Shown here: one piece after another, positions 1-64,000 of the stretch
How positions within the stretch are numbered: position 1 is the stretch's first letter
Layout: every line of letters begins with the position of its first letter
DNA from: Paucibacter sp. KCTC 42545
Lineage (GTDB): Bacteria > Pseudomonadota > Gammaproteobacteria > Burkholderiales > Burkholderiaceae_C
Assembly: GCF_001477625.1 (NCBI RefSeq)
Contig: NZ_CP013692.1
Coordinates: forward strand, 4,774,001 to 4,838,000
Length of the DNA: 64,000 nucleotides
Reading direction: 5' to 3'
Made by a program: the position numbers and the translations under genes
The notes under the pieces: model-generated
The model's input: the letters and a program-made list of their open reading frames with translations, nothing else
Databases searched by the model: none
What the model was told of the DNA's origin: nothing

Positions 1-148
1 CCTGATCATGGCCTGCGCCGCTGGTGGCCGCAGCCAGCAGGCCATGCAATTCCTCTTGCAGAACGGCCGCGCCGATGTGCGCAATATGAGCGGCGGCATG
101 GGCGCCTGGATGGCGCATGGCTTGCCGGTCAAGCAGGGCGTGGTCTGA
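1..148 (+). CDS. Rhodanese-like domain protein, C-terminal part (cut by window edge)
   Basis: The reading frame is open from base 2 to the TGA at 146-148 and gives 48 residues. It contains CAAGGRSQQAM followed by VRNMSGGMGAW and LPVKQG. This is the characteristic end of a single-domain rhodanese: the active-site loop C-x-x-G-x-R-S with its catalytic cysteine, then the conserved N-x-x-G-G-x-x-x-W segment. Rhodaneses move sulfane sulfur via a cysteine persulfide; the physiological donor and acceptor cannot be read from this fragment. The N-terminal half lies outside the window. Confidence 0.8.
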   Translation, partial: LIMACAAGGRSQQAMQFLLQNGRADVRNMSGGMGAWMAHGLPVKQGVV

Positions 149-272
149 GGGCTTAGCTCGGACGCTTCACAAGCTCGGCCTAACACCGACGGTACGAGGA
201 CCTGGTCGCATTGGCGCGGCGGATGGCCTCAATGTGGGCGTATTCCACCGCATGACATGCGACAGCACTGTC

Positions 273-1250
273 TTACACCTCCCAGCGCGGATGCAGCGCC
301 CGCAGCTGCGTCAGCGCCATGCCGGCGGCAGCGGTGCGGGTTTCGACGCCCAGCTTGGCGAAGACCCGCTCCAAGTGTTTCTTCACCGTGGCCGGGCTGC
401 TGCCCACAATGTCGGCGATGTCGCGGTTGATCTTGCCCTTGATCACCCAGTACAGCACCTCGGCCTCGCGGGCGGTGAGCTTGAAGCTCAGGGCCATGGA
501 TTCGATCAGGGCGGCGTCCGAGCTTTCGCGCATCACGATCAGCCAGTCGTCGGCCTCATCGGCCTCGCTCTCTTGCGCGGCCAACTGCCGGTGCAGGCTG
601 AAGGCCAGGCGGCGTGCGCCCAACTGGGCCACCAGGCGCGGCGGTTCGATCTGGCGCTCGCGGGCATCCGCCACATGGCGGCGCAGCCAGTTCAGCACGG
701 GCGCCGGCGTTTGCGGGGCCTGCGTGCCGTAGTAGGCCAGCAGCAGCTCGCGGGCCAGCGGTGTTTGCCACATCAGCCGGCCATCGCTGGCGCGCACCGT
801 GATGCTGGCGTGGCCAAAGGCATCCAGGGCCTGGCGGCTTTGCTGGGCCTGGCGGGCACCTTGCATATGCACTTGCATGCGGGCCAGCACTTCCTTGGGC
901 TTGATCGGCTTGGTGACGTAGTCCACCCCGCCGGCCGCAAGCGCTGCCACCAAATGCTCGGTCTCGGTCAGGCCGGTCATGAAGATGATGGGGATGTGGG
1001 CGGTGGTGGGCGCAGCCTTCAGGCGGCGCGCCACCTCGAAGCCGTCCATGCCCGGCATCATCGCGTCCAGCAACACGATCTCGGGCTGGGCCTGGGCCGC
1101 GCGCTGCAGGGCTGCCTCGCCGTTCAAGGCCACCAGCACGGTGTAGCCGGACTCATCCAGCGCGTCATGCAGCACGCTGAGGTTGTCGGGCATGTCGTCA
1201 ACGATCAGCACCACGGCGCTGCCTTGGGCGTCAATGCGCATAGTCGGCAT
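273..1250 (-). CDS. Response regulator with C-terminal LuxR/FixJ-type HTH
   Basis: A protein of about 325 residues. The N-terminal receiver domain shows the acidic pair (VDDMPDN), the phospho-acceptor Asp in LLDAMMPGMDG, and the conserved Lys in VTKPIKP. A middle region of about 100 residues has no clear family. The C-terminus is a LuxR-type DNA-binding domain (LTAREAEVLYWVIKGK, then a recognition-helix region SSPATVKKHLERVFAKLG). The first ATG (1250) lies inside the 3' end of the upstream sensor kinase gene, and a second ATG (1241) almost touches its stop codon, so translation is probably coupled; neither has a strong SD. It is therefore the likely cognate output regulator of the NCS1-permease/kinase fusion. 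Its targets are unknown; the urease operon on the other side of the kinase is an attractive guess only. Confidence 0.88.
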   Translation of the reverse strand: MPTMRIDAQGSAVVLIVDDMPDNLSVLHDALDESGYTVLVALNGEAALQRAAQAQPEIVLLDAMMPGMDGFEVARRLKAAPTTAHIPIIFMTGLTETEHLVAALAAGGVDYVTKPIKPKEVLARMQVHMQGARQAQQSRQALDAFGHASITVRASDGRLMWQTPLARELLLAYYGTQAPQTPAPVLNWLRRHVADARERQIEPPRLVAQLGARRLAFSLHRQLAAQESEADEADDWLIVMRESSDAALIESMALSFKLTAREAEVLYWVIKGKINRDIADIVGSSPATVKKHLERVFAKLGVETRTAAAGMALTQLRALHPRWEV

Positions 1251-4200
1251 CCAAGAGCTGTTGAATGGTTTCAAACTGGAACTGCTGCGCCAAGCCGCGC
1301 AGGCGCTCGCAAAATTCCGCACTCTGCGGGGCTTGGCTGACCAGTTCATCCAGTGCCTGCTGCACGCCACGCAAATAGCCCAGCTGCAGGGCCTGGCGCA
1401 GGCCGCCCAACAGCTGGGGGTCAGGTCTTGCCAGCGCGCTGATGGCGGCCGGCGCCGGGCTGAGCGCGGCGGGGCGCGCCAGCCACTCCAGCCCCAAGCG
1501 GGCGCCCAGCCAGTCCAGCAGCTCGGCATGGCGCAGTGGCTTGAGGATGAAGTCCTCAGCGCCGAGGTCGGCACTATTGGGCTGACCCTTCTCGAAGGCA
1601 TTGGCCGAGACGATGGCAATCTGCGGCGGCGTGAGTGCTAGCTCGCCGCAGAGCCGGCGCAGGCGGGCGATGGTTTCCCAGCCGTCGATGCCGGGCATGG
1701 CAAGATCCATCAGCACGGCGTGCGGGCGGTAGCCGCTAACGATCAGGTCCAGCGCGTCGTGGCCGCTGGCGGCCTGGCGCAGATCGAAGCCCAGGCCTTG
1801 CAGCAGCTCGGCCAGCATCAATCGGTCAGGCTCTTCGTTGTCCACCACCAGCAGGCGGCGGCGCGGCCCGGCATAGCCGCGCCGGGTCTCGGCCACGCGC
1901 TGGGGGCGGGCGCGGCCGTCTTCGCGCAGCTGTGGCAGAAACAGGCGCAGGGTGAACACGGCGCCACTGCCCTCGGCCGCCGTTTTGCTGCGCGCACTCA
2001 TTTCGCCGCCCATCAGATCGGTCAGCATTTTGGCGATGGTCAGCCCTAAGCCGGCGCCCGGTGCGGCCTGGGGTGCAGCCATGCCATCGCCGCGGGTGAA
2101 GGGCTCGAAGATGCGGCTCAGCTCGGCGGGCGTCAGGCCGGGGCCGCTGTCTTCCACCTCGATATGGGCCATCTCGCGGGCGTAGCGCACGCGCAAGGTG
2201 ATGCCGCCTTGGCGGGTGAACTTGATCGCGTTGCCGATCAGGTTGATGAGGATTTGCCGCAGCCGCTTGTCGTCGGCGCGCACCCATTCGGGCAAGCTGC
2301 CCTGGGGTTCGAAGTGGAAGGCCAGGCCCTTGGCGGCGGCTTGCGGCTCGAACATCTCGGCCAGCTCGTGCAGGGCATCGGCCAGAGCCATGGGCGCGGG
2401 GTTCAGCGAGAGCTTGCCGGCTTCGATGCGGGCGATGTCCAGGCTGCCTTCGATCAGCGACATCAAATGCTCGCCGCTGCGCTTGATCACCTGCACGGCC
2501 TGGCGGCGCTGCGGCGGGATCTGCCCGTCCTCGGCCATCAGCTGCGCGTAGCCGAGGATGCTGTTGAGCGGCGTGCGCAACTCGTGGCTGATGGCGCTGA
2601 TGTAGCGGCTCTTGGCCTGGTTGGCTTGCTCGGCGACCTGGCGCGCGGCCTGCAAAGCCTCGTCGGTCAGGCGGTGCGAGGCGATCTCGCGCATCAGCGC
2701 CTGGGTCTGGCGGCGTGATTCTTCTTGCGCGACTGCGCGGCTTTTGTGCGTCAGCACCAGCCACCAGGCGACAACACCGGCCATCACCGCCAGGGCCGTG
2801 TAGGCGCGCCAGAAGCCGCTTTGCCGGTACAGCAAGCCCAGCAGCGCCGCCAGCAAGGGCAGGGCCAGCAGCATCAGCCCCAGGAACTGCGCCAGGCCCT
2901 GGTCCAGAATCGCCCAGGAACGTTGTGGCGTGATGGCGCGCAGGGCGGCCGCCCATTGCGCCGCCAGCCGCGCCTGCGGTTTGCACAAGTCGCCACAGCG
3001 CGCGTCCAGGCTGCAGCACAGCGAACAGATCGGGCCTTGGTAGGCGGGGCAGTGGGCCATATCGGGGCCTTCATAAGCGGCTTCGCAAACCACGCAGCGG
3101 CGCGGGCGCAGCGGCGCCCCATCCTCGCTGGGCGGCGGGTCTTGGCGCGCCAGGTAGTAGCGGCCGCCGGTGGCCCAGGCAATCAGCGGGGCGCTGAGCA
3201 AGGCGGTGGCCATGGCGATCAGGGCCGAAAAGGCCTGCGCCATGCTGCCGAACATGCCCAGATGCGCGGCGATGGACAGGCTAGATGCCAGCGCCATCGC
3301 GCCCACACCCACCGGGTTGATGTCGTAGAGATAGGCGCGCTTGAACTCGATGCCCGGGGGCGAGAGGCCCAGGGGCTTGTTGATCAAAAGATCGGCCACC
3401 ACCGCCATGATCCAGGCGATGGCGATATTGGCGAACAAGCCCAGCACCTCGCCCAGGGCCTCAAACACATTCATCTCCATCACCAGCACGGCGATGCCAA
3501 TATTGAACAGCACCCACACCACCCGGCCGGGGTGGCTGTGAGTCAGCCGCGAGAAGAAGTTACTCCAGGCCAGCGAGCCGGCATAAGCATTGGTGACATT
3601 GATCTTCAGCTGCGAGATCACCACAAAGAGCGCGGTGGCCGCCACTGCCCAGCCATAGTGGCCGGGGAACAGCGCCTCGTAGCCGGCCAGATACATCTGG
3701 TTCGGGTCCACCGCCCGTTCCGGCGGCACGGCCTGGCTGATGGCCAGCCAGGCCAGCAAGGCGCCGCCCAGCATCTTGGGCACGCCCATCAGCACCCAGC
3801 CCGGCCCGCCCAGCAGCACGGCGGCCCACCAGCGGCGCTGGGTCTGGGGCGTGGCTGCGGGCATGAAGCGCAGATAGTCGGCCTGCTCGCCCATCTGCGT
3901 GATCAGGGCCACGCCCACTGTCAGTGCTGCACCAAAGCCGCGCATATCGAAGCCGGCCGAGCCGGTTTGCGAGCCAGCTTGGTGCAGCACGCCCGCAAAT
4001 GCGGCAGGGTCATGCCACAGCACGCCAGCAAATGGGGCGGCCAGCATCAGCAGCCACAGCGGCAAGGTCCACATCTGCAGGCGGCTGATGGCGGATACGC
4101 CATGCAGCACCAGCGGGATCACCAGCAGGGCGCAGATCAAATAGCCCCAGCGCGGCGGGATGTCCAGCGCGAGCTCCAGGGCATAGGCCATCACCGCGGC

Positions 4201-4626
4201 CTCGAGCGCAAAGAAGATGAAGGTGAAGCTGGCGTAGATCAGCGAGGTCAGCGTCGAGCCGATATAGCCAAAGCCCGCGCCGCGGGTCAGCAAGTCCATG
4301 TCTACCCCGTAGCGGGCGGCGTAAACGCTGATGGGCAGGCCGGCCGCAAAGATGATCAGCCCGGTGGCCAGAATGGCCCACAAAGCATTGCTGAAGCCAT
4401 ACTGAATCAGCAAGGTGGCGCCCACCGCCTCCAGAATCAAAAAAGACGAGGCGCCAAAAGCCGTGTTGGCCACCCGCCCGGCGGACCAGCGCCGCGCCCG
4501 CTGCGGGGTGAAGCGCAGGGCGTAGTCTTCCAGCGTCTCGCTGGCCACCCAGGCGTTGTAGTCCCGCCGCAGCGTGATGACTTGCTGCGGGGCATCGGTG
4601 CAAGGCAGGGCGGCGGGGGAACTCAT
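1231..4626 (-). CDS. NCS1-type permease / hybrid histidine kinase fusion sensor
   Basis: One uninterrupted frame of 1131 residues. Residues about 30-490 are a 12-helix NCS1-family (nucleobase/cytosine/allantoin permease-like) transporter domain. Residues about 510-547 hold a cysteine-rich cluster (CVVC, a single Cys, CSLCC, then two more Cys) that could bind metal or sense redox. Two more membrane helices and a coiled coil follow. Then come a HisKA domain with the phospho-His near residue 681 (SHELRTPLNSILG), a HATPase with GLGLTIAK, and a receiver domain with Asp near 974 (LMDLAMPGIDG). The last ~85 residues are helical without an obvious HPt histidine. Transporter-kinase fusions (CbrA is the best-known type, with an SSS transporter) can sense or carry their ligand. 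The neighbouring urease operon suggests a nitrogen compound such as urea, allantoin or a nucleobase; this is inference. The LuxR-type regulator overlaps its 3' end. Confidence 0.9.
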   Translation of the reverse strand: MSSPAALPCTDAPQQVITLRRDYNAWVASETLEDYALRFTPQRARRWSAGRVANTAFGASSFLILEAVGATLLIQYGFSNALWAILATGLIIFAAGLPISVYAARYGVDMDLLTRGAGFGYIGSTLTSLIYASFTFIFFALEAAVMAYALELALDIPPRWGYLICALLVIPLVLHGVSAISRLQMWTLPLWLLMLAAPFAGVLWHDPAAFAGVLHQAGSQTGSAGFDMRGFGAALTVGVALITQMGEQADYLRFMPAATPQTQRRWWAAVLLGGPGWVLMGVPKMLGGALLAWLAISQAVPPERAVDPNQMYLAGYEALFPGHYGWAVAATALFVVISQLKINVTNAYAGSLAWSNFFSRLTHSHPGRVVWVLFNIGIAVLVMEMNVFEALGEVLGLFANIAIAWIMAVVADLLINKPLGLSPPGIEFKRAYLYDINPVGVGAMALASSLSIAAHLGMFGSMAQAFSALIAMATALLSAPLIAWATGGRYYLARQDPPPSEDGAPLRPRRCVVCEAAYEGPDMAHCPAYQGPICSLCCSLDARCGDLCKPQARLAAQWAAALRAITPQRSWAILDQGLAQFLGLMLLALPLLAALLGLLYRQSGFWRAYTALAVMAGVVAWWLVLTHKSRAVAQEESRRQTQALMREIASHRLTDEALQAARQVAEQANQAKSRYISAISHELRTPLNSILGYAQLMAEDGQIPPQRRQAVQVIKRSGEHLMSLIEGSLDIARIEAGKLSLNPAPMALADALHELAEMFEPQAAAKGLAFHFEPQGSLPEWVRADDKRLRQILINLIGNAIKFTRQGGITLRVRYAREMAHIEVEDSGPGLTPAELSRIFEPFTRGDGMAAPQAAPGAGLGLTIAKMLTDLMGGEMSARSKTAAEGSGAVFTLRLFLPQLREDGRARPQRVAETRRGYAGPRRRLLVVDNEEPDRLMLAELLQGLGFDLRQAASGHDALDLIVSGYRPHAVLMDLAMPGIDGWETIARLRRLCGELALTPPQIAIVSANAFEKGQPNSADLGAEDFILKPLRHAELLDWLGARLGLEWLARPAALSPAPAAISALARPDPQLLGGLRQALQLGYLRGVQQALDELVSQAPQSAEFCERLRGLAQQFQFETIQQLLDADYAH

Positions 4627-4717
4627 GCCAGTAACGGTGCAGGTTTCGTGCCTGCGGCATGAGGCTTGCTAGGTTGAAGCTATTGCGTTGACAAAAGCAC
4701 TTGTTGACTCAGTGCTG

Positions 4718-4781
4718 TTATGGAATTGACTCCGCATGCTCTGCCGCTTCAGCGGCAGCAGGCGTTGGCTAAGGAACCGTT

Positions 4782-4797
<16 letters not shown>
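4718..4797 (+). repeat. 18-bp direct repeat spanning the ureA start, 62 bp apart
   Basis: The sequence TTATGGAATTGACTCCGC at 4718-4735 recurs at 4780-4797 with one change (ACC for ACT). The second copy contains the ureA start codon and first codons (MELTP) and has a good ribosome-binding site (AAGGA at 4771-4775). The first copy has no ribosome-binding site. Its ATG opens a 23-codon frame that runs in another phase through a short inverted repeat (GCCGCTTCAGCGGC, 4743-4756) and stops at the TGA inside the second copy. It looks like a small local duplication of the gene start. A TTGACA hexamer lies at 4688-4693, but I cannot fix a matching -10. Confidence 0.6.
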
Positions 4798-5084
<287 letters not shown>

Positions 5085-5131
5085 TCCCCACATCGCGATA
5101 GCGCTGCAGTTTGAGAAAAGGAATCGAGCCC

Positions 5132-5713
5132 ATGAAACGCATCTTCACCCTGGCCTTTGCGCTCCTCGTGCTGCCCATGCTGGCGAGCGCCCACAGCGGC
5201 GAGCCTGGACATGGCCACAGCCTTGCCTTGCTTGACGGATTCCTGCACCCCTTCAGTGGCGCCGATCACCTCGCTGCAATGCTGGCAGTGGGCTTATGGA
5301 GCGGCCTGGCCATGCGGCGCGTGTGGCTGGCGCCTTTGAGCTTCGCGGCCTTGCTGCTGGTGGGTGCGTTGAGTGGCTGGGGCGGCAATCTGGTGGAGCC
5401 CATGGTCGCGGCCTCTGTCTTGGTGCTGGGCTTGCTGGCTGCATTTAGGCTGCAAATGCCCGCTGCCGCAGCGGCCACGCTGGTCGGCGGCTTCGCGCTG
5501 TTCCATGGCATGGCTCACGGGGCTGAGCTGGGCGCCGGTCAGGCCTTGCTGGGCATGGTGCTGGCCACGGCCTTGTTGCATGCCGCCGGCTTGCTGATCG
5601 GTCTGCAGCTGCGTCGCCATTCCCCCGTGGGCTCGCGCCTGCTCGGTGGCGGCATTGCGCTCTTGGGCCTGGGCTTGGGTGTGGGCCAGGTGGCGCGCAT
5701 GGTGGCCGCATGA
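5132..5713 (+). CDS. ureJ: HupE/UreJ family membrane protein (probable nickel permease)
   Basis: 193 residues from ATG 5132, preceded by AAAAGGAATCG. A cleavable signal peptide (ending near LASAHSG) places a His-rich start, [10 protein letters not shown], outside the cytoplasm. The segment [12 protein letters not shown] near the N-terminus and FHGMAHGAE in the middle are the conserved metal-binding motifs of the HupE/UreJ family, set among six or so hydrophobic helices. HupE/UreJ proteins carry or assist nickel (sometimes cobalt) uptake, and the position between ureA and ureB fits nickel supply for urease. An in-frame ATG at 5111 would add 7 residues, but the downstream start suits the signal peptide better. 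The stop overlaps ureB by ATGA. Confidence 0.9.
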
Positions 5714-6015
5714 TCCCCGGCGAACTCTTCACGCCTGAGGGCGAGTTGGCCCTCAACCCGGGCCGCCGCAGCATCACCCTGGTGGTGCAAAACCAGGGCG
5801 ACCGGCCCATCCAGGTCGGATCGCATTACCACTTTGCCGAAACCAATGCGGCGCTGGGTTTTGACCGTGCAGCCGCGCGCGGCATGCGGCTGAACATCGC
5901 GTCGGGTTTGGCGGTGCGTTTCGAGCCGGGCCAGCAGCGCACGGTGGAATTGGTTGAATTGGCGGGCGATCGCGTGGTCTACGGCTTTCGCGGCCTGGTG
6001 CAAGGGAGTTTGTGA
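5710..6015 (+). CDS. ureB: Urease subunit beta
   Basis: 101 residues. [19 protein letters not shown], then [17 protein letters not shown] and a C-terminal [16 protein letters not shown] are diagnostic of UreB. It is a small all-beta subunit that supports the UreC active-site domain. Its ATG overlaps the ureJ stop (ATGA) and its own stop overlaps the ureC start (TGATG), so the three are translationally coupled. Confidence 0.98.
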
Positions 6016-7733
6016 TGGCAACCATTGGGCGACGCGCCTATGCCGAGATGTACGGCCCCACGGTCGGTGACCGCCTGCGCCTGGCCGACACGGCGCTGAT
6101 CATCGAGGTGGAGCAAGACCTGACCCTGCGGGCCGGCGGCTACGGGGAAGAAGTGAAGTTCGGCGGCGGCAAGACCATACGCGACGGCATGGCGCAGTCG
6201 CAGCGCACGCGGGACGAAGGTGCGGTGGACACGGTGCTGACCAATGCCCTGATCCTCGACCACTGGGGCATCATCAAGGCCGATATCGGCCTGAAGAACA
6301 GCCGCATCGTCGCGATCGGCAAGGCTGGCAATCCAGACACGCAAGACGGGGTGGACATCATCATCGGCCCCGGCACCGAGGTGATTGCCTGCGAGGGCAT
6401 GATCGTCACCGCCGGTGCGGTGGACACCCATATCCACTTCATCTGCCCGCAGCAGATTGAAGAAGCCTTGAGCAGCGGCGTCACCACCATGTTGGGCGGC
6501 GGCACGGGCCCGGCCACTGGCACTTTTGCCACCACCTGCACGCCGGGGGCCTGGCATATCGAGCGCATGCTGCAGGCGGCCGATGCCTTCCCGATGAATC
6601 TGGGCTTTCTCGGCAAGGGCAATGCCAGCCTGCCCGCCGCCCTGCATGAGCAGATCTCGGCCGGCGCCATCGGCCTCAAGCTGCATGAGGACTGGGGCAC
6701 CACGCCGGCGGCCATCGACAACTGCCTGAACGTGGCCGAGGCCACCGACACCCAGGTGGCGATCCACAGCGACACCTTGAACGAAAGCGGCTTTGTCGAA
6801 GACACGGTGGCCGCCTTCAAGGGCCGCACCATCCACACCTTCCACACCGAAGGCGCGGGCGGCGGCCATGCGCCAGACATCTTGAAAGTGGTGGGCGAGG
6901 CCAATGTGCTGCCCAGCTCCACCAACCCGACCCGGCCTTACACCATCAACACCCTGGACGAGCATGTGGACATGCTGATGGTCTGCCACCACCTTGACCC
7001 CGCCATTGCCGAGGACCTGGCTTTTGCCGAAAGCCGCATCCGTCGCGAGACCATCGCCGCCGAAGACATCTTGCACGACCTCGGCGCCATCAGCATGTTC
7101 AGCTCCGACTCCCAAGCCATGGGCCGGGTGGGCGAGGTCATCATCCGCTGCTGGCAAACGGCGCACAAGATGAAGACCCAGCGCGGCGCCTTGCCCGGCG
7201 ATGGCCCGCAAAACGATAACGCGCGAGTCAAGCGTTATGTGGCCAAGCTGGCCATCAACCCGGCGATAGCGCATGGCATCAGCCACGAGGTGGGCAGCAT
7301 CGAGGTCGGCAAATGGGCCGACATCGTGATCTGGAAGCCGGCCTTCTTTGGTGTGAAGCCCTCGCTGATTCTCAAGGGCGGCATGATCGCCATGGCCGCC
7401 ATGGGAGACCCCAGCGCCTCCATCCCCACGCCACAGCCGGTGCACTACCGGCCGATGTTTGGCGCCTACGGCGGCGCGCTGGCGCGCGGCAGCCTGAGCT
7501 TTGTTTCGCAAGCCGCGCTGGCGGCCGATGTGGGCCGGCGTTATGGCCTGAATAAATCGCTGGCCGCGGTGCGCGGCATCCGCGGCGTGGGCAAGCGCAA
7601 CATGATCCTCAACGACTACCTGCCGCGCATGGAGGTGGACCCGCAAACCTATGCCGTGCGGGCCGACGGCCAGTTGCTGACTTGCGAGCCGGCGACTTCG
7701 CTGCCGATGGCGCAGCGCTATTTCTTGTTCTGA
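6015..7733 (+). CDS. ureC: Urease subunit alpha (catalytic)
   Basis: 572 residues, standard length. The bimetallic nickel site is visible: HIH at about residues 139-141, the carbamylated Lys at about 222 in GLKLHEDWG, the His ligands in IHSDT and [15 protein letters not shown], and the mobile-flap region MVCHHLD near residue 325 with its catalytic His. The C-terminus is [10 protein letters not shown], typical of UreC. It hydrolyses urea in the cytoplasm after nickel insertion by UreDEFG. ATG 6015 overlaps the ureB stop and has AAGGGAG upstream; a GTG one codon earlier is possible. Confidence 0.98.
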
Positions 7734-7740
7734 TGAACGA

Positions 7741-8238
7741 ATGATCATGACTGCCGCACTGACTCCCTCCTTGAGCACCGAACTGAGCATCCGCCTCGAC
7801 GATTTGCAGGACCCGCGCATTGCCGCCTTCCTGGAAGATCACCTCGCCGATATGCGCCGCACTTCGCCGCCCGAAAGCGTGCATGCGCTGGATTTGGCGG
7901 CCCTGCGCCGGCCCGAGATCCAGTTCTGGACTGTCTGGCAAGGCGAGGAACTGCTGGGCACTGGGGCCATCAAGCTGTTGGGTGAGCAGCATGCCGAGCT
8001 GAAGTCCATGCGCACGGCGCCGGCGGCGCGTGGCCGTGGCGTGGCGCGCGCCCTGCTGCAACACATCCTCGGCCAAGCGCGCGCCCAAGGCCTCGCGCGC
8101 CTGAGCCTGGAAACCGGCAGCACTCCCGACTTCGCCCCCGCCCATGCGCTCTACCTGAGCAGCGGCTTTGTGCCTTGCGAGCCTTTTGGCAGCTATGTGC
8201 TCGACCCCTTCAGCCGCTACATGACCTTGGCGCTGTAG
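7741..8238 (+). CDS. GNAT family N-acetyltransferase inside the urease operon
   Basis: 165 residues with the GNAT acetyl-CoA loop RTAPAARGRGVARALLQHIL (the R/Q-x-x-G-x-G/A signature) and a typical end, LYLSSGFVPCEPFGSYV. GNAT enzymes transfer an acyl group from acyl-CoA to an amine; the acceptor here is not predictable. It starts 7 bases after ureC and is followed by ureE, so it is part of the urease transcript. Similar acetyltransferases sit at this place in other Burkholderiales urease loci (from memory), but a role in urease maturation or ammonia handling is not established. A second ATG at 7747 is equally possible. Confidence 0.88.
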   Translation: MIMTAALTPSLSTELSIRLDDLQDPRIAAFLEDHLADMRRTSPPESVHALDLAALRRPEIQFWTVWQGEELLGTGAIKLLGEQHAELKSMRTAPAARGRGVARALLQHILGQARAQGLARLSLETGSTPDFAPAHALYLSSGFVPCEPFGSYVLDPFSRYMTLAL

Positions 8239-8323
8239 TCCCCACTGCCGGCTCGCCCAAGCGTGCCGCCGGGGTGGCGCCGATAATTCAGGCTCACTCC
8301 GTTCACCAGCGCCAAACAACACC

Positions 8324-8992
8324 ATGCTGCAAGTTTCCAAAATCCTTCCTCAAGGCCAGGGCCTGGCTCCTGTTCTGCTCAAGCGCGCCGGCACGGTCGA
8401 GCTGGACTGGGACACGCGCCAGAAAAGCCGCTTCTCAGCGCACGACGATGCGGGCCGCGAATTGGGCGTGTTCCTGCCGCGCGGCAGCCTGGTGCGCGGC
8501 GGTGATGTGCTGGTGGCCGAAGATGGCTCGCTTTTGCGCGTCATCGCCAAGCCGCAGCCCTTGCTGCGCATCACGCCTTGCAGCGAGCATGGCTCGCCCT
8601 TTGACCTGACGCGCGCCGCTTATCACCTGGGCAACCGCCATGTGGCGCTGGCCCTGCGACCTGACCATTTGATGATCGAGCCCGACCATGTGTTGGCCGA
8701 TATGTTGCGCGCCATGCATCTGACCGTCACCGAGGTCAACGAAGGTTTCGACCCCGAGGCCGGCGCTTATGCGGCAGAAACCACCGGGCACGGTCATGGC
8801 CACAGCCATGCGGCCCCCGCGCCAGCCGCAGCCCATGTGCACGGCCCCGGCTGCGGACATGACCATGCGCATGCACATACGCCCGCTGCGCCCAAGCCGG
8901 TGAGCATCCCCGTCAAGATCGCGGTGAATGCTGCAGCGCCGGCCCCGCATGTGCATGGCCCAGGCTGCAACCACGGACATGGGCACAGCTGA
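8324..8992 (+). CDS. ureE: Urease accessory protein UreE with long histidine-rich tail
   Basis: 222 residues. The N-terminal two thirds match UreE (start [20 protein letters not shown], and [13 protein letters not shown] with the conserved interface His). UreE is the nickel metallochaperone that hands Ni to the UreG/UreD/UreF complex. The last ~65 residues are a His-rich nickel-storage tail in which the unit HVHGPGC-x-H occurs twice (ends [10 protein letters not shown] and GCNHGHGHS), separated by an Ala/Pro-rich linker. The tail is longer and more Cys-containing than in the Klebsiella prototype. The stop codon overlaps the ureF start. Confidence 0.96.
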
Positions 8993-9687
8993 TGTCAGTC
9001 GCCGCCCCCAGTAGCGCGTTTTTGCAATTGCTCTGGCTGGCCTCGCCGGCCTTGCCGGTGGGCGGCTTTTCTTACTCCGAGGGCCTGGAGGCCGCGGTGG
9101 ACCATGGCCAGGTGCGCGACGAAGCCTCGGCCGCGCAGTGGCTGTCGGCCCAGCTGGGCCTGAGCCTGGCGCGTGGCGATCTGGCCCTGGTGGCGCAGGC
9201 GCACTCGGCCTGGCTTGCCGCTGACGTGGCGCGTTTGCAGCGCCTCAACGACTGGGTGCTGCAGACCCGCGAGAGCCTGGAGTTCCGCCTGCAAACCGAG
9301 CAAATGGGCCGCTCTCTGCTGGCTTGGCTGCGCAATCACGATACCGCCACGCCGGCCCAACTGCAGCATTGCACCGAGCTGGGAGGTACGCCCAGCTATC
9401 CGGTGGTGATGGCCTTGGCCCTGGCCGCGAGCGGCGCGCCCGCCCAAGACGGCTTGCTGGCCTATGCCTTCGGTTGGGCCGAGAACATGGTGCAGGCCGC
9501 CATCAAATCGGTGCCGCTGGGGCAGAGTGCCGGCCAGCGTGTGCTCAGCCGCCTGGCGGCCGAAATCCCGGCGGCGGTGGCCCAGGCCATCAGCCTGTCA
9601 GACGTCGAGCGACAAGTCTTTTCGCCCATGTTGGCCATTCTCTCGGCCCGGCATGAAACCCAGTACTCCCGCCTGTTTCGATCCTGA
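8992..9687 (+). CDS. ureF: Urease accessory protein UreF
   Basis: 231 residues. [24 protein letters not shown] is the conserved UreF N-terminus, with [21 protein letters not shown] and a C-terminal SRLFRS. UreF is an all-helical protein that bridges UreD and UreG in the urease activation complex and gates GTP hydrolysis. ATG overlaps the ureE stop (TGATG) and ureG follows after 2 bases. Confidence 0.97.
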
Positions 9688-9689
9688 TC

Positions 9690-10364
9690 ATGAGCCTCTC
9701 CAGCACCACGCCTCTGCACCACATCCCGAATCGCCGCAAGAAGCTGCCGCCGCTGCGCGTTGGCATCGGCGGCCCGGTCGGCTCCGGCAAGACCACCTTG
9801 CTGGAAATGCTGTGCAAGGCCATGCGCGAGCGCTGGGATTTGGTGGCCATCACCAATGACATCTACACCAAGGAAGATCAGCGCATCCTGACAGTTAGCG
9901 GCGCGCTGCCTGCCGAACGCATCATGGGCGTGGAAACCGGTGGCTGCCCGCACACCGCCATCCGTGAAGATGCCTCCATCAACCTGGAAGCCATCGACCG
10001 CATGCTGGCCCAGTTCCCCGACGCCGATGTGGTGTTCATTGAATCCGGCGGTGACAACCTGGCCGCCACCTTCAGCCCCGAGCTGAGTGATCTGACCATC
10101 TACGTCATCGACGTCGCGGCCGGCGAGAAGATTCCCCGCAAGGGCGGCCCCGGCATCACCAAGAGCGATCTGTTTGTGATCAACAAGACAGATTTGGCAC
10201 CCCATGTCGGCGCGAACCTCGACGTGATGGCCGCTGACACCTTGCGCATGCGCGGGGCGGACAAGCCTTTCGTGATGACCAATCTGAAGACCCTGAGCGG
10301 CTTGGATCAGGTGGTGAGCTTCATCGAGACCAAGGGCATGTTGCTGTCTGCCCTGGCTGATTGA
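9690..10364 (+). CDS. ureG: Urease accessory GTPase UreG
   Basis: 224 residues. P-loop [10 protein letters not shown], switch region [10 protein letters not shown], metal-binding CPH in the segment [24 protein letters not shown], and the guanine-specificity motif NKTDLAP are all present. UreG is a SIMIBI GTPase that delivers nickel to apo-urease. It is the last gene of the operon; an inverted repeat follows between it and the convergent GGDEF-EAL gene. Confidence 0.98.
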
Positions 10365-10371
10365 TCAGGGA

Positions 10372-10404
10372 TTGAGGCTTGGCGGCGAAGGCTCGCCACC
10401 TCAA
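10372..10404. terminator. Inverted repeat between convergent ureG and GGDEF-EAL gene
   Basis: TTGAGG at 10372-10377 pairs with CCTCAA at 10399-10404, and TGGCG pairs with CGCCA inside, around a short loop. There is no T-run, so it may act as a bidirectional or weak terminator. It overlaps the stop codon of the minus-strand gene. Confidence 0.45.
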
Positions 10405-13199
10405 TTGATCGCGCGCTCGCCAGCTTGGCTGGCTCTACCTGCAGGTCCGGCTTGCAGCAGGCGCTCAAAGTCCGCCGCTGCAAGTGCGGGCGAGAACAAA
10501 TAGCCCTGCCCGAAGTCGCAGCCCATGCGGCTGAGCAACTGGGCTTGCGCCTCGGTTTCCACGCCCTCGGCAATCACCTTGATGCCCAGCTTGTGGGCCA
10601 TCACCACAATCGCCTCGCACAGGGCGAATTCGGTGGAGTCCTCGCGCAGATTGTGGGTGAAGGACTGGTCGATCTTGAGGAAATCGATGTCGAACTTCTT
10701 CAGGTAGGACAGCGAGGAGTAACCGGTGCCGAAGTCGTCGATGGCCACGGCAACGCCGGCATCGCGGAACTGCAGCAGGCTCTTGGCCACACGGGCGTCA
10801 TTGCCCATCAGCACGCCCTCGGTGATCTCGATGGTGATGCTGTGGCCCGGCACGCCGTGCTCGCTCAGCAGGTCGATCCAGTCGCGGTGGTCGGGGCGCT
10901 CGCTGCTGAACTGCACGGGTGATTTGTTGATGCTGATCTGGAAGGCGGGATCGTATTTGCGGGTCCATTGCTTCACCTGCAGCACGGCTTGATGGAAGAC
11001 CCAGTCACCCAGCTCGTGGATGATGCCGGTCTCTTCGGCCACCGGAATGAAGTCGGCCGGCGAGATCAGCCCTTTGTCCGGGTGGCGCCAGCGCAGCAGG
11101 GCCTCGGCCTTGCGGATATGGCCGGTGGCGAGGTCAACAATGGGTTGGTAATGCAGTTCGATCTGCCCGCTGCCCAGGGCGCGGCGTAGATCGGTGGCCA
11201 TGTGCATGCGCAGCATGGCGGCCTCTTGCATCGGCTTGGTGAAGAAGCGGAAGCATTGCCGGCCGCTGCTCTTGGCCGCATACATGGCTTGGTCGGCGTT
11301 CTTGGTCAGCTCGATCTGCGTGCTGCCGTCGTCGGGGTAGAGCGCGATGCCGATGCTGGCGGAGACATAGGACTCAATGTCGCGCAGCAAATAGGGTTCT
11401 GACACCCGATTGATGATCTTCTCGGCCACCTGGGCGACCGCCTCGGTTTCGTGCAGCTCGGTCAGGATGACGGTGAACTCATCGCCGCCCAGGCGGGCGA
11501 CGGTATCGTAGTCACGCACGGTGGCGCGGATGCGCTGGGCGGCCTCGATCAGCAATTGGTCGCCGACGTCGTGACCCATGGTGTCGTTGATCTCCTTGAA
11601 GTGATCAAGGTCGATGAAGAGCAGGGCGAAGCGGTTGTGGTCGCGGTGCGATTGCTTGATGGCTTGGCCGATCCGGTCCTGGAACAGGCGGCGGTTGGGC
11701 AGCTTGGTCAGCGCGTCGAAGTTGGCCTCGCTCCAGACCCGCGACTCAGCATTCTTCATCTCGGTGATGTCATGGAAATTCACCACCACATGCTGGACTT
11801 GATCGGCGTCGTCCCGCTCGGCAAAGGCACTGATCATGACCCAGCGCAGCTCGCTCTCACCCGGCACCCGCACGCCCATGACCATGTCGACGAAGGCCTG
11901 ACCGCTGGCCAATACCAGGCTCACGGGATAGGCCTCGGGCGCCAGGGCTTGGCCCTCACAGTCAACAAAACACCAGCTGGGATCGATGGCATCTTTGCCC
12001 AGCATCTGGGCTTGGCTGAGCCCGAGGATGGTGGCTGCGGCGGGGTTGCAAAACAGGATGCGGGTGTTCGTGGCGTGCACCACGATGCCGGTGTGCAAGC
12101 TGGTCAACAACTGGCGCTGCTGTTCTTCTTTGCCGGCAAGTTCCTGGTGCTGCTGTGCCAGTTGCTCGGTGTGGGCGCGCAGCTGCAGGATCAAGCGATC
12201 CTGCGTTCGCCACGAATGGTCGATCTGGCGTGCCAAGACAGCCAAGGCCAGGGCGAACATGCCGACCAGCAGGCCCACGCCCAGCGCATTGGGCAACCAG
12301 GCCTGGGCCATGGCATCGGTGGAGGTGCCGACATTGACCAAAAAACCGTACTTCAGGCTGCGGTGGTAGCTGTGGCGTCGGCTGACCGAATCGAGGCTGC
12401 TGGCGTCGGCGACATAAGCGCCTTCGTCCGGATGCCCCGCCAAGGCCAGGCGAAAGTTATTGGACAGCACCCGGCTGCCAATCGGGATCGGATTGCTCAG
12501 CTCGAAGGTTTGCCGCGCGATCAGCCCGAGGTCGCGGTCGCGCAGGGCGATGGAGCCCCCGCGCCCGAGTTGAATATGGCTGAGCAGGTGCTCGATGTCA
12601 TCGATGTAAATGGAAGCGTAGACGGTGCCGTCGAAGCGGCCGTCTGGCCCGTTGATGCGGCGTGCGAAGGTCCAGACCCAGCGCTTGCTGACTTTGGAAA
12701 GCACCGGATTGGCCACCGCCAGCCCGACATCGGGCGTGGCCGCGTCGCGCAGCTGCTTGAAGAATTCCCGGTCAGCCATATTGGCCGGCGCCGCGGAGGG
12801 CTCCAGGCCGTAGATCACCTGTCCCTGCGCATCGGTGACCCGCAAAAAGGACACATTGGGCAGGCGATTTTTGACCTTGATCAGGTAGCGATTGACGAGC
12901 TGCGCATCGACCTGCGGCTGGCTGTGCTGGCGCGCCAATTCGTCCACTGTGTCCTGCAGCGCCAGGTCGAGCATATCGATCATGCCGTCGAAGGTCTGGA
13001 CCAGTGAGCGGGCCAGATGTTGCGTCGAGCTTTGCGCCTGCTGCTCGGCATCGCGTTTCAGGTAGAACAGGGCGGCCAAGGCCATGATGCAGGCCAGGGC
13101 GATGATGGCGCCGACACCCGCAAAGAGTTGCCTGCGCTTGCTCGCGTAATCGGCTTGCGCAGGGCTGGCGGAGTGGAGAGCGTTCCGGGAACCTGACAT
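10401..13199 (-). CDS. Membrane-bound sensor with PAS, GGDEF and EAL domains (c-di-GMP turnover)
   Basis: 932 residues from ATG 13199 (a TTG five codons upstream is possible). Order: N-terminal membrane helix (about 30-50); an extracytoplasmic sensor region of about 240 residues that resembles a double-Cache domain; a second helix (about 300-325); a short coiled coil; a PAS domain (about 350-480); GGDEF with an intact LGGDEF near residue 571; and EAL with EALLRW near 699. Both catalytic motifs look intact, so it may make and/or degrade cyclic-di-GMP. The periplasmic Cache-type sensor suggests control by a small external ligand. It converges on the urease operon but has no evident functional link to it. 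Confidence 0.93.
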   Translation of the reverse strand: MSGSRNALHSASPAQADYASKRRQLFAGVGAIIALACIMALAALFYLKRDAEQQAQSSTQHLARSLVQTFDGMIDMLDLALQDTVDELARQHSQPQVDAQLVNRYLIKVKNRLPNVSFLRVTDAQGQVIYGLEPSAAPANMADREFFKQLRDAATPDVGLAVANPVLSKVSKRWVWTFARRINGPDGRFDGTVYASIYIDDIEHLLSHIQLGRGGSIALRDRDLGLIARQTFELSNPIPIGSRVLSNNFRLALAGHPDEGAYVADASSLDSVSRRHSYHRSLKYGFLVNVGTSTDAMAQAWLPNALGVGLLVGMFALALAVLARQIDHSWRTQDRLILQLRAHTEQLAQQHQELAGKEEQQRQLLTSLHTGIVVHATNTRILFCNPAAATILGLSQAQMLGKDAIDPSWCFVDCEGQALAPEAYPVSLVLASGQAFVDMVMGVRVPGESELRWVMISAFAERDDADQVQHVVVNFHDITEMKNAESRVWSEANFDALTKLPNRRLFQDRIGQAIKQSHRDHNRFALLFIDLDHFKEINDTMGHDVGDQLLIEAAQRIRATVRDYDTVARLGGDEFTVILTELHETEAVAQVAEKIINRVSEPYLLRDIESYVSASIGIALYPDDGSTQIELTKNADQAMYAAKSSGRQCFRFFTKPMQEAAMLRMHMATDLRRALGSGQIELHYQPIVDLATGHIRKAEALLRWRHPDKGLISPADFIPVAEETGIIHELGDWVFHQAVLQVKQWTRKYDPAFQISINKSPVQFSSERPDHRDWIDLLSEHGVPGHSITIEITEGVLMGNDARVAKSLLQFRDAGVAVAIDDFGTGYSSLSYLKKFDIDFLKIDQSFTHNLREDSTEFALCEAIVVMAHKLGIKVIAEGVETEAQAQLLSRMGCDFGQGYLFSPALAAADFERLLQAGPAGRASQAGERAIN

Positions 13200-13347
13200 G
13201 GATGGCTTCGGCAAATCACTCGGTCACTGCCCGGGGAGGCGGTGCTCAGGTCATTCCACCCGGTCTACCTGCCGCTGTCAATCGGCGTCTGCCGCTGGAT
13301 CCATGGCTGGATTTGCGCGCCCCCTCAGGCGAGGGTGGGGCGTTTGA

Positions 13348-13596
13348 TCATTTGGGTGCCAGGCCCATATCGTCCAGGCGCAGCAGGACTTCGCTGCGGC
13401 GCTGCCGGGCGATGTCGCGCCAGTCGCGGTCTTCCTGCGCACCCATCAGGGCGTAAAGCAGATTGAGGTTGGCGGCCGGCCACTGCGCCTTGAGGCGGGC
13501 ATAGAGCGCGTAGGCATCTTGCTGGCGCAACTGGGCCAGGTCATGAATGCCCAACTCGGCCAGTTGAGCGCGACTCTTGGGCCCGAGCCCGCGCAT
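13348..13596 (-). CDS. TfoX C-terminal-domain-like small protein
   Basis: 82 residues: MRGLGPKSRAQLAELGIHDL, then a run of helices ending in RLDDMGLAPK. The LGPKS-x-x-x-L-x-x-x-GI pattern is that of the TfoX_C domain, a helix-hairpin-helix-like fold found at the end of the competence regulator TfoX/Sxy or as a stand-alone protein. No TfoX N-terminal domain is present. ATG 13596 overlaps the stop of the upstream VOC gene (TGATG), which fixes the start and implies co-translation. Its function as a stand-alone protein is unknown. Confidence 0.75.
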   Translation of the reverse strand: MRGLGPKSRAQLAELGIHDLAQLRQQDAYALYARLKAQWPAANLNLLYALMGAQEDRDWRDIARQRRSEVLLRLDDMGLAPK

Positions 13597-13985
13597 CAGC
13601 CCATCGGCGTGCACAGTTCCACCAGGGTGCCGTCGGGGCAGCGCACATAGGCGACCGTCTGGCCCCAGGGTTTGGTCAGCGGTGCTTTGAGCGCGGTGGC
13701 GCCTGCGGCCACGGCGCGCTCGAAGGCAGCGGCCACATCGGCGCAGGCGAAGCCAATCTCAATCCCCAGCGGCGCGGCGCTGCTGGCCGCCACCACATAG
13801 TCGCAACCCACGCTGTCGCGGGCGGTTTCATGATCCACAAAGGCCAGGGCAGTGGCGCCGGTATCGAGTTCGCCGTAGGCGCCCGACTCATGCAGAAAGC
13901 GGCGTTTGAGTCCAAAGGCTTGCTCAAAGAAGGCCAGGGAGGCGGCCACATCGGCCACATAAACAATGGTGTAGGCGAATTGCAT
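13596..13985 (-). CDS. VOC superfamily (glyoxalase/bleomycin-resistance-like) protein
   Basis: 129 residues: MQFAYTIVYVADVAASLAFFEQAFGL, then LDTGATALAF, IGFACADVAAAFERAVAAGA and a C-terminal YVRCPDGTLVELC. This is one complete beta-alpha-beta-beta-beta pair of the vicinal oxygen chelate fold, with a Glu in the usual metal-ligand place near the end (VEL). Substrate and reaction cannot be inferred; many such proteins act on glyoxals or bind antibiotics. It is co-translated with the following TfoX_C-like gene. Confidence 0.85.
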   Translation of the reverse strand: MQFAYTIVYVADVAASLAFFEQAFGLKRRFLHESGAYGELDTGATALAFVDHETARDSVGCDYVVAASSAAPLGIEIGFACADVAAAFERAVAAGATALKAPLTKPWGQTVAYVRCPDGTLVELCTPMG

Positions 13986-14084
13986 GAAATTTGTCGCAGA
14001 TGCGGGAGTTGGAGCGCATAGCCTAAGGGATGCGGCCCGGCACGCGCGCGGCCAAGGCAAGGGGCTAGGGTAAACTCTGGCCTG

Positions 14085-14250
14085 TCATTGGGGAGTAGCC
14101 GCCGCCCGGATTAGATCCGGCGGGCCCGCGTCAACACACTTGGTCCACATGACCATGGCGCGCGCAGTACCGAAGTTCCAACACCTGGCAAGACCTTTGA
14201 CCACATCGACCTGCATCGCGGCTGGTCTCGGTGTGGTCAATGGTTTTTCG
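14085..14250 (+). promoter_or_regulatory. yybP-ykoY (manganese-sensing) riboswitch
   Basis: The leader of the GDT1-type gene contains the two conserved parts of the yybP-ykoY class: GGGGAGTAG at 14090-14098 and GGCAAGACCTTTG at 14187-14199, with a GC-rich hairpin between. This class binds Mn2+ and generally turns on manganese export genes. Right after the second core, a strong stem forms (TTGACCACA 14197-14205 with TGTGGTCAA 14232-14240), followed by TTTTT at 14244-14248. This looks like an intrinsic terminator as expression platform: Mn2+ binding would stabilise the aptamer and prevent termination. Confidence 0.85.
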
Positions 14251-14298
14251 TGTTGAGCAACAAGCACCGGCCGCAGAAGAAAGAAGTCGCATAGCCTT

Positions 14299-14880
14299 AT
14301 GGAAGCCTTCCTCGTCTCTACCGGTGTCGTCGCCCTGGCCGAAATCGGTGACAAAACCCAGTTGCTCGCCTTTTTGCTGGCCGCACGTTTCCGCAAACCT
14401 CTGCCGATCTGCCTGGGCATCTTCATTGCCACCGTGGTCAACCATGCCGGCGCCGGTGCGCTCGGCGCCTGGATCACCTCCCAGGTCAGCCCCATGACCA
14501 TGCGCTGGGTCTTGGGTCTAGGCTTCATCGCCATGGCGGTGTGGACGCTGATCCCGGACAAGATCGATGAAGAAGTGGAAGGTGGCGGCAAGCTCAAGCT
14601 GGGCGTGCTGGGCACCACCATCGTGGCCTTTTTCATGGCCGAGATGGGCGACAAGACGCAGATCGCCACCGTCGCCCTGGCGGCCCAGTTCAACGCCTTT
14701 GTGGCGGTGGTGGCGGGCACGACGCTGGGCATGATGATTGCGAATGTGCCGGCCGTCTTCTTGGGCGACCGCATGGCCGGCAAGATCCCCGTGCGCCTGG
14801 TCCATGGCATTGCAGCGCTGATCTTCGCCGCCTTGGGCGTGGCGACTTTGGCGGGCGTGGGCCAGAGCTTGGGCTTCTGA
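14299..14880 (+). CDS. GDT1/TMEM165 (UPF0016) family cation exporter, probably manganese
   Basis: 193 residues, six or seven hydrophobic helices. The family signature E-x-G-D-K-T-x occurs twice, once in each half: AEIGDKTQLLAF near residues 14-25 and AEMGDKTQIATV near 113-125. The internal duplication is typical of two-repeat UPF0016 transporters. These proteins exchange Ca2+/Mn2+ for H+, and bacterial members such as MneA export manganese. The yybP-ykoY riboswitch in the leader strongly supports a manganese-detoxification role in the inner membrane. Confidence 0.93.
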   Translation: MEAFLVSTGVVALAEIGDKTQLLAFLLAARFRKPLPICLGIFIATVVNHAGAGALGAWITSQVSPMTMRWVLGLGFIAMAVWTLIPDKIDEEVEGGGKLKLGVLGTTIVAFFMAEMGDKTQIATVALAAQFNAFVAVVAGTTLGMMIANVPAVFLGDRMAGKIPVRLVHGIAALIFAALGVATLAGVGQSLGF

Positions 14881-14932
14881 CCCGGCCAACGTCCTAGGCC
14901 GCCCAGCCCACCGCCATCCATCGCAAACAGGC

Positions 14933-14960
14933 GCGCCCCTTGCCTCGCAGGCAGGGGCGC
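14933..14960 (+). terminator. Strong GC hairpin after the GDT1-type gene
   Basis: GCGCCCC at 14933-14939 pairs with GGGGCGC at 14954-14960, and TGCCT with AGGCA inside, 53 bases after the stop codon. Only a weak T-rich stretch follows (TGTTGCCTT), so termination strength is uncertain. Confidence 0.5.
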
Positions 14961-15061
14961 TGTTGCCTTGAGGGCAAATTTCCCCTGTTGCACAAGTTTG
15001 GCGCCGGCCGGGCCTATGCGATGATCAACTGCCATTTGCCGTTGTCATCAGGGGGTCTCCT

Positions 15062-16216
15062 ATGCCTGGATCTTCACGCGTTTTGCTGGTGGACGATGAC
15101 GAGCTAACGCTCCAAATGTTGGAAGCCACGCTAGAGGGCGCGTATCAAGTGACGTGCGTCACCGGTGGCGAGGAGGCCTTAGCGCGCTGCGCGACCGAGG
15201 TCTTCGACCTGATCGTGCTCGACGTGGACATGCCCGGGCTGGACGGCTACGAGACCTGTCGCCGCCTCAAGGCCGACTGGCAGCTGGCGGAGATCCCGGT
15301 GATTTTCCACTCCGCCCGCACCAGCATCGAAGAGCGCTTGCAAGGCTATGCGGCCGGTGGCGCCGACTATCTGCCCAAACCCTTTGACGCTGCCGAGCTG
15401 CAGGCCAAGATCGGCCTGGTGCTGGCCGGCCGTGACAAGCAGCGTGAACTGGCGGGCCAGCTCGATGAGGTGATGAGTGCCGTGCTCTCCACCGCCGATA
15501 TGGTGGGCGAGGCCGGTGTGGTGCTGGAATACCAGCGTCAGCTGGGCGTGTGCAAAGACTACGCCGGCGTGGCTAAGGCCTTCTTCGACGCCTTGGAGCG
15601 CTATGCCTTACAGGGCTGCCTGCGCATCCGCGGCCGCGGCGAGAACCTGTCGGTCAATCCACGCGGGCTGTGCAGCGCCTTGGAGAATTCGATTCTTGAC
15701 CACCTACAAACCCAGACTGACGGCGCGCGCATTCGCGCCCTGGGCGCGCACACCAGTTTCAGCTATGGCAATGTGATCGTGTTTGTGCGCGACCTGCGCA
15801 TGGACCGCAGCGCGATCGAGATGGATAAGGCCGAGTCCGAGCGCATGGGCCGCGCCATCGACAACGTGGCCATGTTGGTGGAGGGCGCCTTGGTGCGCGT
15901 GGCCGCGCTGGACACCGAGATGGCGGCGCGTGAATTGGCCGATGTGCGTCATTTGGTGGCCATGACCCGCAATGCCCTGGCCGATATCTCGGCCCGCAAT
16001 CACAAGCAGATCGAGGAGGTCAAGGCGACCTTCGAGAGCCTGGCGTCTCAGGTTGAGAGCAGCTTTATGCACCTGGGCCTGACGCACTCGCAAGAGGACC
16101 ACCTCAGCACCATCATCAAACAGCATATGGATGCGGTGATGACCACCTTCAGCCAAAGCCATGAGGTGGAGCAGTTCCTGGCGCGGGTGATCGACAAGCT
16201 GAACCAGCAAGTTTGA
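15062..16216 (+). CDS. Response regulator with novel helical C-terminal region
   Basis: 384 residues. Receiver domain at 1-125 with VDDDE, phospho-Asp at about 54 (LDVDMPG), a switch Ser in IFHSAR, and Lys in LPKPFDA. The rest (about 140-384) has no DNA-binding or enzyme motif. It contains an alpha/beta block around residues 150-265 (with LGVCKDYAGVAKAFFDAL and a SFSYGNVIVFVRDL strand) and a long amphipathic helical end. It may act through protein contacts. It lies 31 bases upstream of a hybrid histidine kinase on the same strand, forming a probable two-component pair. Confidence 0.85.
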   Translation: MPGSSRVLLVDDDELTLQMLEATLEGAYQVTCVTGGEEALARCATEVFDLIVLDVDMPGLDGYETCRRLKADWQLAEIPVIFHSARTSIEERLQGYAAGGADYLPKPFDAAELQAKIGLVLAGRDKQRELAGQLDEVMSAVLSTADMVGEAGVVLEYQRQLGVCKDYAGVAKAFFDALERYALQGCLRIRGRGENLSVNPRGLCSALENSILDHLQTQTDGARIRALGAHTSFSYGNVIVFVRDLRMDRSAIEMDKAESERMGRAIDNVAMLVEGALVRVAALDTEMAARELADVRHLVAMTRNALADISARNHKQIEEVKATFESLASQVESSFMHLGLTHSQEDHLSTIIKQHMDAVMTTFSQSHEVEQFLARVIDKLNQQV

Positions 16217-16247
16217 GTGGCCGCGCCACGCAGGTGAGGAGCAGCGC

Positions 16248-19200
16248 TTGCAAGCCCCGCCCCCCGATCCCAGCAGCATGCCCAAACTCGAATTGGGTGG
16301 TGCCAAGGCGTGGCAACGCCGTCAGCAAACGCTGAGGGACTTCGAGCTCAGGCTGGAAGATCGCGTCAAACGCAGCGCCAGCGTGTTTTTGCTGCTGGTG
16401 GTGTTGGGGGTGCTGGCCTTTCTGGCCGCCAAGCTGATGCTGACGGAGCTGAGCTGGGCGGCACGCCTGCAGCGCATGGCTGCGGGCATGCTGTACCTGG
16501 GGGCTGCGCTGGTGTCGCTGGGCCTGCTCCACCGCGTCAGTGTGCGCGCCGGCACCCTGTTTTTCTGTTGGTCGGCACTGGCTCTACAACTGGGGGCGGC
16601 GGCCTATTACGGCACCGGCTTGTACTCCTCCGGCATGGCCACCTTGGTGGCCTTGCTGGCAGTGGTGGGCCTGCTGCTGGGCCCGGGGGCGGCAGTGCGC
16701 GGCACCGTTCTGACGGTGCTGGGCATTCTGGGCCTGTGGTTCATGCAGGAGCAGGATTTGCTGGGCAAGGTGGAGCCCAACACCTTCCCCCCGCTGGCCA
16801 GCTTTGCGGTGGTGCTGGTGATGTGCGCCCTGGTGGTGGGTTGGCTGGCGCTGCGCCATGGCACTTTGTTCCGAGAGGTCATGCTGTCGCTGGACAGTTC
16901 GCGCCAGCTGCTGGCCGACACGCTGCGTGCGCAGCAAACCGCGGTAGAGGAGTTGCGGGCCAGCGATGACCGCATGCGCGTGCTGCTGGACCATTCGCTG
17001 TCATGCACCCTGATCCTGGACGGCGAAACCGGCCAGCTGCGCTTCGCCAATGCGCAAACCCTGCTCAAGCACGGCTGCGAGCGCATCAGCGAGCTGGATG
17101 CCAGCTTGTTCTTTCCGGGCGACCCTTTTTCGCGCGAGCAAGGGCTGGCGCATATGCGCGAGGTCTTGTCGCAGGGGGCGCAATACTTCGAATGGCAAAC
17201 CCGCCACCGTGACGGCACACCGATCTGGTGGGACATCAAGCTGGAGCGCTTGCATGTGTGTGGCGAAACCATTGTGGTGGCCTTCGCCCACGACATCACC
17301 GAGCGCCTGCGCGCCGAGAACGAGCTGCGCGTGCAGCGCGCCCGCTTGGAAGAGCAGGTGAATGAGCGCACGCACGAGCTGATCTCCGAGAAGCAGCGCC
17401 TGCAAGACATCATCGAGGCCTTGCCCATCACCCTGAGCATCCGCGACTGTCAGGGCCGCTACACCTTGCTCAACCGCAGCTTCGAGCTGGCCACCGGCCA
17501 CGGGCGCGAGCAGGTGCTGGGCCTGAGCGCCCGCCACTTCATGCCCGCCGAGATTGCGGCCGAAATCGCTGATACCGACGCCCAGCTGATCGCCGGCAAG
17601 GCCAGCATGACCACCGAGCGCCAAATCATGCATCCGGTCGACGGCATGCACGACTATCTGGTTACCACTGTGCCGCTGCTGGATGCACGCAAGCGCACTT
17701 ATGCCCTGCTCAATCTGGGCACCGATGTGACCTCGCTCAAGCGCTTGCAGCGCGAGCTGAGCCTGGCCAAAGACGAGGCCGAGCATCTGGCGCGGGTGAA
17801 GAGCGAATTCCTGGCCAATATGAGCCATGAGATCCGCACGCCTTTGAATGCGGTGCTGGGCCTGGCCCAGCTGGGGGTGGGCCGTGCCGGCGACCCGGCG
17901 GCAGCGCGCAGCGGCTTCGAGCGCATCACCCGCTCGGGCCGCCATTTGCTCAGTGTCATCAACGACATCCTGGACTACTCCAAGGTCGAAAGCGGCAAGC
18001 TGGAAATTGACCCGCTGCCCTGCAATCTCAGCCACCTGGCCAGGGAGGTGCTGGACCTGGTGGCCGAGCGCGCCGAGGCCAAGCATCTGCGCCTGCGCTT
18101 GGACTATGAGGTCGCCGAGGATTGGGTGGCCATCGACGCCTTGCGGGTCACGCAGATCCTCGTCAACTTGCTGGCCAATGCGATCAAGTTCACCGACAAG
18201 GGCCGGGTCACGCTGGGCGTGACGCAAGCGGCCGATGGCCTGCGCCTGAGCGTCACAGACACTGGTGTGGGCATTGCGCCGGAGCAGCAGGCGCGCATCT
18301 TCAAAGCCTTCGAGCAGGCCGACAGTTCAGTAACCCGCCAGTTCGGCGGCACCGGCCTGGGCTTGTCCATCAGCAGCCGCCTGGCCGAGGCCATGGGCGG
18401 CGAGATTACCGTCAGCAGCGAAGTGGGCAAGGGCTCTTGCTTCACCCTGCGCCTGCCCTGTGTGGTGGTCAGCGGCGAGGCCCATGCTCAGCCCTTGATC
18501 AATGCGGCGGTGCCGCCGGACTTGCTGCGCGGCTTGCGCATCTTGATCGTGGACGATGTGGACATCAACCGCGAGATCCTGCAAGACCTGCTGTGCCTGG
18601 CCGGTGCCGAGGTGATGAGCGCCGACAGCGGCGAGCAGGCCTTGGCCCGCCTTGGCGAGGCCGGGCCCGAGGGCTATGACTTGGTGCTGATGGATGTGCA
18701 AATGCCCGAGATGGATGGCTACGAGACCACGCGCCGCCTGCATCAAATGGCACCCCGGCTGCGCGTGATTGCCCTGACCGCCCATGCCCTGCCGGAGGAG
18801 CGGCGCAAATGCGTGGCGGCGGGCATGCTGGGCCATGTCACCAAGCCAATCGACCAGGCCGAGCTGATGCAGGCCTTGCTTGAGCACAGCCATGACTTGC
18901 CGCGCCGTGCTGCCGACGCGATCAGCCCATCGCAGCTGGTGCCCTTGGATGCGGCGCCAGATGTGCAGCCTAGGGCGCCGGCTATGGCGCCGGCCAGTCC
19001 GCCGACCAGCGTGTCGACCGAGTCGCAAGACTCGGCCGTGCCGACAGCGCCGACTGTGCCTACCGCGCCTGCGGCGCGCACCAGCTTCTGGCCCGATCTG
19101 CCAGGCTGTGACTTCGAAGCCGCGCTGACCCGCTGCGCTGGCCGGCAGGAATTGCTGGCCAAATTGCTGGGCACCTTTGCCAAGCAGTATGCGCAGTACC

Positions 19201-19457
19201 AAAGCGTGTTCGAGGAAGCGCGCATCTCCGGCCTGCCCGCGCTGGCCAGCGCGGCGCACCGGCTTAAAGGCTTGTCAGGAAATCTCGGCCTTTCTCGGCT
19301 GGCGCAAAGTGCCGAAAGTTTGGAGACGGCCGCCGGCGGCCGTGGCGACCCCGCGCAAGTGCCTGCTGCCTTGACTGCCCTGATCCGCGAGATCGCCCCC
19401 ATGGTCAGCAGCATCGCGGCCTGGCATGAGGCCTATACGGCCAGGATAAAAGCCTGA
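16248..19457 (+). CDS. Hybrid histidine kinase: membrane - PAS-PAS - HisKA - HATPase - REC - HPt
   Basis: 1069 residues. Start TTG 16248 is preferred because GTGAGGAG lies six bases upstream; the ATG at 16278 has no ribosome-binding site. About six hydrophobic helices (residues ~45-205) form a membrane sensor block without a large periplasmic loop. Two PAS-like domains follow, then HisKA with phospho-His about 527 (NMSHEIRTPLNAVLG), HATPase (GTGLGLSISSRLA), a receiver domain with Asp about 816 (LMDVQMPEMDGYE), an Ala/Pro/Thr linker, and an HPt domain with His about 1004 (AHRLKGLSGNLG). A full His-Asp-His phosphorelay is thus present in one chain, and the preceding response regulator is the likely final acceptor. 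Confidence 0.92.
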   Translation: MQAPPPDPSSMPKLELGGAKAWQRRQQTLRDFELRLEDRVKRSASVFLLLVVLGVLAFLAAKLMLTELSWAARLQRMAAGMLYLGAALVSLGLLHRVSVRAGTLFFCWSALALQLGAAAYYGTGLYSSGMATLVALLAVVGLLLGPGAAVRGTVLTVLGILGLWFMQEQDLLGKVEPNTFPPLASFAVVLVMCALVVGWLALRHGTLFREVMLSLDSSRQLLADTLRAQQTAVEELRASDDRMRVLLDHSLSCTLILDGETGQLRFANAQTLLKHGCERISELDASLFFPGDPFSREQGLAHMREVLSQGAQYFEWQTRHRDGTPIWWDIKLERLHVCGETIVVAFAHDITERLRAENELRVQRARLEEQVNERTHELISEKQRLQDIIEALPITLSIRDCQGRYTLLNRSFELATGHGREQVLGLSARHFMPAEIAAEIADTDAQLIAGKASMTTERQIMHPVDGMHDYLVTTVPLLDARKRTYALLNLGTDVTSLKRLQRELSLAKDEAEHLARVKSEFLANMSHEIRTPLNAVLGLAQLGVGRAGDPAAARSGFERITRSGRHLLSVINDILDYSKVESGKLEIDPLPCNLSHLAREVLDLVAERAEAKHLRLRLDYEVAEDWVAIDALRVTQILVNLLANAIKFTDKGRVTLGVTQAADGLRLSVTDTGVGIAPEQQARIFKAFEQADSSVTRQFGGTGLGLSISSRLAEAMGGEITVSSEVGKGSCFTLRLPCVVVSGEAHAQPLINAAVPPDLLRGLRILIVDDVDINREILQDLLCLAGAEVMSADSGEQALARLGEAGPEGYDLVLMDVQMPEMDGYETTRRLHQMAPRLRVIALTAHALPEERRKCVAAGMLGHVTKPIDQAELMQALLEHSHDLPRRAADAISPSQLVPLDAAPDVQPRAPAMAPASPPTSVSTESQDSAVPTAPTVPTAPAARTSFWPDLPGCDFEAALTRCAGRQELLAKLLGTFAKQYAQYQSVFEEARISGLPALASAAHRLKGLSGNLGLSRLAQSAESLETAAGGRGDPAQVPAALTALIREIAPMVSSIAAWHEAYTARIKA

Positions 19458-19485
19458 GGCCTGGCACGGCCATCTCGCCTCAGGC
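19452..19485. terminator. Hairpin between convergent kinase and oxygenase genes
   Basis: GCCTGAGGC at 19452-19460 is perfectly complementary to GCCTCAGGC at 19477-19485, with a 16-base loop. It covers the stop codons of both convergent genes. There is no T-run, so a shared weak terminator is a guess. Confidence 0.45.
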
Positions 19486-20181
19486 GGCGATCAACCAGCC
19501 GGTGATGGCGGTGCGCTCGCCTTGGGCAAAGGGCGGCACATAGGACACGAAGTGGCTCTGCGGCACGCGGAACAGGGAGAGGGAGTTGAAGTGCGGAAAA
19601 AAGCTCTCACTGATGCTGCCGTCGGGCGCGCAAAAACTCAGCGCGCCGCCCCAGTCCGCCCGCCAGTGCCGGGTCAGATTGATCACATAGGCCAGGCGGC
19701 GATTCTCGTTGTCCACGTGGTCGTCATGGACCACCAGAAAGCTGCCGCGGGTGTACATGGTGGCCTGGGCGTAGACGCGGTTGATCTCCTGCACCCCGCT
19801 GATCTCGCGAATCTTGACCATGAACTGCTCATCGGCCATCCAGCGCATGAAGCGCGTCAGCAAATCCGAATCCCCGCGTTTGGCTGCGGCCACCAAAGAG
19901 TCGGTATAGAAGGAAAACTGGAACTCCTGGCCGGCCAGCTTGTGTATGCCATCGGCCAGGGCGGCGCGCTGTTCGGGGTTCAGCTGGCTCAGTTGCTCGC
20001 CCGACAGCAGACGGTCGCCCCCAGCATCGCGAAAGCTCAGTGACCAGTCGATGCCATCGACCGCGCGCGCGAGTGCCTCGATGACCACCGGCTCAAAGAA
20101 GTCGCGAATCAAGACCCGACCTTCGCGCTGAAAAGTCGCGGACAAGCTTGCCGTGTCCAAGTCTGGGTTGATGTAGTGCAT
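19480..20181 (-). CDS. 2-oxoglutarate/Fe(II) oxygenase, Tpa1/prolyl-hydroxylase type
   Basis: 233 residues from ATG 20181 (AGGAA upstream). The double-stranded beta-helix core shows the iron ligands HDD in FLVVHDDHVDNENRR, the later His in VPQSHFVSYV, and the 2-oxoglutarate-binding Arg in GERTAITGW. WGGALSFCAPDG and FFPHFNSLSLF match the Tpa1/OGFOD1-like prolyl-hydroxylase family. Such enzymes hydroxylate prolines in proteins (for example ribosomal proteins) or free substrates; the target here is unknown. It lies downstream of a TonB-dependent receptor on the same strand, with a terminator between them that would limit read-through. Confidence 0.85.
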   Translation of the reverse strand: MHYINPDLDTASLSATFQREGRVLIRDFFEPVVIEALARAVDGIDWSLSFRDAGGDRLLSGEQLSQLNPEQRAALADGIHKLAGQEFQFSFYTDSLVAAAKRGDSDLLTRFMRWMADEQFMVKIREISGVQEINRVYAQATMYTRGSFLVVHDDHVDNENRRLAYVINLTRHWRADWGGALSFCAPDGSISESFFPHFNSLSLFRVPQSHFVSYVPPFAQGERTAITGWLIAA

Positions 20182-20197
20182 GCCGTTCCTATCGATC

Positions 20198-20223
20198 AAA
20201 AAAAGCAGGCCCGAAGGCCTGCC
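20198..20223 (-). terminator. Intrinsic terminator of TonB-dependent receptor gene
   Basis: Read on the minus strand, GCAGGC...GCCTGC form a GC-rich stem with a short TTCG-containing loop, followed directly by seven T residues (A-run at 20198-20204 on the plus strand). It lies 28 bases beyond the receptor stop codon. Confidence 0.8.
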
Positions 20224-20250
20224 TGCTTGCTTGCTTTCTTGGAAAAACCG

Positions 20251-22974
20251 TCAGAACTTGTAATTCGCCCGCAGGTAATAGGTGCGGCCCTTCACATCGG
20301 CGTAAGTGGGGTCGAAGCCCACTTGGAAGTAGTCTTCCTGCACGGTAACCGGCGGCTTGTTGTCCAGCAGATTGCGCACACCCACGGTGAAGTTCAGATT
20401 TTTAAAGCCCTTGTACTGACCTTGCAGGCTCCACAAATCGTAAGCGCTGACTTGCTTGACGCGGTCATAGTCTTCATAACCACTTTGGCGGAAGTAGTTG
20501 AGGCCGGCAGCCCAGGCACCACCATCCCAGTCCAAGGAGATGTTTTGTTTGAACTTGGGGATAGGGCCGCCCTTGTCGTACTTGCCCAGGTTCTCCACCA
20601 ACTCACCGGTGACCACATTGGTCTTGTTGCTGCGCGTCAGCAGGGTGGCCTCCCAACCCGGGGTGAAGCTGCCCACGTCGGTTTTGAAACGGTACTTGGC
20701 GCTGAGGTCAAAGCCTGAAACGCGCTGCTTGCTGACGTTCTCGATCGACGCATTGACGTAGTCCAGATAACCCTGCGCATTCAAGACCAAGCGAGAGGCG
20801 TAACCCGAGCTGCTCGTGGTGGGGCCGGTCTGGTTCTTGTACCAGTCCTTCATGATGTCGTCGCCGGTCACATTGCTGATACCGTCGGTGAGCTTGATAT
20901 CGAAATAGTCCACGCCAAGCGACAAGTCTTTGACCGGCTCGAACACCATGCCCAGCGCCAGAGTCTCCGACTTCTCGGGCTTGAGCTTGGGGTTGCTATT
21001 GTTGTAAGCCGTCAGCTGCGTGTCACAGTAATTGGGGTTGGGTGTGACGGAGCAGCCCACCAGGGTGTTGTAGTAAGGATCATTGAAATTGCCACCCAGA
21101 TTGGTGCCAGCCCTGGGCTTGTAGAGATTGTCCAGCGCGGGCATGCGGAATCCCTTGCCCACCGAGGCCCGGAACAACAAGGTCTGGAGCGGGTTCCAGC
21201 GCACACTCAGCTTGGGGCTGGTGGATGAGGCATCGGGAGTGTCAAACTTGCCATCCCGCGACTCACCCTTGGACCCGTTGTAGCGGTCATGGCGCAAGGC
21301 CAGATTCAATTCCACCGCCTTCAGAACTGGCATGTTCAGCTCAGCATAAAAGCCTTGTGAAGCGCGCTCGGCCTGAACTTTGCCTGCATTTCCGGAACCG
21401 CCGACGATGTCACCCGAGCCAGCGATCTCGGAGTAGCCGTCCAGGTACTTCTCCTTGCGCAGATCCATGCCTACAGCCAAGGCGGCGTTGCCGCCGGAAA
21501 GGGCAAACAACTCCTTGGTGAGGGAGAAGTCGAAGCCATCGGTGGTGGTCTCCGAGCGGCGATTCTCACCTGACAGTTCCGCAGTCTTCAACAAGGCCAG
21601 TCCGGCCGCGTCATTGGGGCCGAAGGGGTTGACATTGCCGGTCTTCAAGACCTTGACCAACTCGGTGTCGGAAAAATTGCCAGTCAGGAATGTCTCCACT
21701 GCCTTGGCCTTGGCCTTCATCAAGCCCAGCTTGTAGTCGAAGCCGGCGACGCTGCCCTCGGCACCGACGAGGAAACGCGTCATGTCATTGGTGGTCTTGG
21801 TCAGGCGCTGGCCACCATCCACCATGCGCCAGGCGATCACCAGGTCACCGCGGTAGCCAGGGAAGGTGGCGTCCACGGCGGCAGTGGGGTAGTACTTGCC
21901 GCCGGCTGGGTAGAGGTAGTCGGGCCGACCTGTCGTGCTGGACGGCGTTTGCGATGAGCCGAAGGTGATTTCGTTCTTGGAGTAGGCGAATTCGGCGAAC
22001 AAAGTGTGGTCGTTCGCTGCCTGGAGAGTCGCGCGGGCCAGCCCACCCAGCCGCTCGGAGGCGGGCGAGATGTCGATTTTGCTGGTGTAGTCGTAGCGGC
22101 AGTTTGAGCCGCCCTTGAAGCTGTCCGGCGGGCTGCAGGTGGGGAAGCCAGAGACGCCTGGCACAAAGGAGCCGGCCTTGTCCTTGCCCGTTACGGGGTC
22201 GATATAGCTGTCGTTGAGATAGGAATTCGCCGGGAAGCTATTGCCCGAGGACTTGACCACGCCCAGGTCAGGGCGGTTGCCGGTCTTGGCGAAATCACGG
22301 TCGGCCGCTCGAATCACATCGTATTTCTCGTAGCTCAGCGTGCCGAGGACATTGAACTTGTCCTTGCTCAAGTCGCCAAAGCCAAAGCCGCCGTTGATGC
22401 CACGTACTTTGCCGCCCTTCTGTGCGGGCGATTCGTAGGAGAGCGTGATGTCGCCGCCTTGAAAGTCCCTGCGGGTGATGAAGTTGATCACACCGCCGAT
22501 GGCGTCGGAACCGTAGATGGCCGAGGCTCCGTCACGCAGCACTTCGATGCGCTCGATGGCGGCCAGTGGAATGGCGTTCAAGTCCACGCCTTGCCCCGCG
22601 AAAGGATAGGGGGTGAGGCGGCGGCCGTTCAGCAGCACCAGGGTACGTTCGCGGCCCAGGCCGCGCATGGAAGCGCCGGCCTGACCGGTGGCGTCACTAT
22701 CACCGATGGACTCGCCCATGGAGCGGCCGCCGCCACTATTGGAGCTGAGCCCGTTGACCAACTCTTGCACATTGGACGCGCCGGACTTGTCGATGGCGGC
22801 GCGGTTGATGACGGTGACAGGGACCGAGGTCTCGGCGTCAATTCGTTTGATCGAGGAGCCGGTCACTTCCACCCGCTCCAGCGTGGTTTGCGCCACGGCG
22901 GCGCTGCCCATCAGCGTCAGCCCGCTCGCGTAGATGAGTCCCAAGGCACGGCAAAGTCGTGTTCGCTTAATCAT
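20251..22974 (-). CDS. TonB-dependent outer-membrane receptor
   Basis: 907 residues from ATG 22974 (GGAG seven bases upstream). Signal peptide residues 1-28 end at SAAVAQ. The plug domain (about 35-160) includes VPVTVINRAAIDKSG, ASMRGLGRERTLVLLNGRR and EVLRDGASAIYGSDAIGG. The rest is a 22-strand-type beta barrel ending in the outer-membrane signature with terminal Phe (LRANYKF). It imports a bulky substrate using TonB energy. Ligand unknown: no heme, siderophore or cobalamin gene is adjacent, and no riboswitch or clear Fur box is visible. The adjacent 2OG oxygenase may be related to substrate use. Confidence 0.93.
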   Translation of the reverse strand: MIKRTRLCRALGLIYASGLTLMGSAAVAQTTLERVEVTGSSIKRIDAETSVPVTVINRAAIDKSGASNVQELVNGLSSNSGGGRSMGESIGDSDATGQAGASMRGLGRERTLVLLNGRRLTPYPFAGQGVDLNAIPLAAIERIEVLRDGASAIYGSDAIGGVINFITRRDFQGGDITLSYESPAQKGGKVRGINGGFGFGDLSKDKFNVLGTLSYEKYDVIRAADRDFAKTGNRPDLGVVKSSGNSFPANSYLNDSYIDPVTGKDKAGSFVPGVSGFPTCSPPDSFKGGSNCRYDYTSKIDISPASERLGGLARATLQAANDHTLFAEFAYSKNEITFGSSQTPSSTTGRPDYLYPAGGKYYPTAAVDATFPGYRGDLVIAWRMVDGGQRLTKTTNDMTRFLVGAEGSVAGFDYKLGLMKAKAKAVETFLTGNFSDTELVKVLKTGNVNPFGPNDAAGLALLKTAELSGENRRSETTTDGFDFSLTKELFALSGGNAALAVGMDLRKEKYLDGYSEIAGSGDIVGGSGNAGKVQAERASQGFYAELNMPVLKAVELNLALRHDRYNGSKGESRDGKFDTPDASSTSPKLSVRWNPLQTLLFRASVGKGFRMPALDNLYKPRAGTNLGGNFNDPYYNTLVGCSVTPNPNYCDTQLTAYNNSNPKLKPEKSETLALGMVFEPVKDLSLGVDYFDIKLTDGISNVTGDDIMKDWYKNQTGPTTSSSGYASRLVLNAQGYLDYVNASIENVSKQRVSGFDLSAKYRFKTDVGSFTPGWEATLLTRSNKTNVVTGELVENLGKYDKGGPIPKFKQNISLDWDGGAWAAGLNYFRQSGYEDYDRVKQVSAYDLWSLQGQYKGFKNLNFTVGVRNLLDNKPPVTVQEDYFQVGFDPTYADVKGRTYYLRANYKF

Positions 22975-23452
22975 CAAAAGCTCCAGTCAAGTTTGGTCAA
23001 CGGTGTTGAATTGGGATGGCGATGTCGCGTCGACCGCCGCCCAGGGAATTCCGGACCGTAAAGTTCGGTCGGTAATTCTTCACTCGGGCCCCACCAAACA
23101 AGCACAGGGATAAACCCTTCGAGTTGCCTTTTCGCATCGAGGGTCTGCCCGCCAGACAGGGGACAAACCGGGCATGGTGGAAGGAATTTGCCGGCTGCCA
23201 AGAGCGCGCAGCCTTGCATGCCATGAGCAGTGCGCCATTGCACTTGGCCTCATGAATCAGTCGGGCTAGAGGCACATCCTCGCTCAGCGTGGAGAGCCAG
23301 GTTTGGCATGGCTACGAATCGCCTTCGGGCTATTCGATCAACAGTCACTCGGGCGCACGCAACTCGGCGCGCCGACTGTCTCCATGCGCTTTCATCGTTT
23401 CATTTGGTGATTGGGCGCACTTGAAGTAATTTAGAGTTCAAGCTCCAATCCT
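22975..23452. other. Long intergenic region, no convincing gene
   Basis: About 480 bases upstream of the TonB receptor. It should hold the receptor promoter. Visible structure is limited to a small palindromic element, ACCGTAAAGTTCGGT near 23057-23071, and a CTTGAA...TTCAAG stem near 23420-23442 just before the terminator. Two short open frames (minus 22997-23275; plus 23230-23424) have no recognisable domain or ribosome-binding site and are not called. Confidence 0.5.
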
Positions 23453-23487
23453 GACCCCCGCCCGGCAACCGGCGGGGGTCTTTTCAT
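23453..23487 (+). terminator. Strong plus-strand intrinsic terminator
   Basis: A perfect 10-bp stem, GACCCCCGCC at 23453-23462 with GGCGGGGGTC at 23471-23480, has an eight-base loop and is followed by TTTTCATTT. It is oriented to end a plus-strand transcript, although no plus-strand gene is recognised upstream. On the minus strand there is no T-run, so it is not a good glpK terminator. Confidence 0.75.
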
Positions 23488-23499
23488 TTGGGCTTGGGT

Positions 23500-24996
<1,497 letters not shown>

Positions 24997-25032
24997 GAGG
25001 AAGGGCGCAGGCGTTGGCGCTAGGATGGCGTG

Positions 25033-26610
25033 ATGAATGATTTTGACGTATTGGTGGTGGGTGGTGGTATCAATGGCGTGGGTATTGCACGCGATCTCGC
25101 CGGGCGCGGCTGGCGGGTGCTGCTGGCTGAGGCGCAGGACTTCGCCTCGCACACTTCGTCTTCCTCCACCAAGCTGATCCACGGCGGCCTGCGCTATCTG
25201 GAGTACTACGAGTTTTCGCTGGTGCGCAAGGCCTTGCAAGAGCGCGAAGTGCTGCTCAAAAGCGCCCCGCACATCATGCATGCCCTGCGCTTTGTGATGC
25301 CGCATGACGCGGCCATGCGCCCGGCCTGGATGATTCGCATGGGTTTGTTCCTCTACGACCACCTGGCGCGGCGCGAGTGGCTGCCCGGCTCCAGCGGCGT
25401 CAATCTGCGGCGCAGCAAATTGGGCACGCCGCTGAAGACCCAGTACCGGCGCGGTTTTGTCTATTCCGACGGCTGGGTGGATGACGCCCGGCTGGTCATC
25501 CTCAACGCCATGGACGCGCGCGACAAAGGCGCTGAGCTACTCAGCCGTAGCCCGGTAACGTCCGTCCAGCGCGGGCCCCAAGGCTGGACGGCACGCATCC
25601 AGACCCCGCAGGGCGAACGCGTGGTGCAAGCGCGCGCCCTGGTCAACGCGGCCGGCCCCTGGGCCGAACGCTTCTTGCGCGAGGTGGCCCTGCCGGCCGC
25701 GGGCGAGCCCCTGGCCACCAAGAGCCTGCGCCTGGTCAAGGGCAGCCATATCGTGGTCAAGCGCTGCTTCGAGCATGACCATGCCTACATCTTTCAAAAC
25801 CCCGACAAACGCATCGTCTTCGCGATTCCCTACGAGGGCGACTTCACCTTGATCGGCACCACCGATGTGGAGGTGCCCGGCAGCACGCTGGACGGCTTCG
25901 CCAAGGCGCAGATCGAGGACGCCGAGGTGGCGTATTTGTGCGAGCAAGCCAGCCGTTACTTCACCAAGCCGGTCACGCAGGCCGATGTGGTGTGGAGTTA
26001 TGCCGGCGTGCGCCCGCTGCTGGACGACGCCTCGGGCGACCCCTCCGCCGTGACGCGCGACTATCTGCTGGAAACCCATCGCGACGGCGCGCCGCTGCTG
26101 ACCGTGTGGGGCGGCAAGATCACCACCTTCCGCAAGCTGGCCGAGGACGCGGCCGATCTGGTCGGCAAGATGCTGGGTGGCGAGCGGCGTGCAGCCTGGA
26201 CCGAGCAGGCCTTTTTGCCCGGCGGTGATTTCTCGGAATGGATCTCACGCCAGCAAATCAAACCGCAAAGCCCCAGCCCGCGCCTGGACCCCAAGCTGGA
26301 GTACGAGGCCTTGGTGGCCGCGCTGCGCCTGCGCCATGCCTATTTGCCGGTGGCGCTGGCGCGGCGCCTGGCGCGTGCTTACGGCGCGCGTCTGACGCAG
26401 TTGCTGGGCTCGGCGACCCAGCTCAGCGACCTGGGCGCGGAAGTGGCGCCCGGTCTGTTCGAGGCCGAGCTGCGCTATCTGCAGCAGCATGAGTGGGCCG
26501 GTTGCGCCGACGATGTGCTGTGGCGCCGCAGCAAGCTGGGCCTGCACTACACGCCGGCGCAGCGTGAGCAGGTGGCGGCCTGGTTCAGCGCCCAAGCTCC
26601 GGCGGCCTGA
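25033..26610 (+). CDS. glpD: Aerobic glycerol-3-phosphate dehydrogenase
   Basis: 525 residues. The FAD-binding Rossmann motif [19 protein letters not shown] is at the N-terminus, followed by [20 protein letters not shown], a signature of GlpD, and [11 protein letters not shown] and [15 protein letters not shown] in the second half. It oxidises glycerol-3-phosphate to dihydroxyacetone phosphate at the inner membrane and passes electrons to quinone. With glpK it forms a complete short glycerol pathway; no glpF or glpR is in the window. ATG 25033 has AGGA upstream; a GTG one codon earlier is possible. Confidence 0.97.
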
Positions 26611-26831
26611 GGGTTCACAAGGCGCGCTGACTGCGCAGCAGCAAGGTCGGCCAGGCAGCTGGCGCTGCTGCTGCTGAAAGCCCAGGCAAACGCCCCCTGG
26701 CGGTGCAGCCTGCGCTACCTCGGCCAAGGGCTTTGCGCGGCGGCTTCTCCGCAGGGAGACTGCGCCGCGTTGCAGTTCATTTGCAGCCCCAGACCATGCG
26801 GGAGGCATGGCTGCAAGCCCTGAGAGTTGTC

Positions 26832-28877
26832 ATGAAAATTCGCGCCCATCGAACCCGCCCCTGCCTGGCGCCCGCCTTGTTGCTGGCCTTGCTGCAGGCC
26901 GCCCATGCTGAGCCGGCCGCCGAGCCTGCTGCCGAACGCAGCGCAGAACGCGCATCAGAAGGCAATGCCGAAAAGCTCGCGCCGGTCACCGTCAGCGCCG
27001 CCCGCCCGCAGGCCAGCAAGCAGGTGCTGACCCGGGACGAACTCAGCAAGCTGCCCGGCGGCGGCAACGATCCGATGCGGGCCATGCAGACCCTGCCCGG
27101 CGTGGTGGCGACCAGCGACGGCAATGCCGCGCCGGCCATTCGTGGCTCGCGCCCCGGCGACAACAGCTACTACATCGACTTTCTGCCGGTGGGCTATGTC
27201 TTCCACCTCGGCGGCTTTGTCAGCACCGTGCATGCCGATCTGGTGCAGCAGTTCGACCTCTACACCGGCGCCTTCGGCCCCGAGTACGACGATGTGCATG
27301 GCGGCATCGTCGACGTGCAGCTGCGCAAGCCGCGAACGGACAAATTCGGCGGCAGCATCAGCACCAGTCTGACCGGCGCCGACCTGCTGCTTGAAGGCCC
27401 GGTCAACGAAACGCAAAGCTTTTACTTCGCCGCCAAGCGCAGCTATTTCGACCTCTTCATTCGCGGCAAGAAAACCGACGAAGAAAGTGGCCTGATCTAC
27501 GCCGCGCCCAAGTACCACGACTACCAGGGCCGCTACCTCTGGAAGCTCAACCCCGACAACGAGCTGAGCTTCTACGTCCTGGGCGCGGCGGACGAAATCA
27601 ACTACTCGGTGCCGGCCGATACGCGGCTGGGCCAGCAGCAGCCGGCGCTGGTGGGTGACTCCTCGGCCAAGTACGGCAGCAATACCCAGGCCCTGGTGTG
27701 GGACAGCCGCATCAGCCCGCAAATCAGCAACAAGCTGGCCGTGGGCCATTGGTCTTCCAGCAACCGCAGCAAGGCAGGGTTGGCGGCCGATGTGGACATC
27801 AAGACCGAGAATCTCTTTGTGCGCGAGCAGCTGCGCCTGCGCGTGGCCGAGGATCATGAGCTGACCCTGGGGACGATTCTGTTCTCGCAAAAATACCAGC
27901 TGGGCCTGGACCTGCTGGATGCGCGCTGCACCGAGTTCGATCCCAACTGCGACATCAGCAGCGGCCAGCGCGTCAAGTTGCAAGAAAAGCTGACCGTCAA
28001 CTACGCCAATCTCTATGCCAAAGACCGCTGGCAGATCAGCCCCGAGCTGGCTGCCACCTTCGGCGTGCACTTCACCCGCGACGGCTATCTCAAGCAGAAC
28101 TATGCCGAGCCGCGCCTAGGCCTGGAATGGCGTGCGCTGAAGAACACCACCTTCACCCTGGCCCTGGGCAAACACAATGAGTTCCCCGACGGCGCCCAGG
28201 TCCTGTCCGGCATAGGCAACCCCAAGCTGGAACATGTGCGAGCCAAGGCGGCGGTCGTAGGCGTCAATCAGCGCCTGCCCGAGGGCTGGTCCGTCAAGGC
28301 CGAGGCCTATGTCAAGAAGCTCAGCGGCTTTGGCATCAGCGACCCCGCGCTGAACTACATCAACGGCGGCAGCGGTGATGCCACCGGCCTGGAGCTCTTC
28401 GTCAAGAAGGATGCGATCAACAACAGCAAGTTCTCCGGCTGGGCCTCGGTGAGCCTGTCACGCGCGCAGCGCAAGAATGATTTGACCGGCCAGCAGTTCC
28501 GCTTCGAATACGACCAGCCGGTGGTGGTCAATCTGGTGGGCCAGTACAAATACTCCGACAGCTGGCAGTTCGGCGCCAAGTGGAGTTATCACAGCGGCAA
28601 TCGAACCACCCCGGTGGTGGGCAGCCGCACGGATGCCGGCGGCCGCATCCTGCCGGTCTACGGCGAGATCAACTCCGAGCGCCTGCCGGCCTACCACCGC
28701 CTGGATCTGCGCGCCGACTGGATCGTCTCACCGCGCCTGAGCTACTCCTTCGAGCTGATCAATGCGTACGGTCACGAGAATGTGGAGGGCTATCAGTACT
28801 CGGCCGACTACAAGACACGCAAGAAGGAAGTGGGCTTCGGCTTGATGCCCAATGTGGGCTTGAACTACAAGTTCTGA
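26832..28877 (+). CDS. TonB-dependent receptor (short-barrel type)
   Basis: 681 residues from ATG 26832 with signal peptide to LQAAHAEP. An Ala/Glu-rich linker precedes the plug (VTVSAARPQASKQVLTRDEL, AMQTLPGVVATSDG, AIRGSRPGDNSYYIDFLPV, and the FGPEYDDVHGGIVDVQLR end). The barrel follows and ends in GLNYKF with the terminal Phe. The plug style resembles receptors with a starting 'PGGGNDP' loop and differs from the 907-residue receptor nearby, so the two are not recent duplicates. Ligand unknown. The 221 bases upstream contain no riboswitch I can recognise. Confidence 0.88.
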   Translation: MKIRAHRTRPCLAPALLLALLQAAHAEPAAEPAAERSAERASEGNAEKLAPVTVSAARPQASKQVLTRDELSKLPGGGNDPMRAMQTLPGVVATSDGNAAPAIRGSRPGDNSYYIDFLPVGYVFHLGGFVSTVHADLVQQFDLYTGAFGPEYDDVHGGIVDVQLRKPRTDKFGGSISTSLTGADLLLEGPVNETQSFYFAAKRSYFDLFIRGKKTDEESGLIYAAPKYHDYQGRYLWKLNPDNELSFYVLGAADEINYSVPADTRLGQQQPALVGDSSAKYGSNTQALVWDSRISPQISNKLAVGHWSSSNRSKAGLAADVDIKTENLFVREQLRLRVAEDHELTLGTILFSQKYQLGLDLLDARCTEFDPNCDISSGQRVKLQEKLTVNYANLYAKDRWQISPELAATFGVHFTRDGYLKQNYAEPRLGLEWRALKNTTFTLALGKHNEFPDGAQVLSGIGNPKLEHVRAKAAVVGVNQRLPEGWSVKAEAYVKKLSGFGISDPALNYINGGSGDATGLELFVKKDAINNSKFSGWASVSLSRAQRKNDLTGQQFRFEYDQPVVVNLVGQYKYSDSWQFGAKWSYHSGNRTTPVVGSRTDAGGRILPVYGEINSERLPAYHRLDLRADWIVSPRLSYSFELINAYGHENVEGYQYSADYKTRKKEVGFGLMPNVGLNYKF

Positions 28878-28900
28878 ACGCGAGAGGCATTCAGCTCAGC

Positions 28901-29434
28901 TCAATCCCTGAACGGCCGGGTCGGGAACACCATGCTCTGGCTGGTGCGCAGCACCGTGCCGTTCTGGAAATGCACATTGAAACGCATGGGGTAGCCCGTT
29001 TGGTCGGGTTCGATATTCCAGTCCCACACATCCTCATTGCTATTGCTGAAGTAGACGCGGCTGCGCTCGCGGCCGAGGATGCGGCTGACTTGTTCGGGCT
29101 TCATGCCCACCTCAATGCGGGCGCGCTGCGGCGGCGACAAGCCGTCCAGCACGCTCAGCACCTTGTCGTTCGCATCCACGGTAATCATCATGCAGCGGGT
29201 GCCGAAGGGCTGCTGCGGGTACTCCAGCGTTTGCGTGCCATCGGCATTGGGCCAGACCCGGCCCGGCTGGCCCTGGGCCGCGCGCAGCTGGGCGCCGGTG
29301 CTGAGGCCGGGCTGCACACCGCTGAAATTGCCGGGTAGCTGGGCGCAGGCGCCGAGCAGCATGGTCAGCAGGGCGGCCAGCAGCAGGGCCGAGGCGGGGC
29401 GGGCATGGCGGTGGGTGTGAGCTTGGGCGTTCAT
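28901..29434 (-). CDS. Lipoprotein with SmpA/OmlA (BamE-like) fold
   Basis: 177 residues. Signal peptide with lipobox LLGAC (Cys near residue 30). After it come two BamE-like repeats: a first (VQPGLSTGAQLRAAQGQPGRVWPN) and a second (IEVGMKPEQVSRILGRERSRVYF) followed by VWDWNI and RFNVHFQNGTVL. BamE/SmpA proteins have this alpha-alpha-beta-beta-beta unit, and the true BamE belongs to the outer-membrane assembly machine. This tandem version is a paralogue of unknown role in the cell envelope. Confidence 0.8.
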   Translation of the reverse strand: MNAQAHTHRHARPASALLLAALLTMLLGACAQLPGNFSGVQPGLSTGAQLRAAQGQPGRVWPNADGTQTLEYPQQPFGTRCMMITVDANDKVLSVLDGLSPPQRARIEVGMKPEQVSRILGRERSRVYFSNSNEDVWDWNIEPDQTGYPMRFNVHFQNGTVLRTSQSMVFPTRPFRD

Positions 29435-29590
29435 GGCGGGCCTACGCAGTGGCTGAGGGAATGAATACTGCTGTCATTCTGAAGCATGCGGTGCGCTCAC
29501 GCACTGCTGTGTGTCACCCCGCAAAGGGTCACACAAATGCAGGCTTGCGGGCATACTCGAATGCATCATCGACGGCCCCCGGGAGTCTTC

Positions 29591-30667
29591 ATGCCACGCA
29601 GCAGCCCCGTCACGCGCAAGCCCACAGCCACGGTCATGGCCAAGCCCAAAGCGATCAATCTCGCCCTGCAAGGCGGTGGCTCGCATGGCGCCTTCACCTG
29701 GGGCGTGTTGGATGCTTTGCTGGCGGACGGCGGCTTGCACATCGATGCCGTCAGCGCCACCAGCGCCGGCAGCCTCAATGCCGTGGCCCTGGCGGACGGC
29801 CTGCGGCGTGGCGGCCCGGATGGTGCGCGCCAGGCCTTGCATGAGCTGTGGTCGGCCGTGGCCCAGGCGGGGCGCGTCAATCCGCTGCTGCCAGCGCCTT
29901 GGCTGGAGACCTTTATGCATGGCCTGTCCCACGCGCTGCCGCCCGAATGGTCGCCGTTGCAGATGTGGGCCTCGGCCATGACGCAGCTGCTCTCGCCCTA
30001 CCAATTCAACCCGCTCAATATCAACCCCTTGCGCGCCATTGTGCAAAGCCAGTTCGACTTCGATGCCTTGCAGCAGGACGCGCCCTTCAAGCTGTTTTTG
30101 AGTGCCACCAATGTCGAGACCGGCAAGATCCGTGTCTTCACCGGCAGCGGCATCACGCCTGACGCGGTGCTGGCCAGCGCCTGCCTGCCCACGCTGTTCC
30201 AGGCGGTGGAGATCGAGGGCGAGTTTTTCTGGGACGGCGGCTTCATGGGTAACCCGGCCATCTTCCCGCTGATCTATGCCGATGTGGCGGCCGATGTACT
30301 GATCGTGCATGTCAACCCGGTGCTGCGCAAAGGCGTGCCGCGCAGCGCGGCCGAGATTGCCAACCGCGTCAATGAGATCAGCTTCAACTCCTCGCTGATG
30401 CGCGAGATGCGCGCCATCGCCTTCGTCACCGGCCTGATCGACCGTGGTCGGCTCGACCCGCACGACGCCCGCCGCATGCGCATCCATTCCGTCCGCTGCG
30501 ACGCGCTGATGGCCGCCCAAGGCGTCACTACCAAGATGGACACCGACTGGGCCTTTCTGTGCCGCCTGCGTGATGCCGGCCGGGCGCAAGCGCAGGCCTG
30601 GCTGGCCCAGCATCTGGACGAGGTGGGTCAGCAGTCCAGCGTGGACATCCGCGCTGAATTTCTCTAG
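29591..30667 (+). CDS. Patatin-like phospholipase family protein
   Basis: 358 residues from ATG 29591 (GGGAG upstream). The oxyanion-hole motif GGGSHGAF, the nucleophile Ser about residue 58 in SATSAGSLN, and the catalytic Asp in WDGGFMGNP give a complete Ser-Asp dyad. The elbow reads A-T-S-A-G instead of G-x-S-x-G, a variation seen in bacterial patatins. Expected to cleave acyl esters of lipids. No signal peptide is seen. Some bacterial homologues act on PHB or membrane lipids; the substrate here is unknown. Confidence 0.88.
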   Translation: MPRSSPVTRKPTATVMAKPKAINLALQGGGSHGAFTWGVLDALLADGGLHIDAVSATSAGSLNAVALADGLRRGGPDGARQALHELWSAVAQAGRVNPLLPAPWLETFMHGLSHALPPEWSPLQMWASAMTQLLSPYQFNPLNINPLRAIVQSQFDFDALQQDAPFKLFLSATNVETGKIRVFTGSGITPDAVLASACLPTLFQAVEIEGEFFWDGGFMGNPAIFPLIYADVAADVLIVHVNPVLRKGVPRSAAEIANRVNEISFNSSLMREMRAIAFVTGLIDRGRLDPHDARRMRIHSVRCDALMAAQGVTTKMDTDWAFLCRLRDAGRAQAQAWLAQHLDEVGQQSSVDIRAEFL

Positions 30668-30750
30668 CCGTTTTTTTGCTGGCGCTGCCTGCCTGGCGCG
30701 CAGCGTGCAATGCGCTACGCTTGCGCCAAATTTCAAAGCCAGCACCTGCC

Positions 30751-31710
30751 GTGAACACAGCGCCCCCCGCCTCTGAATCCCTGCCCGCCGCCTTCGACGC
30801 GCGTGCCTGGGTCACGCCCGAAGACCTGAATGTGACGCCCAGCCTGCTGGGCTTGCCCCTGGCCACGCCCAAACAGCGCGCTTTGGCCATGGGCATTGAT
30901 CTGGCCGTGCTGGTGCCCTTTTCCAATCTGGGCAATTTCTTTTTGCTGCTGGCGATCGGCGCGGGCTTTTTGCTGCTGCTGCGGCATCGCGCTGCGCAGC
31001 CCAACCCTGCTGCTGCACCAAAGCGGCGGCCAGTGGGCTTGTGGATCTTGCTGGCCATCAGCCTGAGCCTTGGCCTGCCGCAGGCCTGGGATGATTTGCA
31101 TGAACCCGCTCCGGTCAAGTACGGCAAAGCGCTGCCGGGCTCAAACGACGGCGATGAAAACGAAGATGCGCCGGCCAGTGGCGCTCAAGTTGCTGCCACT
31201 GAGGTGAGTGCTGATCCGGCAGCGCTGGGTGCTTCAACTCCTGGTTCACTCGCTGCTTCGGCTCCAGCGCTGATGGTGCAGCAGCAAGAGCAACAGAAGC
31301 AGGCCCAACACATCGCCCGCCTGGAGGCGCAGGTCAAGGCCCAGCAAGCGGAGATTCAGGCACATCACTTTGACCCGCGCGCCGAGTTCAAGCGCATCAT
31401 CAACGAGGTGGGCCTGAGCTATTTCTGGGCGCTGCTGTACTTCTCCATCCTGCCGGTCTTGTGGCCTGGTCAGACCCTGGGCAAGAAGTTGCTGGGCCTG
31501 AAGGTGGTGGAGCTGACCGGCAAGACGCTGACGCCGATGATTTGCTTCAAGCGCTACGGTGGCTACGCTGCCGGTATGGCGACGGGCATGACCGGTTTTG
31601 TTCAGCTGTTTTGGGACAGCAACCGGCAGGCGATTCAGGACAAGACGGCACACACGGTGGTGATTGATGCGCGGAGCAGCAAGCGGTTGGCGTTGCCTCA
31701 GGTGGCTTGA
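30751..31710 (+). CDS. RDD family membrane protein with coiled-coil insert
   Basis: 319 residues if GTG 30751 is the start (a TTG at 30676 would add 25). The N-terminal part (ALAMGIDLAVLVPFSNLGNFFLL) contains the R/K-x-x-A-x-x-I-D beginning of an RDD domain and two more helices. A soluble insert of about 120 residues, Ala- and Gln-rich with a predicted coiled coil (QQQEQQKQAQHIARLEAQV), separates it from the second half (FWALLYFSILPVLWPGQTLGKKLLGLKVV, then QAIQDKTAHTVVID), which ends the RDD domain. Function is unknown; some RDD proteins act as ion antiporters. Confidence 0.75.
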   Translation: MNTAPPASESLPAAFDARAWVTPEDLNVTPSLLGLPLATPKQRALAMGIDLAVLVPFSNLGNFFLLLAIGAGFLLLLRHRAAQPNPAAAPKRRPVGLWILLAISLSLGLPQAWDDLHEPAPVKYGKALPGSNDGDENEDAPASGAQVAATEVSADPAALGASTPGSLAASAPALMVQQQEQQKQAQHIARLEAQVKAQQAEIQAHHFDPRAEFKRIINEVGLSYFWALLYFSILPVLWPGQTLGKKLLGLKVVELTGKTLTPMICFKRYGGYAAGMATGMTGFVQLFWDSNRQAIQDKTAHTVVIDARSSKRLALPQVA

Positions 31711-31799
31711 GGCTTGGTTTGGGCATTGGGTAGGTGTCTGACTAACTGCCGGTTGGCGTGGTTGACGTTGGGTTGCCGGGATTTCGCCCCGGCGGGCGA

Positions 31800-31829
31800 C
31801 CTTCTTTCTTGGGCGCCCAAGAAAGAAGG
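31800..31829. repeat. Perfect 30-bp palindrome inside repeat copy A
   Basis: CCTTCTTTCTTGGGC at 31800-31814 is followed immediately by its exact reverse complement. In RNA it would form a 15-bp stem with no spacer. It lies 90 bases after the RDD gene and could act as a terminator or structural hairpin. Confidence 0.7.
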
Positions 31830-32073
31830 CAAAGAAACCGCCCCGAATGCCTGGCCCCTTCGGGGTCCGCTGCGGTGCTCGACTTTGGCGGGCCGCGCCC
31901 AACTCACTGCGCTACGCTCCGTTCAGACAAAGGGCGCGAAGTCAGCCCTTGAAGGCGCTTCGCGCCGCCCGCCAAAGCCTGCGCTCCTCGCCCAGGCAAC
32001 ACGGGGAACCCCACACGGCTCGCTGCGCGTCGCCTCGGTCGAAACCCCAACCCAACCTGAAACCGAAACCAAA

Positions 32074-32112
32074 GTCGTAGCCGTAGCCGTAGCTGTCGCT
32101 GTCGCTGTCGCC
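32074..32112. repeat. Hexanucleotide microsatellite
   Basis: Runs of GTAGCC (three near-perfect units) pass into GTCGCT units (three) within repeat copy A. The matching position of copy B (about 35642-35690) holds different short units (TTGGGT/TTGGAC/TTGGAT), so this central spacer evolves by slippage. Confidence 0.65.
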
Positions 32113-32532
32113 GAAGGCATCAGTGCGGCGCGTTTAGCGCGCCGCCCCTCAAGCCGATGCGCAGCGAGGCGTGACTGTCTTCAGTCCCGTTGAGCCTGGG
32201 TGAGGAGCGGAAGGTTCGTTGGGCGTCGCGGAGCGACTTCGTCGACTGACTTCGCGCAGCTGTTTGAGCGGAGTGAACGCAGTGAACGAAGCGAGTTCTG
32301 CGCGGCCCAACGGACCTGAGCACCGCAACGGACCCCGCAGGGGCCAGGCGTCGGGTCGCCTTCTTTTGCTTACTTTTCTTGGCGAAGCAAGAAAAGTGAG
32401 TCGCCCCCGGGGCGAAATCCCGGCTGGGCCTTCGCACTAGCGCCAAATGCGCGAGTACTAGGCAAGCCAGGCTAAGTGCAATGAACTCAACTCGGCAGAC
32501 GTCTGCCCGCCGACAACTTCAACACTACAAAC

Positions 32533-33330
32533 TCAAAACGCCGGCACCACCGCGCCCTTGTACTTCGTCTCAATGAACTTCTTCACCTCGGCCGATTGCA
32601 AGGCCGCGGCCAGCTTCTTGATGCTGTCGCTGTTTTGCTTCTCGGCACGCGTCACCAACACATTGGCGTAAGGCGACTGCGCGCCCTCAATCGCCAGGGC
32701 GTCCTTGGCCGGGGTCAGCTTGGCTTCCAGCGCGTAGTTGGTGTTGATCAGGGCCAGATCCACCTGGGGCAGGATGCGGGGCAGGGTGGCGGCTTCGATC
32801 TCGCGGAACTTCAGCTTCTTGCTGTTCTCCACGATGTCCTTGGGCGTGGCCAGAATGTTGTTGATGTCCTTCAGCTTGATCACGCCGGCACGCGCCAGCA
32901 ACACCAGGGCGCGGCCACCGTTGGTGGGGTCATTGGGCAGGGCCACGGTGGCGCCCACGGGCAGGTCGGCCAGGCTCTTGTGCTTGGTCGAGTAGGCGCC
33001 GAAAGGCTCCACATGCACGGCAGCCACGGGCACCAAGTTCGTGCCCTTGCCCTTGTTGAACTCGGCCAGATAAGGCTTGTGCTGGAAGAAGTTGGCGTCC
33101 AGGCGCTTCTCGGCCACTTGCACATTGGGCTGCACATAGTCGGTGAAGACCTTGATCTCCAGCTCCACGCCTTGCTGAGCCAGGCCGGGCTTGACGAACT
33201 CCAGCAGCTCCGCATGCGGCACGGCGGTGGCGGCGATGCTCAGCTTCTCAGCCCAGGCGCTGGCGCCCACGCTCAAGAGGGCGGCGCTCAGAACGGCGGT
33301 GAGCAGGGTCGATGGGGTCTTGCGCTTCAT
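32533..33330 (-). CDS. metQ: Methionine ABC transporter substrate-binding protein
   Basis: 265 residues, NlpA/MetQ family. The signal peptide ends at SAWAEK; no lipobox Cys is present, so it is predicted as a free periplasmic protein rather than a lipoprotein. Family features: VPHAELLEFVKPGLAQQGVELEI, NVQVAEKRLDANFFQHKPYL, PNDPTNGGRALVLLARAG, ALINTNYALEA. It binds methionine (L or D) and delivers it to MetI/MetN. It is the third gene of metNIQ, 111 bases after metI. Confidence 0.95.
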   Translation of the reverse strand: MKRKTPSTLLTAVLSAALLSVGASAWAEKLSIAATAVPHAELLEFVKPGLAQQGVELEIKVFTDYVQPNVQVAEKRLDANFFQHKPYLAEFNKGKGTNLVPVAAVHVEPFGAYSTKHKSLADLPVGATVALPNDPTNGGRALVLLARAGVIKLKDINNILATPKDIVENSKKLKFREIEAATLPRILPQVDLALINTNYALEAKLTPAKDALAIEGAQSPYANVLVTRAEKQNSDSIKKLAAALQSAEVKKFIETKYKGAVVPAF

Positions 33331-33441
33331 GTGGATGTTCCCTTTGGATGTGGGTGAGAGAAAGGAAAAGAGGAAGAGAAAAATGAGCTTGTGGCTCGGG
33401 GGAAATTGAATGCTGGGTGTGAAACGGATTGGCCAATCAGC

Positions 33442-34107
33442 TCAACGGCGATTCAGCCGCCTAACCGCCCAATCCCCCAGCATCTGCAGCAGCTGCACCA
33501 AGACCAAGAGCAGGGCCACGGTGACCAGCATCACCTCGGTCTGGAAGCGTTGGTAACCGAAGCGGATGGCCAGGTCACCCAGGCCGCCGCCGCCGATCAC
33601 GCCTGACATGGCGGTGTAGCCCACCAGGGTGATGGCTGTGACCGTCGCCGCCGACAAAATGCCGGGCAGGGCTTCGGGCAAGAGCGCTTGGGTGACGATC
33701 TGGCGCGGGCTGGCGCCCATGGCCTGGCCAGCTTCAACGATGCCGCGATCCACCCCGCGCAAGGCGGCTTCCACCAAGCGGGCGAAGAAGGGCGTGGCCC
33801 CCACCACCAGCGGCGGGATGGCGCCGGCCACGCCCAGCGAGGTGCCCGTCACCAGCAAGGTAAAAGGGATCAGCAAAATCAGCAGAATCACAAAGGGTAG
33901 CGAGCGCAGCACATTCACCACCAGCGAGAGCAGGCCGTAGGCGCGCGGCGAGTCCAGCAACTGGCCGCGGTCCAGCAGGAACAGCAACACGCCCAGAGGC
34001 AGGCCCAGCAGGGCGGTGAAGAGCAGGGCGCCGCCCAGCATCAACAAGGTGTCGACGCTGGCCGTGCCGATTTCGGCCCAGTCCATGGTCAGCAGAATTT
34101 CGGTCAT
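33442..34107 (-). CDS. metI: Methionine ABC transporter permease
   Basis: 221 residues with five hydrophobic helices. The ABC-permease EAA loop is VEAGQAMGASPRQIVTQALLPEALPGIL; LPLGVLLFLLDRGQL and GYTAMSGVIGGGGLGDLAIRFGYQRF are characteristic of MetI. It forms the inner-membrane channel as a dimer. It starts 33 bases after the metN stop. Confidence 0.96.
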   Translation of the reverse strand: MTEILLTMDWAEIGTASVDTLLMLGGALLFTALLGLPLGVLLFLLDRGQLLDSPRAYGLLSLVVNVLRSLPFVILLILLIPFTLLVTGTSLGVAGAIPPLVVGATPFFARLVEAALRGVDRGIVEAGQAMGASPRQIVTQALLPEALPGILSAATVTAITLVGYTAMSGVIGGGGLGDLAIRFGYQRFQTEVMLVTVALLLVLVQLLQMLGDWAVRRLNRR

Positions 34108-34140
34108 GGTTCTTACTTTTTCTTCTTGTTGTCAGGGCAA

Positions 34141-35169
34141 TCAGCGCAGCACTTCAACGCGCACACCGCGCTCGGCCAGCAGGGCTTGCGCGCCGGCTAG
34201 GTCACCGCCCGTGACGGCAATCGTCAGCTGACCGTAGGGCGTGCTTTTGATGCGGTCGATGCGGCCATGCAAGATGCCAAAGTCGATGCCGCTGCGCCGC
34301 GCCACCTCGCCCAGCAAGGGCTCGTAAGTGCGTTCGCCCTGGAAGGTCAGGCGCAGCAGGCTACCCGGCACATGGGCGTAGTCTTCGTTCAGCTCGTTCT
34401 CGTCGATCTTTTCCGCTTCCTGCACAAAGCGGCGCGTCACCGCGTGCTGGGGGTGCAAGAAGACCTCGGCCACCGGGCCGATTTCCACCACCCGCCCGGC
34501 CTCCAGCACCGCCACCCGGTCGCAGATGCGGCGCACCACATCCATCTCGTGCGTGATCAGCACAATGGCCAGGCCCAGCTCGCGGTTCAGCTGGGCCAGC
34601 AGGTCCAGGATGGCGCGGGTGGTTTGCGGGTCCAGCGCGCTGGTGGCTTCGTCGCACAGCAGCAGCTCCGGGCCGGTGGCCAGGGCGCGGGCAATGCCCA
34701 CGCGCTGCTTTTGCCCGCCCGAGAGCTGGGCCGGATATTTGTGGCCTTGGTCGGCCAGGCCTACGCGGGCCAGAAGTTCCGCTACACGCGGGGCGATCTG
34801 CTCGGCCGGCCAGTGGGCAATGCGCAGCGGCCAGGCGATGTTCTCGGCCACGGTGCGCGAGCCCAGCAGATTGAAGTGCTGAAAAATCATGCCGATGCGC
34901 TGGCGGGCGCTGCGCAGATGCGCGTCGTCCAGGCTCAGCAGGTCTTGGCCGGCAACGCGAACGCTGCCGCTGTCGGGCCGCTCCAGCAGATTGAGCACGC
35001 GTAGCAAAGTGGATTTGCCCGCGCCCGAGTGGCCGATGATGCCGAACACTTCGCCCGCTTTGACGCTGAGGCTGATGCCGTCCAGCGCGGTGACGACTTG
35101 TTTTGCATTGCTGCCGCCGCCTTTTTTGTTGGCGCCGAAGCTTTTATGAATGTCTTGGAGTTCAATCAC
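34141..35169 (-). CDS. metN: Methionine ABC transporter ATPase with NIL domain
   Basis: 342 residues from GTG 35169 ([12 protein letters not shown]). Walker [10 protein letters not shown], signature LSGGQKQR, Walker [13 protein letters not shown], and the switch His in LITHEMD are intact. The C-terminal ~90 residues are the NIL/ACT-like domain that binds methionine and inhibits transport when internal methionine is high. First gene of metNIQ. The upstream 70 bases are markedly AT-richer than the surroundings (about 35230-35282), the probable promoter; no SAM riboswitch is seen. The operon lies between the two inverted long repeats. Confidence 0.96.
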
Positions 35170-35333
35170 GGGGGGATGAGTGGGCGTTCAGGTGGGTGGG
35201 GCGCCCGACCTTTTTGGGCTAAGGCCGCCATCCTAGTGAAAACCCTCGATTCCCCAAGAATTCATTGGTAATAAGCAAATTCTGGGCGATTGGTGGTGGT
35301 GCTTGAGCTTGCTGCGGTGAGGTGGTGCTGGCT

Positions 35334-35984
35334 CGAAGGCCCAGCCGGGAATTCGCCCCGGCAGGCGACTCACTTTTCTTGCTTCGCCAAGAAAAGTAAG
35401 CAAAAGAAGGCGACCCGACGCCTGGCCCCTTCGGGGTCCGTTGCGGTGCTCAGGTTCCTTGGGCCGCGCCCAACTCACTGCGCTACGCTCCGTTCAAACA
35501 AAGGGCGCGAAGCCAGCCCTTGAAGTCGCTTCGCGACGCCCAAGAAACCTTCCGCTCCTCACCCAGGCTCAACGGGACTGAATACAGTCACGCCTCGCTG
35601 CGCATCGGCTTGAGGGGCGCGCGCTGAACGCGCTGCGCTGATGACTACGGCTACGGTTTCAGCTTGGGTTTGGACTTGGATTTGGACCAAGGCGACGCGC
35701 AGCGAGCCGTTTGGGGCTCCCCGTGTTGCCTGGGCGAGGAGCACAGGATTCGACGGGCGGCGCGAAGCGCCTTCAAGGGCTGACTTCGCGCCCTTTGTTT
35801 GAACGGAGCGTAGCGCAGTGAGTTGGGCGCGGCCCGGCGAAGCCGAGCACCGCAGCGGACCCCGCAGGGGCCAGGCATTCGGGGCGGCTTCTTTGCCTAC
35901 TTTCTTGTCCGGACAAGAAAGTAGGTCGCCCGCCGGGGCGAAATCCCGGCAACCCAACGTCGACTCCGCCAACCGGCAGTTAGA
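35334..35984. repeat. Long palindromic intergenic repeat, copy B (inverted relative to copy A)
   Basis: About 0.65 kb, the imperfect reverse complement of copy A. It starts CGAAGGCCCAGCCGGG and ends ACGTCGACTCCGCCAACC plus GGCAGTTAG, matching the opposite ends of copy A. It includes the hairpins TTTTCTTGCTTCGCCAAGAAAA near 35373-35394 and the 30-bp palindrome at 35896-35925. It separates metN from the NTF2-like gene. No gene is seen within. Confidence 0.85.
35896..35925. repeat. Perfect 30-bp palindrome inside repeat copy B
   Basis: CCTACTTTCTTGTCC at 35896-35910 is followed by its exact reverse complement. It occupies the place of the 31800-31829 palindrome of copy A but differs at compensating positions (GTCCGGAC centre instead of GGGCGCCC). 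Conservation of pairing rather than sequence suggests the hairpin itself matters. Confidence 0.7.
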
Positions 35985-36056
35985 CCGACAAAAGCAAGAC
36001 AAAAACCAAGCAGGCAATCGCCGCGTAACGCCCGCCGCGCCAGCCCCCTCCAGCCT

Positions 36057-36437
36057 TCAAGGCAAGAAGAAATACACCTCCGCGATCAATCCCTCCCGGC
36101 ATCGATACACCACCGCCACCTGCTGCACACCCTCACCCCGGCCATGCACCCGCTCATGGTCAATCACCGTATCGCCCATCACGATGCGCTGCGTCACTTC
36201 CGCCTGCACTTGCGGTGCGGCAAAAGGCCCTTGGCGGTAAAGCTCACGAAAGGCCGCACGCCCCTGCAACTGCGGCTGCAAAGGCAATGGCAGCATGGCC
36301 GCGCCGCTCGCCAAGCGCCAAACCCGCACATCCTCGCTGTAGCAGGCCACAAACGCCTCCAGATCCTTCGCGTTGTAGGCCAGCAATTGGGCTTGCGCCA
36401 GTTCTTCCGCCGTGCGCACCATCGTCGTCCTGCTCAT
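36057..36437 (-). CDS. SnoaL/NTF2-like steroid-isomerase-fold protein
   Basis: 126 residues from ATG 36437, which has GGAGG eight bases upstream; an ATG at 36476 inside the heptamer repeat would add 13 residues. LLAYNAKDLEAFVACYSEDVRVW is the classic start of the SnoaL/ketosteroid-isomerase-like fold, and VIDHERVHGRGEGVQQVAVVYRCREGLIAEVYFFLP its beta-sheet end. The fold forms a small cone-shaped pocket used by isomerases, cyclases and many binding proteins; the function here is unknown. Confidence 0.8.
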   Translation of the reverse strand: MSRTTMVRTAEELAQAQLLAYNAKDLEAFVACYSEDVRVWRLASGAAMLPLPLQPQLQGRAAFRELYRQGPFAAPQVQAEVTQRIVMGDTVIDHERVHGRGEGVQQVAVVYRCREGLIAEVYFFLP

Positions 36438-36454
36438 CCCTTGGGCCTCCATCG

Positions 36455-36490
36455 ATTCACTCATTGAGTCATTCATTCAGTCATTCACTC
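36455..36490. repeat. Short tandem repeat of TCATTCA-type units
   Basis: Overlapping copies of CATTCA/CACTCA units cover 36 bases between the NTF2-like gene and the stop codon of the channel gene (stop at 36485-36487). Slippage here would change the alternative N-terminus of the NTF2-like protein or the last residues of the channel. Confidence 0.55.
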
Positions 36491-37450
36491 GCTGTGATAC
36501 GTGGGCAACTTGGCCCCGCAGTTGCGGCAAAACTTCGAGTCCGGTTGATGCCCCTCGGTCAGGCACTCATGGCAGGAGCGCGTTGTTGTTTTGGGTGGGA
36601 ACTGAAAGCGCTGGGCGCTCATTTCGGCGGTCACGATGCCGGTCGGCACCGCCAGCACGCCCCAGCCCATCAACATCATCAGCGAGGCAATCGCGCGGCC
36701 CAAATCCGACTTGGGCGTCAGGTCGCCATAGCCCACCGTCGTCAGCGTGGTGATGGCCCAGTACACGCCCACCGGGATGCTGGTGAAACCATGCTCCGGC
36801 CCCTCCACGATGAACATCACCGTGCCCATGATCAGCACCACCATCAGCACGGCCGACAAGAACACAAAAATCTTGCGCCCGCTGGCTCGCAAGGCCCGGC
36901 CCAGGCTGATGTATTCCTGCAGATAAGCCTGCAGCTTGAGGATGCGGAACACCCGCAGCAGGCGCAGCACCCGCACATCCACCAGCGCATACAAGCTGGG
37001 CTCAAAAATCGCGAGGTAAGTGGGCAGCACCGCCAGCAAATCCACCAGGCCGTAAAAGCTCAGCGCATAGCGCAGCGGGTGGCGCACACACAGCAGGCGC
37101 AAGACGTATTCCGCCGTGAAGGCTGCGGTGAAAAAGTACTCAAAGCCGGTGAGCCAGGGGCCGTAGCGGCCGCGCAAATTGCCCACGCTTTCCAGCATCA
37201 CCAGGGCCACGCTCAGCAGCACCATCAGGATCAGCGCCAAATCAAAGCGCCGGCCGGCCCGCGTGTCGGCCTCAAAAATGATGGTGTAGCAACGCAGGCG
37301 CCAGCCGCTCAGCGGCTTGCCGAATTCAGCGTTGGGTGCAGAGCTGTTGGCTGCAGCGGCTCTGCCTGCGGCGGCCCGAGCGGCCGAAGGCTGGTGCGCC
37401 GCAGGGGCGGCGGAAGAGCGAGAAGCGGAGGAGGAGTTTTTGCGCGCCAT
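36485..37450 (-). CDS. Voltage-gated-type potassium channel with C-terminal zinc ribbon
   Basis: 321 residues. A cytoplasmic Ala/Ser-rich start is followed by six membrane helices. S4 carries regularly spaced arginines (VLRLLRVFRILKLQ), and the pore has the selectivity filter TTVGYGD (about 236-242) after the pore helix. S6 is ASLMMLMGWGVLAVPTGIV. The soluble tail ends with CHEC...CRNCG (about residues 287-311), a four-cysteine zinc-ribbon that is unusual on a K+ channel. The architecture otherwise matches small bacterial Kv-like channels in the inner membrane. Regulation by metal or protein contact through the ribbon is speculation. Confidence 0.92.
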   Translation of the reverse strand: MARKNSSSASRSSAAPAAHQPSAARAAAGRAAAANSSAPNAEFGKPLSGWRLRCYTIIFEADTRAGRRFDLALILMVLLSVALVMLESVGNLRGRYGPWLTGFEYFFTAAFTAEYVLRLLCVRHPLRYALSFYGLVDLLAVLPTYLAIFEPSLYALVDVRVLRLLRVFRILKLQAYLQEYISLGRALRASGRKIFVFLSAVLMVVLIMGTVMFIVEGPEHGFTSIPVGVYWAITTLTTVGYGDLTPKSDLGRAIASLMMLMGWGVLAVPTGIVTAEMSAQRFQFPPKTTTRSCHECLTEGHQPDSKFCRNCGAKLPTYHSE

Positions 37451-37663
37451 CCCCCAAGCCTAACTGAGGGCGGCTTGAGTTCAGCCGTCGAGCCGGCGAA
37501 CAAATTAGGTGCCCTTGTTCTGGACTTCCGGCCACCCGCCACCGCCTCGGCAGCGCTCAGCGTGCGAGGCGCGTCGGCGACGGGTTTCTGCAAAAGCGCA
37601 TTGCACAGCACCGCCGCTAGAGCGGTTGGGGTCAGGGCCGTTGGGAGCGGTTGGCGCGGTCGA

Positions 37664-37704
37664 GGTCTGGCCTCAAATTTAAACTTCAACGTAAAGGCCT
37701 GACC
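37664..37704. repeat. REP-like imperfect inverted repeat
   Basis: GGTCTGGCCT at 37664-37673 is nearly complementary to AGGCCTGACC at 37695-37704, with an AT-rich loop (CAAATTTAAACTTCAAC), which stands out in this GC-rich DNA. A further GGGGTCAGG lies at 37629-37637. Such GGGGTCAGG-containing repeats resemble REP elements mobilised by REP-associated transposases. No transposase is present nearby. Confidence 0.5.
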
Positions 37705-37732
37705 CCGTTCCGACCTTCCGTCCCTGAAAAGT

Positions 37733-38494
37733 TCAACGCGCCTGCGCAGGCCGACCCTTGCGGCGCAGGCGCCAGGCTAGGCCCAGGCCCAGGCCGCCGA
37801 GCAGCGCCAAGGCTGCGCTTGACGGTTCGGGCACGGCGGCCAACATCGTGCCGTTGAGCACAAAAGGCAGTTCCACGCCGACTTGGCTGCCGGCATCCAG
37901 GATGGCGGCGAAGCTGCTGCCGGCCGCCGAATACATGGCATTGCCAAGGCGAGCGTCCGAGGTGGGCGCCGTCCAAGGGCCGGAGCTGAGCGAGCCTGTC
38001 ATGCTCCAGCGCAACCAGTAGTGCCCAGCGCTCAGGCTCACATCGGCGATGTCGGCGCTGGCGCGGTAAATCGGCCGGGTTTTGTCGGTCAAGTTGCTCT
38101 CGGTGACCCGGTAGCCGAGCAGGCCGCCGTTGCTCAGCGCGGTGATGCCGCTGGCGATGACGCTGCCGTTGTTGGCGTCGCCGGCCAGGATGCTCCAGCT
38201 GACGTCCTTCAGTGTGAAGGCTGTGGCGTTGTTCTGCAGCGCAAAGAAGTCGATGCTGCTGATCAGCCAGCCCGCGCCAGTGACGGTGAAGTCCTCGGCC
38301 AGTGCGTTCTTGGAAGCGGATTTCGCGCTGAAGCTGAAGGTCGCGGCCTTGGCGGCCCTGATCGACAAGCCGTTAGCGTCCACCACCGGGCCGTTGTTGT
38401 ACAGCTCGGCGGCGCTTGCCCAGCCGGGCGCGGCGCTCATCAAAACAGTGCTGAGGGCCAGCGCGGCTGGGCGGAGGAGGGCGAGTTGCTTCAT
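37733..38494 (-). CDS. PEP-CTERM sorting-signal protein
   Basis: 253 residues. Signal peptide to about residue 28 (GWASAAEL). The C-terminus is a textbook PEP-CTERM tail: VPEPSSAALALLGGLGLGL, then a Trp and a basic stretch (RLRRKGR). The body is beta-rich (ISSIDFFALQNNATAF, AGHYWLRWSM) without a known domain. PEP-CTERM proteins are cleaved and sorted by exosortase/archaeosortase-type EpsH and often belong to exopolysaccharide or floc formation; no exosortase gene is in the window. Confidence 0.88.
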   Translation of the reverse strand: MKQLALLRPAALALSTVLMSAAPGWASAAELYNNGPVVDANGLSIRAAKAATFSFSAKSASKNALAEDFTVTGAGWLISSIDFFALQNNATAFTLKDVSWSILAGDANNGSVIASGITALSNGGLLGYRVTESNLTDKTRPIYRASADIADVSLSAGHYWLRWSMTGSLSSGPWTAPTSDARLGNAMYSAAGSSFAAILDAGSQVGVELPFVLNGTMLAAVPEPSSAALALLGGLGLGLAWRLRRKGRPAQAR

Positions 38495-38641
38495 GCGGTC
38501 TGCTGCCAGTCTGTGAGCTTGTGTGTTTGCCTGCTTTGTATGGCCGAACTCAAAACGCGAAGCAAAAGAAAATCACAAGGCTTGCGCTTGTTCGGCGCGC
38601 GCAGTATCGCAGCCCGGCAAGTCAGCGTGGGCAGGTCGAAA

Positions 38642-38992
38642 TCAATCCGGTTGGTTGGTAATTATTGGATCGTGGCTTAGGCAACGGCCGCTGCTGTCTT
38701 CAACCACATGGATGGTGAAGTTCAGCGTGGCTGCCTTGGAGCAACGGTCGCGCATAAAGACCTGGGTCGCGCTGACCGCCCACAGGTCGGGGAAGTCGGT
38801 TGTCGGCTCGCTGAAGACGATGGGTGCTACGGGCTCGAAGCTATAGCCCGGCGTGGCCAGATCAAACTCGATCAGGCCGTTGCTGGTGCCGACGGTGATT
38901 TCGGCGGGGACGGTGGTGACCGTGGGTGGGTCGGTGGCGTCGCTGACGTTGACGGTGAAAGTAAAAACCGGTTTGTCGCTAGGTGTTGTCAT
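38642..38992 (-). CDS. Small DP-EP-family-like protein, co-translated with Ser/Thr kinase
   Basis: 116 residues. It contains VNVSDATDPPTVTTVPAEI, a SFEPVAPIVFSEP segment and a C-terminal FTIHVVED. The DP and EP motifs in a small beta-sandwich-like sequence agree with the little-studied DP-EP family (recognised from memory; not verified). No signal peptide. ATG 38992 overlaps the stop of the kinase (ATGA), implying a functional link, possibly as a kinase substrate or partner. A run of acidic/Thr residues near the middle offers potential phosphorylation sites. Confidence 0.65.
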   Translation of the reverse strand: MTTPSDKPVFTFTVNVSDATDPPTVTTVPAEITVGTSNGLIEFDLATPGYSFEPVAPIVFSEPTTDFPDLWAVSATQVFMRDRCSKAATLNFTIHVVEDSSGRCLSHDPIITNQPD

Positions 38993-41787
38993 GTTTTCCC
39001 TGTTGGCTGAGCTGAAGAAGTTGGCGCCTTTTGCAGCAGCGTTCGGAGCCGGAGGTAGTCCGGATGCCGATAGCTGGAGGCATCCAGCTTTTCGGCCAAT
39101 CGGCGCGCTTCTTCAATTGCATTCAAGCGGAAATGGGCCAATGCGGTCACGGCCAGCGCCGGCGCATCTGATTTTGTGACATCTGCACGCAAGCGCTCGA
39201 CGGCCGTTTGCCAATGCAACTGGGCTTCGGTGACTTCGCTACTGCCCAAAAGCTCGCCCAAGCTCAGCTCGACTCGGGCCAGTATCAGTCGCTGTTCTTT
39301 GTTGATCCGAGTACCGGATTGAGCGCGTGCCTTCATATCGGCCAAGTAATTTGTCATCTCTAGGGCTAAGGCATGAGACAGGACTTCGCTTCGCTCGAAA
39401 TTGGCGCGCAACGCCAGCAGGCGACCTCGCAGATTGCCTTGCCACCTCATCTGCTTGGCGTCGGTGGCCAGCAAGAGCGCAATATCGGTCTTGAGTTGGT
39501 TCAGCAAGGGGGTCAGGTCTTGCCCACCACGGGCCAGGCGGATCTCGGCCAAGCCTAGACGCAAGGAACAGAGTCGTTCCAATGAGTCAAGATTGCTCGT
39601 GTCTGCCGCAGTCAGCTGCTCGAGTTGTGCGACCGCCTTCTCGGATTCCAGCTGGGCAGCGTCGTTGTTCCCCGTAAAGAAAAGGGAACGGCTGACGTCA
39701 TGATGAGCATTGGCCTCTAGGTCTTTCAACTTGTGGTCTTGATCGCGGTTGGGAATGCCGCCCAGCACCGCCAGCTTGTTCTGGTCGGCCGCAAGGGCTT
39801 CGGCGTAGCTTCCCAGGTATTGATGCGCCCGGGAGATCCAGCCCAGCGTTGCAATCTGGTTCCCCCGCAATTCAGTTTGCGTCGGGGCCAGTTGCTCATA
39901 GACAAGCAAAGCTTTTTGAAAGTTTTGCAATGCCGACTGAGCCTGACCAGCCTGTAGCTGCAAGACTCCCAGGTTGACCCCCGCATGTGCTCGCTCGGCC
40001 AGCCAATCAGGTTTGCCCGCCGCCAGCGGCCCCAGCTGCTCGGCCAATTCGAGGTAGCGCTTGAATTGTTTTTCTGCCTCGTCCGTCTGACCCTGCCGCC
40101 AAGCCGCCTCCCCAAGCCAGAACACGCTCTGCGCATGGTCATAAATGCGCTGGCCGTCTTTGGGCGCGCGCTGCAGCAGTTCGGCGGTGCTGCCGGCGGC
40201 CGCGTCATACATGCGGCTGGCTTCGTCGAGCTTGCCGCGCTGCTGGGCAATCTGGCCCATCAGGTGCAACGCTCGGGCGCGCTGGCCCAGCGCGTCGGCG
40301 TCCAGGCGGCCGGCTTGTTGGGCGGCGTAATAGCCCAGCGCCTTTTCGCCCACGGCATCCAGCACATCCAGCCGGCCCACCGGCTCCAGCTTTTTGCGCA
40401 GATCGCCGAGCATGAATTCGATCAGGCCCTCGGCCTGGGCGCGTTGCGCTTGCGCCTCCTGGCCCTGGCGCAGCGCCACGCCGATGCTGGTGCTGAGCGT
40501 GAGCAGGCCCAGGGCGCCGGCCGCCACGGCGACGCGATGACGGCGCACAAACTTGGACAGGATGTAGGCGGCACTGTCGGGCCTGGCGCTGATGGGTTCA
40601 TGCGCCAGCCAGCGGCGCAGTTCCTCGCTCAGGGCGGCGGCATTGGCATAACGCTCGGCGGGCACTTTTTTGAGCGCCTTGGCGACGATGGTGTCCAGGT
40701 CGCCGCGCAGTTCGCGGGCGGCTCTCTTTTTGCTGAGGTCTTGCGCTTTGCCTTCCGCACTCTTGCCGCGCACGGCGTCGGAGAGTTTTTTGGGTTCCAC
40801 CTCGACGATGCCGCGCATGCGCTCCAGCGGGGTGGTGTTGGCGTCGTTGTCGTTGCTGGCGGTGGGGTGGCGGCCGCTGAGCAGCAGGTAAAGCAGCACG
40901 CCCAGGGCATAGACGTCGGTGGCGGTGGTGACTTCGCTGCCTTGCACTTGCTCGGGCGCGGCGTAGCGGGGCGTGAAGGCGCGGCCGGCTTGCTGGGTGA
41001 GTTCGGAGGCGGCGCCGGCACTGGTGGCTGAACCCGTACCTGCACCCCCAGCAGCCGCGCCCGCCTCGTCGCCGGCTTCCAGCAGCTTGGCGATGCCGAA
41101 GTCCAGCAGCTTGACCTCGCCGTTAGCGGTCACGAGGATGTTGGACGGTTTCAGGTCGCGGTGCAGGATCAGCCGCGTGTGGGCGTGGGCCACGGCGGCC
41201 AGCACATCGCGAAACAGCAGCACGCGGGCGCGGGTGTCCAGGCCACGGCTGTCGCAGTATTGGTCGATGGGCTGGCCGGCGATGTATTCCAGCACCAGAT
41301 AGGGCGCTTTGCTCTCGGCGGCCAGGCCAGCGTCCAGCAAGCGGGCGATGTGCGGGTGGGCCAGGCGGGCGAGGATTTGCCCTTCGCGGGCGAAGCGGCC
41401 GGCGTCCCCCGGGCCGACCAGGCCGGCCGAGAGGAATTTGATTGCCACCTCGCCCTCGAAGCGCCCGTCGGTGCGCCGCGCCAGCCACACCGCGCCCATG
41501 CCGCCGTGGCCAATCTCGCGCACCAGGGTGTAGGCGCCCACCAGTTGGCCGGCGGCCAGGGCGTGTGCAGCCAGGCCGAGCAAGGGGGTGGCCAGATAGT
41601 CGGCCGCCTCTTGTTTGGCTTGGCGGGCCAGCAGCTCGGCCAGGTCGGCGGCCAGCTCGGGGTCCTGGCGGTGCAGGGCCATCAGGCGGCTGGCGCGGGC
41701 GCTGAGATCCAGGTCCAGCAATTCGTCCAGCAGGGGGCTGAGCTCGGGCCAGCGGGCTTTGTTGATGATGCGCTTGGCTTGACTCAT
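38989..41787 (-). CDS. Membrane Ser/Thr protein kinase with TPR-like extracytoplasmic domain
   Basis: 932 residues from ATG 41787. The Hanks-type kinase domain (about 70-380) has the glycine loop GHGGMGAVW, VAIKFL lysine, catalytic HRDLKPSN (Asp about 211), LDFGIAK and APEQVQG. An Ala/Gly-rich activation-segment insert lies between the DFG and APE motifs. A single membrane helix (about 410-432) follows, then about 500 residues of helical repeats of TPR type. This architecture is common in Proteobacteria and Myxobacteria. It begins 10 bases after an ECF sigma gene and ends overlapping the DP-EP-like gene, so the three form a unit. Confidence 0.93.
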   Translation of the reverse strand: MSQAKRIINKARWPELSPLLDELLDLDLSARASRLMALHRQDPELAADLAELLARQAKQEAADYLATPLLGLAAHALAAGQLVGAYTLVREIGHGGMGAVWLARRTDGRFEGEVAIKFLSAGLVGPGDAGRFAREGQILARLAHPHIARLLDAGLAAESKAPYLVLEYIAGQPIDQYCDSRGLDTRARVLLFRDVLAAVAHAHTRLILHRDLKPSNILVTANGEVKLLDFGIAKLLEAGDEAGAAAGGAGTGSATSAGAASELTQQAGRAFTPRYAAPEQVQGSEVTTATDVYALGVLLYLLLSGRHPTASNDNDANTTPLERMRGIVEVEPKKLSDAVRGKSAEGKAQDLSKKRAARELRGDLDTIVAKALKKVPAERYANAAALSEELRRWLAHEPISARPDSAAYILSKFVRRHRVAVAAGALGLLTLSTSIGVALRQGQEAQAQRAQAEGLIEFMLGDLRKKLEPVGRLDVLDAVGEKALGYYAAQQAGRLDADALGQRARALHLMGQIAQQRGKLDEASRMYDAAAGSTAELLQRAPKDGQRIYDHAQSVFWLGEAAWRQGQTDEAEKQFKRYLELAEQLGPLAAGKPDWLAERAHAGVNLGVLQLQAGQAQSALQNFQKALLVYEQLAPTQTELRGNQIATLGWISRAHQYLGSYAEALAADQNKLAVLGGIPNRDQDHKLKDLEANAHHDVSRSLFFTGNNDAAQLESEKAVAQLEQLTAADTSNLDSLERLCSLRLGLAEIRLARGGQDLTPLLNQLKTDIALLLATDAKQMRWQGNLRGRLLALRANFERSEVLSHALALEMTNYLADMKARAQSGTRINKEQRLILARVELSLGELLGSSEVTEAQLHWQTAVERLRADVTKSDAPALAVTALAHFRLNAIEEARRLAEKLDASSYRHPDYLRLRTLLQKAPTSSAQPTGKT

Positions 41788-41797
41788 CGGGGGCAAT

Positions 41798-42364
41798 TCA
41801 CTCTTGCAGGGCGAGGGAGAGAAACAGCCGGGCTTTTTGCCAGTCGCGCTGCACGGTGCGTTCGGTCAGGCCCAGGGCCTCGGCGATTTCGGTCTCCAGC
41901 AGGCCGCCGAAGTAGCGCATCTCCACCACCTGGGCCAGGCGGGGCTCCAGCGCGGCCAATTCGTCCAGGGCTTCATGCACGCGCAGGATTTCGTCGTCGC
42001 GCTGCTGGGGCAGCTCGGCATGGGCGGTGTTGAGGGTGATGTGGGTTTGCCCGCCGCCACGGCGCTCGGCGCTGGCGGCGCGCACCAGGTCGATGACGAT
42101 GTGGTGCATGGTTTTGGCGGCGTAGGCCAGGAAGTGGCGGCGGTCGGCAAAGTCCAGCCCGGCTTGGGCTTGCAGGCGCAGATAGGTTTCGTGCACCAGG
42201 CCGGTGGCGTCCAGCAGGGTCAGCTCGCCCGATTTGTGCAGGCGGCTGCGCGCCAGGCGCTGCATCTCGCCATACAAAAGGCTGAGCGCGCGCTCGCCCG
42301 CCTGGGTGTCGCCCGCGGCGGCGGCTTGCAGCATCTGGGTGATGTCGCTGGCGCTGGTGTTCAC
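41798..42364 (-). CDS. ECF-family sigma factor (Sigma70_ECF, kinase-linked type)
   Basis: 188 residues from GTG 42364, with GAGGA five bases upstream. Region 2 is LYGEMQRLARSRLHKSGEL...LVHETYLRL...FLAYAAKTMHHIVID; region 4 is LEPRLAQVVEMRYFGGLLETEIAEALGLTERTVQRDW. This matches the PF07638-type ECF group, whose members are typically next to Ser/Thr kinase genes instead of anti-sigma genes. For the Vibrio EcfP/PpkT2 pair, kinase phosphorylation activates the sigma factor; the same logic is plausible here. No anti-sigma factor is adjacent. Confidence 0.92.
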   Translation of the reverse strand: MNTSASDITQMLQAAAAGDTQAGERALSLLYGEMQRLARSRLHKSGELTLLDATGLVHETYLRLQAQAGLDFADRRHFLAYAAKTMHHIVIDLVRAASAERRGGGQTHITLNTAHAELPQQRDDEILRVHEALDELAALEPRLAQVVEMRYFGGLLETEIAEALGLTERTVQRDWQKARLFLSLALQE

Positions 42365-42704
42365 GTGGTCCTCAATCCCTCGGTGTCCGTCTGTCTGACT
42401 GTTTGTTTATCTGATTCTTGCCTCGGCACCGTGGGGCCGGGGTGGCGGCTGCGGGTGACGTGGGGGCAGGTCTTGCCCGGGCGGCGTGGCGCCTTTGCCC
42501 TCACTCTAGCGCCTGGCTTGCAGGGGCGGCAGTGCCGGCTAAAAAATTTTGCAATTCGGATGTCGGGTTTGTCGGCGGCAATCCGTTTTAAGCAATGAGG
42601 GCATGTTTGCGTGGCAAGGTCTGGGGAGGCCTGCATGGAGAACGCACTGCGCAGACATGGCCTCAATCCATTGCAGAACAAACGAAACCACGAGTTCGCC
42701 GCGC
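42365..42704. promoter_or_regulatory. Divergent intergenic region between ECF sigma and degenerate GGDEF genes
   Basis: About 340 bases. Two AT-richer patches stand out: near 42398-42420 (GTTTGTTTATCTGATTCTTG) and 42540-42557 (TAAAAAATTTTGCAATTC). These are plausible promoter zones for the two directions. No operator, riboswitch or terminator could be defined. An open frame extends upstream of the GGDEF-like gene to 42549, but the start with the family-like N-terminus is downstream. Confidence 0.4.
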
Positions 42705-43256
42705 ATGTTTCAGCCTACCGACAACGCCATTGCCTCTGCCGCCTCCGCTGCACGTTTGAGCTTGGTGGCAACGCCCGCGCCAGCCGGCGCACGCAAGCGC
42801 CCGGGCCGGCCGGAGGTTCTGAGCGTGGCGGACGAGGCGGGCTTGCTGAAACTGCTGCAGCGCGAAATGGTGGCCAGCCGCCGCTGCGGCGCCGAGCCGG
42901 CTTTGCTGTTGATCACCATTCAGGGCTTGAGCAGCCACGGCCAGCAACTCGTCACCCCAGCGCATTTGAACGGCGCGCGCCACGCCCTGGGCGAGCGCCT
43001 GCGCGGCCGGGTGCGCAGCCATGATGTGGTGGTGCGCCTGGACGCCAGCCAGTACGCGGTGATCCTGGGCAATATGGCCCAGGCCCGGCCCGAAGTGGTG
43101 CAGCAGCGCTTGCAGCAACAGCTGGCGGGCACGTACGAGATTGACGGCCAATGCGTCAGCCTGAGCCTGCGCATGGCCAGCGCCTGCGGCGAGCGCCAAC
43201 GCCTGAGCGCTGCGGAGTTGCTGGCGCTGGCGCAGGGCCGCTTGCAGGGCCAGTAG
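42705..43256 (+). CDS. Degenerate GGDEF-domain protein
   Basis: 183 residues from ATG 42705 (MFQPTDNAIASA). The pattern LLKLLQREMVASRRCGAEPALLLITI...VRSHDVVVRLDASQYAVILGNM follows the GGDEF fold, with RSHDVVVRL in place of the usual R-x-x-D-x-x-x-R and the active-site loop reading DASQY instead of GGDEF. Catalysis is therefore unlikely; it may bind nucleotide or protein. It is transcribed divergently from the ECF sigma operon. Upstream ATGs at 42603 and 42657 in the same frame are possible starts but would add an unconserved extension. Confidence 0.75.
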   Translation: MFQPTDNAIASAASAARLSLVATPAPAGARKRPGRPEVLSVADEAGLLKLLQREMVASRRCGAEPALLLITIQGLSSHGQQLVTPAHLNGARHALGERLRGRVRSHDVVVRLDASQYAVILGNMAQARPEVVQQRLQQQLAGTYEIDGQCVSLSLRMASACGERQRLSAAELLALAQGRLQGQ

Positions 43257-43390
43257 TCGGCAGCCCGGCCTTTGCTGGGCGAGCAGCGTGCGCTTGGCGC
43301 GAAAAACTGGCGGGCGCAGTGCTGCGCAAGCTGCTTTGATCGCCAGTGAATCGACTAAGCTTGCGGGCTGCGAAAACAATAAACAGCCCC

Positions 43391-45115
43391 ATGTTCAAGC
43401 TCAAAATTTCATTCGTCCTGCTGGCCAGCAGCGCCCTTCTGGGTTGCGCGTCCGGCGGCAAACCAGCTCTGCAGGCCACCAGCGCCGATAAGGCCCCGCT
43501 GATCGCCAAGGCGGGCCAGGATGTGGCGCCGCCCAAGCTGGTCGTCTTCATGGTGGTGGACGGTTTGCCGATGCGCCAGGTGCTGAACTACCGCGACCAG
43601 CTGCAGCCCGATGGCTTCAAGCGCTTTCTCGACCGTGGCACCTGGTTTGCCAATGCCCATTACGGCCATGGCCACACCGTTACGGCGGCTGGCCACGCGG
43701 TGATGTTGACAGGCGCTTACCCGCAGCGCACCAGCATCATCAGCAATGAGTGGCGCGACCCCAAGACGGGCGAGATGGTCTATTGCACCCAGGACGCGGC
43801 GCACACCTACATCGGCAACAAGACCGCCCCGTTGGCAGGCACCAGCCCACGCAATCTGCGCGCCGAGACGGTGGGCGATGTGCTGCGCGGCGTGGACCCT
43901 GCGGCCAAGGTGATTGCCGTCTCCGGCAAAGACCGCGGCGCCATCCTGCCGGCCGGCCACAAGGGCACGGCCTATATGTATATGAGTGAGACGGGCCAGT
44001 TCGCCTCGAGCACTTACTACATGCCCGCCCACCCGCAGTGGGTCAAGGACTTCAACGCCGCCAAGCCCGCCGACGCTTTCTTCGGCAAGGCCTGGGCGCC
44101 GCTGCTGCCCGAAGCGGCCTATGCCCGCTCGGTGCCGGATGGCCAGTTCTGGCAAGTCAACTCGGGCAATGGCAACAAGCTGCCGGCCATCTTGGGTGAT
44201 AAGCACGAGAAGCCCGGCCCCTTGTTCTACGCCAATATCTTGCCCTCACCTTTTGGTGACGAGCTGACCCTGGCCTTTGCCCGCGCCGCCATCGAAGGCG
44301 AGGGCCTGGGCGGCGGTGTGCGCGCCAAGACCGATATCTTGTCGGTCAGCCTGTCCAGCCATGACTATGTGAACCACGCTTTCGGGCCGGAGTCGCGCCT
44401 CTCGCACGACCATTTCCTGCATCTGGACCGCTATCTGCAAGGCTTTTTCCAGTATCTGGACGCCAAGGTCGGCGCCGGCAACTATGTGGCCGTGCTGACC
44501 GCCGACCACGGCTTTGCCGACACGCCCGAGTGGGCCAAGTCGCAGGGCCGTGATGCGGACCGGGTCAACCCGGCGCAGGTGCTGTCTTGGGTGAATAGCG
44601 GTTTGGTGAAGAAGTTCGGCGAGGGCCGCTGGGCCACCGCCTTCTCGGCCGCGGGCATTTTGTTCGACGACAAGCTGATCGCCGCCAAGGGCGTGAAGCC
44701 CGCCGATGTCTACGAAGAAACCAAGACTTTGCTGCTGCAGATGAAGGGTGTGGCCGATGTCTTCACGCTGGCGCAGCTGCAGGGCACGGACACGCAGACG
44801 CCTTATCTGGAAGCCATGCGCAAGTCCTGGCACCCGGATGTGGCCGCGCCGGTGCAAATCGTGGTCAAGCCGGGTTGGTTGTTCGGCTCCCGCGTCGGCG
44901 GCAGCTCGCATGGCACGCCGTATGAGTACGACACCCATGTGCCCATCCTGAGCTGGGGCCCGGCCTGGGTGGGCCGTGGCGAGGTGAAAACGCCGGTGGA
45001 AGTGGCTGACATTGCGCCGACCTTGGCGAACATCTTGCATGTACGCTCGCCCGCGCAAGCGCAGGGTCGGGTCTTGCCCCTGCCCAAACCCGCCGTCGCT
45101 GCAGAACTGAAGTAA
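43391..45115 (+). CDS. Lipoprotein alkaline phosphatase / phosphodiesterase family protein
   Basis: 574 residues from ATG 43391. Lipoprotein signal with lipobox LLGC (Cys about 19). The alkaline-phosphatase-superfamily core shows VVFMVVDGLPMRQ (metal Asp), nucleophile Thr in GHGHTVTAAGHAVMLTG, SSHDYVNHAFGPES, LTADHGFADTPEWA and the final His in GSSHGTPYEYDTHVP. A Thr nucleophile and two-zinc site are typical of PafA-type phosphatases and NPP-type phosphodiesterases. It probably releases phosphate from organic phosphoesters at the periplasmic face. No Pho box was recognised. Confidence 0.9.
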   Translation: MFKLKISFVLLASSALLGCASGGKPALQATSADKAPLIAKAGQDVAPPKLVVFMVVDGLPMRQVLNYRDQLQPDGFKRFLDRGTWFANAHYGHGHTVTAAGHAVMLTGAYPQRTSIISNEWRDPKTGEMVYCTQDAAHTYIGNKTAPLAGTSPRNLRAETVGDVLRGVDPAAKVIAVSGKDRGAILPAGHKGTAYMYMSETGQFASSTYYMPAHPQWVKDFNAAKPADAFFGKAWAPLLPEAAYARSVPDGQFWQVNSGNGNKLPAILGDKHEKPGPLFYANILPSPFGDELTLAFARAAIEGEGLGGGVRAKTDILSVSLSSHDYVNHAFGPESRLSHDHFLHLDRYLQGFFQYLDAKVGAGNYVAVLTADHGFADTPEWAKSQGRDADRVNPAQVLSWVNSGLVKKFGEGRWATAFSAAGILFDDKLIAAKGVKPADVYEETKTLLLQMKGVADVFTLAQLQGTDTQTPYLEAMRKSWHPDVAAPVQIVVKPGWLFGSRVGGSSHGTPYEYDTHVPILSWGPAWVGRGEVKTPVEVADIAPTLANILHVRSPAQAQGRVLPLPKPAVAAELK

Positions 45116-45163
45116 GTCTGCTGGCTTCGCCCTGCCAGGGCGGGATTGCCCCCCTTGGCTGCG

Positions 45164-46003
45164 CTACTCCAGGCTGAGCATGGGGTAGCGGGCGATGGTG
45201 GTCGCCATCGCCCCGTCGCGCCGCATGGCGTCGAAAGCGTGTTGCAGCTTGTGCCGCAGTGCCGGCTCGGAGGCCAAATTCAGCGCCATCGACGAGGCTG
45301 TTTCGCGCAGCTTCAAGACCGGCTCAAGATCGGCAAAGTTATAGCCATATTGCTTGAGCATGGCCGGGGCCAGCACTCGGCTGATGGCCAGCAGCTCGAC
45401 CCGGTCGGAGAATAGGCGCCGCAGGGCGATGCCGTAGTCGGTGCTGCGGTCGAGGTGCTGTTCGCTGTCCAGCCCCAGGGAAAGCATTTCGCGCTCAGAG
45501 ATGTCGCCCATCACCACCGCCGTGCGGTATTGGCGCAGGTCCTGCACGCTGCTCACGTTGACATCCGGCCTGGCCTTGCGCCGGTACACCATGCCGTGGC
45601 GCTTGGAGATGGGGCCCAGCCAGTAGAAGGCTTTCTCACGCTCGGGCAGGCGCACGATGGTGGGGATCAGCACGGCAGAGTCGCCCCGCGCCTTGGCCAT
45701 CACCCGCTGCCAAGACGAAAACTCGAACTTGGGGCTCAGCTCGGCCCGCCGCAACATCTCGCGCACCAGCTCCACCGCGTAGCCGGCGGGCTCGCCTTGC
45801 GCATCGCGGAAGGAAAAGGGCGGCAATTCCTCCAGCATCACGCTCAGGCTGGGCTCGCTGTCGGCCGCCTTGGCTTCCCCGCGAGCTGCCACCACCGCCA
45901 TGCCCGCCGTCGCGGCCAACAAGTGGCGCCGCGTCAGGCTCGGCTGCGCCCAGCCGTGATCGGTGTTGCCAAGTGGCGGATTTAAGCGGGCGGGGTCTGA
46001 CAT
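45164..46003 (-). CDS. Periplasmic solute-binding protein family 3
   Basis: 279 residues. A Tat-like signal (LTRRHLLAATAG, Ala-rich cleavage near EAKAAD) follows a 25-residue N-terminal extension. The mature part has PPFSFRDAQGEPAGYAVELVREML, the start of SBP_bac_3, and WLGPISKRHGMVYRRK. It has no adjacent ABC permease. Stand-alone members of this family often act as amino-acid sensors or are orphan proteins; the ligand is unknown. Divergent from the hemolysin-III gene. Confidence 0.85.
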   Translation of the reverse strand: MSDPARLNPPLGNTDHGWAQPSLTRRHLLAATAGMAVVAARGEAKAADSEPSLSVMLEELPPFSFRDAQGEPAGYAVELVREMLRRAELSPKFEFSSWQRVMAKARGDSAVLIPTIVRLPEREKAFYWLGPISKRHGMVYRRKARPDVNVSSVQDLRQYRTAVVMGDISEREMLSLGLDSEQHLDRSTDYGIALRRLFSDRVELLAISRVLAPAMLKQYGYNFADLEPVLKLRETASSMALNLASEPALRHKLQHAFDAMRRDGAMATTIARYPMLSLE

Positions 46004-46073
46004 GGCGCAAGTGCTTGTCGAATCTGAAGGGCCTTGTCGTCAACGGTCACATGAAGACTGCAAGAATGCCTGC

Positions 46074-46712
46074 ATGAGCGCACGAAATCAATCTTTGGGC
46101 GAAGAGATTGCCAACGCCATCAGTCATGGCCTTGGCTTTTTGCTGGCCGTGGCGTCTTTGCCCATTCTCAGCATTGCCGCGGCGCGGCAGGGCGAAACAC
46201 GCCATGTGGTGGCGGCCTGTGTGTTCTCGCTCACCATGATGCTGCTGTATCTGGTGTCCACGCTGTTTCACGCCATGCCGGAGGGCCGCGCCAAGCTGTG
46301 GCTGAACCGGCTGGATCACGCCGCCATTTATTTATTCATCGCCGGCAGCTACACCCCCTTCGCCCTGGGCGTTCTGCATGGGGCCTGGGGCTGGACGCTG
46401 TTTGGCCTGGTGTGGGGATTTGCCGGCCTGGGCGTGACGGCCAAGCTGTTCAACCGCCTGCGCCACCCGCTCTGGTCAACCGGGCTGTATGTGGCGATGG
46501 GCTGGCTGGTGATCTTCGCCCTGGGGCCGTTGACGGCGCGCATGGCCGCCGCTGGCTTGGCCTGGTTGGTGGCGGGCGGCTTGGCCTACACCTTGGGCGC
46601 CATCGTGTTCTTGCTGGATGGCCGCATCCGCTATGGCCATTTCATCTGGCACTTGTTTGTGCTGGCCGGCAGCGGCTGCCATTTCTTCGCCGCGCTCTGG
46701 TACGCGGTTTAG
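46074..46712 (+). CDS. Hemolysin-III family (PAQR) membrane protein
   Basis: 212 residues from ATG 46074, seven membrane helices. EEIANAISHGLGF, STLFHAMPEGRAKLWLNRLDHAAIYLFIAGSYTPF and the C-terminal HFIWHLFVLAGSGCHF carry the conserved His/Asp residues of the PAQR/Hly-III fold that bind a metal ion in the membrane. It is related to ceramidase-like PAQR proteins and YqfA; the bacterial function is uncertain and haemolysis is only a historic name. Confidence 0.93.
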   Translation: MSARNQSLGEEIANAISHGLGFLLAVASLPILSIAAARQGETRHVVAACVFSLTMMLLYLVSTLFHAMPEGRAKLWLNRLDHAAIYLFIAGSYTPFALGVLHGAWGWTLFGLVWGFAGLGVTAKLFNRLRHPLWSTGLYVAMGWLVIFALGPLTARMAAAGLAWLVAGGLAYTLGAIVFLLDGRIRYGHFIWHLFVLAGSGCHFFAALWYAV

Positions 46713-46733
46713 CACGCAGGATTTAGCGCGCCC

Positions 46734-47657
46734 TCATTCGGCCAGCACGTAGCGATTGCGGCCGGCCAGTTTGGCGCCGTAGAGCGCCGCATCGGCGCGG
46801 CACAGCAGGGTTTCGGTGTTTTCGCCCCAGCTGGCTTGCGCCAAGCCGACCGAGCAGTGGTAACCCAGCTCGGGATGATCGGGCAGGGGCCGGGCCTTGC
46901 GCACCCGCTCCAGCAAGCGCTCGATGATGGCTTGGGCCTGCGGCAGACCGGCAGCGGGCAGGATCAGCAAAAACTCATCACCGCCGAGGCGGGCGCAGCC
47001 GTCCTCGCGGCGGCTGCCGGCCTGGAGCTGGCGGGCGAAGTCGATCAAGGCCAGATCCCCGGCCGCGTGGCCGAGGCTGTCGTTGATCTGCTTGAAGTCG
47101 TCCAGATCGAGCAGGGCGACGCAGAGCGGCCAGGGTTCGCTGTCCAGCAAGGCCTGGTCCAGCAGATGCAGGCCGTGGCGGCGGTTGCTCAGGCCGGTCA
47201 GCGCGTCGGTATTGGCGGCGGCCAGGGCTTTGACATGGGCTTGGCGCAGGGCGCGGCCTTCTTGGCGCAGATTGCTGATATCGCTGGCGACGCACAGCAT
47301 CCAGCCCTGTTGCTGAATGCTTTCGGTCATCCAGATCCAGCGCCCGTCGCACAGATCGGCCTCGAAGGCGCGGTGCGCTGTCTTGCCGCGGCGGGAATGC
47401 ACGCCCGCGATCCAGGCCTCGATGTCTTGGGTTTCGATGAAGGCGCCGCGCCGGTGGGCGTAGTTGTCACGCATCATGTCGGACCAGCTCAACCTCCCGT
47501 CGGGCTGCACGGCATAAGCGGCGCGAAACGCGCGGTTGGCATAGCGCAGCACATCCTGCGCATCAAACAGCGCCACCAGCAAGGGACTTTCTTCATGCAT
47601 GCCGAGCAAGATGCCGGCCAATTCATCCTGCACTTGCAGGCCTTGCATGTCGCTCAT
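46734..47657 (-). CDS. PAS-GGDEF diguanylate cyclase
   Basis: 307 residues from ATG 47657 (GGAGG upstream). A PAS-like domain (about 25-135; FDAQDVLRYANRAFRAAY, WIWMTESIQQQGWMLCVASDIS) is followed by a GGDEF domain with AANTDALTGLSNRRHGL, LLDLDDFKQINDSLGHAAGD and an intact CARLGGDEFLLIL. It should make cyclic-di-GMP from GTP in the cytoplasm. No membrane helix. Convergent with the hemolysin-III gene. Confidence 0.94.
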   Translation of the reverse strand: MSDMQGLQVQDELAGILLGMHEESPLLVALFDAQDVLRYANRAFRAAYAVQPDGRLSWSDMMRDNYAHRRGAFIETQDIEAWIAGVHSRRGKTAHRAFEADLCDGRWIWMTESIQQQGWMLCVASDISNLRQEGRALRQAHVKALAAANTDALTGLSNRRHGLHLLDQALLDSEPWPLCVALLDLDDFKQINDSLGHAAGDLALIDFARQLQAGSRREDGCARLGGDEFLLILPAAGLPQAQAIIERLLERVRKARPLPDHPELGYHCSVGLAQASWGENTETLLCRADAALYGAKLAGRNRYVLAE

Positions 47658-47732
47658 CGACACCTCCAGAGAATGGCTCTATTCTGAGCCAATCAGAGGC
47701 GGCCGGCGGGAAAGTCTGCGGGCTGGCGCGCC

Positions 47733-48536
47733 TCAGCGGCGGCTGATCTCGCCCGAGCCGCTGACGTTTTGTTTGAGCACCGGGCGCCCGGCGTAGCTCA
47801 AGTCGCCCGAGCCCTGCAAGGTGGCGTCGAGGTTTTGCGTTACGCCCAGGCTCAAATCGCCCGAGCCGCTCAGCTGGGCTTTGGCACTGCTGCCGTTGAG
47901 ACTGCGCGCATCCACATCGCCCGAACCCTGCAGCAGCCAGTTCTGCCGCTCGGCCCGGCCGGCCACCGTGCAGTCGCCTGAGCCGGACAGCTTGGCGTCG
48001 AGCTCGTTCACATCCAGCAAGCCGATGCGCAAGTCCCCTGAGCCGTTCAGGCTCAGGCTGAGCTTGTCGCTCTTGAACTTGTCGATGGCGATATCGCCGG
48101 AGCCGCTGGACACCAGGGCTTGTAGGTTTTTGCTGTCCACCCACACGGTGGGGGCATAGCGGGTACTGAAGCCCGTGCCGGGCAGCAAACGCAGGATCAG
48201 GGTGTCGTCTTCAACGCGGGTGTCGATCAGAGGCTCGATATTGTCATCGGCCGAGACGCGGGCGGCGTCGCTGCTGGCCTGGCTGAGGCGCACATTCATC
48301 GGGCCTTCGAGCCGCAGCTTGCTGAAGGGGCGCAGGGCGCGCGCCTTCTCGACGATGACGCCCGAGCCCTTGATGCGCTTGCCGGCGGGGCCGTAGTCCG
48401 TCGGGCCGCTGAAACTGGCCGTCCAGCTATTGCCGTGGTTCTTGATGCGCAATTCCCAGTCATTGCTGTCGGCGGCTTGGCTGAGCCCAGTGAATGCGAG
48501 CAGGGCTGTGGCAGCGATCAGTTTGAACTTGGGCAT
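47733..48536 (-). CDS. DUF2807 (head GIN-type) secreted protein with GSGD repeats
   Basis: 267 residues from ATG 48536. Signal peptide ends at LSQAADS. The region from about residue 70 is the DUF2807 domain (RPFSKLRLEGPMNVRLSQ, DDTLILRLLPG, VWVDSKNLQALVSSGSGDI). From there the motif GSGD/E occurs seven times, spaced about 18-22 residues, always at beta-strand turns; this predicts a right-handed beta-helix-like stack in the cell envelope. Function is unknown; the family is named after a presumed adhesin head. A longer open frame upstream overlaps intergenic DNA and is not the real start. Confidence 0.88.
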   Translation of the reverse strand: MPKFKLIAATALLAFTGLSQAADSNDWELRIKNHGNSWTASFSGPTDYGPAGKRIKGSGVIVEKARALRPFSKLRLEGPMNVRLSQASSDAARVSADDNIEPLIDTRVEDDTLILRLLPGTGFSTRYAPTVWVDSKNLQALVSSGSGDIAIDKFKSDKLSLSLNGSGDLRIGLLDVNELDAKLSGSGDCTVAGRAERQNWLLQGSGDVDARSLNGSSAKAQLSGSGDLSLGVTQNLDATLQGSGDLSYAGRPVLKQNVSGSGEISRR

Positions 48537-48722
48537 GGCGGCTCCTTGGCGTGGCATTTGGCAATCGATGGCGCCGTTGAAGGCACCAGCAAAGGGTAAG
48601 AATTGCCCGCAGTGTGGTGTTGACCATGCCGCCGCACCAAGCGAGACGCGACAGGCCGCACAATCCGCGGCATAGACGGTAGCGCCGCTGGGCGTTGAAT
48701 AGAACAGCACAAGGAGCCCAAG

Positions 48723-49610
48723 ATGAAGTGGGAAGGTCAGCGCGAGAGCGAGAACGTCCAGGATTTGCGGGGCAGCAGTGGTGGCGGCGGCGGCGGGGGC
48801 GGTGGCTTTGGTGGTGGCCGCGGCATCGGATTGGGCGGCATCGTCATCGCTTTGCTGGCCTCCTGGGCCTTTGGCATTAATCCCATGACGGTTCTGGGCT
48901 TGCTCAATGGCGGCGGCGCGCCGCAGTCCGCGCCCGCAGTCCAACATGCGCCTGGGGCCAAGCCGCAAGATGTCGGCGCGCGCTTTGTCAGCGTAGTGCT
49001 GGCCGACACCGAAGATGTGTGGGGCAGCTATTTCGCCGCTCAACAGCAGCAGTACGCGCCGCCCAAATTGGGCTTGTTTCGCGGCAGCTACAAGACCGCC
49101 TGCGGCATGGGTGAGTCGGCCATGGGCCCGTTTTACTGCCCGGCCGATCGCACGGTCTATATCGATCTGGCGTTCTACGACACCTTGCGCTCCCGTTTGG
49201 GCGCGCCGGGCGACTTCGCCCAAGCCTATGTGATTGCTCACGAAGTTGGTCACCACTTACAAAATTTGCAAGGCACGACCGAAAAACTGGATCGCGCCCG
49301 CCAGCGAGTTTCCGAGCGTGACTACAACGCATTGAGCGTTCGCCTGGAGTTGCAGGCGGATTGCTATGCCGGTGTTTGGGCCAAGCTCTCGCAGCAAAGC
49401 AAGGGCTGGTTGGAGCAGGGCGACATTGAGGAAGCGCTCAATGCCGCCGCCCAAATTGGCGATGACAAATTGCAGCGCCAGGCGCAAGGCCGGGTCGTGC
49501 CCGAAAGCTTCACCCACGGCAGCAGCGAGCAGCGCGTGCGCTGGTTCAAGACCGGCTTGGCGGCGGGTGAGCTGAAGGCTTGCAACACCCTTGGCGCCGG
49601 TGCTGTTTGA
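48723..49610 (+). CDS. YpfJ-family neutral zinc metallopeptidase
   Basis: 295 residues. [17 protein letters not shown], then a Gly-rich stretch with nine consecutive Gly, one membrane helix ([14 protein letters not shown]), and an extracytoplasmic protease domain. The zinc site HEVGH is at about residues 173-177 ([15 protein letters not shown]), with a downstream Glu/Asp region [13 protein letters not shown] as third ligand. The family is widespread (KPN_02809/YpfJ) but its substrates are unknown. Anchored in the inner membrane, probably facing the periplasm. Confidence 0.93.
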
Positions 49611-49799
49611 GCTTTGCCCCGGGAGAATTCCCGAATTGCCGAAATATCGCCTCAATTCAAGGGACACCACCCGTTCAAGGGGGTGGCGCGCGATGGCGGC
49701 AGCGTGCGTTGTGTGGAACACTCCTTCCAAAGTCTCACCGCTCGACTCTAGTCCTCTTGCGCTAGGTCAGGTACCGATAAGCCGCAGGGAGAAATTGTC

Positions 49800-50405
49800 A
49801 TGAACCAGCATCAACAACAGCCGCTAGATTCAGGCCAAGAGCCCGCCATGCCCCAAGTCGCAGCCACAGCTGCGTCTCGCCTGGAAGCTCGTCGGCGCCT
49901 GCTCAAGGGTGGTCTGGCGCTGGCGCCTGTGGCCATGACCGTGACCAGCCGGCCAGTGCTGGGCGCTAATCTCGAATGCCATGGCCCGACGGGTTTTCAG
50001 TCGGCCAATGTCAGCCGGGCTGTGGGTAAGACGGTTGATGCGGCCTGCGGCACGCGCAAACGCCCGGCGGACTGGGCGGTCGCGGGAACTCCTTACCCAA
50101 CAGGCTTCACCTCCGGAACGGTGTTCGCCACCTATTTCCCGAACAGTGGTTTCACCACCGGCACAACGTTCGGCGGCGTTCTGACGATGGCGGTAGGCGG
50201 TTCAGTGCGCATTCAAATCGCCCAATTGGTGGTCGCGGCGATTCTGAATTCGGTCACCACAACCGTGCCTTCGCGGGCGCAGATCATTGCGCTTTGGAAT
50301 GGTCACGTGAACAAGAACTACAGCCCCTCTGGTGAATCGCCTTGGGATGATGCCAAGATCATCAAGTACCTGAACTACACCATGGGTGTGGTCGTCAGCT
50401 TCTGA
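49800..50405 (+). CDS. Secreted protein with Tat-like signal, putative substrate of the downstream HPr-rel-A-type system
   Basis: 201 residues; AGGGAG precedes ATG 49800. A 30-residue Gln/Ala-rich extension is followed by RRRLLKGGLALAPVAMTV, a twin-arginine-like signal, and cleavage near VLGANL. The mature part has two Cys (LECHGPTG and DAACGTRK), is Gly/Thr/Ser-rich in the middle (FTSGTVFATYFPNSGFTTGT) and ends in hydrophobic VVVSF. I recognise no domain. The next three genes (PqqD-like, HprK-like, nucleotidyltransferase) follow on the same strand with overlaps between them, so this protein, with its long pre-signal extension, is the obvious candidate for the modified or carried substrate; this is inference. 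Confidence 0.7.
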   Translation: MNQHQQQPLDSGQEPAMPQVAATAASRLEARRRLLKGGLALAPVAMTVTSRPVLGANLECHGPTGFQSANVSRAVGKTVDAACGTRKRPADWAVAGTPYPTGFTSGTVFATYFPNSGFTTGTTFGGVLTMAVGGSVRIQIAQLVVAAILNSVTTTVPSRAQIIALWNGHVNKNYSPSGESPWDDAKIIKYLNYTMGVVVSF

Positions 50406-50433
50406 TTTCAAGCGACGAAGTTCAGGGTCGGGC

Positions 50434-50727
50434 GTGCCGGGGGCACAAATACACCAATGGCGGGTGCTGAATTCGGCATCCTTGCACATGCGCCTGCTTG
50501 ATGAGCAGCAGCTGGTGTTCAATGAGCTGACGGGCGACACCCATTTGCTCTCCTTCAGCGGCCAGGAATTGCTGAGCGTTCTGGCTCAATCCTCCCCCCA
50601 AGCCTGGACCAGCGCGGCCTTGAGCCAGGCGCTGCTGGGGGAAAGTGATGCTGCGCTGGAGGCGCGCATCACGCAAAACCTGAACTACCTCGAGCAGCTT
50701 GGCTTGATCGAGCAATCGCCCTCGTGA
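50434..50727 (+). CDS. PqqD-like peptide-binding protein of an HPr-rel-A-type cluster
   Basis: 97 residues from GTG 50434 (start uncertain; a TTG near the end of the first 20 codons is an alternative). HMRLLDEQQLVFNELTGDTHLLSFSGQELLSVL and the tail NLNYLEQLGLIEQSPS are the winged-helix-like PqqD fold: strand-turn-strand 'D-x-x-x-x-x-L-x-G-x-T-x-x-L', then helices. PqqD domains bind leader peptides of ribosomal peptides for modifying enzymes. The stop overlaps the next gene (GTGA). PqqD homologues next to HprK-like kinases are known as the HPr-rel-A group, whose chemistry has not been described as far as I know. Confidence 0.8.
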   Translation: MPGAQIHQWRVLNSASLHMRLLDEQQLVFNELTGDTHLLSFSGQELLSVLAQSSPQAWTSAALSQALLGESDAALEARITQNLNYLEQLGLIEQSPS

Positions 50728-51647
50728 GACTGGCGCAACTGCAGGCTGCGGCCCTGAGATCAGCCCTGCGCGGCGAGGGCTTGTTGATTCGCACCGGCCC
50801 GGTGCTGGTGCGCATCCGCTCCCAGCTCGACAGCGTGGCCGACGCGCTGGCCACGCTCTATGCCGATCAAACCCTGGGCACGGCCGAGGAATTTTGCGAT
50901 TTCGACACCCGCATTGACGCGGTGGACGGCCTGCGCCACTGGTTGCGGCCACAGGCGCAGTTCTCGTTTGAAGGCATTCGGCCCTTCAAGCCCATGGCCT
51001 TGCCGCATGCCTCGGCCATGCTGGAATGGGGCTTGAACTGGTGTGTGTCCGGGCACTGCCACCAATACATCATCATTCACGCAGCGGTGGTCGAGCGCGG
51101 TGGCCGCGCCATGGTGCTGCCGGCGCCGCCTGGCTCGGGCAAGAGCACTTTGTGCGCCGGGCTGGTGAATCGAGGCTGGCGTTTGCTGTCGGATGAGCTG
51201 ACCTTGATCGACCCGCAAACCGGCGAGCTGGTGCCGCTGGCCCGACCCGTTAGCTTGAAGAACCGTTCCATCGAGGTCATCAAGGCCTTTGCGCCGCAGG
51301 CCGTGTTCGGCCCGCTGACGCGGGACACGGTCAAGGGCACGGTCGCGCATATGAAGCCGCCGGCCGACAGCGTCTTGCGCAATACCGAGCGCGCCCGGCT
51401 GGCCTGGGTGGTGTTCCCGCGCTATGTGGCTGGCAGCCCGGTGACGCCCAAGCCTTTGCCCCGCGCCGAGGCCATGATGGCCCTGGTGGACAACGCCTTC
51501 AATTACCACTTGCATGGCCGCCAGGGCTTTGAGACCTTGGTGGACCGCGTGGCCGCCTCGCATTGCCTGCGCTTTGAGTACTGCGATCTGGAGCAGGCCT
51601 GCCAATTCTTCACCCAGCTGGCGGATGCTGCGGAGGTGTCGCCATGA
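50724..51647 (+). CDS. HprK-related kinase (HPr-rel-A type)
   Basis: 307 residues from GTG 50724. The P-loop APPGSGKST (about residues 134-142) follows IIIHAAVVERGGRAMVLP, and LLSDELTLIDPQTGEL supplies the acidic motif of HPr kinase/phosphorylase. The C-terminal half (VFPRYVAGSPVTPKPLPRAEAMMAL) matches HprK-like proteins; the N-terminal 100 residues are specific to this group. Classical HprK phosphorylates Ser46 of HPr; no HPr or PTS gene is near, so a different protein or peptide substrate is likely. Overlaps the PqqD-like gene by GTGA and the nucleotidyltransferase gene by ATGA. Confidence 0.85.
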   Translation: MRLAQLQAAALRSALRGEGLLIRTGPVLVRIRSQLDSVADALATLYADQTLGTAEEFCDFDTRIDAVDGLRHWLRPQAQFSFEGIRPFKPMALPHASAMLEWGLNWCVSGHCHQYIIIHAAVVERGGRAMVLPAPPGSGKSTLCAGLVNRGWRLLSDELTLIDPQTGELVPLARPVSLKNRSIEVIKAFAPQAVFGPLTRDTVKGTVAHMKPPADSVLRNTERARLAWVVFPRYVAGSPVTPKPLPRAEAMMALVDNAFNYHLHGRQGFETLVDRVAASHCLRFEYCDLEQACQFFTQLADAAEVSP

Positions 51648-52747
51648 GCCTAGGCACGAGCTTGCTGGTGCAAGCCCTGGCGCGTCCACAAGACTGCCTG
51701 AGCTGGACGCTGCGCCAATGGGAGTTGCTGCTGCAGCAAGGCCGGCGCGCCAATCTGCTGGGCCGCTTGGAGGTTGCCTTTGAGCGCGCCGGTGTGCTGG
51801 CCCAGTTGCCGCCCGGCCCGCAAAAGCATTTCGATTCGGTGCGCCGCGTGGCCGACAGCCAGCGCCGTGCCGTGCGCTGGGAGGCCCGCAAGATCGCGCA
51901 GGCCTTGCAAGATCTCAAAATGCCGGTGGTGGTGCTCAAGGGCGCGGCCTATGCGTTGAGCGAACTGCCGCTGGCGCAGGGGCGTTTGTTCTCGGATGTG
52001 GACATTCTGGTGCCGCGGGACCGCCTGCCCGGTGTCGAGGCATCCTTGATGGCCGAAGGCTGGCAGACCGGTCACCATGATGCCTACGACCAGCGCTACT
52101 ACCGGGAATGGATGCACGAGATCCCGCCGCTGCAGCATGTGCAGCGCGAGACGGTGATCGATGTGCACCACAACATCTTGCCGCTGAGTGGGCGCATTCA
52201 GGTCGATGCGGCCAAGCTCTTGGCGAATGCCCAGCCGATTGCCGCTTGGCCGGGGCTGTACCGCCTGGCCGATGTGGACATGGTCTTGCATAGCGCCTGC
52301 CATCTTTTCCTCGACGGCGAGTTCGACAAGGGCTTGCGTGACCTGCTGGATCTGGACGGCCTGCTGCGCCACTTTGGCAGCGAACCCGCCTTCTGGCCCG
52401 CACTCAGCGCGCGCGCTTTTGAACTGGGCCTGGCCCGGGTGCTGTTCTACGCCCTGCGCTACACCGGCCTGGTGCTGCACACGCCCATGCCCGAGATCAG
52501 CGCGGCCTTGCGCCAGGCCGGCCCGTCGACTGGCGTGTTGAAGCTGATGGACGCGGTTTTCCTGCGTGCCCTGCAGCCCGATCACCCCAGCTGCGAGGAC
52601 GCCTGGACCGGCAGCGCGCGGCGCTTTTTGTACCTGCGCGCGCATTGGATGCGCATGCCCTTGGGGCTGCTGCTGCCGCATCTGCTGCGCAAGGCGCTGC
52701 GGCGCGAGCCCGAAGACGAGGCGACGCCGGCGGCACCGGCCGCCTAA
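51644..52747 (+). CDS. Nucleotidyltransferase family protein (NTP_transf_5 type)
   Basis: 367 residues. VVVLKGAAYALSELPLAQGRLFSDVDILVPRDRLPGVE gives the GR-x-x-S-D-x-D-x-L metal-binding core of the polymerase-beta-like superfamily, followed by VIDVHHNILP and LADVDMVLHSACHLF. Members of this family transfer a nucleotide to an unknown acceptor and often sit in clusters with HprK-like and PqqD-like genes or capsule genes. The start overlaps the kinase stop (ATGA), so it belongs to the same translationally coupled unit. Confidence 0.85.
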   Translation: MSLGTSLLVQALARPQDCLSWTLRQWELLLQQGRRANLLGRLEVAFERAGVLAQLPPGPQKHFDSVRRVADSQRRAVRWEARKIAQALQDLKMPVVVLKGAAYALSELPLAQGRLFSDVDILVPRDRLPGVEASLMAEGWQTGHHDAYDQRYYREWMHEIPPLQHVQRETVIDVHHNILPLSGRIQVDAAKLLANAQPIAAWPGLYRLADVDMVLHSACHLFLDGEFDKGLRDLLDLDGLLRHFGSEPAFWPALSARAFELGLARVLFYALRYTGLVLHTPMPEISAALRQAGPSTGVLKLMDAVFLRALQPDHPSCEDAWTGSARRFLYLRAHWMRMPLGLLLPHLLRKALRREPEDEATPAAPAA

Positions 52748-52802
52748 CCGTTCGGTCCTGCGGCCCGCTCGCTCGGCCCCTCGCATCGCGTATGCTTTGC
52801 GC

Positions 52803-53423
52803 ATGAAGCCACGCAACAAACCTTTCGCCATGATTCGCGAGTTCCATCTCGCCGACTGGTTCACCCTGGGCAATGCCTGCGCCGGCATGGGCGCCCTGTT
52901 TTCGGTGATGTCCTATCTACAGACCGGCCAGATCCTGCACATCTACTACGCCTGCGCCTTGATCCCGGTGGCCTTTGTCTTCGATGTGCTGGACGGACGC
53001 ATCGCGCGCTGGCGCCAGCAGCAGTCGGTGCTGGGGCGCGAGCTGGACTCCTTGGCCGACGTCATCTCCTTCGGCGTGGCGCCCGCGGCCATCGCTTATG
53101 CCTGCGGCATGCAGGGCTTGTACGACCGCATCATCCTGGTCTTCTTCGTGGCCTGCGGCGTTTCGCGCCTGGCCCGCTTCAATATCACCGCCGAAGCACT
53201 CAGCGAAGGCGGCAGCAAGGTCAAGTATTTCGAGGGCACACCCATCCCCACCTCTTTGCTGCTGGTGATCGTGCTGGCCGTGGCCGCCATGCAAGGCGCC
53301 ATTGGCGAGCAGATGTGGGGCGGCAAGCTGGACCTGTTCGGTTTTTACTTGCACCCGCTGGCGCTGATGTACGCGGTGTCGGGCTCGTTGATGGTGAGCC
53401 GGATACGGATCCCCAAAATCTGA
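52803..53423 (+). CDS. pssA: CDP-diacylglycerol-serine O-phosphatidyltransferase
   Basis: 206 residues from ATG 52803, about six membrane helices. The CDP-alcohol phosphotransferase motif D-G-x2-A-R-x8-G-x3-D-x3-D is intact in DVLDGRIARWRQQQ...LGRELDSLADVISFG, and FHLADWFTLGNACAGM and SKVKYFEGTPIPTS fit type-II PssA. It makes phosphatidylserine, the precursor of phosphatidylethanolamine, in the inner membrane. It follows the HPr-rel-A-type genes by 55 bases, but a functional link is not implied. Confidence 0.95.
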   Translation: MKPRNKPFAMIREFHLADWFTLGNACAGMGALFSVMSYLQTGQILHIYYACALIPVAFVFDVLDGRIARWRQQQSVLGRELDSLADVISFGVAPAAIAYACGMQGLYDRIILVFFVACGVSRLARFNITAEALSEGGSKVKYFEGTPIPTSLLLVIVLAVAAMQGAIGEQMWGGKLDLFGFYLHPLALMYAVSGSLMVSRIRIPKI

Positions 53424-53463
53424 GACTTGCGTTCGCGGTTCTTTCCCCGACTGACTCAGCCGC

Positions 53464-53748
53464 TCAAGTCAAGCTCAGCCGCACCCCCGCCGCCCCGGCC
53501 GCACTCAGGTAGAAGCGCGCCGGGCCCAGCAGATGCATGTGCTGGCCGGCCTGAATGAACACATCCTCCGGCTTGCCCTGTTCGGTCAGCCACAGGCAGC
53601 CATGGCTGACGCGCACGGTGCGCGATTGCCAGGCGCGCAACGGCAGTGCCAGCGGCGCCTGGGCGGCAGCAAGATGAAGCTCGGCTTGGCGCTGTGAACC
53701 TGGCAGCGTGGCGGCGGAATGCGCATCGGTTCTGAGTAGGGTGTTCAT
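53464..53748 (-). CDS. DUF2917 domain protein
   Basis: 94 residues with LPLRAWQSRTVRVSHGCLWLTEQGKPEDVFIQAGQHMHLLGP, the diagnostic cupin-like DUF2917 block (a W-L-T-x-x-G-x-x-x-D centre). No signal peptide or metal ligands. Function unknown. In related genomes DUF2917 genes often lie next to MocR/LysR regulators, as here (divergent, 153 bases between starts). Confidence 0.82.
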   Translation of the reverse strand: MNTLLRTDAHSAATLPGSQRQAELHLAAAQAPLALPLRAWQSRTVRVSHGCLWLTEQGKPEDVFIQAGQHMHLLGPARFYLSAAGAAGVRLSLT

Positions 53749-53880
53749 GGCCGCAAGCTTGGGCCCTGCGCGCCGGCGGCAACAGAGGCACAGCTACCCT
53801 AAGCGGACAAGCACAGGCGGGCGTTTTGGCGGCACTGTGTTGGCTGGCTTTGCCCTCATCTGTATTGCTTGTAACCGCGG

Positions 53881-53892
53881 TGTACCGTACAG
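53881..53892 (+). promoter_or_regulatory. Candidate MocR operator
   Basis: TGTACCGTACAG is nearly palindromic (GTAC-C-GTAC core) and ends nine bases before the MocR gene ATG. MocR/PdxR regulators are often autoregulated through repeats close to their own promoter. No footprint-level evidence; proposed from position and symmetry alone. Confidence 0.35.
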
Positions 53893-53901
53893 AATCGGAC
53901 C

Positions 53902-55356
53902 ATGACCGATTCAAACCGCACCGAGCCGCTCTATCTTCAAATTGCCGACCGGCTGGCGCGCTCCATCCGCGCGGGCACCTTGGCGCGTGGTGAGCGCATG
54001 CCCTCGGTGCGGGACTTGGCGCGCCAAGAAGGCGTGTCGCAATCCACCGTCGTGCAGGCCTATCACTGGCTGGAAGATGCGCGGCTGATCCACGCCAAGC
54101 CGCGCTCGGGCTACTTCGTGCAGAGCCGCCCCGAGCCTTTGCCTGAGCCCAAGGCCTCACGCCCCAGCGGGCGCTGCTGCTCGGTGCGGGTGGGCGATTT
54201 AGGCCGCGAGGTGCTGAACCTGGCCGCGCAGCAAAACATGGTCTCCTTCGGCGCGGCCTGCCCGGGGCCGGAGATGTTCGACCAAGAACGCGTGCGCCGC
54301 GCCCTGACCCGGGTGGTGACGCGCCAGCGTGATCTGCTCTGCACCTACCCGCTGGGTTCGGGCCGCGAAGAGGCTCGGCGCGCCGTGGCCCGGCATGGCC
54401 TGAGCCTGGGCTGCGTGCTGCATGCCGACGACATCGTCATGACCAATGGCTGCATGGAGTCCATCACCCTGTGCCTGAAGACGGTCACTCAACCCGGCGA
54501 TGTGGTGGCGCTGGAGTCGCCCACTTACTTCGGCTTTCTGGAGATTCTGCAAAGCTTGCATCTGCGTGCGCTGGAGATTCCCACCCACCCGCGCCACGGC
54601 ATCTCGGTGGACGCGCTGCAGCTGGCGCTGGAGACACAAGACGTCAAGGCCGTGCTGGTGGTGCCCACGCTGTCCAACCCGCTGGGCGCTTGCATGCCGG
54701 TGCTGGAACGCAAGCGCCTGGCTCAGCTGGTGGCCGCGCATGACATCGCCTTGATCGAGGATGTGATCTACAACGACCTGGCAGAGCAAGATGACAAGCG
54801 CCGCGCCGTCAAGTCCTTTGACACGACCGGCCATGTGATGCTGTGCGGCTCCTTCAACAAAACCCTGGCGCCGGGCCTGCGCCTGGGTTGGGTGGAGGCG
54901 GGGCGCTGGTCCGCGCCGCTACGCAAGATCAAGGACGTGCAGTCGGGCGCGCAAACCGCTGTGCTGGAGGTGGCGCTGGCCGATCTGCTGAGTCAGGCCG
55001 GCAACGAAGCGGCGCTGCGCCAGATGCGCGCTAGCATCGCCGCGCGGGTGGACGAGGCGCGTGGCTTGATCGCCCAGAGCTTCCCCAAGGGCACCCGCGT
55101 CACCGACCCGGCTGGAGGCTATATCCTGTGGGTGGAGTTGCCCGGTGGCCTGGATGCGGTAGCGCTTTACGAGGCCTGCCTGGCCGAAAACATCTGCATC
55201 GCACCCGGCCAGATGTTCAGCGTCAGTCCGCGCTTTCGCTCCTTTATTCGCCTGGGCGTGGGCGGCCGTTGGGGGCCGGAGCACCCGGCCGCGCTGCGCC
55301 GCATCGGCGCCCTGGTTCAGGCCTTGCTCGACGCGCCGGGCTTGGTGGCGGCCTGA
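53902..55356 (+). CDS. MocR-type transcription factor (GntR HTH + aminotransferase fold)
   Basis: 484 residues. The N-terminal GntR-like winged helix is LYLQIADRLARSIRAGTLARGERMPSVRDLARQEGVSQSTVVQAYHWLEDARLI; a linker and a class-I aminotransferase domain follow. The PLP-Lys is in SFNKTLAPGLRLGWVEAG, with NPLGACM for the substrate-binding Asn and YNDL. MocR proteins bind PLP (or a PLP-amino adduct) and regulate vitamin B6, GABA, ectoine or other genes; divergent DUF2917 and the downstream exporter are candidate targets. The last 40 bases overlap the convergent DMT gene. Confidence 0.92.
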   Translation: MTDSNRTEPLYLQIADRLARSIRAGTLARGERMPSVRDLARQEGVSQSTVVQAYHWLEDARLIHAKPRSGYFVQSRPEPLPEPKASRPSGRCCSVRVGDLGREVLNLAAQQNMVSFGAACPGPEMFDQERVRRALTRVVTRQRDLLCTYPLGSGREEARRAVARHGLSLGCVLHADDIVMTNGCMESITLCLKTVTQPGDVVALESPTYFGFLEILQSLHLRALEIPTHPRHGISVDALQLALETQDVKAVLVVPTLSNPLGACMPVLERKRLAQLVAAHDIALIEDVIYNDLAEQDDKRRAVKSFDTTGHVMLCGSFNKTLAPGLRLGWVEAGRWSAPLRKIKDVQSGAQTAVLEVALADLLSQAGNEAALRQMRASIAARVDEARGLIAQSFPKGTRVTDPAGGYILWVELPGGLDAVALYEACLAENICIAPGQMFSVSPRFRSFIRLGVGGRWGPEHPAALRRIGALVQALLDAPGLVAA

Positions 55357-56303
55357 GGCTTGATGCGCAGCGCCCACCACACGCCACTCACCAGCAGGGC
55401 GATGCCCAGCAAGGTCAAGGCGGCGGGTGCCTGGCCGCTGAGCGTGAAGGCATAGGCCAGTGCGGACAGGGTTTCGAACACAATCAGCTGCCCGACGATA
55501 TTGGTGGGCAGGCGCTGGCTGGCCTCGTTCCAGCACAGGGTGCCCACCCAGGAGGCAAACAGGCCCACGGCCAGCATCAAGCCGACAAAAGCCCACGGCC
55601 GCGGACCCAGCGGCAAGCTGAAGTCCGCCGGCAAGGGTGGCAGCCCGGCGCTGTGCAGGCCCAGCAGCAGCGCGCCGCCCAGCAAAGACATGGGCAAGGT
55701 CACCAGGCCCTGGGCGGTGGCCCAGACGCGCGGGCTGCGGTCCGCATGCGCGCGCAGCCAATCGGCATTGCGGATCGGGTACCAAGTCCAGCAGGCCACG
55801 GCGGCCACCGCCAGCAGAGCACCTTCCAGGTAATGCTGAAAATTGGCCTGCGGCTTGGCGGCGAGTTGGCTCAACTCGGTCTGATTGACGCAGGCAATGC
55901 CCAGCGCGATCAAGGCCAACGAGGGCGCCAGCCGGGCCCAGGGCAGCAGGCCGTCGCGCGCGCGATTGCGCCGGTTGGAGATAACGGCGATCACCACCGG
56001 CAGGGTGCCGATGATGACGGTAGGCAGCGGCCCGCCGGCGCGCTGAATCGCGGCCGCCAGGCATAGGTAGTAAAGGAAATTGCCGATCGCGCTGAGCTTG
56101 CAGGCCTCCAGCCAATCAGCGGCTTTGAGCTCGCGCAGGGCCGCGCGATCCATCAAGGCCAGCGGCAAGGCGATCAGGCCAAAGGCCAGGTAGCGGCCCA
56201 CCACCAGCATCGCGGCCGGATAGTCCGGCAAGAGCAGGGGCGCCACAAACACCAGGCCCCACATCAGGCCGGCGCCCAGGGCAAACAAGAATCCTATCCA
56301 CAT
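55317..56303 (-). CDS. DMT/EamA-family transporter
   Basis: 328 residues, ten hydrophobic helices arranged as two EamA repeats (starting GFLFALGAGLMWGLVFVAP and, in the second half, GLVTLPMSLLGGALL). Helical, small-residue-rich sequence and Lys/Arg at the cytoplasmic end are typical of drug/metabolite exporters. The substrate is unknown; the neighbouring PLP-dependent regulator suggests an amino-acid-like or amine export, an inference only. Its 3' end overlaps the MocR gene by 40 bases in the opposite direction. Confidence 0.9.
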   Translation of the reverse strand: MWIGFLFALGAGLMWGLVFVAPLLLPDYPAAMLVVGRYLAFGLIALPLALMDRAALRELKAADWLEACKLSAIGNFLYYLCLAAAIQRAGGPLPTVIIGTLPVVIAVISNRRNRARDGLLPWARLAPSLALIALGIACVNQTELSQLAAKPQANFQHYLEGALLAVAAVACWTWYPIRNADWLRAHADRSPRVWATAQGLVTLPMSLLGGALLLGLHSAGLPPLPADFSLPLGPRPWAFVGLMLAVGLFASWVGTLCWNEASQRLPTNIVGQLIVFETLSALAYAFTLSGQAPAALTLLGIALLVSGVWWALRIKPQAATKPGASSKA

Positions 56304-56679
56304 GGGCGCAGTGTGCCTTGGCTCAGCGGCGTCTTCGCCTCTTGGGATGGGGAAGTTTTGCGCGGGCCCAAAAAGAGAAACCGGACATCACGATGGCGAT
56401 GCCCGGTTCTCGGCTCGGCTGGCTTGTCCTGGCAAACGCCGGACTGGCTGGCACAGGGTCCCTTGCGGGCTCCTCCCCCTGTTGTCTGAGCTCGCATTGT
56501 CCGAAATCGGTATGACAGTGGTGCTGTGGTTTGCCCTTGATCGTGTGACGCGTGGGCGCTATGCGAACAAATTGGGGCTTGTTCGTGACTAGCCTGGCGG
56601 CGGCAGGCGGGTGCTGGGCATCCAGGGCTGCATGAGCAATCCTTGCGACCCGTCTCCGAAAACTACTGGAGCGACAAGG
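56304..56679. other. Intergenic region with one terminator, no gene seen
   Basis: About 375 bases between the small unknown gene and the DMT gene. Apart from the terminator at 56370-56412 I find only GC-rich unique sequence. Short plus-strand frames at 56302-56592 lack ribosome-binding sites and domain similarity. Confidence 0.5.
56370..56412 (-). terminator. Intrinsic terminator (minus strand)
   Basis: On the minus strand, GAGAACCGG...CCGGTTTCTC pair with only minor mismatches, an inner GCATC/GATGT pairing extends the stem, and TTTTT follows (A-run at 56370-56374 on the plus strand). It ends the long minus-strand transcript that runs through glcF and the small unknown gene. Confidence 0.7.
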
Positions 56680-56964
56680 CTAAAGCGAGGGCTCGGGCCT
56701 CACCCATTCCGAGGGGGCGATGCCAAACAATTCCTCCGCACAGGCAAGCGCTTCTTCCTCGGTTTCATGCCAAGAATCCGCGGCATACCGGCCATCCAAG
56801 GATTGGTAGACCAGCAAGAAGTTCTTGTTGCCATCGCTGGTGATCTCAAATCGGAACTCCAGCTCGAGTGCGTTGTCATCATCCAGATCAGCCGGCGACC
56901 AGCCGCTATTGGGGTGGCCGAGGATGCGGACGACGCGGCTTGCGAGGTTTGCGTAGGATTTCAT
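56680..56964 (-). CDS. Small protein of unknown function downstream of glcF
   Basis: 94 residues, acidic. MKSYANLASRVVRILGHPNSGW, then DDDNALELEFRFEITSDGNKNFLLVYQSLDGRYAADSWHETEEEALACAEELFGI. The beta-rich middle and helix-acidic end look like a real folded protein, and codon use is like its neighbours. No signal peptide, membrane segment or known domain. It starts 36 bases after the glcF stop on the same strand and may be the last gene of that operon. Confidence 0.7.
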   Translation of the reverse strand: MKSYANLASRVVRILGHPNSGWSPADLDDDNALELEFRFEITSDGNKNFLLVYQSLDGRYAADSWHETEEEALACAEELFGIAPSEWVRPEPSL

Positions 56965-57000
56965 TGAGGCGTTCTAACTCTGTTTTCCACGGACAAGTTC

Positions 57001-58263
57001 TCAGGCGCCAGGCAAGCAGTCCGCCAAGACCTCAACCCAATGCCGCACCGGTGTGCTGGTGCCGCTTTGCAGATGTTGGATGCAACCGATATTGGCCGAG
57101 ACAATCGTCTGCGCGTGCAGGGGCGCCAGGGCTTGCAGCTTTTGGTCGCGCAGCTGTTTGGACAGTTGCGGCTGCAAGACCGAGTAGGTGCCCGCCGAGC
57201 CGCAGCACAAATGGCTGTCGCAGCTGGCCAGCTTGACCTCGAAGCCCAGGGCGCGCAGGCCTTGCTCGACACCGCCGCGCAGCTGTTGGCCATGTTGCAG
57301 GGTGCAAGGTGGGTGATAGGCCAGCTTCTCGCGTGGCGTGTCTTGTTGCTGCGTACCCAGCTGCGGTAGCAGCAGCGGCACCAGCTCGGGCAGCAACTCG
57401 CTCAGGTCGCGGGTGATGGCGCTGATCTGCGCGGCCTTGTCGGCGTAGTCGGGGTCATGGGCCAGGGCGTGGCCGTAGTCCTTCACCGTGACGCCGCAGC
57501 CCGAGGCGTTCATCACCAGGGCTTCGATCTTGCCGGCCTCGGTCAGTCCGGCCACCAGCGGCCACCAGGCGTCGATATTGCGGCGCATATCGGCCAGGCC
57601 ACCCATCTGGTCATTCAAATGGCTGCGAATGGCGCCGCAGCAGCCGGCGCCATCGGCCACCAAAGTCTGAATCCCGGCGGCATCCAGCACGCGCGCCGTG
57701 GCGCTATTGATATTGGGCGCCATGCTGGGCTGCACGCAGCCCAGCAACAAGCCCATCTTGCGTGGGTGCTGCTTGCGGGGCCAGTCATGCGCGCTGGCGG
57801 GGGCTTTACCGGGCACTTTGTCTTGCAGGGTGGCGGGCAGCAGGGGGCGCACCAGCTGCCCCAGGCGCATGGCGGGCGCAAAGGCGGGCGAGGTCAGTCC
57901 TTCTTTCAACAGCCAGCGCACGGCGCGTTCGCCGGCGGGGCGCTCGACCTTGGCCTCGACGATGCCGCGGCCGATCTCCAGCAATTGCCCGTACTGCACG
58001 CCCGAGGGGCAGGTGCTTTCGCAGTTGCGGCAGGTCAGGCAGCGGTCCAGATGCAGCTGGGTGCTGCGGGTGGGCTCGGCGCCTTCCAGCACTTGTTTGA
58101 TCAGGTAGATGCGGCCGCGCGGGCCGTCCAGCTCATCGCCCAGCAGCTGATAGGTCGGGCAGGTCGCGGTGCAAAAACCGCAATGCACGCAGCGGCTCAA
58201 AATGGCCTGGGCGGCCTTGCCGTGGCTGGTGCCGCTGAACTCTTCGGCGAGTTGGGTTTGCAT
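57001..58263 (-). CDS. glcF: Glycolate oxidase iron-sulfur subunit
   Basis: 420 residues. Two 4Fe-4S motifs at the N-terminus: CVHCGFCTATCPTY and CLTCRNCESTCPSG. Two cysteine-rich (CCG) domains follow, GAGCCGAIRSHLNDQ and CDSHLCCGSAGTY, typical of GlcF/heterodisulfide-reductase-like subunits. It passes electrons from the flavin subunits GlcD/GlcE to the quinone pool during glycolate oxidation to glyoxylate. Its ATG overlaps the stop of the methyltransferase gene (TGATG). Confidence 0.95.
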   Translation of the reverse strand: MQTQLAEEFSGTSHGKAAQAILSRCVHCGFCTATCPTYQLLGDELDGPRGRIYLIKQVLEGAEPTRSTQLHLDRCLTCRNCESTCPSGVQYGQLLEIGRGIVEAKVERPAGERAVRWLLKEGLTSPAFAPAMRLGQLVRPLLPATLQDKVPGKAPASAHDWPRKQHPRKMGLLLGCVQPSMAPNINSATARVLDAAGIQTLVADGAGCCGAIRSHLNDQMGGLADMRRNIDAWWPLVAGLTEAGKIEALVMNASGCGVTVKDYGHALAHDPDYADKAAQISAITRDLSELLPELVPLLLPQLGTQQQDTPREKLAYHPPCTLQHGQQLRGGVEQGLRALGFEVKLASCDSHLCCGSAGTYSVLQPQLSKQLRDQKLQALAPLHAQTIVSANIGCIQHLQSGTSTPVRHWVEVLADCLPGA

Positions 58264-58961
58264 CAGGCGCTTTCCTGTCGTACGCGGTAGCTGAGGGTCC
58301 AGAAATAGTCCAGCTCACGCCATTGAATCTCGTCGGCAATACCGGCCAACAAGCGGCGCATCTGCGCTTCGCTGGGGAAGTTCTTCAGCACCTCGTGCTG
58401 GCTGCCGTCGCTGAGGCTGCGAAGCTGATAGCCATTGCCTTCCGCGTCCTTGCGGCTGATGGGCGTGCTGTCGCCTTCCACAAAGCGGTTGTCCATCAGC
58501 ACCACGCGGGCGCCATCCTGCAACTGGCTGTGCAGGCCCAGCAGCCATTCGCGCTGGCGTGCCTTGGGCACATGCGAGAACCACAGGCCGGCAAAGCCAG
58601 CATCAAAAGGCGAGGGCGTGTCCGCCGCCACAAGGCCGGGCGCATAGGCGTCGGCCCGCATGAAGGCAACCTTGTCGAAGTCCAGCGGCTTGCTGCGGGC
58701 CTCGGCAAGAGTCTCGGGGTTGATGTCCGTGCCCAGCCAGTGCTTGGCCTTGGCGGTGGCGGCGGGCAGCCAATAGCCGGTGCCGGTGGCGATCTCCAGC
58801 ACCGTGCGGCCGCTGAATTGCTGGCGCAGCCAGGCTTTGATCTCGGCCAGATTGGCTTGGCGATGCGGCTTCTCAAACACCGCCTCATATTCCTTGGCGC
58901 GCTGGGCGTAGTAGCGCTGCATGGCCAAGTCGCTGGGGTCCAGCGGCTCAGAGTCCGGCAT
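58263..58961 (-). CDS. Class I SAM-dependent methyltransferase inside the glc operon
   Basis: 232 residues. SAM-binding motif I TVLEIATGTGYWLPAAT, the acidic end of beta-2 GTDINPETLAEAR, motif with FDAGFAGLWFSHV, and DGARVVLMDNRF. It starts inside the 3' end of glcE (14-base overlap) and its stop overlaps the glcF start, so it is co-translated with the glycolate oxidase subunits. Substrate unknown; similarity to small-molecule methyltransferases only. Confidence 0.9.
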   Translation of the reverse strand: MPDSEPLDPSDLAMQRYYAQRAKEYEAVFEKPHRQANLAEIKAWLRQQFSGRTVLEIATGTGYWLPAATAKAKHWLGTDINPETLAEARSKPLDFDKVAFMRADAYAPGLVAADTPSPFDAGFAGLWFSHVPKARQREWLLGLHSQLQDGARVVLMDNRFVEGDSTPISRKDAEGNGYQLRSLSDGSQHEVLKNFPSEAQMRRLLAGIADEIQWRELDYFWTLSYRVRQESA

Positions 58962-60045
58962 AAAGCCTCCCCGGATTGAAGATCCCTTGGGGATCGAATG
59001 ATTTTTTTAGTTCGCGATGAATGCGCAGCAAGGGGGGCGAGAGCGGCGCAAAAACGCCCGCGCTTTTGTCCGTGGCGCGGAACAAGCTGGCGTGGCCGCC
59101 CACCTGTGCGGCGGCCTCACGGACCTGGGCGGCGGGCATGGCGGTGGTGAGCCAGCGCTGGGCGCCGCCCCATTCCAGCAATTGCTCGCCGTGCAGCTTG
59201 TCCAGCGCCGGCGCGGTTTGCGGCAGGCTCAAGCGCCACAGCGCGGCGCCGCCTTGCACGGCCCGCTGGGCCGCTTGAAAGAACTCATCGCTTTGGTCGC
59301 GCAGGCCGAGCCAGAAGGGCTGCGCCAGCTCGGGCGCAATCAGCTCGCCACCCAGGCTCTGGCGGGCCGCGTCCACCGCCGCTTGTGCGCCACTCAGGCG
59401 CAGCAGCAGGGCGCCATCCCACCAAGCGCTGGCGTTGATGGGCAGGGGCAGGCCACCCCAGCGATTGAGCTGATTGAGCGCATGGGCCTGGCTCTGCTCG
59501 AAGCGCAAAGTGGCCTCGGCCACCGGCAGCGGCAACACCTTCAGCGAGACCTCCAGAATCACGCCCAGAATGCCCATCGAGCCGGCAATCAGGCGCGAGA
59601 CGTCGTAGCCCGCCACATTCTTCATCACCGTGCCGCCGAAGTTCAGCGCCTCGGCTTGGCCGTTGAGCAGGGTGATGCCCAGCACATGCTCGCGCAGGGC
59701 GCCCATGCTGGCGCGGGCCGGGCCGCTCAGGCCGCAGGCGACCATGCCGCCGACCGTTCCTTGGCCACCGAAGCGGGGCGGCTCAAACGCCAGGTGCTGG
59801 TTTTGCTCGGCCAGCACCTGCTCCAACTCGGCCAGCGGCGTGCCGGCCTTGACCGTCACCACCAACTCGCTGGGCTCGTAGCTGCTGATGCCGCGCAGGC
59901 TGGCGAAGTCGCTGATGCGCAGCGGCAAACCTTGCGGCACTTCGCCGTAAAAAGATTTGCTGCCCGAGCCCAGCAGCTGCACCGGGGCGCCCTCGGCGGC
60001 GGCGCTGCGGATATGTTCTTGAATCTCCGTCAAGGCAAGTGTCAT
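58948..60045 (-). CDS. glcE: Glycolate oxidase FAD-binding subunit
   Basis: 365 residues. FAD_binding_4 (PCMH) fold: PVQLLGSGSKSFYG, GTPLAELEQVLAEQNQHLAFEPP, GGQGTVGGMVACGLSGPARAS and NVAGYDVSRLIAGSMGILGVI. The C-terminal Cys-free cap ends LKKSFDPQGIFNPGRLYAGL, a typical glycolate-oxidase end. It pairs with GlcD and GlcF. It begins 3 bases after the glcD stop. Confidence 0.95.
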   Translation of the reverse strand: MTLALTEIQEHIRSAAAEGAPVQLLGSGSKSFYGEVPQGLPLRISDFASLRGISSYEPSELVVTVKAGTPLAELEQVLAEQNQHLAFEPPRFGGQGTVGGMVACGLSGPARASMGALREHVLGITLLNGQAEALNFGGTVMKNVAGYDVSRLIAGSMGILGVILEVSLKVLPLPVAEATLRFEQSQAHALNQLNRWGGLPLPINASAWWDGALLLRLSGAQAAVDAARQSLGGELIAPELAQPFWLGLRDQSDEFFQAAQRAVQGGAALWRLSLPQTAPALDKLHGEQLLEWGGAQRWLTTAMPAAQVREAAAQVGGHASLFRATDKSAGVFAPLSPPLLRIHRELKKSFDPQGIFNPGRLYAGL

Positions 60046-60048
60046 CGG

Positions 60049-61572
60049 TCAAAACCTCGGCAAATCGGGGTGGGCCAGCAGGCCGCGGCTGACATGCATG
60101 CGGCCGTATTCGGCGCAGCGGTGCAGGGTCGGAATGACCTTGCCGGGGTTGAGCAGTTCGGCGCCGTCGAAGGCGCGTTTGACGGCCATCATCTGCTCCC
60201 GCTCGGCGGCCGAGAACTGCACGCACATGCTGTTGAGCTTTTCGATGCCCACGCCGTGCTCGCCGGTCACGGTGCCGCCCAAGGCGACGCTGGTTTCCAG
60301 AATCTCGGCGCCAAACTCCTCGCAGCGGCGCAGCTGGTCGGGGTCGGAGCCGTCAAACAGAATCAGCGGGTGCAGATTGCCGTCACCGGCATGGAAGACA
60401 TTGGCGCAGCGCAGCTGGTACTTCTTTTCCATCTCGGCAATGGCCAGCAGGATGGCGGCCAGGTTTTTGCGCGGGATGGTGGAGTCCATGCACATGTAGT
60501 CGGGGCTGATGCGGCCAGACGCGGGGAAGGCATTCTTGCGCCCGCTCCAAAAACGCAAACGCTGAGCCTCATCGGCACTTACTTCGATGCGGCTGGCGCC
60601 GCTGCTCAGCAGCACGGCCTGCATGCGCTCAATCTCTTCGGCCACTTCTTCGGCGGTGCCGTCGCTCTCGCACAGCAAAATGGCCTCGGCCGTCAGGTCG
60701 TAGCCGGCGTGCACAAAATCTTCCACGGCCGCGGTCATGGGCTTGTCCATCATCTCCAGGCCGGCCGGGATGATGCCCGCGGCGATGATATTGGCCACCG
60801 CCGCGCCGGCTTTGCGCACATCGTCGAAGCTGGCCATGATGCAGCGCGCCAGTTGTGGTTTGGGGATTAGCTTGACGGTCACCTCGGTCGTCACCGCCAG
60901 CATGCCTTCGCTGCCGACGATCAGGCTCAGCAAGTCCAGGCCTGGCGCGTCCAGCGCCGCACCGCCGAACTCCACCGCCTCGCCTTCCATCGTGAAGCCG
61001 CGCACAGATAACACGTTATGCAGGGTGAGGCCGTATTTGAGGCAGTGCACACCGCCGGAGTTCTCGGCCACATTGCCGCCGATGGTGCAGGCAATCTGGC
61101 TGCTGGGGTCGGGGGCGTAGTAGAGGCCGTGGACGGCCGCGGCTTCTGAGATGGCCAGATTGCGCACGCCGCATTGCACGCGCGCTGTGCGCGCCACCGG
61201 GTCGATCTGCACGATCTGTTTGAACTTGGCCAGGCTCAGCGTCACGCCCGCCGCATGCGGCATGGCCCCGCCCGACAGCCCCGTGCCCGCGCCCCGCGCC
61301 ACCACGGGCACGCCCAGCGCAAAGCAGCTGCGCAAAATGGCCGCGACCTGTTCTTCGGTTTCCGGCAAGGCCACCACCAAGGGGCGCTGGCGGTAGGCGG
61401 TCAGGCCGTCGCATTCAAAGGGAATCGTGTCCTCGGCATGCCATAGCAGGGCGTGGCTAGGCAGGTGTTTGGACAGGGCCGCGACCACGCGGGCCTGCGC
61501 TTGCACGCGCTGGGTGGGGTCGATGACGGAGGAGGCGCCTTTGGCGTCAGTCGCGCTAGTTGCTGCGTTCAC
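60049..61572 (-). CDS. glcD: Glycolate oxidase subunit GlcD (FAD-linked)
   Basis: 507 residues. FAD_binding_4 domain (RPLVVALPETEEQVAAILR, VPVVARGAGTGLSGGAMP, DPSSQIACTIGGNVAENSGGVHCLKYGLT) and an FAD-oxidase C-terminal domain (NVFHAGDGNLHPLILFD, GGTVTGEHGVGIEKL) match GlcD, the larger catalytic flavin subunit. It oxidises glycolate to glyoxylate. Gene order glcD-glcE-methyltransferase-glcF; the usual regulator glcC is not next to it. Confidence 0.96.
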   Translation of the reverse strand: MNAATSATDAKGASSVIDPTQRVQAQARVVAALSKHLPSHALLWHAEDTIPFECDGLTAYRQRPLVVALPETEEQVAAILRSCFALGVPVVARGAGTGLSGGAMPHAAGVTLSLAKFKQIVQIDPVARTARVQCGVRNLAISEAAAVHGLYYAPDPSSQIACTIGGNVAENSGGVHCLKYGLTLHNVLSVRGFTMEGEAVEFGGAALDAPGLDLLSLIVGSEGMLAVTTEVTVKLIPKPQLARCIMASFDDVRKAGAAVANIIAAGIIPAGLEMMDKPMTAAVEDFVHAGYDLTAEAILLCESDGTAEEVAEEIERMQAVLLSSGASRIEVSADEAQRLRFWSGRKNAFPASGRISPDYMCMDSTIPRKNLAAILLAIAEMEKKYQLRCANVFHAGDGNLHPLILFDGSDPDQLRRCEEFGAEILETSVALGGTVTGEHGVGIEKLNSMCVQFSAAEREQMMAVKRAFDGAELLNPGKVIPTLHRCAEYGRMHVSRGLLAHPDLPRF

Positions 61573-61586
61573 GGGCGGGGTGCCTC

Positions 61587-62351
61587 TCAGGGCTTGCTTT
61601 TCTTGACGGCGTTGCGCACCGCCGGCTTGTGGGCACTGGCCTTGGTGGCAGGCTTGGTGGCGGGTTTGGCCGCCAGGCTCTTGCTGACTGATTCCACCAT
61701 GCTGCCGGCCACGGCGCCGGGCACCGCAGCGGCTTTGCGCAAGGTGTCGCCCGCGGCGTCAAACGATTGTTTGACGATGGCGCCGGCCAAGTTCTTAGCG
61801 GCGTCGGTCGCGTTTTCCTTCATCGCCGTGGCGGCCAGCTGGGTGAACTGCTGGCTTAGCGCGCCCCACCACTGCAGCGGGTCCACGGCGGCCGGGATGG
61901 CCGGGGCTGCTGTTTCAGATTTGTCGGCCTTGGCTTTGGCGGCGGGCTTGGGTGCTGGGGCAGGGGTCTTGGGCAGCGTTTGGGCGGCGGCGGCCATCAC
62001 CTCCGGGGGAATGCCAGGCATGGCCGGCCAAGCGGGGGTGGACATGGCCTCGGCGGTGGGCAACTTGAGGGCATTGCTCAGCTCGGCCAGCGGTACGTTC
62101 AGCGACTTCAGCGTCGACAAGGTCATGCGCTGCACCTCCAGGGCCTGGATGGTGGCGCCCAACATGCGGGCGTTTTGTTCGAGCCAGAACTGCACGGTGC
62201 GCAGCTCTTCGATGCGTTTTCCCAGCTCTTCCGGGTTGAGCGTCGGCGCCACCCACTGGCCGATGCCGGGCAAGGCCGCCCCGGCGTTCTTCACCAGGCC
62301 TTGCAGAAAATCAAAACCGGGGACGAATTTGCTGAAGCTGTTGTCGGCCAT
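61587..62351 (-). CDS. phaM: PhaM-like PHA granule-associated regulatory protein
   Basis: 254 residues from ATG 62351 (AAGGAG upstream). The N-terminal ~110 residues (FSKFVPGFDFLQGLVKNAG, PTLNPEELGKRIEELRTVQFWLEQNARM) match PhaM of Ralstonia, which activates PHA synthase and ties PHB granules to the nucleoid. The C-terminus is Lys/Ala/Pro-rich (TKPATKASAHKPAVRNAVKK), a histone-H1-like DNA-binding tail as in PhaM. The middle contains a WWGALSQQFTQLAATAM helix. No other PHA gene is in the window. Confidence 0.85.
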   Translation of the reverse strand: MADNSFSKFVPGFDFLQGLVKNAGAALPGIGQWVAPTLNPEELGKRIEELRTVQFWLEQNARMLGATIQALEVQRMTLSTLKSLNVPLAELSNALKLPTAEAMSTPAWPAMPGIPPEVMAAAAQTLPKTPAPAPKPAAKAKADKSETAAPAIPAAVDPLQWWGALSQQFTQLAATAMKENATDAAKNLAGAIVKQSFDAAGDTLRKAAAVPGAVAGSMVESVSKSLAAKPATKPATKASAHKPAVRNAVKKSKP

Positions 62352-62378
62352 GCTTTTGTGCTCCTTCAAGAGGGTCGT

Positions 62379-63359
62379 TTAATGCGAGGGGGATGACGCG
62401 GGCTGATGGTACGACGGATGCAATTGCTGCACCTCGAAGCCGTGCTCTTGCTGCAACAGCAAGGGCAGGGCGCGCGGCCCGCTCAGGTGCAGGCTGCCGA
62501 CGGCGGCCAGCACCCGCCGGCCCTGCCCATGCAGGGCGGCAAGGCGCTCGGCCAGGCTGGGGTTACGCTCGTCGTTGAGGGCGCGCAGCTCGGCGCGGTC
62601 TTGCGCGTCGCCCACGCAGTCGCACCAGTCCGCATAGTTGCTCAGGGTGGCCATATCGCTGTTGGCCCAGGCCTGCGCCAAGCGCCGCGTGCTTTTGCGC
62701 AGCTGGCCTTGTTCCAGCTGTTGCAGGCCTTTGCGCAGCTGGGTTTGCGCTTCCTTGGGATCGGCGGGCAGCAGCGCCTGCAGCTGGGTGTCCACGCTTT
62801 CCAGCGCATGAATGGTTATGCCGCTTTGGCGGGCCCAAGTGGAGAGCATCAACTCTTGGCCGAAGCTGGGGTCCATGCCGTCCCAGCGGGCGTCCAGGGC
62901 CATGTAGTTGCTCAGCTGCAGCAAAGGGTGCAGATGGGCCAAGGCCTGTTCGGGCAGGCAGGCGGCGCGTGCTTGGGCAGCCAGGCGCTTTTGCAGTGCG
63001 GGGCTGGCATGAAAGGGCTGGGCATGTTGGGGTGGCGCGCTCAGGGCCTGCAGGGTGGCGGGGTCGCTGAGGTCCAGCTCCAAGGCCAGGGTATCGCTCT
63101 GCTTCATCGCTTCTCGCAGCTGCGGGCCTGGGAAGAACCAGGCCATGCGGCCGATGTGCAGGGTGCCGTAGAGATAAGAGTCATGGCCGCCCTTGCGCAG
63201 GCGGTAGAGAAAACCGCGGTCGGGCGCGGCGGCGGCCAGCTCGGCGGCTTGCGCTGCGCTGGGCAAGGCGGCTTGTGGCGGGCAGACGGGCTTGGCCTGG
63301 GCCTGCGGCAGCGGCAGGCTCAGCGCCAGGGCGAGACCGAAGCCAAGCAGCGCCCTCAT
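62379..63359 (-). CDS. TraB/GumN family protein
   Basis: 326 residues. Signal peptide to LPQAQAKP. The TraB/GumN signature is FLYRLRKGGHDSYLYGTLHIGR, and near the end RRVLAAVGSLHLSGPRALPLLLQQEHGF, the two conserved GxxH blocks (GTLHIG and GSLHLSG). These are thought to be metal-dependent peptidase-like enzymes related to TIKI/EreA; the bacterial function is unclear. Secreted. It overlaps the upstream protease gene (ATGA) and is followed by phaM. Confidence 0.9.
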   Translation of the reverse strand: MRALLGFGLALALSLPLPQAQAKPVCPPQAALPSAAQAAELAAAAPDRGFLYRLRKGGHDSYLYGTLHIGRMAWFFPGPQLREAMKQSDTLALELDLSDPATLQALSAPPQHAQPFHASPALQKRLAAQARAACLPEQALAHLHPLLQLSNYMALDARWDGMDPSFGQELMLSTWARQSGITIHALESVDTQLQALLPADPKEAQTQLRKGLQQLEQGQLRKSTRRLAQAWANSDMATLSNYADWCDCVGDAQDRAELRALNDERNPSLAERLAALHGQGRRVLAAVGSLHLSGPRALPLLLQQEHGFEVQQLHPSYHQPASSPSH

Positions 63360-63859
63360 GGCTTGGCGTTGCGGATCAAGAGTTCGCCGCCATGCTGGGT
63401 AAAGCTCAGCTTGGACAAGATGTCCATGCCCAGCAAGGGCGCGTCGAGCGCGGGCAGCACGGTGACGGGCAGGCGCTGCGCATTCACGCCGCCCTGCAGG
63501 CGCAAATCGGCGCGGGCCCGGTAGCCCCGCGCCACGCCGCCGGCGGTGTTGGAGGCGACCTCGGCTTCGGCCCGCAGCCCCACTTGCTCGGCCAGGACCT
63601 GTGGCAGGGCGGTGCTGGTGGCGCCGGTGTCGACCAGAAAGTCCACCGCCACGCCGTTGACCTCGCCCGGCCAGTGGAAATGACCATCACTGGCGCGGCG
63701 CAAGGTGATCTCACCGCCGTTGATGGATACCAGGCTTTGCTTTTGCTGGCGCTCCCAGGCCTTGAAGCCCAGGAACACCAGCAGCATCAGCAAAAGCCAG
63801 ATGGTGGCGAGTTTGAAATAGCTGGGGAGTTCTTTGTGGGGGCTGTTGGCATGGCTCAT
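63356..63859 (-). CDS. TIGR02281-type clan AA retropepsin-like aspartic protease
   Basis: 167 residues from ATG 63859. One membrane helix (FKLATIWLLLMLLVFLGF) is followed by an extracytoplasmic single-lobe aspartic protease domain with active-site FLVDTGATSTALP and the second glycine-rich turn LLGMDILSKL. Such proteases act as dimers with one Asp from each chain. The family is associated with envelope processing in Proteobacteria, with no known substrate here. A longer N-terminal frame exists but carries no signal-like features. Confidence 0.88.
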   Translation of the reverse strand: MSHANSPHKELPSYFKLATIWLLLMLLVFLGFKAWERQQKQSLVSINGGEITLRRASDGHFHWPGEVNGVAVDFLVDTGATSTALPQVLAEQVGLRAEAEVASNTAGGVARGYRARADLRLQGGVNAQRLPVTVLPALDAPLLGMDILSKLSFTQHGGELLIRNAKP

Positions 63860-63929
63860 GCCGACACCATGCCAGATTTTTGCGCAGCCAGAAGGCGTCG
63901 GCCGCAGGTTTTCGCCACTTGGGAGCGCA

Positions 63930-63972
63930 CAAAAGAACAAGGCCAGCCGGACTGTCGTCCCGCTGGCCTTGC
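63930..63972 (-). terminator. Intrinsic terminator at window end
   Basis: AAGGCCAGC pairs with GCTGGCCTT around a 14-base loop (63939-63970); on the minus strand it is followed by GTTCTTTT. It would end a minus-strand transcript coming from beyond the window. Confidence 0.65.
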
Positions 63973-64000
63973 TGTGTGGTGGCGACCAACTAATCAGTCA

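Follow-up and report, generated by a model that had tools for sequence, protein, structure and literature searches.

The window analysed here, a 64,000-nucleotide stretch of the Paucibacter sp. KCTC 42545 genome, contains four consecutive genes on one strand whose products were described in an earlier note as a secreted protein, a PqqD-like protein, an HprK-like kinase and a nucleotidyltransferase. All four genes are found at the positions reported there, and ORF and profile searches bear out the frames, the overlaps (GTGA where the kinase start meets the PqqD-like stop, ATGA where the transferase start meets the kinase end) and the family assignments, confirming the quartet as a real, single unit (Table 1). 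The genes flanking this unit encode a YpfJ metallopeptidase and PssA.

Table 1. Features of the four-gene unit, in window positions
Feature	Position	Strand	Remarks
Exported-protein ORF, 201 aa, ATG start	49800..50405	+	Tat signal; putative substrate; without family model
Twin-arginine signal, residues 31-55 (RRRLLKGG..SRPVLG)	49890..49964	+	Proposed additional leader role
Motif T64-G-F-Q-S68	49989..50003	+	Ser68 codon 50001-50003; proposed phosphate acceptor
PqqD-like (RRE), TIGR04353	50434..50727	+	41.7 bits (cut-off 35); start uncertain: GTG 50386 (from which the ORF is open), GTG 50434 or ATG 50488; stop 50725-50727
HprK-related kinase A, TIGR04352, GTG start	50724..51647	+	388.6 bits (cut-off 200)
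Kinase P-loop PAPPGSGKST	51120..51149	+	G137, G139, K140, S141, T142 invariant, 20/20
Kinase acidic pair D157-E158	51192..51197	+	Invariant, 20/20; aligns with LIADD of HPr kinase 1jb1
NTP_transf_5 nucleotidyltransferase homologue, PF14907	51644..52747	+	184.8 bits (cut-off 31.2), E 2.8e-54
Transferase core GRLFSDVD (R114, D118, D120)	51980..52003	+	Invariant, 20/20
Transferase third Asp, D173	52160-52162	+	Invariant, 20/20

Both enzymes look intact, as had been claimed: the kinase keeps its P-loop and acidic pair and the transferase its GR..D.D core, the named residues being invariant or nearly so in 20-member alignments. While the P-loop and acidic pair are held in common with HprK (PDB 1jb1, E 4e-4 over 61 positions), the kinase scores just 17.3 bits against TIGR00679, for which the cut-off is 240, and falls outside that family. 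The three downstream genes correspond in models, adjacency and order to HPr-rel-A (TIGR04352 and TIGR04353 with PF14907), and the exported fourth component lies outside any NCBIfam or Pfam model. HPr-rel-A has a name, but the literature searched describes no product for it and mentions neither 'HPr-rel-A' nor 'HprK-related kinase', in agreement with the earlier view that its chemistry and product are undescribed.

The exported protein and its partnership with the trio

Pfam and NCBIfam contain nothing that matches the 201-residue protein at E<=0.1, nor does any of 54 aligned relatives have a match there at E<=0.01, consistent with its assignment to no known family. The protein carries the twin-arginine signal of a Tat substrate (R31 in 156/157 and R32 in 157/157 aligned sequences), TatC is encoded in the same genome, and export is predicted from the sequence. 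The Tat system carries folded proteins, and within the mature part of ~146 residues a domain spanning residues ~87-195 is predicted mostly at pLDDT >90. The C-terminus reads ...YTMGVVVSF, with no PEP-CTERM sorting tail.

A 30-residue extension does precede the signal, but it is not conserved: mean pairwise identity is 0.12 in the extension, 0.41 in the twin-arginine signal, 0.34 in the segment following it and 0.21-0.23 in the highly variable mature part, the control for signal conservation being 29 MsrP sequences of a single family with signals cut by script. The proposal that the substrate is recognised by its N-terminal extension is therefore not supported by the alignment, in which the signal and the following segment are conserved instead. 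Ser68 is kept in 154 of 157 sequences, and position 64 is S or T in equally many. A serine within a comparable motif, [ST]-small-x-x-S, recurs in related substrates at varying places: one family has it close to the mature start, others have it at the C-terminus (SCWxSF, TCFASL). The conservation of Ser68 is a point absent from the earlier account.

Conservation in the substrate peaks at the signal, and this would also fit an export gate, in which the kinase phosphorylates Thr47 or Ser50 within the signal peptide, the PqqD-like protein serves as a Tat proofreading chaperone and the mature protein is left unmodified. Position 47 is T in 109/157 sequences and position 50 is S in 124/157, and a signal Thr is kept in 28/28 short substrates; however, both positions are less constant than Ser68, and such a gate leaves the transferase unexplained, making this explanation unlikely.

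Co-occurrence analysis ties the exported protein to the trio. A substrate profile, A1, which included proteins from two of the searched genomes (P0009, P0014; G144:C31, G180:C1), matches 35 of 200 genomes of the bacterial family, all of them among the 49 with TIGR04352 over cut-off, and 40 of 41 matches adjoin the kinase. At further family loci the exported protein adjoins the trio in 51/51 cases, 44 at E<=1e-3 and seven (L072, L075, L091, L100, L102, L112, L113) at E>1e-3, accepted by place and signal. Among the named loci, which are the best 80 of 341 relatives, the same holds for 79, with a weakest E of 5e-15; in these loci, at least two of which overlap the family set (L125 and L201 correspond to G107:C25 and G052:C22), no other ORF of 8325 passes E 1e-3 with the signal profile. 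Across a phylum sample of 61 genomes, a Tat-signal protein adjoins the kinase in 54. For 18 of these the profile scores are weak (E up to 0.06), and location together with a Tat-like signal was decisive, L306 being judged in part by eye. In six genomes the protein lies elsewhere, and one locus ends at a contig edge. Malonomonas, to our knowledge, falls outside the classic proteobacterial classes. Fisher values were computed without regard to relatedness.

The 201-residue Tat-signal protein is thus a near-universal partner of the trio, which supports that part of the earlier interpretation, and regular occurrence of the trio without it was not observed in this analysis. Conversely, the mature domain does occur without the trio, within larger proteins of two genomes (L315, L316), but there it lacks a Tat signal of this type. 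The PqqD-like gene moves with the substrate gene: at five loci (L320, L322, L323, L324, L326) the two lie together, away from the kinase and transferase genes. In one locus (L301) the kinase and transferase are fused as one 708-codon frame.

Association with the XrtA/PEP-CTERM system

Among the 200 family genomes, 46 possess both XrtA and HPr-rel-A, five XrtA alone, three HPr-rel-A alone and 146 neither (totals: XrtA 51, HPr-rel-A 49), and HPr-rel-A occurs in none of the 40 genomes with solely sub-cut-off exosortases. In this family, HPr-rel-A is almost confined to genomes with the XrtA biofilm-polysaccharide system, and its purpose is therefore now testable; the constant exported partner, the near-invariant serine and the XrtA-matching distribution and regulation make that purpose experimentally approachable. 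XrtA/PEP-CTERM with PrsK/PrsR shares with HPr-rel-A not only this near-identical family distribution but also neighbourhoods: XrtA/EPS markers lie in the examined flanks of 46 of the 80 named loci (best 80 of 341 relatives), PrsR and PrsK neighbours being scored by BLAST against a single example of each, so that other regulators are possibly included. The window's own genome holds XrtA (G000:C1:1994457-1995227, 348 bits), 2.8 Mb away from the quartet. In the phylum sample, XrtA over cut-off is missing in 36 of 61 HPr-rel-A genomes and HPr-rel-A in 10 of 35 XrtA genomes, and Magnetococcales-type systems are mostly without XrtA. This tie was not part of the earlier account, and in the text of the 2006 XrtA description (PMC1569441) 'HPr' and 'PqqD' occur nowhere.

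Regulation is also shared, in that many substrate genes are preceded by the same 17-nt box ending TTTACA and sigma-54 site as the XrtA/PrsR programme, as given in the relevant part of PMC1569441. Specifically, the PEP-CTERM (PrsR/sigma-54) box lies upstream of 43 of 131 substrate genes and is missing from 88, against 0 inside genes, 1 on the opposite strand and 0.05 in shuffles; 55 of these 131 upstream regions served to define the pattern, which is post hoc for them. An independent check of the pattern in the window's own genome (5.17 Mb) gave two matches, both upstream of ORFs ending in a PEP-CTERM tail; since a reversed control pattern gave five, only the position of these matches counts. 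The spacer averages 79 (searched 25-100), longer than the 63 in that part of PMC1569441, and the pattern search found no box upstream of the window's own quartet. Unlike XrtA/PEP-CTERM proteins, which bear a C-terminal PEP sorting tail, the window substrate is marked by an N-terminal Tat signal.

The tie to polysaccharide loci, like the separability of kinase and transferase from substrate and PqqD-like genes, could also indicate that the two enzymes act elsewhere, for example on a polysaccharide carrier or sugar, with the exported protein merely a co-regulated member of the unit. We consider this improbable: the exported protein is near-constantly present, its Ser68 is conserved, and PqqD-like proteins bind peptides, according to the portion of PMC7470986 concerned. 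Alternatively, the product might be a secreted signal or antimicrobial with RiPP-like modification rather than a matrix protein, for which the RRE-type partner, the variable mature part and the tandem substrate copies in some loci (L077, L092) can be adduced; the confident folded domain, the regulatory box and the XrtA link point instead to matrix functions, and this alternative seems very unlikely.

A proposed pathway and its known counterparts

The quartet fairly probably belongs to the XrtA/PEP-CTERM exopolysaccharide programme, as a unit dedicated to tailoring a protein before its export. What is observed is the gene unit, the partnership, the conserved residues, the XrtA genomic tie and, in relatives, the regulatory box. 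In the proposed pathway the 201-residue protein would be synthesised with its twin-arginine signal and held by the cytoplasmic PqqD-like protein, most likely via the conserved signal region, which would present it to the HprK-like kinase. The kinase would phosphorylate Ser68, ~13 residues into the mature protein, and the NTP_transf_5 protein may cap the phosphate with a sugar or nucleotide, like its pseudomycoidin homologue. The finished protein would then leave by Tat and act extracellularly, together with the XrtA-linked polysaccharide, in matrix or floc formation.

Close counterparts are found in lasso peptide tailoring. According to the parts of PMC8498205 and PMC9266682 that treat them, paeninodin (PadeK) and pseudomycoidin (PsmK/PsmN) tailoring share with the trio a B1/PqqD-type RRE, an HPr kinase homologue and a nucleotidyltransferase homologue, and PsmK/PsmN phosphorylate and then add hexoses; by analogy, phosphorylation followed by glycosylation is our best guess for the order of events here. 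In the PDB, the PqqD-like profile is closest to the lasso B1 proteins TfuB1 and TbiB1, and, as in RRE-dependent pathways, a PqqD-type RRE lies next to the precursor gene. In contrast to the short core peptide of such RiPPs, and to the short threaded lasso peptide, the window substrate is a folded, predicted Tat-exported protein; rather than a short precursor phosphorylated on a C-terminal Ser, it has 201 residues and ends in Ser-Phe, the candidate Ser lies near the mature start, and no lasso protease or cyclase is encoded next to the unit.

More tentatively, the twin-arginine signal may double as a RiPP-type leader read by the PqqD-like protein, a single serine of a folded protein may receive a sugar-phosphate assembled by the kinase and transferase, and the resulting Tat-exported phosphoglycoprotein may link to or organise the XrtA-dependent exopolysaccharide. 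If so, leader recognition of the RiPP kind would also serve to modify proteins that are folded and exported by Tat, and a modified protein component made without exosortase sorting would belong to the XrtA matrix.

Several observations count against the tailoring-unit model, namely the lack of a box before the window's quartet and before 88 of 131 substrate genes, the 2.8 Mb between the quartet and xrtA, the XrtA mismatches across the phylum, distant substrates without the Ser68 segment, and the missing co-variation of signal and PqqD-like protein beyond that with their partners (partial 0.035, reached by 111/500 permutations). Kinase co-variation is similar for the Ser68 segment (0.24) and the remaining mature protein (0.26). 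The signal does co-vary with the transferase (0.37, 0/500 permutations), a relationship outside the predictions of the model.

The exported protein as partner of the trio

The cluster of four ORFs with overlaps and its HPr-rel-A type, both proposed in the earlier note, were confirmed, the former at its coordinates (see the table) and the latter by curated cut-offs or Pfam for three of the four genes: those encoding a PqqD-like protein, an HprK-like kinase and a transferase (the trio). The fourth product, a 201-residue Tat-signal protein (the substrate), was indeed without known family, as neither it nor its 54 aligned relatives match any of the Pfam and NCBIfam models searched.

A database search returned 25 substrate relatives, and a profile (A1) built from 23 of them matches 35 of 200 family genomes, all within the 49 having the kinase model TIGR04352 over cut-off; 40 of the 41 matches adjoin the kinase gene, the remaining one being G052:C63. 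The anticipated co-occurrence of substrate and trio was borne out in 51/51 further family loci fetched with TIGR04352 over cut-off, each bearing a transferase and a profile-matched substrate ORF (44 at E<=1e-3), and in 79 of the named loci (the best 80 of 341 relatives; weakest E 5e-15), where none of the other ORFs among 8325 passes the signal profile at E 1e-3. The one named locus lacking a substrate, L134, also lacks PqqD. Together these data indicate that the exported protein is almost certainly a partner of the trio. Gene order varies: the substrate gene lies 3' of the transferase in L081 and L083, and a single substrate gene is flanked by two trios in L191. Tandem pairs of diverged substrate genes precede a single trio in L077, L092 and L201 (the latter two probably the same contig).

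Features with coordinates
Feature	Location	Observation
Quartet	window 49800-52747	substrate and trio
YpfJ-type zinc metallopeptidase (NF050010)	window 48723-49610	same strand, directly upstream of quartet
PssA-like gene	window, from 52806	after quartet
Fused kinase and transferase	L301:4962-7088	single uninterrupted 708-codon frame
Substrate mature domain only	L315:3812-6094	within larger protein; no twin-arginine signal, no trio
Substrate mature domain only	L316:4487-5386	within larger protein; no twin-arginine signal, no trio
Exact box match (L338)	G000:C1:1906224	window's genome
Exact box match (L339)	G000:C1:2006283	window's genome

Conserved residues and a putative modification

As anticipated, the kinase motifs (P-loop, D157-E158) and the transferase core (R114, D118, D120) are intact and invariant in 20/20 aligned sequences, as are the kinase LKN and further residues and transferase D173. 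The kinase resembles HPr kinase 1jb1 across 61 positions, while the best PDB entries for the PqqD-like protein are the lasso B1 proteins TfuB1 (E 1.5e-4) and TbiB1 (9e-4); PF05402 was detected in 8/33 PqqD-like members. Passages in reviews (PMC8498205, PMC9266682) describe lasso precursors whose C-terminal Ser is phosphorylated by HPr-kinase homologues, and PsmN, which decorates the resulting phosphate with one or two hexoses, prior nucleotidylation being possible.

Within the substrate alignment (n=157: 54 family, 80 named, 23 database), the twin arginines (R31 156/157, R32 157/157), S68 (154/157), S or T at position 64 (154/157), C60 (152/157), L149 (149/157), N150 (140/157) and S72 (126/157) are conserved. 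Identity falls from the signal (0.41) through the Ser68 segment (0.34) to the mature part (0.23), the opposite of a Tat control comprising one family only (signal 0.60, mature part 0.78). The N-terminal extension, by which the earlier note had the substrate recognized, proved variable, with an identity of only 0.12. Three substrates lack S68: L187 looks misaligned, and L108 and L112 bear the C-terminal [ST]-C-x-x-S motif of short substrates, which is found in 28/28 of these (one pair identical) and in 120/120 among the matches listed of 3580 sphingomonad-type relatives. A common pattern, [ST]-small-hydrophobic-x-S, short and spotted post hoc, fits 107/157 long substrates.

The best reading, which we consider rather probable, is that the substrate would undergo RRE-guided phosphorylation at Ser68 in the cytoplasm, after which the transferase would cap the phosphorylated residue; the finished substrate would then pass by Tat export to an XrtA-linked matrix. 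Contact between signal and PqqD was not supported by co-variation, 111/500 permutations reaching the observed value. Instead, the signal region varies in concert with the transferase (partial 0.37, 0/500 permutations), which is unexpected under the proposed mechanism.

Modular arrangement across the phylum

TIGR04352 exceeds its cut-off in 61/398 phylum genomes, 36 of which hold a kinase-adjacent match to a second substrate profile (A2). Inspection of the remaining 25 revealed 18 with a Tat-signal ORF beside the PqqD gene, the mature parts being different and shorter (456 bases separate the two in L305), 6 with a substrate elsewhere in the genome and 1 truncated by a contig end. Fourteen of 55 A2 matches are non-adjacent, eight in kinase-positive genomes and six in others; among the latter six, L328-L330 seem to be unrelated proteins, a transferase-like gene neighbours L331, and L315 and L316 make up the remainder. 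Occurrence of the substrate family without the trio, raised in the earlier note, holds for the mature domain in L315 and L316, but there only inside larger proteins. Substrate and PqqD occur together without kinase or transferase in L320, L322, L323, L324 and L326, and four of those five genomes (G322, G267, G461, G220) have a kinase locus without substrate and PqqD; substrate and PqqD therefore appear to form one module, and kinase and transferase another. In some distant loci (L292, L296, L298) the transferase is not adjacent. Sub-cut-off HprK-like or transferase-like genes lie near small twin-arginine proteins in L313, L314 and L331, possibly a related yet distinct system.

Upstream motifs and the tie to XrtA

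Sigma-54-like sites scoring at least 19 occur in 41/113 substrate upstream regions versus 3.2% in shuffles, and a 17-nt motif (the box), TGTCG......TTTACA, in 43/131 (inside genes 0, other strand 1, shuffles 0.05), followed downstream in 33 of the 43 by a sigma-54-like site (score at least 18). This is exactly the kind of pair described by Haft and colleagues, who report 99/167 proteobacterial PEP-CTERM genes as preceded by a sigma-54 site together with a motif 1 that has TTTACA at its end (PMC1569441). The box was sought upstream of the window's own substrate gene and is absent; the only two exact matches in that genome precede ORFs with a PEP-CTERM tail.

With presence of XrtA, the exosortase of the PEP-CTERM exopolysaccharide (EPS) system, defined as TIGR03109 over cut-off, the 200 family genomes comprise 51 with XrtA, 49 with HPr-rel-A and 46 with both (Fisher 8e-36, relatedness not corrected); by genus (141 genera) the counts are 35, 34 and 32. 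HPr-rel-A occurs without XrtA in G040, G067 and G186, XrtA without HPr-rel-A in G004, G043, G078, G142 and G183, and HPr-rel-A in 0/40 family genomes having only sub-cut-off exosortases. The tie is looser in the phylum sample (XrtA 35, HPr-rel-A 61, both 25; HPr-rel-A in 7/45 genomes with only sub-cut-off exosortases), where many of the 36 XrtA-less HPr-rel-A genomes belong to families having short, Magnetococcales-type substrates. XrtA/EPS markers, as named by NCBIfam, flank 46/80 named loci (best 80 of 341), 10/51 family loci and 2/25 further loci. Taken together, these data suggest that the quartet very probably belongs to the XrtA programme in this clade. Passages on floc formation in PMC7662799 and PMC9850573, which make no mention of the quartet, report that flocs of Zoogloea and Aquincola require PEP-CTERM proteins and EPS.
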